Shown here in pieces: positions 1 to 23,461 of a DNA stretch of 23,461 nucleotides (positions are counted from its first letter, which is position 1; each line of letters opens with the position of its first letter). A program made the position numbers and the translations under genes. Source of the stretch: a virus; the IMG/VR virus record IMGVR_UViG_3300037882_000889, positions 1 through 23,461 of that record; one strand, written 5' to 3'. The notes under the pieces were generated by a model, which was not told the origin of the DNA, did no database searches, and saw nothing but the letters and a program-made list of their open reading frames with translations.

Positions 1-132
1 ACGGCGACGGCTACGGCTACGGCTACGGCTACGGCTACGGCTACGGCTACGGCTACGGCGACGGCGACGGCTACGGCGACGGCTACGGCGACGGCTACGG
101 CTACGGCTACGGCGACGGCGACGGCGACGGCG
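1..132. repeat. ACGGCK hexamer tandem repeat, 22 units
   Basis: The window opens with 22 uninterrupted copies of a six-base unit, ACGGCT or ACGGCG, with no other variation. The only variable base is the sixth. Read from base 3 this base is the first position of a TAC (Tyr) or GAC (Asp) codon alternating with an invariant GGC (Gly). The near-perfect identity of units suggests recent expansion. The array touches the window edge, so its true length is unknown, and such a repeat is a likely cause of the assembly break here. Confidence 0.95.
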
Positions 133-143
133 GTATTTATTAG
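3..143 (+). CDS. C-terminal fragment of a Gly-Tyr/Gly-Asp repeat protein (partial)
   Basis: The frame beginning at base 3 is open from the window edge and reads 21 GY or GD dipeptides followed by GGIY and a TAG stop at 141-143, directly after the repeat array. The other two forward frames (Thr-Ala and Arg-Arg/Leu repeats) are also open through the array, so openness alone does not choose the frame. The GY/GD frame is preferred because its stop lies nearest the array end and because glycine-rich tails alternating with Tyr, Asp or Ser are familiar at the ends of small phage and Bacteroidota proteins. No start codon or folded domain is visible, so function cannot be assigned. Confidence 0.4.
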   Translation, partial: GDGYGYGYGYGYGYGYGYGDGDGYGDGYGDGYGYGYGDGDGDGGIY

Positions 144-154
144 AGTTTAAAATT

Positions 155-189
155 GCTGGATTGCTGGCCATTTAAACCAGCAGTCCAGC
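155..189. repeat. 13-bp inverted repeat (hairpin) between repeat gene and next CDS
   Basis: Arms at 155-167 (GCTGGATTGCTGG) and 177-189 (CCAGCAGTCCAGC) pair over 13 positions with a single G-U wobble. The loop is nine bases (CCATTTAAA). No T-run follows on the + strand, so it is not a standard rho-independent terminator in that direction. It lies just after the stop of the GY/GD fragment and 17 bases before the next start codon. It could be a transcript-end structure, an attenuator in the leader, or an operator for a dimeric regulator; the sequence does not decide. Confidence 0.6.
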
Positions 190-205
190 ATCCAAACCCA
201 TCAAA

Positions 206-859
206 ATGAAGGACACCATTTATTCCATACTCGCCGCCTTAAACGACGGCACTACATCCGTTCAGCACCCAAAGTTCAGTACTGTGGGCGGCTGCATAGA
301 CGCCATTGTGCCGGTGCCCGGCTCCGATGACATCGCCTTTCAAATAACCTTTGAGAGGTGCGAGATACTCGCACAGCTTTACCGTGATGCCCTCATAAAA
401 AGCTATGACGCCAACACCCGACAGGTGCTGATGGCCAGCGATGACGAACCCGCTGCTAAACTGCTGTACGAGGCTTATGGCGACCTAACAGACAGCTACA
501 AAGCCCAATTCCATGATGACCTACTGAAAGCGGCGATAACCGCAGCATTGGTCATCTTGGATGCTGAAGAAGATGCTGAGGAGCTATTCAATCGCTTTTT
601 CTTTGACTACACTTACATGGAAAAGATGGCCCTGCTTTGGCGGCTCAGTCAGCAGGCAACTAGCAATGACTATCACGTGAGCCAATCAGTTCAGCACATG
701 CTGAACTACATGGACGGCTATACGCCCACCATGCCGATGACACTGGACATGCGGTACCGCTTGTTTGGTGTATGGCTTAAAAACAAACACGGCAGCCTGT
801 TCAGTCTGTGCCGCCTGGTATCTGATAACCCAGCCACTTACACCTCCACGGTGGCATAA
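206..859 (+). CDS. hypothetical protein, 217 aa
   Basis: A complete reading frame starting at an ATG behind an A-rich leader (CATCAAAATG) with no Shine-Dalgarno sequence. The protein is soluble, acidic and mostly helical in character, with an aspartate/glutamate-rich stretch near residues 119-126 and aromatic-rich segments around 130-135. I see no signal peptide, membrane segment or motif that I recognise. It is the first complete gene of the early block and sits upstream of the replication-initiator-like gene, so a role in early phage functions is possible but is only a guess from position. Confidence 0.6.
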   Translation: MKDTIYSILAALNDGTTSVQHPKFSTVGGCIDAIVPVPGSDDIAFQITFERCEILAQLYRDALIKSYDANTRQVLMASDDEPAAKLLYEAYGDLTDSYKAQFHDDLLKAAITAALVILDAEEDAEELFNRFFFDYTYMEKMALLWRLSQQATSNDYHVSQSVQHMLNYMDGYTPTMPMTLDMRYRLFGVWLKNKHGSLFSLCRLVSDNPATYTSTVA

Positions 860-873
860 AACGACCCAGCATC

Positions 874-984
874 ATGGTTGACATCATCAAAATCGGATTT
901 CCCATTGCCATTTTTATCACCTGTTCGGTGATGGCATTGCACAGCATATACCTTCATCAAAAAAGTCATCAAGAATCAGAATGA
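874..984 (+). CDS. 36-aa predicted single-pass membrane microprotein
   Basis: A short frame starting at ATG 874, 14 bases after the preceding stop, and ending in TGA at 982-984. That stop overlaps the ATG of the next gene (ATGA at 981-984), the junction style used throughout this window. The sequence begins MVDIIKIG and has one hydrophobic segment at about residues 8-26 (GFPIAIFITCSVMALHSIY) followed by a short polar His/Gln/Glu tail. It fills what would otherwise be a gap between two genes. Function is unknown; single-span phage microproteins of this kind can act in lysis, exclusion or host-membrane binding, but nothing here shows which. Confidence 0.5.
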   Translation: MVDIIKIGFPIAIFITCSVMALHSIYLHQKSHQESE

Positions 985-2051
985 CCACGAGCTTACTTAC
1001 TGACACTTGCCGAGGCCAGCAATGGCCCGGCGTGTTGGTGGGGCTAAAAAACTATCAATCCCACGCACAGATGAGCGGTTTCATAACCCTTTCCAGAAAG
1101 TTTTTTAAGCACAGCTTTTGGGCTGAGAGGCGGGAGTTCAGCCTTGCAGAGGCTTGGCTGGACTTGCTACAGGCTGCACAGTGGCAGCCCTGCAAGCAGT
1201 TGGTGAAGGGCAAGCTATTGGAGGTGGGCCGTGGGGAGCTATTGGCAAGCCATCGCTACCTACAGGAAAGGTGGGGATGGAGGTCGCTCACCAAAGTGCA
1301 GTCGTTTATCAAGATGCTTTGCGATGAGGGAATGATAAGGTCGGAGTTTGAAGGCGTTACAAGTCGGATAAGTATCTGTAAATATGACAGTTACAACGTT
1401 TTGGAAGTCGGAGAAAAGTCAGACAAAGGTCAGTTGGAAGTCGGAGAAAAGTCGGAGAAAAGTCAGTTGGAAGTCAAAGACAATAATAATAACAAGATAA
1501 ACAAGATAAACAAGATAAACAAAGAAACAACCCCTATGCCGCAAGCGGGGGGGTTCGATTTTGAAAAATTGGCAAGGAAGGTTGGCCGCACGTGCGCCAA
1601 GTTGATGACCGACGGCGAAGTGGGCACTAAGCTGCCCGCCGAAAAAAAACCGCTGCTTTTGAAGTGGCTGGGCTACCGCCACGAAAAGGGCAGCGCCATC
1701 ACCACCACGGTGGAGCTGGCAGAGGTGCTGGGCACTTGGCTCGAAAAGGACAGCGCCATACTTGATGCAGCTATCTCAAAAAGCATCGGCGCCGGATGGA
1801 AAGTGCTGGTTTTCGATGCGCCAAAGCCCACCGACAAAAAACCTGTTTTTCCGAACTACTGGAAACCTGGCATCGAGGTGGAGCTGAACCTCACACCCGA
1901 ACAAACCAACGAATACTACCGCCACCTCATCGGGCTACGGTGGTACAAAACGACGGAGGCTGGCAAGCCCTACTGGAACAGGCCCGCTAGTCAAGAGCCT
2001 AGGACCGGAGAAAGTTATTTTTCAACGATTGCAAAAACCTCTTCGATATGA
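981..2051 (+). CDS. phage replication initiator-like (replisome organizer) protein
   Basis: The protein has an N-terminal region of winged-helix character (about residues 31-135, beginning MSGFITLSRKFF and including GRGELLASHRYLQERWGW), like the DNA-binding domains of phage replication proteins that bind the origin and recruit the helicase. A low-complexity linker follows at about 141-182 (two 11-residue LEVGEKS repeats, then poly-Asn and NKI repeats), and a second domain to about residue 350. The start at 981 overlaps the previous stop; Met31 at 1071 is a credible alternative because family resemblance starts there. The end overlaps the next gene by ATGA at 2048-2051. Assignment rests on domain pattern and position in the early region; a generic transcription regulator is the main alternative. 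Confidence 0.55.
   Translation: MTTSLLTDTCRGQQWPGVLVGLKNYQSHAQMSGFITLSRKFFKHSFWAERREFSLAEAWLDLLQAAQWQPCKQLVKGKLLEVGRGELLASHRYLQERWGWRSLTKVQSFIKMLCDEGMIRSEFEGVTSRISICKYDSYNVLEVGEKSDKGQLEVGEKSEKSQLEVKDNNNNKINKINKINKETTPMPQAGGFDFEKLARKVGRTCAKLMTDGEVGTKLPAEKKPLLLKWLGYRHEKGSAITTTVELAEVLGTWLEKDSAILDAAISKSIGAGWKVLVFDAPKPTDKKPVFPNYWKPGIEVELNLTPEQTNEYYRHLIGLRWYKTTEAGKPYWNRPASQEPRTGESYFSTIAKTSSI
1401..1517. repeat. in-frame tandem repeats coding the initiator linker
   Basis: Two 33-base units (1401-1433 and 1434-1466) differ at only a few bases and are followed by a partial third copy (TTGGAAGTC, 1467-1475). They encode LEVGEKSDKGQ and LEVGEKSEKSQ. Further on, AACAAGATA is repeated exactly three times (1491-1517), encoding NKI three times. 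All unit lengths are multiples of three, so gain or loss of a unit changes linker length without breaking the frame. Confidence 0.9.
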
Positions 2052-2320
2052 CAGAATTGCTACAAATCAGGCACAATACCACGTTTGTCATTGATGATAA
2101 TGGCGAAAAAATAAGCCCTCAGTATGAACTTGTTTTTTTGGCTGCCCAAAAAGAATATGGCCTCAATATTTCGCCTAGTGGACAGCCCATGCTTAGCGAG
2201 TCATTCAAGATGCTGGAATTTAGGGGCGTAGCGTCTGAAAATAGGCTGGATGAAATGATTGAGACATTACAAACCATAAAGGCGAAGGCCAATAAACTTG
2301 CCCAAAAGATTATTGAATAA
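2048..2320 (+). CDS. hypothetical protein, 90 aa
   Basis: Starts within the stop of the preceding gene (ATGA at 2048-2051), which points to translational coupling. The protein has a likely beta-rich N-terminal half (MTELLQIRHNTTFVID) and a helical C-terminus rich in Lys/Ala (about residues 66-90), suggesting a short coiled coil or helical hairpin. Base composition is more A/T-rich than neighbouring genes. I do not recognise the family. Its place between the initiator-like gene and a string of small genes suggests an accessory early protein. Confidence 0.6.
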   Translation: MTELLQIRHNTTFVIDDNGEKISPQYELVFLAAQKEYGLNISPSGQPMLSESFKMLEFRGVASENRLDEMIETLQTIKAKANKLAQKIIE

Positions 2321-2330
2321 AACAAGAAAC

Positions 2331-2540
2331 ATGCAAGCACTGAACCACAACATAGGAACCGAAATATGCCACTCATGCAGCGGCACTGGCAAGGTCGCAG
2401 GAAAGACCTGCCAGGATTGCGGCGGCACTGGCCTTCAATACATCTACAAGACCCATGCACAGCGACATCATACAAGCCATCCAGCAGAACACCGAAGCGG
2501 TGAACCGCATGGCGCAAGCCTTTCAGCAGGTGGTGAATGA
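2331..2540 (+). CDS. small CxxCxGxG zinc-binding protein, 69 aa
   Basis: The first part contains two CxxCxGxG units (CHSCSGTG and CQDCGGTG at about residues 13-32), the zinc-binding repeat known from the DnaJ cysteine-rich domain. There is no J domain, so this is not a DnaJ chaperone; small phage proteins with one such hairpin are common and mostly uncharacterised. I start it at ATG 2331 instead of the upstream in-frame ATG at 2298, because the latter lies inside the previous gene and the preceding bases (AACAAGAAAC) look like the usual A-rich leader. The last 29 codons overlap the next gene in another frame and look like low-information sequence (His/Ser/Gly-rich). Confidence 0.6.
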   Translation: MQALNHNIGTEICHSCSGTGKVAGKTCQDCGGTGLQYIYKTHAQRHHTSHPAEHRSGEPHGASLSAGGE

Positions 2541-2694
2541 CCTCGACCGCTACCGAAAGGGCTACAAAGAGCAAAAGCAGCGGGCCGAACGCCTGCAAGC
2601 CAGCTACACGACCCTGAAAGGTCACATGACCCGAAAAGAGAAGGAAAACAAGCGGCTGAGAAGCCAGATTAAATCAATCCAGTTTCAATTATGA
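2455..2694 (+). CDS. coiled-coil protein, 79 aa
   Basis: Almost the whole protein is predicted helical with heptad spacing and many Gln, Lys, Glu and Arg residues (for example RKGYKEQKQRAERLQ and RKEKENKRLRSQI), typical of a soluble coiled coil that dimerises. It overlaps the end of the CxxCxGxG gene by 86 bases; Met19 at 2509 is an alternative start that would still leave an overlap. Its stop overlaps the next start by ATGA (2691-2694). No specific function can be read from it. Confidence 0.6.
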   Translation: MHSDIIQAIQQNTEAVNRMAQAFQQVVNDLDRYRKGYKEQKQRAERLQASYTTLKGHMTRKEKENKRLRSQIKSIQFQL

Positions 2695-3359
2695 AAAACA
2701 TGAAACCCATACTTTTTTCCACGCCGATGGTGCAGGCCATTTTGGATGGAAGAAAGACGCAAACCCGTCAGGTAATTAAAAACCAAACTGCACTTAACAT
2801 GCTTGCCCACAACATTAAGCAAGATGCTGTTTGTGATAGCTTTTCGCCATATCAGCTCGACGATGTGCTTTACGTACGGGAAACGTTTGCCCCAGTACCA
2901 AGTGGCCATGTGGACGGCATACAAACAGGCCCATTTATTTACCGTGCAGATAGAAATGATGATGGTGTTACAAAATGGTCAGCGGATTGGAAACCATCTG
3001 TCCACATGCCCAAAGCTGCAGCCCGCAGCTTCCTACGCATCACCGCCGTGAAAGTTGAGCGCCTCCAAGACATCACCGAAGCCGATGCCATCGCTGAGGG
3101 CGTGGAAAACATGCTACAGCACTTAGAATGTGGCGTTCCGATGTACTACAAATACGACGTCACCAAAAAGGAAGCAATGGAATTAGGAGGTCATTGGGCG
3201 CACGTTGCAAATGACGCTGTTCATTCTTTTGAATCCTTATGGAACAAAATCAACGGCCCCGAAAGCTGGGACGCCAACCCCTACGTTTTCGCCTACACCT
3301 TCGAGCGCTGCGAGCGCCCACAATCCGAAATCGTAAATCCGAAATCCGCAATCCTATGA
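2691..3359 (+). CDS. ASCH/PUA-like domain phage protein
   Basis: The N-terminus MKPILFSTPMVQAIL followed by DGRKTQTRQVIK matches a widespread phage family whose G-x-K-x-x-T-R signature places it near the ASCH/PUA-like fold, a small beta-barrel that binds RNA or modified nucleotides. Further family landmarks are DVLYVRETFAP, KPSVHMPKAAARSFLRI, VERLQDITEADAIAEGV and FESLWNKIN, ending YVFAYTFERC. Some annotations call relatives 'morphogenetic protein' without clear support. The start at 2691 overlaps the previous stop; Met4 at 2700 is an alternative. The last 13 or so residues (from PQSEIVNPKS) come from a dispersed AAATC-type repeat that has been added to the gene end and overlaps the region before the next start. 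Confidence 0.6.
   Translation: MKNMKPILFSTPMVQAILDGRKTQTRQVIKNQTALNMLAHNIKQDAVCDSFSPYQLDDVLYVRETFAPVPSGHVDGIQTGPFIYRADRNDDGVTKWSADWKPSVHMPKAAARSFLRITAVKVERLQDITEADAIAEGVENMLQHLECGVPMYYKYDVTKKEAMELGGHWAHVANDAVHSFESLWNKINGPESWDANPYVFAYTFERCERPQSEIVNPKSAIL
3321..3354. repeat. dispersed AAATC-type repeat, copy 1
   Basis: Runs of the form AAATCGTAAATCCGAAATC lie at the 3' end of the ASCH-like gene and end one base before the VRR-NUC start codon (3356). A 21-base core (3327-3347) is identical to one in copy 3 (8709-8729). In the upstream gene it encodes the tail SEIVNPKS. Confidence 0.85.
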
Positions 3360-3766
3360 CCACCATAAACGGAATAGACCACCACGGCAAAGAATCGCCC
3401 TACCCCTTCACAGAGGACAGCCTGCAAACCGCTTGTGCGACCTATTTGAGGGCACAGTACCCAAAGGCCCTGTGGCTTCACTGCCCGAACGGGGGCAGCC
3501 GCAACCGTATCGAGGCGGCAAAGCTGAAAGGGATGGGAGTGCTGCCAGGAGCAAGCGACCTCATGATTTTCGAGCCTCGTAATTTCAAGGGATTGCGGCC
3601 ATGCGGGCTTTTCATCGAACTGAAAACGAAGGGCGGCAAGCTACAGGATAGTCAAGAGAGCTTCATACAAGAAGTGCAGGTACGTGGCTACATGGCCGCC
3701 GTGGTTTGGAGCTTTGATGGCTTCAAGGCGCTGGTGGACGAATACCTGAACATGCCATGTACTTAG
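3356..3766 (+). CDS. VRR-NUC domain nuclease
   Basis: A compact 136-residue protein with the full pattern of the stand-alone VRR-NUC nucleases: an N-terminal helix with Glu (FTEDSLQTACATYL), then WLHCPNGGSRN, GASD with its Asp near residue 68, and FIELKTKGGKLQDSQ carrying the E-x-K pair at about 88-90 and Gln100. These residues form the metal-binding site of the PD-(D/E)xK fold. Phage members are thought to cut branched or flapped DNA during replication or recombination. The start at 3356 overlaps the previous stop (ATGA) and is chosen over an upstream in-frame ATG at 3239, which would run through the preceding gene and repeat copy 1. Confidence 0.88.
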   Translation: MTTINGIDHHGKESPYPFTEDSLQTACATYLRAQYPKALWLHCPNGGSRNRIEAAKLKGMGVLPGASDLMIFEPRNFKGLRPCGLFIELKTKGGKLQDSQESFIQEVQVRGYMAAVVWSFDGFKALVDEYLNMPCT

Positions 3767-4074
3767 CCAAAATCTACAGCAAAGCACATCAGCTCGCATT
3801 CGTGGTGCTGGGGCATTGCAAGGACGCAAACGAGGTCATGCTGGAAATTGACCTCTTCACGCTGGACACTGGCATCAAGTTGCCAGCCAAGATTCAAACG
3901 GAAATAATTTCAAAGCAGCAATGGCAAAACATGGTCCTGCTAAAGTTCAGCCTACACCCTGCCGCCATTTTTCAATCGAAAACGGGCAGCTATGGGGATT
4001 GGTTGATTTTGGACGGGAACGATGAACTGCTGGATAAAATCAAAATCAAAGTTTTCAAAAAAGAGGAAAAATGA
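3757..4074 (+). CDS. hypothetical protein, 105 aa
   Basis: Overlaps the end of the nuclease gene by ten bases and the next start by ATGA (4071-4074). The protein looks like an alternating beta/alpha fold: hydrophobic strands (LAFVVLGH, VMLEIDLFTL, MVLLKFSL, DWLILDG) and a very basic C-terminus (KIKIKVFKKEEK). No catalytic motif is evident and I do not recognise the family. Tight packing between the VRR-NUC and helicase-methyltransferase genes places it in the same transcription and translation unit. Confidence 0.6.
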   Translation: MYLAKIYSKAHQLAFVVLGHCKDANEVMLEIDLFTLDTGIKLPAKIQTEIISKQQWQNMVLLKFSLHPAAIFQSKTGSYGDWLILDGNDELLDKIKIKVFKKEEK

Positions 4075-4412
4075 GCCAGTTGACCTACAGACTTTTTGAC
4101 AAAGAAAAGCCCACGGCAAAGCAAATATGCTACCTGATTTGTGAGAACGAAAACGGTTACCTGTGGCAATCCATTGCTACCTATATCCCACCGCTGCAAG
4201 TTCCAGCAGATGATTTCTGCGACATGGAACTTTGGCACGAATCGGATTTCGACAAAGCCGAAGATGGCAATTGGTTCACGCCGCAAGGCTTTTACGAGGG
4301 CAGCTTATACAACGAAGAAACCCACTGGAAAATAACGGATAAGGTAGTGGCATGGGCACCTGTTTTTAGCAAGGAAGAAAAAACCGCAATCATCAAATCA
4401 CTTCAACAATGA
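4071..4412 (+). CDS. hypothetical protein, 113 aa (weak DUF551-like look)
   Basis: Coupled to both neighbours by ATGA junctions (4071-4074 and 4409-4412). The sequence is rich in Trp, Tyr, Phe and acidic residues, with WFTPQGFYEGSLYNEE followed by THWKITDKVVAWAPVF. The layout of a variable segment followed by a 'W...V.AWAPV' ending recalls the small DUF551-type phage proteins that end in a similar 'THWMPLP' phrase. That likeness is by eye and weak. Function unknown. Confidence 0.55.
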   Translation: MSQLTYRLFDKEKPTAKQICYLICENENGYLWQSIATYIPPLQVPADDFCDMELWHESDFDKAEDGNWFTPQGFYEGSLYNEETHWKITDKVVAWAPVFSKEEKTAIIKSLQQ

Positions 4413-6964
4413 CCGACCTACTCGAAAAATATACCGCCTTCCTAGAATCCAAAGCCGTCGCCGCCTTGCAGTCGGGCTTCGAGGTGAGCGTGGAGGAACT
4501 GAACCCCATCTTGTTCCCGCACCAAAAGGACGTGTGCCGCTGGGCCATCGCTGGCGGGTGCAGGGCCATCTTTGCCAGCTTTGGACTGGGCAAGACGGTG
4601 ATGCAGATACAGGTCATCAAAACCATCCTCGACAGGGTGGACGCTGCCGAAGGCAACGAAGACAGCGCTGGCCTTATCATTTGCCCGCTGGGCGTTAAGG
4701 CGGAATTTGTGCGGGATGCCAAACAGTTTTTTGGCATTGATTTCCACTATGTGCGCACCGATGACGAAGTCAGCAAATACCCATTCCACCGCTATTTCAT
4801 CACCAACTATGAGCGGGTGCGGGACGGCCAGCCTGACCCCAACCTCTTCACCGCTGTGAGCCTTGACGAAGCCAGCATCCTTCGCTCTTTTGGCTCAAAG
4901 ACCTACCAAGAGTTTTTGCCATTGTTCCATGACGTGCCGTACCGTTTCGTATGTACGGCAACGCCAGCGCCAAACCGTTTTAAGGAGCTGATTCATTATG
5001 CGGGCTTTTTGGGGATTATGGACACGGGGCAAGCCCTTACCAGGTTCTTTAAGCGAAACAGCCAAAAGGCGGGCGAGCTGACCATCCACCCGCACAAGGA
5101 GCGGGAGTTCTGGCTATGGGTAAGCACCTGGGCCACCTTCCTGACCAAGCCATCCGATTTGGGCTACTCCGATGAGGGCTATGACCTGCCGCCGCTGAAC
5201 TTGATAGAGCACCGCCTACCCGTTGACCATACCAGCGCCGGGGTGGACAGTTGGGGCACGGTGCGGATGTTCCGGGAAGCATCGGGCAGCATTCAGTATG
5301 CCGCACGGGAAAAACGGGACAGCCTCGACAGCCGCATCCAGCGGATGCTGGAAATCATCGCCACCGACCCTGATGGCCACTGGCTTATCTGGCACGACCT
5401 CGAAGACGAACGCCGTGCCATCGAGCAGGCCCTGCCCGGTGCGGTGACGGCCTACGGTTCGCAAGACCTTGACGAACGGGAGAGCGCCATCGCAGCGTTT
5501 TCCGAAGGTCGCATCAACATACTGGCCACCAAGCCTGTGATAGCGGGCAGTGGCTGCAATTTTCAGCGGCACTGCCACCGGGCCATCTACCTTGGAGTGG
5601 GCTACAAATTCAACGACTTCATCCAGTCCGTACACCGCATCCAGCGCTTTCTGCAAAGCAAGCCCGTGGACATCCACCTGATTTTCACGGAGAGCGAAGA
5701 CAACGTCTATGCTACCCTTATGCAGAAATGGGCACAGCACAAAGTGTTGGTGCAGAACATGACGGACATCATCAAAACCTACGGATTGACCGACAACATG
5801 AAACAGGAAATGAAACGCAGCCTTGGCCTACAGCGCCAAGTCATCACCGGAAAGCATTTCACGGCGGCGAACAACGACAACGTGCTCGAAACCGCCGACA
5901 TGCCCGATAACAGCGTGGGCCTCATCGTCACCAGCTGGCCGTTCGGGAACCATTACGAGTACAGCGCATCGTTCAACGATTTCGGGCACAACGAAGACGA
6001 TGACCGCTTTTTCGAGCAAATGGACTACTTAACCCCGAACGAGCTGCGCATCCTCAAACCCGGCCGCATGTACTGCCTGCATGTGAAGGATAGGCTGCTG
6101 TATGGCAGCGTGACCGGGCTGGGCATGTACAGCGTCAATCCGTTCAGCGATAAATGCGTGGCGCACATGATCAGGCACGGCTTTATTTACGAGGGCCGCA
6201 TCACCATCGACACCGACGTGGTAAGGGAGAACGCACAGACCTACCGACTGGGCTACACCGAGCAGTGCAAGGACGGCTCGAAGATGGGCGTAGGTTCGCC
6301 CGAATACATCCTGCTGTTCCGCAAGCTGCCCACCGAACTTACCAACGCCTATGCCGATGAGCCTGTGGTGAAAGAGAAAAGCGATTACAGCCGTTGCCGT
6401 TGGCAATTGGATGCCAGCAGCATCTGGCGCTCGAATGGCAACAGCTTTTTGACCCCTGAAAAGGTGCAGAGCTTGGAGCCTGCCGCCCTAAAGTCCATCT
6501 GGAAGAAATTCGCTGAAAACAGCATCTATGACTATGAACAGCACGTGCAGGTATTGGAGGCACGGGAAGAGAAGGGGCTAGTGCCCAGCGGCTTCATGCT
6601 GCTGCAACCGCATTGCCAAAGCAAAGACTGGATTTGGGAAGACGTGGCTAGGATGCGGACGTTGAACACGGTGCAGGTGAGCGCAAAGAAGGAGATGCAC
6701 ATTTGCCCGCTCCAGTTCGACGTGGTGGAACGGCTCATCCGCCGCTTTTCGAACGATGGCGATTTGGTATATGACCCGTTCGGCGGCTTGATGACCGTGC
6801 CCTATTGCGCCGTGAAGCTGGGCAGGCGGGGATATGGCTGCGAACTTAACCCCGAATACTGGGCGGATGGTGTTTACCACTTGCGGGCGCTAGAGAGCAA
6901 GATGGATGTGCCTACGCTGTTCGATTTGGTGGAGGCGGAGCTGGAAATGGTTGATTCACTTTAA
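4409..6964 (+). CDS. SF2 helicase - DNA methyltransferase fusion, 851 aa
   Basis: The first half is a superfamily-2 (SNF2/DEAD-like) helicase: Walker A ASFGLGKT at residues 56-63, motif II DEAS at 153-156, motif III TATP at 183-186, and motif VI HRIQRFLQ at 409-416. The second half (from about 480) is an N4/N6-type DNA methyltransferase of the beta order: motif IV TSWPFG at 508-513, then ILKPGR, then a long variable recognition region, HICPLQFDVVERLI (motif X-like, 764-777), and the SAM-binding motif I DPFGG at 789-793 followed by GYGCELNPEYW. Beta-class means motif IV comes before motif I. The catalytic motif is TSxPF, not the textbook (D/N/S)PP(Y/F). No nuclease domain is visible. Likely role: modifying phage DNA, perhaps to evade host restriction, or remodelling it. 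Fusions of this kind are known in phages. Coupled to the gene before by ATGA. Confidence 0.85.
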   Translation: MTDLLEKYTAFLESKAVAALQSGFEVSVEELNPILFPHQKDVCRWAIAGGCRAIFASFGLGKTVMQIQVIKTILDRVDAAEGNEDSAGLIICPLGVKAEFVRDAKQFFGIDFHYVRTDDEVSKYPFHRYFITNYERVRDGQPDPNLFTAVSLDEASILRSFGSKTYQEFLPLFHDVPYRFVCTATPAPNRFKELIHYAGFLGIMDTGQALTRFFKRNSQKAGELTIHPHKEREFWLWVSTWATFLTKPSDLGYSDEGYDLPPLNLIEHRLPVDHTSAGVDSWGTVRMFREASGSIQYAAREKRDSLDSRIQRMLEIIATDPDGHWLIWHDLEDERRAIEQALPGAVTAYGSQDLDERESAIAAFSEGRINILATKPVIAGSGCNFQRHCHRAIYLGVGYKFNDFIQSVHRIQRFLQSKPVDIHLIFTESEDNVYATLMQKWAQHKVLVQNMTDIIKTYGLTDNMKQEMKRSLGLQRQVITGKHFTAANNDNVLETADMPDNSVGLIVTSWPFGNHYEYSASFNDFGHNEDDDRFFEQMDYLTPNELRILKPGRMYCLHVKDRLLYGSVTGLGMYSVNPFSDKCVAHMIRHGFIYEGRITIDTDVVRENAQTYRLGYTEQCKDGSKMGVGSPEYILLFRKLPTELTNAYADEPVVKEKSDYSRCRWQLDASSIWRSNGNSFLTPEKVQSLEPAALKSIWKKFAENSIYDYEQHVQVLEAREEKGLVPSGFMLLQPHCQSKDWIWEDVARMRTLNTVQVSAKKEMHICPLQFDVVERLIRRFSNDGDLVYDPFGGLMTVPYCAVKLGRRGYGCELNPEYWADGVYHLRALESKMDVPTLFDLVEAELEMVDSL

Positions 6965-6975
6965 AATGAAATGAC

Positions 6976-7200
6976 ATGAAACTAACCGCACATCCATCCG
7001 GCAGCCGCTTCGCAAAGCGCATCAAAGTGAACATCGAAGGCTCGAATGTGGCCACCGTGACCTGTGACGGCACGGTGCAGTTTTCCGAGCATTACGAGTT
7101 TAGCGCTACGCAATTGGAAGCCATTTTAGCCATTGCAAAGTACTTCAACCTGTTTTACAACAATATACCACAAGCAGCAGCCGATGAAAACCAACAATAA
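6976..7200 (+). CDS. hypothetical protein, 74 aa
   Basis: Begins 11 bases after the methyltransferase stop in an A-rich spacer. The N-terminal half looks beta-stranded (RIKVNIEGSNVATVTCDGTVQFS) and the C-terminal half has one amphipathic helix (ATQLEAILAIAKYFNLF). No family recognised. Its last 17 bases overlap the start of a membrane microprotein gene in another frame. Confidence 0.6.
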   Translation: MKLTAHPSGSRFAKRIKVNIEGSNVATVTCDGTVQFSEHYEFSATQLEAILAIAKYFNLFYNNIPQAAADENQQ

Positions 7201-7303
7201 CTACCACCCCCGCCCGCCGATGGGCGACTGGATTGCCTTGGCATTCTGGGGGTTTTTGACCATCGCTTGTTTTGTGAAAGCCATAAAATACCTAACGCAA
7301 TGA
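7184..7303 (+). CDS. 39-aa predicted single-pass membrane microprotein
   Basis: A short frame beginning inside the end of the previous gene and ending in TGA at 7301-7303, which overlaps the ATG of the next gene (ATGA 7300-7303). Residues about 16-32 (WIALAFWGFLTIACFVK) form one hydrophobic span, with a proline/asparagine N-terminus and a basic end (KAIKYLTQ). It bridges the gap between two genes with the same coupling pattern as its neighbours, which is the main reason to believe it is translated. Function unknown. Confidence 0.5.
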   Translation: MKTNNNYHPRPPMGDWIALAFWGFLTIACFVKAIKYLTQ

Positions 7304-7617
7304 CACAGCCACATCCATTTGAGGGCATGGTCATCATACCTGCCCAGCAGCTCGCCGACATCGTGGCGGTAATGACCGCCAAGGCGGTGCGTGAGGAGCT
7401 GGACAGGCGGGAAGCATCCGCCGTCACCAACCCCGCCGCCGAACTGCCCGATGAAGTGCCCGCCAAGCAGGCGGCCAAGGTTTGCGGCTATGCCACCCAA
7501 AAGAGCCTTGTGAAGTGGCACGGCAAGCACCTGACGCCTATCCGAAATGGGAAAAGGCTGTTTTACGGAAAAAAAGAAGTGCTGAAATTGAAAAGCCTGC
7601 TTTTCAACCAGCTATGA
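7300..7617 (+). CDS. helix-turn-helix (excisionase-like) DNA-binding protein
   Basis: The C-terminal half (about residues 52-97: EVPAKQAAKVCGYATQKSLVKW then RNGKRLFYGKKEVLKL) has the layout of the small MerR/excisionase-type helix-turn-helix common in Bacteroidota phages and mobile elements, including the 'R.GKRLFY...EV..' wing. The N-terminal part (IIPAQQLADIVAVM through DRREA) is a helix of the kind often found before this domain. A start at 7300 is chosen over 7267 because it gives the ATGA junction with the upstream microprotein. Two terminator hairpins follow directly, so this is the last gene of the early transcript; it may regulate phage genes or act in DNA recombination. Confidence 0.7.
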   Translation: MTQPHPFEGMVIIPAQQLADIVAVMTAKAVREELDRREASAVTNPAAELPDEVPAKQAAKVCGYATQKSLVKWHGKHLTPIRNGKRLFYGKKEVLKLKSLLFNQL

Positions 7618-7618
7618 A

Positions 7619-7663
7619 AATGCCTAAGTCCCGGCGGCTTGGTAGTCGGGGCATTATTTTTTT
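7619..7663 (+). terminator. probable intrinsic terminator 1
   Basis: Outer arms AATGCC (7619-7624) and GGCATT (7650-7655) enclose a second GC-rich pairing (7631-7635 with 7645-7649), separated by a small internal loop. A run of seven T follows at 7657-7663. It starts two bases after the stop codon of the helix-turn-helix gene. Confidence 0.55.
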
Positions 7664-7687
7664 ATGACAAAGTGAAAAAGCATGAGA

Positions 7688-7719
7688 CTTGCCCGCCGTT
7701 TGGCGGGCAAGGGTTTTTT
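7688..7719 (+). terminator. strong intrinsic terminator 2
   Basis: A perfect ten-base-pair stem, CTTGCCCGCC (7688-7697) with GGCGGGCAAG (7702-7711), closes a four-base GTTT loop. Two G and six T follow (7714-7719). This is a textbook rho-independent terminator and ends the early operon 16 bases before the methyltransferase remnant. Confidence 0.9.
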
Positions 7720-7734
7720 CAGAATAACTTTTCT

Positions 7735-8014
7735 ATGAAATTCGCCAGCGTATGTTCGGGCATAGAAGCGGCCAGCATGGCATGGGAGCCGTTGGGCTGG
7801 CAGCCTGTATGGTTCAGCGAGGTGGCGCCGTTCCCATCGGCTGATGGGCTTCCCAGATGACCATACCAAAGTGCCGTACCGTGGCAAGCCCGCTGAGCTA
7901 TGCCCCGATGGCCCCCGATACCAAGCCTGTGGCAACAGCATTGCCGTGCCGCTGCTCCGATGGATAGGCAAGCGGATGGCGATGGTGGATGCCATCGTAA
8001 ATCCAAAATCGTAA
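7735..8014 (+). pseudogene. C5-cytosine DNA methyltransferase, internally deleted remnant
   Basis: The first frame (ATG 7735, TGA 7858-7860) encodes MKFASVCSGIEAASMAWEPL and continues to FSEVAPFPS, the motif I-II start of phage Dcm-type enzymes. The next frame (open from about 7838, stop TAA 8012-8014) encodes the family's C-terminal end: LMGFPDDHTKVPYRGK, then CPDGPRYQACGNSIAVPLL and RWIGKRM. Between them everything is missing, including the PCQ catalytic-cysteine motif, the ENV motif and the target-recognition domain, and the two parts are in different frames. About 34 plus 57 residues remain of an enzyme normally several hundred residues long. The junction lies at about 7836-7843. It cannot be an active methylase. 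The final residues (AIVNPKS) come from repeat copy 2. An assembly collapse is possible but less likely than a real deletion. Confidence 0.85.
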
Positions 8015-8031
8015 ATCTCAAATCATAATCC
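7994..8031. repeat. dispersed AAATC-type repeat, copy 2
   Basis: Contains ATCGTAAATCC then AAAATCGTAAATC and related units. It covers the end of the methyltransferase remnant (reading IVNPKS) and stops two bases before the next start codon at 8034. Less regular than copies 1 and 3 but built from the same ATCGTAAATC words. Confidence 0.8.
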
Positions 8032-8033
8032 AC

Positions 8034-8351
8034 ATGCACATGCACACCACACACACAGACCTTGGCCCGCTGGACAGATTCACCGAACGCTGGCGCTCGC
8101 ATAGGCCAGACAAAAAAGCCGGGCCAAATGAGGCCCAACAGCTCCGAAAGGTGCAAACAGGCTTCAGCATCACCTGCGGGATGTTGTACAAATACAACTT
8201 CACCGTTGGCGAAACAATCAGGGCAGGCGAAGACAATTGCCGTTTAATAGCAAAGCTCCATGCGTATGGCCTATTGGCCATAGAGCGTGGAAAAATACAT
8301 GCCAGCGAGGCTGGGCTGGAACTGTTGAAAAAACATCCTTTGAAGCGATGA
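8034..8351 (+). CDS. hypothetical protein, 105 aa
   Basis: Starts right after repeat copy 2; the sequence begins MHMHTTHT, so ATG 8040 is an equally good start. The protein is soluble with two or three helices (TIRAGEDNCRLIAKLHAYGLL, then HASEAGLELLKK) that could form a winged-helix-like unit, but no DNA-binding motif is convincing. It ends in ATGA with the next gene (8348-8351). It is the first gene after the early terminators and so leads the HNH/packaging block. Confidence 0.6.
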   Translation: MHMHTTHTDLGPLDRFTERWRSHRPDKKAGPNEAQQLRKVQTGFSITCGMLYKYNFTVGETIRAGEDNCRLIAKLHAYGLLAIERGKIHASEAGLELLKKHPLKR

Positions 8352-8710
8352 AAGTAAAACTGAAAAGCAAGCACGAGCTGCAAGCCGTGTACCTGGTCGT
8401 GGCCAATATGGCCATGAAGCTGGCAGAAGAGGCGACACGCCCAACCAAGCCCGGCGAACGGGAACACGTGCGCATGGCATGTAGGTTGGTGGCCTTGGAA
8501 CTGCACAAGCAGGCGCTGAACATCGCCATGAAGCTGGCCATGCCCAGCGATAGCTACACCCTTCGCATCAATGCCCACGGCGGGCTTGCCCTGCTTTCCG
8601 CTTGGTACGCCGTGGACGTGACCGAAATCAATGACCCGCTGGCCTTTTGCCTTATGTCCGAAATAATGGACAATTTGCAGAAGGCGTATGGCTCGCAATC
8701 GCAAATCTGA
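8348..8710 (+). CDS. hypothetical helical protein, 120 aa
   Basis: Start chosen at 8348 because it makes an ATGA junction with the previous stop; an upstream in-frame ATG at 8237 would overlap that gene for over 100 bases. The protein is almost entirely helical, Ala/Leu/Met-rich (AVYLVVANMAMKLAEEATRP, HKQALNIAMKLAM), without signal peptide or membrane span. No family recognised. The last codons (GSQSQI) and the stop at 8708-8710 fall inside repeat copy 3. Confidence 0.6.
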   Translation: MKVKLKSKHELQAVYLVVANMAMKLAEEATRPTKPGEREHVRMACRLVALELHKQALNIAMKLAMPSDSYTLRINAHGGLALLSAWYAVDVTEINDPLAFCLMSEIMDNLQKAYGSQSQI

Positions 8711-8731
8711 AATCGTAAATCCGAAATCCAA
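8694..8731. repeat. dispersed AAATC-type repeat, copy 3
   Basis: Spans the stop codon of the upstream gene and ends one base before the HNH start codon at 8733. It shares an identical 21-base core (8709-8729) with copy 1 (3327-3347). Read in the HNH frame it would add RNRKSEIVNPKS in front of the true start. Confidence 0.85.
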
Positions 8732-8732
8732 T

Positions 8733-9137
8733 ATGCCCAGCTTCAACAACACCCGTACCACCCTGGCCCACGAGCGCCGCAAGTCGGAGGCCGCCGCCGC
8801 AAGGCCCGCCGAAGACTTCAGCTTCCTGAACAGCGGGGCATGGCGGGGATTGACTAAGGTTTACCTACGTGCGCACCCCGTTTGCGAATGCTGCAAAGCT
8901 GCTGGCCGTGTGCCCCTGCCGCCATCCACGGAGACTGACCACATGATAGGCCGTGAACAGGGCGGAGCCTTGCTCGACTGGGCCAACCTGTTGGCACTTT
9001 GCAAGTCGTGCCACAGCACCAAGACCCGCATCGAGGTGGCGGGGCCGATGTGCCAGGTAGTGGACACGGGCAGCGGGTTTGTGCCAATCATGGGGGGCAA
9101 ATCGGTTATAATTGAAAAAATAAATCGGTACAAATGA
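8733..9137 (+). CDS. HNH endonuclease
   Basis: A 134-residue HNH nuclease with two zinc-binding CxxC pairs: C51-x-x-C54 (PVCECC) and C90-x-x-C93 (LCKSCH). The catalytic core is ETDHMIG (Asp69-His70), the Asn of NLLALC (85), and His94. HNH proteins next to terminase genes are known in HK97-type phages, where they assist the terminase in cutting at the cos or pac site; that role is inferred from position here. The start at 8733 is preferred over 8688, which would translate repeat copy 3. The end overlaps the next start by ATGA (9134-9137). Confidence 0.88.
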   Translation: MPSFNNTRTTLAHERRKSEAAAARPAEDFSFLNSGAWRGLTKVYLRAHPVCECCKAAGRVPLPPSTETDHMIGREQGGALLDWANLLALCKSCHSTKTRIEVAGPMCQVVDTGSGFVPIMGGKSVIIEKINRYK

Positions 9138-10363
9138 AGATGGCAACTTTTTTCGACAATATACCCCGCATTAATATGCGGGAAAGCATCGCCCTCACCG
9201 TGCAGAGCCTACAAGCTTACGGCGAGAAATACGAAAACTGGGCCATCGCTTGGAGCGGCGGCAAGGACAGCACGGCAACTGTCACGCTCATCATGTACCT
9301 CATCGAAAGCGGGCAAGTGCCAGCGCCAAAGAGCCTACGGGTATTCTATGCCGATACCCGCATGGAACTACTGCCGCTTTATGTCAGCGCCGCCGATGTG
9401 ATGGACGGATTGGCCGAGCGGGGCATCGAAGTGGTAAAGGTGATGGCACCGATGGAAAAGCGTTTCCTGCCCTATATCCTTGGCCGTGGCGTTCCACCAC
9501 CAAACAACAACACTTTTCGATGGTGTACCCGCCAAATCAAGGTTGATCCCATGAAAGATGTTTTGCAGGAAGAGTTTAAACGATTGGGCAAAAAGTTTTT
9601 GACCATCACAGGTGTAAGGCAAGGCGAGAGCGCCATCCGTGACAGCCGCATCGTGATGAGTTGCTCAAAGGACGGCGCTGAATGTGGCCAAGGCTGGTAC
9701 CAGCAGACGATGCCCGAACATGCTACCGATACCCTTGCGCCGCTGCTGCACTGGCGGGTTTGCCACATTTGGGAATGGCTGAAACACTGGGCACCACAAG
9801 CTGAATTTGGGGACTGGGACACGGCGCTCATCGCCGATGCCTACGGTGGCAGCGAAGCAGAGGAAATCAACGCCCGCACGGGCTGTGTATGCTGCCCGCT
9901 GGCCCAGCGTGACAGTGCGCTAGATGCGGTTATCAAGCAGCCTAAATGGGCCTACCTTGCCCCGCTAAAGGAATTGCGCAGCGTATATGATGCCCTGCGT
10001 TTGCCCCAAAACCGCCACCGACAAACGGGCGAGCAGCGCCGCAAGGATGGCAGCATCCCAAAGAACCCCAACCGCATGGGTGCGCTGACGATGGAGGCGA
10101 GGATGTGGGCATTTGCGCAGATTGAAGACATACAAGGCCGCATTAACATTGCCGCCAATAAATTCAATCGGCCACTGGTGGACATCATCAACGCCGAAGA
10201 AATTGACTACATAGAAACCTGCTGGCGCAATAAGCTCTACCCAAACGGCTGGACGGGCAACGAGCCTACAGCTGATTTGCCATACGTGCAATTATACCAA
10301 GATGGCAGCTTTCAGCCGTTGCTCTTTGAAAATGATTTTGTAACTCAAACCACCACACAATGA
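9134..10363 (+). CDS. PAPS reductase / DndC-like PP-loop protein
   Basis: Residues 37-50 (AIAWSGGKDSTATV) carry the SGGKDS PP-loop that binds ATP or an adenylyl group in the PAPS-reductase/adenine-nucleotide alpha-hydrolase superfamily. Further family signs are FYADTRMELL (71-80), FRWCTRQIKVDPM (128-140), ITGVRQGES (158-166) and RTGCVCCPLAQ (248-258). Cysteines 251, 253 and 254, with 131, 177, 184 and 210 as further candidates, could bind an iron-sulfur cluster as in DndC, which helps put sulfur into the DNA backbone. No DndA/IscS, DndD or DndE partner is present, so a complete phosphorothioation system is not shown. Other roles are real sulfate assimilation or an unknown nucleotide modification. 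ATGA junctions link it to HNH before and small terminase after. Confidence 0.85.
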   Translation: MKMATFFDNIPRINMRESIALTVQSLQAYGEKYENWAIAWSGGKDSTATVTLIMYLIESGQVPAPKSLRVFYADTRMELLPLYVSAADVMDGLAERGIEVVKVMAPMEKRFLPYILGRGVPPPNNNTFRWCTRQIKVDPMKDVLQEEFKRLGKKFLTITGVRQGESAIRDSRIVMSCSKDGAECGQGWYQQTMPEHATDTLAPLLHWRVCHIWEWLKHWAPQAEFGDWDTALIADAYGGSEAEEINARTGCVCCPLAQRDSALDAVIKQPKWAYLAPLKELRSVYDALRLPQNRHRQTGEQRRKDGSIPKNPNRMGALTMEARMWAFAQIEDIQGRINIAANKFNRPLVDIINAEEIDYIETCWRNKLYPNGWTGNEPTADLPYVQLYQDGSFQPLLFENDFVTQTTTQ

Positions 10364-10863
10364 AACGCACAACCTACGAAGACAAAGCCACCAAGGGCAC
10401 GGCCACGCTGGAAAAGAACAAGGCCGCCGTGCTGTACACCACGCACGACATGCCAAAGCCTCAGCTAAAGCTGACCAAGGCGGGCACGAAGATATTTAAG
10501 GGCATCTGTGAGCACCTAATCCAGCACAACACGCTGTGCAAGGTGGATGCCTACTATATCACCGTGGCGGCTCATCAGTACGGCATTTATCATGCTATGA
10601 GCGAAAAGATAGATGAAATGGAAGCAGAGAATCCGGGCACTGGCATGTTTGTCACCTACCCTACCGGGGCCGTGCAGCAAAGCCCTTGGATGAACACCAT
10701 GAATAAGGCCTTCGACAATTTCGAGAAGGCTTGCCGAAACCTTGGCCTACAGGTGAAGGCCCGTGACCCGCTGCTGGCTTTCTCCAAAAAGGCCAGCACG
10801 GATGATGACCCGAATGATGAGTTTGGATTGAATGATATGGCTAGGAAAATTAAAAAGAATTGA
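10360..10863 (+). CDS. terS: phage terminase small subunit (P27 family)
   Basis: The small terminase recognises phage DNA and loads it onto the large subunit. The 167-residue sequence fits the P27-type family: a basic N-terminus, LKLTKAGTKIFKGICEHL at about 36-53, a helical middle (DAYYITVAAHQYGIYHAM), a conserved TGAVQQSPWMNTMNKAF segment, then ACRNLGLQVKARDPLLAF, and an acidic tail. It begins within the stop of the PP-loop gene (ATGA at 10360-10363). The large terminase lies downstream after one small gene. Confidence 0.82.
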   Translation: MKRTTYEDKATKGTATLEKNKAAVLYTTHDMPKPQLKLTKAGTKIFKGICEHLIQHNTLCKVDAYYITVAAHQYGIYHAMSEKIDEMEAENPGTGMFVTYPTGAVQQSPWMNTMNKAFDNFEKACRNLGLQVKARDPLLAFSKKASTDDDPNDEFGLNDMARKIKKN

Positions 10864-10866
10864 TTT

Positions 10867-11073
10867 ATGTGGAGAGATTCAATAAAATACAAGCCTAGTA
10901 TAGGTGATTCAATTTTAGTAAAAACAACATCAGGGCAGGTTTTTTATGCGGTTTACAGCAATGAAGATGAGTTTGATGTTCACAGGCCAAATAATAAAAC
11001 GGAAAGCCGTTTATCATGGTACAAATATTCAAGCCGAACCATTATAAAATGGCGATATTTTACAAGCAATTGA
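10867..11073 (+). CDS. hypothetical AT-rich small protein, 68 aa
   Basis: Inserted between the two terminase genes, starting three bases after the small-subunit stop. It is clearly more A/T-rich than its neighbours (many AAA, AAT, TTT and TAT codons), which suggests later acquisition. The protein has beta-strand character (GDSILVKTTSGQVFYAVYSN) and a basic, aromatic C-terminus (WYKYSSRTIIKWRYF). It looks like a small SH3-like barrel, but that is speculation. Function unknown. Confidence 0.55.
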   Translation: MWRDSIKYKPSIGDSILVKTTSGQVFYAVYSNEDEFDVHRPNNKTESRLSWYKYSSRTIIKWRYFTSN

Positions 11074-11081
11074 CCGTATAA

Positions 11082-12938
11082 ATGACCCAACCCACTGAAC
11101 ATCCCTTATACTACTTCGACGAACAAGCTGCCGAGCGGCCCTGCCTGTTCATCGAAAAGTATTGCAGGCATGTGGAGGGGGTGAAGCAAAAGGAGCGCAT
11201 CGAGCTGTTCCCGTTTTGGCGGGATACCATCCGGGATATTTTCGGCTGGAAACGGGCTGAAGGATGCTGGACTAATACCCCGCTCAAAAGTGGGCGGGTG
11301 ATGCAAGTTGAAATAACGGGAGCCTTCATCAATGCCCGAACAGGTGACGCCGTGCCGTGGCTGCGAAAGGGGAACACGGTGCAGCTTTTCCACGGCGACT
11401 ATGCCGATGTGCTGGAACTTACCAAGGACTACCAAGACGGTGACACGGTGCTTCATGTGCGGGGCGAAATGAGCGAAGACCTGGAGGCGGGCCAGCCGTT
11501 GGTGCTGGACAATTTCCGGCGCTACACCCATATCTGGCTGGAGATACCAAAGAAGCAGGCGAAGTCCATCATCATGTCGGCGCTGAGCCTGTACATGACC
11601 GGGGCAGATGGCGAGAAGGGCGCACAGGTGCGGGTGGTGGCGGCTGACAAGTACCAGGCCCGCATCATCTTTGATGCTGGCCGCAAGATGGTTGAGTTTG
11701 ACAAAACATTGTCTAAGTCGTTCCACGTGCTAAAGGACAGCATCACCCACAAGGCCACGAACAGCTACTGCATTGTATTGAGCAGCGACGTGGAGAGCAA
11801 GCACGGCCCAAACATCTCCACGCTGTTCATTGATGAGATGCATGCGCAATCGAACCGGGACCTTTACGATACGCTGGAAAAGGGAACGGCGGCACGGGAT
11901 CAGCCTTTGGTGTTCATCACCACGACGGCGGGCTACAAATACACCTTTGCCCACGATATGAGCTTGGAGGCAAGGGACATCTTGGAAGGGCGGGTGCAGT
12001 CGGGCCACTGGTACGTGCGGATGTTCGGGATGAGCGAAGAGCGGGCGATGAAAGAATGGGACACCGAGGCGGCATGGCGGGAAGTGAACCCAGGCTATGG
12101 CATCACGGTGGGCAAGAACTACTACATGCGCAAGGTAGAAGACTGCAAACGAAGCCCTGCAGAAGTGGCGGCATTTTGGCGGCTTCACCTGAACGTTTGG
12201 ACGGGCAGCGACAAAAGCTGGGAGGTGGTGCCCTACTGGAACAACAGCGACCATGGCAAAGTACCAGAGGAAGAGCTGCACGGGCGGGAATGCTACTGTG
12301 GCATCGACTTCGCCCCGAAAAGGGACACCAGCGCCGTGGTGTACCTTTTTCCGCCAAAGGACGCAGGGAACAAGGGGCCGGACGGCAAATGGATTGTGCT
12401 TATGCGCAACTACATCCCAGCGGACACCTTGCAGGAACGCAAGAAACAGGAAAATGACCAATGGGACGTGTGGGTTCGCACCGGCTTGGCCATCACCACA
12501 CCGGGCAACGTGACTGACTTCGACAAGATAGCGGATGATGTGGTAGCGGATGCGAAAAAGTTCGTCATCCTGAAAATAGGGGCCGACCCCTACCGGGCCA
12601 CGCAGCCGATACTGAAGATGCAAGAGGCGGGCCTGCCCGCTGAGGAATACCCCAACACCTTACCTAAACTAAGTCCTGCAATGGAGACCGTGGAACGGCT
12701 CATCATCGCAGGGGACATCAATCACCAGGGCAACCCGCTACTGGCTTGGATGGCCGGAAACGTGGTAGTTTTCGAAGATGCCAAGCAGAACAGGATGCCC
12801 AACAAAAAGAACTCAAAAGCCCGCATCGACGGTATTCTCGGTTTGATCATGGCGATGGGATTGGCCACGGCTGGGACTGAAAGGCCACAAAGGTCGATTT
12901 ACGAGAATGAGGAGCTGTGGGTGGAGGGGGATAATTGA
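11082..12938 (+). CDS. terL: phage terminase large subunit, with extra domain
   Basis: This is the ATP-driven motor and nuclease that packages DNA. ATPase motifs: an adenine-motif region ELFPFWRDTIRDIFGWK (41-57), Walker A-like EIPKKQAKS (154-162; PRKNAKS in relatives), Walker B TLFIDE (247-252), and the coupling motif ITTTAGY (279-285). The RNase-H-like nuclease carries acidic residues at Asp409 (GIDFAPKRD), Asp502 (GADPYRA) and Asp583 (ARIDGILGL). Oddly, residues about 62-144 lie between the adenine-motif region and RRYTHIWLEIPKK, where relatives run straight through. This segment is beta-rich (VMQVEITGAFINARTGDA, GDTVLHVRGEM), like small barrels in phage structural proteins, and lengthens the protein to 618 residues. 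Confidence 0.92.
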   Translation: MTQPTEHPLYYFDEQAAERPCLFIEKYCRHVEGVKQKERIELFPFWRDTIRDIFGWKRAEGCWTNTPLKSGRVMQVEITGAFINARTGDAVPWLRKGNTVQLFHGDYADVLELTKDYQDGDTVLHVRGEMSEDLEAGQPLVLDNFRRYTHIWLEIPKKQAKSIIMSALSLYMTGADGEKGAQVRVVAADKYQARIIFDAGRKMVEFDKTLSKSFHVLKDSITHKATNSYCIVLSSDVESKHGPNISTLFIDEMHAQSNRDLYDTLEKGTAARDQPLVFITTTAGYKYTFAHDMSLEARDILEGRVQSGHWYVRMFGMSEERAMKEWDTEAAWREVNPGYGITVGKNYYMRKVEDCKRSPAEVAAFWRLHLNVWTGSDKSWEVVPYWNNSDHGKVPEEELHGRECYCGIDFAPKRDTSAVVYLFPPKDAGNKGPDGKWIVLMRNYIPADTLQERKKQENDQWDVWVRTGLAITTPGNVTDFDKIADDVVADAKKFVILKIGADPYRATQPILKMQEAGLPAEEYPNTLPKLSPAMETVERLIIAGDINHQGNPLLAWMAGNVVVFEDAKQNRMPNKKNSKARIDGILGLIMAMGLATAGTERPQRSIYENEELWVEGDN

Positions 12939-12944
12939 AAAGCA

Positions 12945-13106
12945 ATGTCAATCATCAAAAAAATGTACTCTAAAATTGATTTTTGGAATGGCTTATTTAA
13001 ACCGCTGTTAATGTGCGGGGCACTTGCACTTAGTGCTAAGGTGTTTTCATTTGAAATCATGGTAATGGGTGCATTCGCTATCTTGCTACTAAAAAAAAAT
13101 GCCTGA
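12945..13106 (+). CDS. 53-aa predicted membrane protein
   Basis: A short A/T-rich frame beginning six bases after the large-terminase stop and ending in TGA at 13104-13106, overlapping the next gene by eight bases. Two hydrophobic segments (PLLMCGALALSAKVFSF and EIMVMGAFAILLLKK) could form a two-helix membrane hairpin, with lysines near both ends. It fills the gap between terL and the next gene. A holin-like role is conceivable from the shape but not supported by context, since no lysis enzyme is near. Confidence 0.5.
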   Translation: MSIIKKMYSKIDFWNGLFKPLLMCGALALSAKVFSFEIMVMGAFAILLLKKNA

Positions 13107-13392
13107 CACCAAACTCGACATCCGTGGCTTTCTCATCCCAGTGGAAACGCTGGCAGAGGAGCTGGCGGCACAGGGTTACGTCCTAGTGCCAGCGGAGCGC
13201 ATGGCCTTGGCCAGCATGTCGGGTTACGTTAAACGGTACCATGATTTGATGACCACCACGCAGACCTACTCAGCGGCGTGGGAGACGGTGGAATGGGAGT
13301 TTCAGGCAACGTTCGGCTGCAAGCGGTTCGATAGCTGGGATTCTTTTCGAAACTCCACGGCGGTGAAAAAGGTGATGGGGCAAAAAGAATAA
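13099..13392 (+). CDS. hypothetical protein, 97 aa
   Basis: Starts inside the previous small gene. The N-terminus (LDIRGFLIPVETLAEELAAQ, then GYVLVPAERM) looks like a small helical/strand unit with a typical 'GYVLVPAE' turn seen in many phage accessory proteins, followed by an aromatic-rich helix (YVKRYHDLM) and a Trp-rich stretch (AAWETVEWEFQATF). No function can be assigned. Located between terL and portal, where small accessory genes are common. Confidence 0.6.
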   Translation: MPDTKLDIRGFLIPVETLAEELAAQGYVLVPAERMALASMSGYVKRYHDLMTTTQTYSAAWETVEWEFQATFGCKRFDSWDSFRNSTAVKKVMGQKE

Positions 13393-13393
13393 A

Positions 13394-13504
13394 ATGCAGT
13401 GGTGGTTTAACAAACGGAACAATGTTCCGAAGCCCTACGCCACTTCGCCCGCACATTTGCCTGAAAATAAATCAGGCGGATGCAGTTATTTGGACTTGAC
13501 ATAA
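13394..13504 (+). CDS. possible 36-aa microprotein overlapping portal start
   Basis: ATG at 13394, directly after the previous stop (13390-13392), with a TAA stop at 13502-13504, overlapping the portal start by 25 bases. It begins MQWWFNKRNNVPKPYATSP. It covers the only gap between the upstream gene and the portal gene. There is no family match by eye and the overlap is larger than usual here, so it may simply be the portal leader. An N-terminal sequence of MxWWFNKR style resembles start regions of portal-type proteins, so a mis-framed or duplicated portal start is another option. Confidence 0.3.
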   Translation: MQWWFNKRNNVPKPYATSPAHLPENKSGGCSYLDLT

Positions 13505-14781
13505 AGCGAAGCAACCCGGCAGCATCTGCCCGGAGCGTTCGCAGCATTGAAAATCCAAGCACCAGCCTAAGCAATCCAGACGCCTGGCTATATGACGCCT
13601 TTGGGAGCAGTTCCAATGGCGTTTCTGTTTCTGCCAAGTCGGTGCTGGGCATCCCAGCCTATGCCGCCGCCGTTGGCCGCCGTGCCCGTACCATTGGCAG
13701 CCTGAGCTGCAAGGTCTTCAAAAAGACCGAACTGGGCACGGAGCCGGACTATGAGCACCCGCTCTACAACCTGCTGAACAGGCAGCCACATCCCCTATAC
13801 AATTCCTTTATTTTTTTCCAGACGTTGGTCACGAACCTCGACACACGGGGCGTGGCCTATGCCCGCATCATCCGCAACCGTGGAACGGGAGAAGTGAGTC
13901 AGTTGGAACTGGTGGAGCCTGCCAATGTGGTGGACTTGCAAAAAACGGGCAGCGGCAACTACTTCTACATCGTGAACACGACCGACACGATGGGCCGCAC
14001 GGAGCGGAAAACGGTGGCGCTGGGCGATATGGTGGTGCTCAAGGGCCTCACATTCGATGGCTTCACGGCATTGAACCCGGTGCAGCAGCACAAAGCGACG
14101 TTCAGCGGTGGGCTATCCTCAAAGGAATACGTGAGCAAGTTCTATGAGAACGGCGCTCATATAAACTATGCGGTGGAGGTGCCATTTGAAATGTCGCCGA
14201 CGGCAAAGAGCAATTTCGAGAGCACATGGCAGAAACTGTTCAGCGGCATCCGCAATGCTTTCCGCAAGCCGTTCATCCTGGACAAGGGCGCAAAGCTGCA
14301 CCCGCTCAAGATGACACCTGCCGATGCCCAAATGACCGAAAGCAACCGGGCGAACGTGGAAGATATGGCCCGCATTGCCGATGTGCCCGCCCACATGGTG
14401 GGAGCGGGCGAAAACATGACATTCAGTAGCGTGGAGGTGATGGTAACGGATTTTGTGCAATACAGCCTCCGCAATACCATTCGACAATTGGAGATGGAAC
14501 TGGAAAACAAGTGCCTTAGCCGTGCCGAAAGGGATGGCCGTACGCATGAAATCCATTTCAACCTCGACAGCTTGCTTCAAGGGGACATCAAGACCCGCAC
14601 AGAAAAGGGCATCAACGAAATCAAGTGGGGATTGATTACGGTGAACGAATACCGGCGCCTGAACGGATACAACGAGATTCAGGGCGGTGATGTGCTGTTC
14701 AACCCCATCAACATGTTTGTGACCAAGGAAGGCGAAACGCCTGTTAACCCTGCTTTCGAGCAACAACCGACGCAACAATGA
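13480..14781 (+). CDS. HK97-family portal protein
   Basis: The portal is the twelve-subunit ring at one capsid vertex through which DNA passes. The 433-residue protein has family landmarks: SAKSVLGIPAYAAAVGRRA then TIGSLSCKVFKK near the N-terminus, HPLYNLLNRQPHPLYNSFIF, a strand-rich core (YARIIRNRGTGEVSQLELV), and the typical ADVPAHMVGAGENMTFSSVE segment (about 301-320) before the C-terminal helices and IKWGLITVNEYRRLNGY. Its length and its place after terL and before the protease fit. The end overlaps the protease start by ATGA (14778-14781), and its C-terminus is the usual flexible Pro/Gln tail. Confidence 0.93.
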   Translation: MQLFGLDIKRSNPAASARSVRSIENPSTSLSNPDAWLYDAFGSSSNGVSVSAKSVLGIPAYAAAVGRRARTIGSLSCKVFKKTELGTEPDYEHPLYNLLNRQPHPLYNSFIFFQTLVTNLDTRGVAYARIIRNRGTGEVSQLELVEPANVVDLQKTGSGNYFYIVNTTDTMGRTERKTVALGDMVVLKGLTFDGFTALNPVQQHKATFSGGLSSKEYVSKFYENGAHINYAVEVPFEMSPTAKSNFESTWQKLFSGIRNAFRKPFILDKGAKLHPLKMTPADAQMTESNRANVEDMARIADVPAHMVGAGENMTFSSVEVMVTDFVQYSLRNTIRQLEMELENKCLSRAERDGRTHEIHFNLDSLLQGDIKTRTEKGINEIKWGLITVNEYRRLNGYNEIQGGDVLFNPINMFVTKEGETPVNPAFEQQPTQQ

Positions 14782-15455
14782 GCAAGGAAAAGCAATATAC
14801 GGGCGGCCCTGAGCGCCGTGCATTCACTGGCAAGGTAGAACGCCGTGCAGCCGATGCGGACGGCTTCGACTTTGAGGGACTGGCCAGCCGTGTGGGCACT
14901 GAGTACACCATGTACGAGGATGAAACGGAGATATGGACAGAGGAAATCGCACCGGGCGCTTTTGACGATGTTCTGGGCGATGATGTGCGCATCCTCATCA
15001 ACCACAAGGATAGCGCAATCCTTGGCCGTACAAAGAGCGGCACGGCCAAGGTATGGGTGGACGCTGATGGGCTTCGCTATGCATGGAAAAACCCCACCGA
15101 AATCACCTATGCCGCCGACTTGGCCGTGAGCATCAACCGGGGCGACATTGACCAGAGCAGTTTTGGATTTCGCACGTCATGGCGCAACAACAAATGGGAG
15201 GAGATACCCCTGCCCGATGGCAAGCGCAAGTACAAGCGTACCATCATGAAGTTCGATGAGCTTTTCGACGCTTCGCCCGTGACCTACCCTGCCAACCCCG
15301 ATACGGCGGTGGGCGCAAGGGATTTCGAGACGGCGCTGAAGGAGTGGAAAGAACAAAGGAGCAACCAACGCCCGCCCGCCGATGAGGGGGGATGGGAAGT
15401 GGATATTTATTTGAAAATGGCAGACTTGGACGCCAAACGTGCAATGATGCTTTAA
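14778..15455 (+). CDS. HK97-family prohead protease
   Basis: This serine protease cleaves the capsid delta domain during head maturation. The 225-residue protein shows the family pattern: FEGLASRVGTEYTMYED, EEIAPGAFDDVL, the catalytic His in LINHKD (His76), LAVSINRGDIDQSSFGF with the catalytic Ser at about 128, and FDELFDASPVTYPANPDTAV. The C-terminus after about residue 185 is charged and low in structure. Translationally coupled to portal upstream; the capsid gene follows 18 bases downstream behind its own A/T-rich leader. Confidence 0.93.
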   Translation: MSKEKQYTGGPERRAFTGKVERRAADADGFDFEGLASRVGTEYTMYEDETEIWTEEIAPGAFDDVLGDDVRILINHKDSAILGRTKSGTAKVWVDADGLRYAWKNPTEITYAADLAVSINRGDIDQSSFGFRTSWRNNKWEEIPLPDGKRKYKRTIMKFDELFDASPVTYPANPDTAVGARDFETALKEWKEQRSNQRPPADEGGWEVDIYLKMADLDAKRAMML

Positions 15456-15473
15456 CTTTAAAATTGAGCTAAG

Positions 15474-16796
15474 ATGAGCAACATCATTCAGGACATCGCC
15501 GACGCTAAACAAAAGCGGAAAAAGGTCCATGAAGACCAAAGGGCGATTACAAACACTGCACGCAAGGAACAACGTGCATTGACTGCCGATGAGGAAACTG
15601 CCTATGAAAAGGCCGAATCCGATTTTAAGATTTACGATGACGAGGTGCGCCGCCTCGAAACCCTGAAAGAACGGGAAGAGCGCATGGCACTCGAACAGCA
15701 CGAAGAGCGTGGCGGTGGCCGTGCCCCTGGCGATGACGAAGACGAAATCCAAGAGTCCGAAACCCGTGCCCAAACGAAGGCCCGCCAAAAGGAGGAACTT
15801 CGCTATGAAAAGGCTTTCCGCAAGTACCTGCGCTATGGCATGGAAGCCTTGGAAAAGGAGGAACGTGCCACTTTGCGCATGCGCTATGACGCTGGCAAGG
15901 ACGGCAAAGGCGAAATCAGGGCCGCACAGACGGTGACCACCACGGGCGGCGGCTATGCCATCCCACAGGGCTTTGCAGGTCGGGTGGAAGAAATCATGAA
16001 GTATTTCGGGCCGATGGTGGACGGCGGCGTGACGGGCGAGCTTCGCACGACATCCGGCAACAACATCCCCTACCCTACCCTCGACGGCACTGGCACCAAG
16101 GGCCGCCTTTTGGCCATCAACACGGCGGTGACGGAAACGGCCCTGACCTTTGGCAAGGTTGACTTGGACGCCTACAAGTTCAGCTCCGACCTCATCACAG
16201 TTCCCTACGAACTGCTTGAAGATGAGGACGTGAACCTTGAAGCGCTGCTGGACAACCAGCTTGCAGAGCGACTTGGCCGCATCATGAACGAATCATTCAC
16301 CACTGGCACGGGCAGCAGCCAGCCGAACGGCGTGGTGACTGCGAGCGCACTTGGCAAGACCACCGCTTCTGCAACTGCATTCACCCGCCCTGAAATCATT
16401 GACCTTATCCACAGCATCGACAAGGCTTATCGGATGAACCCGAAGAGCGGCCTGATGATGCACGACCTCATTTTTGCGGCCATCCGAAAATTGGCATTGG
16501 GTTCTGGCGATGCCACGCCGCTGTACCAAATCAGCGCAATTGCTGGGCAGAGCGACAAGATTGAGGGCTTGCCAGTCTTCATCAACAACGACATGAGCAG
16601 CGCCGTGACCACTGGCCTGAAAATCATGCTTTGCGGTGATTTCTCGAAGTTCCTTGTGCGCAAGGTGAACGGCGTTCGCATGTTCCGCTTGACGGAGCGC
16701 TACGCCGACAACGACCAAGTGGGCTTTTTCGGCTTCATGCGGGCAGACTCCGACCTGATTGCTGCGAACAGCATCAAGCACATGATTACGGCCTAA
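15474..16796 (+). CDS. HK97-fold major capsid protein
   Basis: The protein forms the icosahedral head. Residues about 1-80 are a charged coiled coil (QKRKKVHEDQRAITNTARKE, EERMALEQHEER), the delta domain that acts as built-in scaffold and is removed by the protease, followed by an acidic Gly-rich stretch (GDDEDEIQESE). The folded shell part begins around AQTVTTTGGGYAIPQGF (151-167) and includes YPTLDGTGTKGRLL, FSSDLITVPYELLEDEDVN, LGRIMNESFTTGTGSSQPNG and FGFMRADSDLIAANSI at the end. The 440-residue length suits a delta-domain member. The leader CTTTAAAATTGAGCTAAG has no Shine-Dalgarno sequence. A hairpin follows 38 bases after the stop. Confidence 0.95.
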   Translation: MSNIIQDIADAKQKRKKVHEDQRAITNTARKEQRALTADEETAYEKAESDFKIYDDEVRRLETLKEREERMALEQHEERGGGRAPGDDEDEIQESETRAQTKARQKEELRYEKAFRKYLRYGMEALEKEERATLRMRYDAGKDGKGEIRAAQTVTTTGGGYAIPQGFAGRVEEIMKYFGPMVDGGVTGELRTTSGNNIPYPTLDGTGTKGRLLAINTAVTETALTFGKVDLDAYKFSSDLITVPYELLEDEDVNLEALLDNQLAERLGRIMNESFTTGTGSSQPNGVVTASALGKTTASATAFTRPEIIDLIHSIDKAYRMNPKSGLMMHDLIFAAIRKLALGSGDATPLYQISAIAGQSDKIEGLPVFINNDMSSAVTTGLKIMLCGDFSKFLVRKVNGVRMFRLTERYADNDQVGFFGFMRADSDLIAANSIKHMITA

Positions 16797-16834
16797 TCGC
16801 TGGCCTGACGATTTAGAGATTATAAATGCCGTTT

Positions 16835-16864
16835 AAACGGGTGGGGCTACGGCCCTGCCCGTTT
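16835..16864 (+). terminator. hairpin after capsid gene, UACG tetraloop
   Basis: AAACGGGTGGGGC (16835-16847) pairs with GCCCTGCCCGTTT (16852-16864) over 13 positions, two of them G-U, around a four-base TACG loop. C(UACG)G is the extra-stable UNCG tetraloop. The tail is only TTTCTTC, so it may be a partial terminator or an mRNA 3'-end stabiliser that favours capsid message over downstream genes. Confidence 0.75.
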
Positions 16865-16881
16865 CTTCAAATTCTGAACTT

Positions 16882-17085
16882 ATGAAACTGAGAGCATTGA
16901 CAGGAATGGCGGGCGCAACGGTGATTCAAGCGGGCGAAGTGTTTGAGGCCAGCACCGAAGAGGGAAACCGGCTCATTGAGGCGGGCTACGCCGAAGCGGT
17001 AACCACGAAGCCATCCGACGCCAAAGAAACCACATCCAGCAAACCCGCTGCCAACAGGGAAACCCGTGGCGGCACAAACGATTAA
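16882..17085 (+). CDS. small head-region protein, 67 aa
   Basis: The first 40 residues (MKLRALTGMAGATVIQAGEV, then FEASTEEGNRLIEAGYAEAV) match a very common small protein found right after capsid genes in tailed phages, with the 'L..G..V......A..LI..GYA' pattern; the rest is a flexible Lys/Thr/Ser-rich tail. The function of this family is not established; it is often listed as a head or head-tail joining accessory. It starts 18 bases after the capsid hairpin, behind an A/T-rich leader. Confidence 0.7.
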   Translation: MKLRALTGMAGATVIQAGEVFEASTEEGNRLIEAGYAEAVTTKPSDAKETTSSKPAANRETRGGTND

Positions 17086-17088
17086 GCG

Positions 17089-17376
17089 ATGCCAGCATTT
17101 GATGCAGACAACCATTTTTTTAAGCCAGTTGAGTCTGACAACTTGAGCCTGGGCCAAAACGGGGCCACAGTGGAAACTGGCACGACGGCGGTCACGGGCA
17201 GCTTTTTTGCTATCCAGTGCATTGCCGACACCGTTTTTTCATCGCTGACCGGCAACTATGACGGCGACACGTTGGCAGGTTCGACCCTTACCAGCGGGAC
17301 TATCATTTTTGGCCGATTTTCGGCATTTACGCTTACCAGCGGCAAAGTGATTGCCTACAAATACGCAGACGCCTAA
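17089..17376 (+). CDS. small structural protein, 95 aa (possible head decoration)
   Basis: A small, beta-rich, Gly/Thr/Ser-rich protein (ETGTTAVTGSFFAIQCIADT, SGTIIFGRFSAFTLTSGKVI) ending in YKYADA. The strand pattern resembles small virion surface proteins such as capsid decoration or fibre-base beta-sandwiches. Its position between capsid and connector genes supports a virion role; decoration is inference. Its stop codon TAA (17374-17376) overlaps the ATG of the connector gene by one base. Confidence 0.65.
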   Translation: MPAFDADNHFFKPVESDNLSLGQNGATVETGTTAVTGSFFAIQCIADTVFSSLTGNYDGDTLAGSTLTSGTIIFGRFSAFTLTSGKVIAYKYADA

Positions 17377-18008
17377 TGTTCGGAGACTTGAAAAGCGAAT
17401 ACCACACCGTTTACCGTCGCAAAATCGTGACGGCGGCGGCAAGCCCAGCAGTGACCACTGCCGAGGCTAAGACGTGGTGCGCTATTTCGAGCAGCTCCCA
17501 TGATACGCTGATTGCCAACCTGGTGAAGGCGGCCACAAACAAAATCGAAACGGATTTCGACTGTGCGCTGATTACACAGACGTGGGACGTGAAGGCTGAC
17601 CGCTTCCCGACCAAATGCTGGGAAAACGAAGATGCGGCAATCGTGCCCGTCATCTACCCGGTGCAGAGCATCACCCACATCAAGTACACCAACACTGCGG
17701 GCACGGCGAATACCACGCTTGCCGATACGGTGTACCAATTGGAAAACGATTTCGGGCAGCCTGCCCGCATTCTTTTGAAATACGACCAGCTATGGCCAGA
17801 CGTGCAGGACACCTTTAATGCGGTGACGGTGCGGCTGGTTTGCGGCTATGGGGCCACAAGTGCCGACGTGCCGGAGGCTGTGCGCACGGCTATCCTGCTG
17901 ATGGTGAAATACTGGTACGACAATCCAGAAGATAATTACCTGAAAGGGGCAACATGGGAACGCAGTGCAAAGGCGCTGCTAAACAACCATTTTCAATGGG
18001 GACTTTGA
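17376..18008 (+). CDS. head-tail connector protein (gp6-like)
   Basis: This protein docks under the portal ring as the first head-tail adaptor. It has the gp6-type layout: VTTAEAKTWCAIS (the 'T..E.K..L.I...D.L...I.AA' start), LIANLVKAATNKIETDFDCALI, a central beta region (IVPVIYPVQSITHIKYTNTA) and the conserved final helix PEAVRTAILLMVKYWYDNPED. The 210-residue length is within the range of the longer family members. It overlaps the next gene's start by 13 bases. Confidence 0.85.
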   Translation: MFGDLKSEYHTVYRRKIVTAAASPAVTTAEAKTWCAISSSSHDTLIANLVKAATNKIETDFDCALITQTWDVKADRFPTKCWENEDAAIVPVIYPVQSITHIKYTNTAGTANTTLADTVYQLENDFGQPARILLKYDQLWPDVQDTFNAVTVRLVCGYGATSADVPEAVRTAILLMVKYWYDNPEDNYLKGATWERSAKALLNNHFQWGL

Positions 18009-18343
18009 AAACCAGCACCAACAGCCTACGCCTCGACAGGGAAATCACCATCGAGCAGTACAGTGCCACGCTGGACGATTTCGGCGGCGAGGTGCTGACC
18101 TGGACGACCTTGGCGGCTCGCTGGGCATCGGTGGAATGGCCAGCGGCCCACAGCGGCGAAGGGCAGGAAGCGCAACAGCAGACGGCCACAGAAAGCATCG
18201 ACATCACCATCCGCTATGAGGCGGCTCCGACCGTGGAACCCAAAATGCGGGTGTTCTTTGATTCAAAATATTACGACATCATCACGGTGCAGAAGGTGGG
18301 CCGTCAGCGGTTCATCGTTATGCGCTGCGAGTATAAGGATTGA
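17996..18343 (+). CDS. head closure / head-tail adaptor protein
   Basis: Start chosen at 17996 (MGTLKTSTNSLRLDREITIE), which overlaps the connector gene by only 13 bases; the longer in-frame start at 17954 would overlap more. The 115-residue beta-rich protein has the family plan of SPP1 gp16-type closure proteins: DREITIEQYSATLDDFGGEV, LTWTTLAARWASVEW, TESIDITIRYEAAP and a final RFIVMRCEYKD. It seals the connector and provides the tail docking surface. Confidence 0.8.
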   Translation: MGTLKTSTNSLRLDREITIEQYSATLDDFGGEVLTWTTLAARWASVEWPAAHSGEGQEAQQQTATESIDITIRYEAAPTVEPKMRVFFDSKYYDIITVQKVGRQRFIVMRCEYKD

Positions 18344-18346
18344 GGC

Positions 18347-18871
18347 ATGGCACTGATTGACCAAGAAATAGAGCGGGCATTGGCAAAGCTGAAACACTTG
18401 GTAAAGACGGTGGACGATGCCGAAACCCGTGAAAAGATATTGAGGCCCGCCGCCGAAATCCTGCAAAGGGCGGCGGCGGCCAACGTCAAGAACGCCACCA
18501 AGACTGTAAAAAGATACAGTACGGGCAAGTTTTCAAAGAAACTGCGAGCGCCAAAAGGAAAGGGAAAGGTGGTGGCTACCTATGAGCCTGGCAACCTCAA
18601 ACTATCCATGCAGGTGCTAAAGTTCAAGCGATCGAAGGCGCTGTTCGTGGGTGCGAAGGTGAGCAAGCGGACGCCGAGCGGCACGTTCGGCAAGGGCAGT
18701 CGGGCGGATGGGTGGTATGCCCACTTCATCGAGTTTGGTACCAAGCGGGCGAAGGCCCGGCCCTTCATGCGGCCAGCGGTACATGCCACGGAGCGGGCGG
18801 TGAAACAACGAATCAAATATGGCCTAGAGACGGAGGTGAAACGCTGGGCCATCAAGAACACCAAGCAATGA
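18347..18871 (+). CDS. HK97 gp10-like tail completion protein
   Basis: A basic 174-residue protein with helical N-terminus (ALAKLKHLVKTVDDAETREK and AAEILQRAAAANVKNAT) and the family hallmark GWYAHFIEFGTKRAKARPFMRPA at about 122-144. Members sit at the head-tail joint. It starts four bases after the closure gene stop and shares ATGA with the tail-terminator gene (18868-18871). Confidence 0.88.
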   Translation: MALIDQEIERALAKLKHLVKTVDDAETREKILRPAAEILQRAAAANVKNATKTVKRYSTGKFSKKLRAPKGKGKVVATYEPGNLKLSMQVLKFKRSKALFVGAKVSKRTPSGTFGKGSRADGWYAHFIEFGTKRAKARPFMRPAVHATERAVKQRIKYGLETEVKRWAIKNTKQ

Positions 18872-19272
18872 ACGTACTGAAAGCACTTAGAAAGGTAATT
18901 GTTGAAAACGTGCCCGTTGAAGATGTCATTGGGCAAAAGTGCTATTCGGGAATTGCCCCGCAAAAGGCGCAAGTGCCCTTTGTTGTTTTGAGCATCGTAA
19001 ACGTTGACCCGACCGACACGAAGAGCGGGGTTAGTACAACGGATGTTTTCAGGATTCAGGTTGACAGCTACGCAGCAACTTACGATGCCTGCCAGGACCT
19101 TGACAAGAAGGTGCGCACGGCGATTGACAAATATATGGACAATGTGAGCTTTGGCGATGAGCGCATCTACATAGACGGTGTGCGCTACCTGACCTCACAG
19201 GACACATACGAAGAAGAGCCGAACGAGTTTAGGCGCATTTCAGACTATATCGTGCGGATAAAAGAATCATAA
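18868..19272 (+). CDS. tail terminator protein (DUF3168-like)
   Basis: The 134-residue protein fits the DUF3168/tail-terminator family: an N-terminal helix MNVLKALRKVIVENVPV, CYSGIAPQKAQVPFVVLSIV, a central strand TTDVFRIQVDSYAATYDACQ, LDKKVRTAID and a closing strand EFRRISDYIVRI. Such proteins cap the tail tube at the chosen length and join it to the head. The start at 18868 is set by the ATGA junction; an upstream in-frame ATG at 18712 lies inside the gp10-like gene. Confidence 0.82.
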   Translation: MNVLKALRKVIVENVPVEDVIGQKCYSGIAPQKAQVPFVVLSIVNVDPTDTKSGVSTTDVFRIQVDSYAATYDACQDLDKKVRTAIDKYMDNVSFGDERIYIDGVRYLTSQDTYEEEPNEFRRISDYIVRIKES

Positions 19273-19276
19273 GGCC

Positions 19277-19477
19277 ATGACAATCAAGCTATTAAAGGAC
19301 TGCCCACACTACGGGGCGAAATGGACAAAAGGCCGCATCATCCAAGACGTGTACCCGCCCGATGGCAGGCGCATGGTGGATGATGGCGAGGCTGAAGAGT
19401 ACAGCGCCAACGTGTTGGTGCAAAAAGCTGCAAAGGCGGCAAAGCACGAAACACCTGCCACCAAGCCCACAGAATAA
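19277..19477 (+). CDS. hypothetical small tail-region protein, 66 aa
   Basis: Begins four bases after the tail-terminator stop. The folded part (MTIKLLKDCPHYGAKWTKG, then RMVDDGEAEEY) has the same 'G......V....LVD.G.AE' plan as the small protein after the capsid gene at 16882, followed by a Lys/Ala/Thr-rich flexible tail. The two may be distant relatives. Function is not known. Confidence 0.65.
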   Translation: MTIKLLKDCPHYGAKWTKGRIIQDVYPPDGRRMVDDGEAEEYSANVLVQKAAKAAKHETPATKPTE

Positions 19478-19525
19478 CCACCAAAGAACCTAACTCATTT
19501 TTTTCATCATTAAAAACTATACGCC

Positions 19526-19951
19526 ATGCCTGTAACCGGGAAAATAAACACCACGCTGCTGGCCATCTACACTGGCAGCGGTGCTGGCACCAAAATCACC
19601 CATCTGAACGACTGTAGCCTGACAGTCAACCATAGCCCACGCAACGTATCAACCAAGGACAGCGCTGGCTGGGAAGAGTTCTTGGAAGGTATGCGCTCTT
19701 GGGAAATGTCAGCGTCTGGGATGTTATCCTGGGACGCTACAAATGCGCCGGATGACCTCTTCACCGCTAACATCGCCACGAGGACGGCGGTAACGCTTCT
19801 TTTTACCACTGCCACGACTGGGGACATTGTTTTCAGCGGCAGTGCATGGGTGACAAACATCGAAATGTCAAGCCCAGGCCAGGAAGAGACGGCCACGTTT
19901 TCGGCCAGTTTCCAAGGAACGGGCGCTTGTACCAAAGGCACCGTTTCGTAA
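19526..19951 (+). CDS. major tail tube protein
   Basis: A 141-residue beta-rich protein with the TP901-1-type tail-tube pattern: MPVTGKINTTLLAIYTGSG, THLNDCSLTVNHSPRNVSTK, DSAGWEEFLEGMRSWEMSAS, GDIVFSGSAWVTNIEMS and EETATFSASFQGTG. It stacks in rings to form the tail tube. It has its own A/T-rich leader (48 bases between genes, with a T7 run and AAAAACTATA before the ATG) and a strong terminator after it, consistent with very high expression. Confidence 0.9.
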   Translation: MPVTGKINTTLLAIYTGSGAGTKITHLNDCSLTVNHSPRNVSTKDSAGWEEFLEGMRSWEMSASGMLSWDATNAPDDLFTANIATRTAVTLLFTTATTGDIVFSGSAWVTNIEMSSPGQEETATFSASFQGTGACTKGTVS

Positions 19952-19970
19952 CAATTCCACGAATCGAAGG

Positions 19971-20005
19971 AGGCATGGCGGCGGGAGGGCCGCCTGCCTT
20001 TTTTT
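19971..20005 (+). terminator. strong intrinsic terminator after tail-tube gene
   Basis: AGGCA (19971-19975) and GGCGGC (19977-19982) pair with GCCGCC (19989-19994) and TGCCT (19995-19999), leaving one bulged T and a six-base GGGAGG loop. A run of seven T (19999-20005) follows. It lies 20 bases after the tail-tube stop. Confidence 0.88.
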
Positions 20006-20034
20006 CCATTTCACGAACATCAATTAGTCAGCAA

Positions 20035-20460
20035 ATGAAAAAGACGATATTTTTTGGAGGGCAGGAAAGGCCGGTGAATTACGGCACTTTGTTCCTGTTC
20101 AACTACCAAGAAAAGTACAACCAAAGCCCGCTTGGCAAGATCAACGAGATACTGGCCAAGCTGCCCACCATCCAAGCCAATCAAGACGATAACATCGACG
20201 CATCCATTTTGACCATGCTGGATTTCCCCTACATGGTCAATTTGCTCATCGTGGCACTGGAGAGCGGGCAGGAAGAGCGGGGCGAAGTGGTGGAGAAGTT
20301 CACGAAGGCGCAAGTGTGCGAATGGGTGGACGAGGCTGGCGGGATGCAGTTCCTGCTGGAGGTGCTGATGGGCGTGTTTGCGGCCCTGCCACAAGGCAAG
20401 CCGGAACAAAACCGAAGCGCTGGCGTGCCCGCAAAAAAAAAGAACCAGCGACCGAGCTGA
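20035..20460 (+). CDS. tail assembly chaperone, short form (gpG-like)
   Basis: A 141-residue protein that starts MKKTIFFGGQERPVNYGTLF, the usual opening for tail chaperones acting on the tape measure, followed by helical segments (YMVNLLIVALESGQ, KAQVCEWVDEAGGMQFLLEV). It ends in VPAKKKNQRPS, where KKK is encoded within the nine-A slippery run. The start at 20035 is chosen over 19846, which would read through the tail-tube gene and terminator. Position between tail tube and tape measure is the classic site. Confidence 0.85.
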   Translation: MKKTIFFGGQERPVNYGTLFLFNYQEKYNQSPLGKINEILAKLPTIQANQDDNIDASILTMLDFPYMVNLLIVALESGQEERGEVVEKFTKAQVCEWVDEAGGMQFLLEVLMGVFAALPQGKPEQNRSAGVPAKKKNQRPS

Positions 20461-20843
20461 TTGACTTCGACGAGCTGCAAGTCATGGCCGGGATGGCCGG
20501 AATGAGTGAATCGGAGTTTTGGGGCTGCAGCCTTCGCTACCTGTACAACCGACTTGAAGGCCACCGCAAGGGCTTTGAGATGCAGATGCAGGTGCAATAT
20601 GAGGTGGCAAGGTATGGGGCGATGTTGGCGCTCCTGCCCAACGTGAAAAAGGGCAAGGAAATGAAGCCCACCGACCTTGGAAAGTTCCGATGGGAACTTA
20701 GCGAAAAGGAACTGGCCGAACTTGAAAAAGAGCAAGCGCCCACCGACCCGGCGGCATTGGCGGCCATGCAGGAGAAGGTTTTCAAGGCCATTGAGGAAGG
20801 CAAAATCAAATGGGAGCCAGTAGGTTTGAACGAAATCAAATAA
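20035..20843 (+). CDS. tail assembly chaperone, -1 frameshift fusion (gpGT-like)
   Basis: Reading moves back one base at A AAA AAG (20436-20442). The first 136 residues are shared with the short form and about 133 follow in the -1 frame (KKKEPATELIDFDELQ, MSESEFWGCSLRYLYNRLEG, then RWELSEKELAELEKEQ), ending at TAA 20841-20843, for about 269 residues in total. The -1 frame has no convincing start of its own for the first part of this region, and SEFWGCSLRYLYNR resembles the C-terminal T domain of other phages. In lambda the rarer GT product recruits tail-tube subunits to the chaperone-coated tape measure, and the same is inferred here. Confidence 0.88.
20436..20442 (+). promoter_or_regulatory. 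-1 ribosomal slippery site A AAA AAG
   Basis: Within a run of nine A (20433-20441) followed by G, the zero frame reads GCA AAA AAA AAG, giving the canonical heptamer A AAA AAG, the type used by dnaX. The zero frame stops 13 bases later at TGA (20458-20460), and the -1 frame is open for another 133 codons. I do not see an obvious strong stem-loop immediately downstream. Confidence 0.9.
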
Positions 20844-20849
20844 GAGCGA

Positions 20850-23420
20850 ATGACCTTAGCAGATTTGAACGTACGAGTCGGTTTTCTGAACGACCTTAAA
20901 AAGGGCCTTGGCGGTATCGAAAGAGACCTGCGCCGGGCCTCTCGCAATTTTGCGCAGGCTGGCAACGAGATTGCCATGAGCCTGAGCTTGCCCCTTGGGG
21001 CCTTTGCGGTGAAGGCGGTGCAGACCTCCGCTGAAATGGAGAGCCTAAAGCTAGCCATGCGTACCACGTTCCAAGATGCAGGGCGAAGCATTGCGGATGC
21101 CGACAAGGAACTGGAGGCGCTGAGGAAGTCGGCAATGGCACCGGGGCTTGAATTTGAAGGGGCGGTTAAAGGCTCCATTGCTTTGCAAAATGTGGGCTAC
21201 AGTGCGGAACAAAGCCGCAAGATAGTTGAACAGCTCGCCAATACCATAAGCATGTCAGGCGGTGACCCTGAAAGCATGAACCGTGTCATAAAGCAATTCA
21301 CGCAGATGAGCGCAAAGGGGCGCATCCTGCAAGAAGATTTGGGCATTTTGGTTGAAAACATGCCAGCGCTTAGCAAGATAATGAAGGACACCTTTGGCAC
21401 TGCCAACGCAGAGCAGCTAAGGGACATGGGCGTGAGCGCCGATGAGTTCATCCAAAAGACCATCATGGCAATGGAGAAGCTGCCACGTGTTTCTGGCGGC
21501 CTAGCCAACAGCATCACCAACATGGGGCAGGCGGTGAAGACTTTTCTTGCAACCATCGGCGATGACCTGGCCGAAACCTTCGACCTAAAGAATAAATTCG
21601 ATGAACTTGGCGGCTGGCTGCAAGGCGTGGCGGCTTGGTTCAAAGGTTTGTCCGCTTCTACCAAGGAATGGATTTTGTATGTTGGGGCGGCTGTGATTGC
21701 GTTGGGGCCGCTTTTGAAGTTGATGGCGGGCATCGGTAGTGTTGCGGGCATGGTGATTACGTTCATGGGCAACATTGTTGGCATGTTAAAAGGCGTGGCA
21801 GGGGCTGCAATGTCCGCTGCAAAAGCATTTCAGGCGATGAGCATGGCTCAAAAAGCGACATTGGCAGGGCTAGGCATTGCCATTTTGGTGGCAGCGGCCA
21901 CTTTATGGAGCAAATACTCCGACAGTGTGGATGCAGCCACACAAAGCGAGCAGCGGGTTAAAAAAGCCATTTCGGACACACAGACTGAAATAGCAAAAGA
22001 ACAGATCCAGGCAAACATCCTTTTTGAGACGCTGAAGGATTTGAGCAAAGGGACGGATGAGCGTTCAGCGGCATTGGATACCCTCAAAAGCAAATACCCG
22101 ACCTACTTGGAAGGGATGAAACTGGAAGAGCTTTCGCTTGGAAAGATTGAGACGGCGCAAAAGCTGGTAAATGAGCAAATCGTTAAAAGCGTAGCGCTCA
22201 GGATGAAGGCGGCGGCACAGGAAGAGGTGGCTGCCAAGATTGCGGCAAAACTTACCAGAATCACACAATTGAAAGGCGGGGCACAATTCACACCTACCGA
22301 GGGCCTTGGTGTCGGAGTGATGGACATTGCCAAGTATGGCAGCGCTGCCGCTGGTGTTATTGCCAAGATGCAACGTGAGGTTGACCTGCTAAAAGGCGAA
22401 CTGGTGAACCTTGATAATCAGTTTGAAAAAACGTTCAACACGCAAAAAACAGGCGAGAGCGTGGTGACCAGCGACATGTTGGATAAATACTATAATCCAG
22501 AAGCTCCGATGAAAAAAGGGGCAGAGAAGGGTGGCGGGGAAAAGAAGGGGACTAAGAAGGGCAAGGGAGAAGATGTAAAGACAACCACATCCGTATTGCA
22601 AGACCTCGAAAAAGCATACGCCGCCGCCGATGTGCGGGCACAGGCTTTTGGGGCCACCTATGATGCAAATGCGGAAAGGGCCAGTGCTTTGCAGTCGGCC
22701 ATCGTTTCATTGCTTGACATGGGGATGAAACCCACCGATGCGGCGGTAGCTCCATTGGTGGAACGTTGGGCCAATCTAAATGCAGAGCTTGGCATATTGC
22801 CTGCCAAGATGAGCGCAATCACAAGCGCAACCGCTCCACTGTTAGAAACCACTACGCAGCTTTCAACGATGGCAGATACTATCAATGTTGCATGGATGCA
22901 GCTTGGTGAAACAATGACCCAAGCATTGCAATCAGCAGGGCAGGCGATGATTGAATATGCTAACGCAGGCGGCGCAAGTTTGCGGCAGATGGGAAAAGAG
23001 GCATTGAAGTCAGCGGCAAGCGTGGCACGTGCTGCCTTGATTTCTTTTGTGACAAGCGTAATAAAGGACACGGGCATTGCCGCTGGGCCGTTGGGTGCAA
23101 TTGTAGGCCCTGCCGCCGGTGCAGCCGCTGGGCTTGCCTTCAATGGCATACTGAAGGGATTGAAGATACCAGCATTTGCCAAAGGTGGCGGTCCCATCAC
23201 TGAGCCAACAATGGCAATGTTTGGCGAATACCCAGGCGCAAGAACTAACCCAGAATATGCATTGAGACAAGACCAACTACAGGGTTTGATTAATAAAGCA
23301 GTCAGCCAAAGCAGCGGTGGCGGCAACATGACAGTGACGGGAACACTAAGAGGCAACGGCAGGGAGCTATTGGCGGTCATAGAGCAAGCCAGCTTTGACC
23401 AGGTGCGGCGGGGGGGATAG
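20850..23420 (+). CDS. tape measure protein, 856 aa
   Basis: The ruler for tail length and a channel component during DNA entry. The N-terminal part (about residues 50-240) fits the tape-measure N-terminal domain: AVQTSAEMESLKLAMRTTF, GSIALQNVGYSAEQSRKIVE, SMNRVIKQFTQMSAKGRILQ, NMPALSKIMKDTFG. Hydrophobic segments follow at about 274-311 (WILYVGAAVIALGPLLKLMA and on) and 338-355, then helical coiled-coil stretches, a Lys/Gly-rich low-complexity linker at about 553-575, and another Gly/Ala hydrophobic stretch at 747-768. The C-terminus carries FAKGGGPITEPTMAMFGEYP and NPEYALRQDQL, typical of tape-measure ends. It starts six bases after the chaperone stop and appears complete, ending QVRRGG. 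At 856 residues the implied tail is of moderate length. Confidence 0.94.
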   Translation: MTLADLNVRVGFLNDLKKGLGGIERDLRRASRNFAQAGNEIAMSLSLPLGAFAVKAVQTSAEMESLKLAMRTTFQDAGRSIADADKELEALRKSAMAPGLEFEGAVKGSIALQNVGYSAEQSRKIVEQLANTISMSGGDPESMNRVIKQFTQMSAKGRILQEDLGILVENMPALSKIMKDTFGTANAEQLRDMGVSADEFIQKTIMAMEKLPRVSGGLANSITNMGQAVKTFLATIGDDLAETFDLKNKFDELGGWLQGVAAWFKGLSASTKEWILYVGAAVIALGPLLKLMAGIGSVAGMVITFMGNIVGMLKGVAGAAMSAAKAFQAMSMAQKATLAGLGIAILVAAATLWSKYSDSVDAATQSEQRVKKAISDTQTEIAKEQIQANILFETLKDLSKGTDERSAALDTLKSKYPTYLEGMKLEELSLGKIETAQKLVNEQIVKSVALRMKAAAQEEVAAKIAAKLTRITQLKGGAQFTPTEGLGVGVMDIAKYGSAAAGVIAKMQREVDLLKGELVNLDNQFEKTFNTQKTGESVVTSDMLDKYYNPEAPMKKGAEKGGGEKKGTKKGKGEDVKTTTSVLQDLEKAYAAADVRAQAFGATYDANAERASALQSAIVSLLDMGMKPTDAAVAPLVERWANLNAELGILPAKMSAITSATAPLLETTTQLSTMADTINVAWMQLGETMTQALQSAGQAMIEYANAGGASLRQMGKEALKSAASVARAALISFVTSVIKDTGIAAGPLGAIVGPAAGAAAGLAFNGILKGLKIPAFAKGGGPITEPTMAMFGEYPGARTNPEYALRQDQLQGLINKAVSQSSGGGNMTVTGTLRGNGRELLAVIEQASFDQVRRGG

Positions 23421-23447
23421 GGGGTATTCAATCTCTACGGCCTTTGG

Positions 23448-23461
23448 AGATCGGAAGAGCA
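23448..23461. other. Illumina TruSeq adapter sequence (artefact)
   Basis: The final 14 bases, AGATCGGAAGAGCA, equal the start of the standard Illumina TruSeq read-1 adapter. They are not phage sequence. The contig therefore ends at or before 23447, and the 27 bases after the tape-measure stop (23421-23447) deserve caution too. Confidence 0.93.

Follow-up and report, generated by a model that had tools for sequence, protein, structure and literature searches.

The ATPases that package phage DNA belong to the most conserved phage proteins, and bacterial immune sensors target them. The best structural match to the protein studied here is the HK97 large terminase gp2 (PDB 6z6d), which has the same two-domain organization and the same motor and nuclease motifs, but which carries no segment between its N-terminal helices and the strand that precedes Walker A. 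The HK97 protein does have additions of its own at other sites (PMC9410871): a linker strand, plus an alpha-alpha-beta element in the nuclease domain. In-frame additions within the ATPase domain are known from inteins of large terminases, such as mycobacteriophage TerL1-a; these interrupt Walker A, Walker B, or a helix and are removed by splicing (PMC5050341). One of the TerL relatives collected here, L093 (1177-3750), likewise has an intein, which is of the LAGLIDADG type, lies between the K and S of Walker A, and has Gln as its apparent first residue. The mEp235-type terminases (Escherichia phage mEp235, the Pantoea At-9b plasmid prophage, L332, and L333; L010, L013, L332, and L333 in our collection) have 19 extra residues at the very loop considered below, an addition the size of a hairpin, compared with 83 residues in the present protein.

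The stretch of DNA that we analyzed in full (the window) is an IMG/VR virus record of 23,461 bases from an uncultured phage. At positions 11082-12938 of the plus strand, it encodes a large terminase (TerL) of 618 amino acids of the HK97/Terminase_1 type. This assignment comes from Pfam (TerL_ATPase, 1.9e-17; TerL_nuclease, 3.8e-30), from PHROG 9 (phrog_9, 3.1e-127), and from HK97 6z6d, which is the best PDB match both by sequence (1.3e-35) and in a Foldseek search with the predicted model (3.9e-37). The features of the protein described here all lie on the plus strand. An N-terminal helical part (residues 14-61; 11121-11264), which is aligned in all full-length relatives, ends in FGWKRAEG and contains AF2 helices at residues 14-27 and 44-55 with pLDDT of 91-98. 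The packaging ATPase motifs are present. They comprise the Walker A region KKQAKS (residues 157-162; 11550-11567), with K158 and K161 invariant or near-invariant in the alignment, the Walker B FIDE region with D251 and E252 (11823-11837), and the C-motif TTTAG with T281 and T282 (11919-11933); K161, D251/E252, and T281/T282 are invariant in an alignment with 77 relatives. D251/E252 correspond to HK97 D153/E154 (PMC9410871). The C-terminal domain is an RNase H-like nuclease by Pfam, and its three invariant carboxylates, D409, D502, and D583 (12306-12830), were assigned through alignment to HK97 D302/D388/D471 (PMC9410871).

Between FGWKRAEG and FRRYTHIWLEIPKKQAKS lies an extra segment of 83 amino acids, probably a small beta-domain, that occupies residues 62-144 (11265-11513, plus strand). 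In an alignment of 13 TerL sequences, it begins right after G61 and stops before F145-R146 (RRY), which shows that the coordinates assigned in the preliminary description are exact. Against the 12 relatives in this alignment, the protein aligns continuously save for these residues, and the relatives pass from FGx..xxG directly to xR[RQ][FY]. BLAST matches to TerL mostly start at residues 143-146 because the extra segment precedes them. The loop between the N-terminal helices and the Walker A strand is short in the HK97-type family; here, the distance from I50 to I164 is 115 residues. The same interval measures 32 or 33 residues in 284 of 319 aligned relatives and 30-51 residues in all those that span the region, with the exception of L093, where 374 residues result from the intein at Walker A, a site different from that of the segment. 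The long loop is a deviation within the HK97-type family and no defining catalytic feature.

A domain at this point had initially been called unusual. This is borne out for its length (83 residues) but less so for its location, as the loop is already a variable site, with the 19 additional residues of the four mEp235-type relatives and 13 in one further relative. Similarity between the segment and the mEp235 loop is not significant with standard gap costs (p about 0.10), and the value of 0.011 was reached with relaxed gaps picked after the fact. Elsewhere in the family, the TerL open reading frames (ORFs) of L324, L325, and L326 have a Cys-rich loop of about 20 residues (WCKCPRA..ERCG) earlier in the N-terminal part; it is another site of insertion into TerL and possibly binds metal.

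The segment was sought in a wide range of sequences. None of about 315 relatives examined in an alignment of 319 distinct TerLs from phages, plasmids, IMG/VR, and GTDB genomes carries it; this collection came partly from scans represented by their listed matches, and the searched set may omit records very near to the window. When about 800 genomes, mostly of Bacteroidota, were searched with the whole TerL, the matches only skipped the segment. Two completed pattern scans of 2.9 million viral contigs (TTCGG and TTTGG versions) yielded 18 loci, none with the segment; these scans need FGW, a gap of 234-294 bases, an R[RKQ][FY] anchor, and a narrow P-loop, and homologues outside these limits are missed. 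In a first, looser architecture scan of viral contigs, the matches listed were TerLs with a chance TGGAAR upstream. No phage with the segment was recovered by close-relative scans of viral and genome contigs with the whole TerL, by a scan with the segment as query, or by a scan with the capsid protein as query. Profile scans built from the TerL alignments returned, among the matches listed, only relatives without it, and the segment has no sequence match in Pfam, PHROGs, NCBIfam, or PDB sequences. As far as these sequence searches reach, we regard this as no case found rather than as none existing. The proposal that homologues lack this part of the protein is nevertheless well founded: residues 62-144 are missing in all relatives examined, profile, pattern, and genome searches turned up no relative that shares the insert, and close homologues do not mostly carry it as part of the ATPase core.

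The segment is in frame with the TerL ORF. Its codon bias is 0.187 bits per codon, in comparison with -0.025 to 0.416 in the rest of the gene, and exceeds that of all 1000 uniform-synonymous shuffles (maximum, 0.064). GC content is the same as that of the gene, and GC3 is 0.69 versus 0.73. The encoded residues have an order-promoting, patterned composition that falls above the Uversky boundary, with a net charge of -6 (7 K/R and 13 D/E). There is no copy of the segment DNA elsewhere in the window. Within the segment, a weak 23-residue repeat (GNTVQLFHGDYADVLE / GDTVLHVRGEMSEDLE) was reached by 55 of 2000 shuffles and is suggestive only; a DNA repeat of 25 nucleotides at 72% was also recorded. 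Tandem duplication or copying from elsewhere in the window as the origin of the segment was rejected or found to be weak. An 8-base repeat, TGCTGGAC, noticed by eye near both borders, is attributed to chance, as the two copies are in different frames (238 bases apart, not a multiple of 3).

An AF2 model of the full protein, built with 77 relatives, has pLDDT of 91-98 for residues 11-60, about 97 right past residue 150, and 38-62 over most of the segment. A core strand directly after the segment (residues 150-154; 11529-11543, plus strand) is predicted with high confidence. The low values within the segment are expected because no other sequence covers it, and therefore they are no evidence for disorder. 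In this model, the ATPase core is predicted with confidence and is complete on its own, and the segment is placed outside the ATPase sheet; this agrees with the earlier view of the segment as an addition that is not integral to the core. With every catalytic motif intact, the motor is expected to function while carrying the segment as an outboard addition.

Folded alone from its single sequence, the segment gives an AF2 model with seven strands and no helix, at a mean pLDDT of 57. In a Foldseek search with this low-confidence model, no match had an E value under 0.001. The highest-ranking matches, all nonsignificant (E 0.066-0.11, TM about 0.5), are barrel-containing chains of eIF5B, EF-Tu, F1-ATPase, and Ighmbp2. 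The beta-barrels of these P-loop enzymes (domain 2 of EF-Tu/eIF5B, the N-terminal barrel of F1-ATPase beta, and domain 1B of Ighmbp2) show no sequence similarity to the segment. A search of a viral fold library with the same low-confidence model returned only E values above 0.09. Based on the model, the segment is likely beta-rich and possibly a barrel. The beta-rich character named in the preliminary description is therefore favored by the all-beta prediction and tempered by its low pLDDT, whereas the idea of a captured virion barrel is so far not supported, with no sequence relative in the searches above and no significant fold match for the low-confidence model.

The window encodes a siphophage-type head and tail module, with the order HNH, small terminase, TerL, portal, protease, and capsid, as in HK97-type systems. 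The plus strand carries an HNH endonuclease upstream of the terminase genes (8688-9137; Pfam HNH, 2e-9), a PAPS-reductase-family protein between it and the small terminase (9134-10363), a small terminase of the P27/Terminase_4 family (10360-10863; Pfam Terminase_4, 5.3e-11; phrog_83, 2.1e-16), and, after TerL, the portal protein (13480-14781; phrog_12, 8e-81). The head maturation protease (14778-15455), the major head protein (15474-16796), connectors, the major tail protein, and a TMP_3 tape measure (20850-23420) are also encoded. The nearest annotated relatives of the tape measure include Cellulophaga and Bacteroides phages, and thus the host of this phage is likely a member of the Bacteroidota, as judged from sequence kinship.

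Several other features of the window were recorded. A 68-amino-acid ORF between the small and large terminase genes (10867-11073, plus strand) has a GC content of about 34%, is far more AT-rich than its neighbors, and resembles a recently gained gene. The remnant of a C5 cytosine methyltransferase (7735-8017, plus strand), identified by eye from recognizable motifs, has its start (MKFASVCSGIEAASMAWEPLGW) and end (PRYQACGNSIAVPLLRWIGKRM) in different frames and its middle missing, with the junction at a palindrome, CCCATCGGCTGATGGG. At 4409-6964 (plus strand), a SNF2-type helicase is fused to an N6/N4 DNA methylase in a protein of 851 amino acids. Repeats of 14 bases of the type AATCGCAAATCCGA occur at 7994-8032 and 8697-8728 and also extend ORF ends as ..RNRKSEIVNPKS.., and the hexamer ACGGCT is present about 22 times at the contig end (1-131).

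We propose, as a reading that could equally well prove right or wrong, that the segment is an accessory insertion private to this lineage, probably a small beta-domain that folds independently, and that it serves the motor ring as a docking or spacer module. Both of its ends would be anchored in the surface loop linking the N-terminal helices to the core strand before Walker A, a tolerant, length-variable loop that presumably expanded in this lineage. The beta-domain would take no part in ATP chemistry and would do its docking or spacing away from the motor core. Packaging motors vary in geometry from system to system, and the order of ATPase and portal in T4 and phi29 has been described differently. 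In the HK97 motor, fitting placed the nuclease domains immediately under the portal, with the ATPase domains below them (PMC10359639). If this motor is arranged similarly, the segment would face the DNA-entry side, where DNA and the small terminase arrive, away from the portal. Such a geometry, together with the acidic character of the segment, favors a docking or spacer role toward the loading complex. The likeliest partner would be a complex of the small terminase (or the HNH protein) with DNA that loads the motor; the HNH endonuclease is a possible partner and the small terminase a candidate one, and the small terminase is our leading guess. More tentatively, the segment may be a folded beta-domain of an accessory kind not seen before in viral packaging ATPases, built into the TerL ring just ahead of Walker A, which gives the motor either a regulated contact (with the small terminase, the HNH protein, or a host factor) or a shield against immune sensors.

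The main rival to a docking or spacer module is near-neutral expansion, in which insertion or duplication added 83 residues to a surface loop that tolerates them, unseen by selection. A loop length that already varies (30-51 residues), the restriction of the segment to this TerL, and the weak internal repeat, suggestive only, are consistent with such an origin. However, the order-promoting, patterned composition, the gene-like codon bias, and the all-beta model of the segment alone argue against it, and phage genes are usually economical; we consider it possible but doubtful. The segment is known from a lone record with no second copy found, as would be the case for an assembly artifact in a metagenomic contig. 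Yet it falls exactly in frame at a structural loop with codon usage and GC that match the gene, so mis-assembly is highly unlikely, and the segment is without a match elsewhere in the window. Similarly little weight is given to a remnant of a mobile protein element or of an RNA element. The segment starts with Cys62 and ends in ..DN, L093 shows that a relative carries an intein, and inteins are frequent in TerL (PMC5050341). Unlike TerL inteins, though, the segment lacks intein features: at 83 residues, it is smaller than a Hint domain (130 or more residues), the residue after it is Phe145 rather than C/S/T, Pfam finds no Hint or LAGLIDADG match, and the site is not a conserved active-site motif. 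We rejected intein identity on its size, the adjoining Phe145, and the missing Hint match; in addition, there is no in-frame flanking duplication, and an Rfam scan finds nothing that would point to an RNA element.

Three further explanations assign the segment a function other than docking or spacing toward the loading complex. It could mask a conserved TerL surface from Avs-type STAND sensors of large terminases, as Avs1-Avs4 recognize phage terminase, portal, or another phage protein (PMC12931631). An Avs3-terminase complex exists in the PDB (8dgc, among the Foldseek matches), and a bulky private insertion close to the ATP-binding part could shield that region, although we regard immune evasion as unlikely on the whole. 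In RecA-like motors, small inserted beta-barrels are able to bind nucleic acid, and the Ighmbp2 helicase is among the nonsignificant fold matches; a DNA-binding addition that holds or steers the DNA as it enters, one of the roles initially suggested, is nonetheless disfavored by the net charge of -6 and by the lack of a significant fold match (best E, 0.066), and it seems quite improbable. Contacts between TerL rings and the portal clip are known (PMC10359639), and the segment had also been suggested as a clip to the portal. In an HK97-like motor, a segment of the ATPase domain would face away from the portal, which makes such a contact very unlikely if the present motor has that arrangement.

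We conclude that the segment is a modest but real oddity of a well-known protein. As a natural addition of 83 residues in a working TerL, it marks a loop where the motor tolerates a whole domain, and this loop can help in mapping the contacts of the packaging ring and in choosing where to put tags or labels. The segment also offers a case in which to test how a motor acquires accessory parts, and a partner, if one is shown to exist, would reveal a contact of HK97-type motors that has gone unrecognized.
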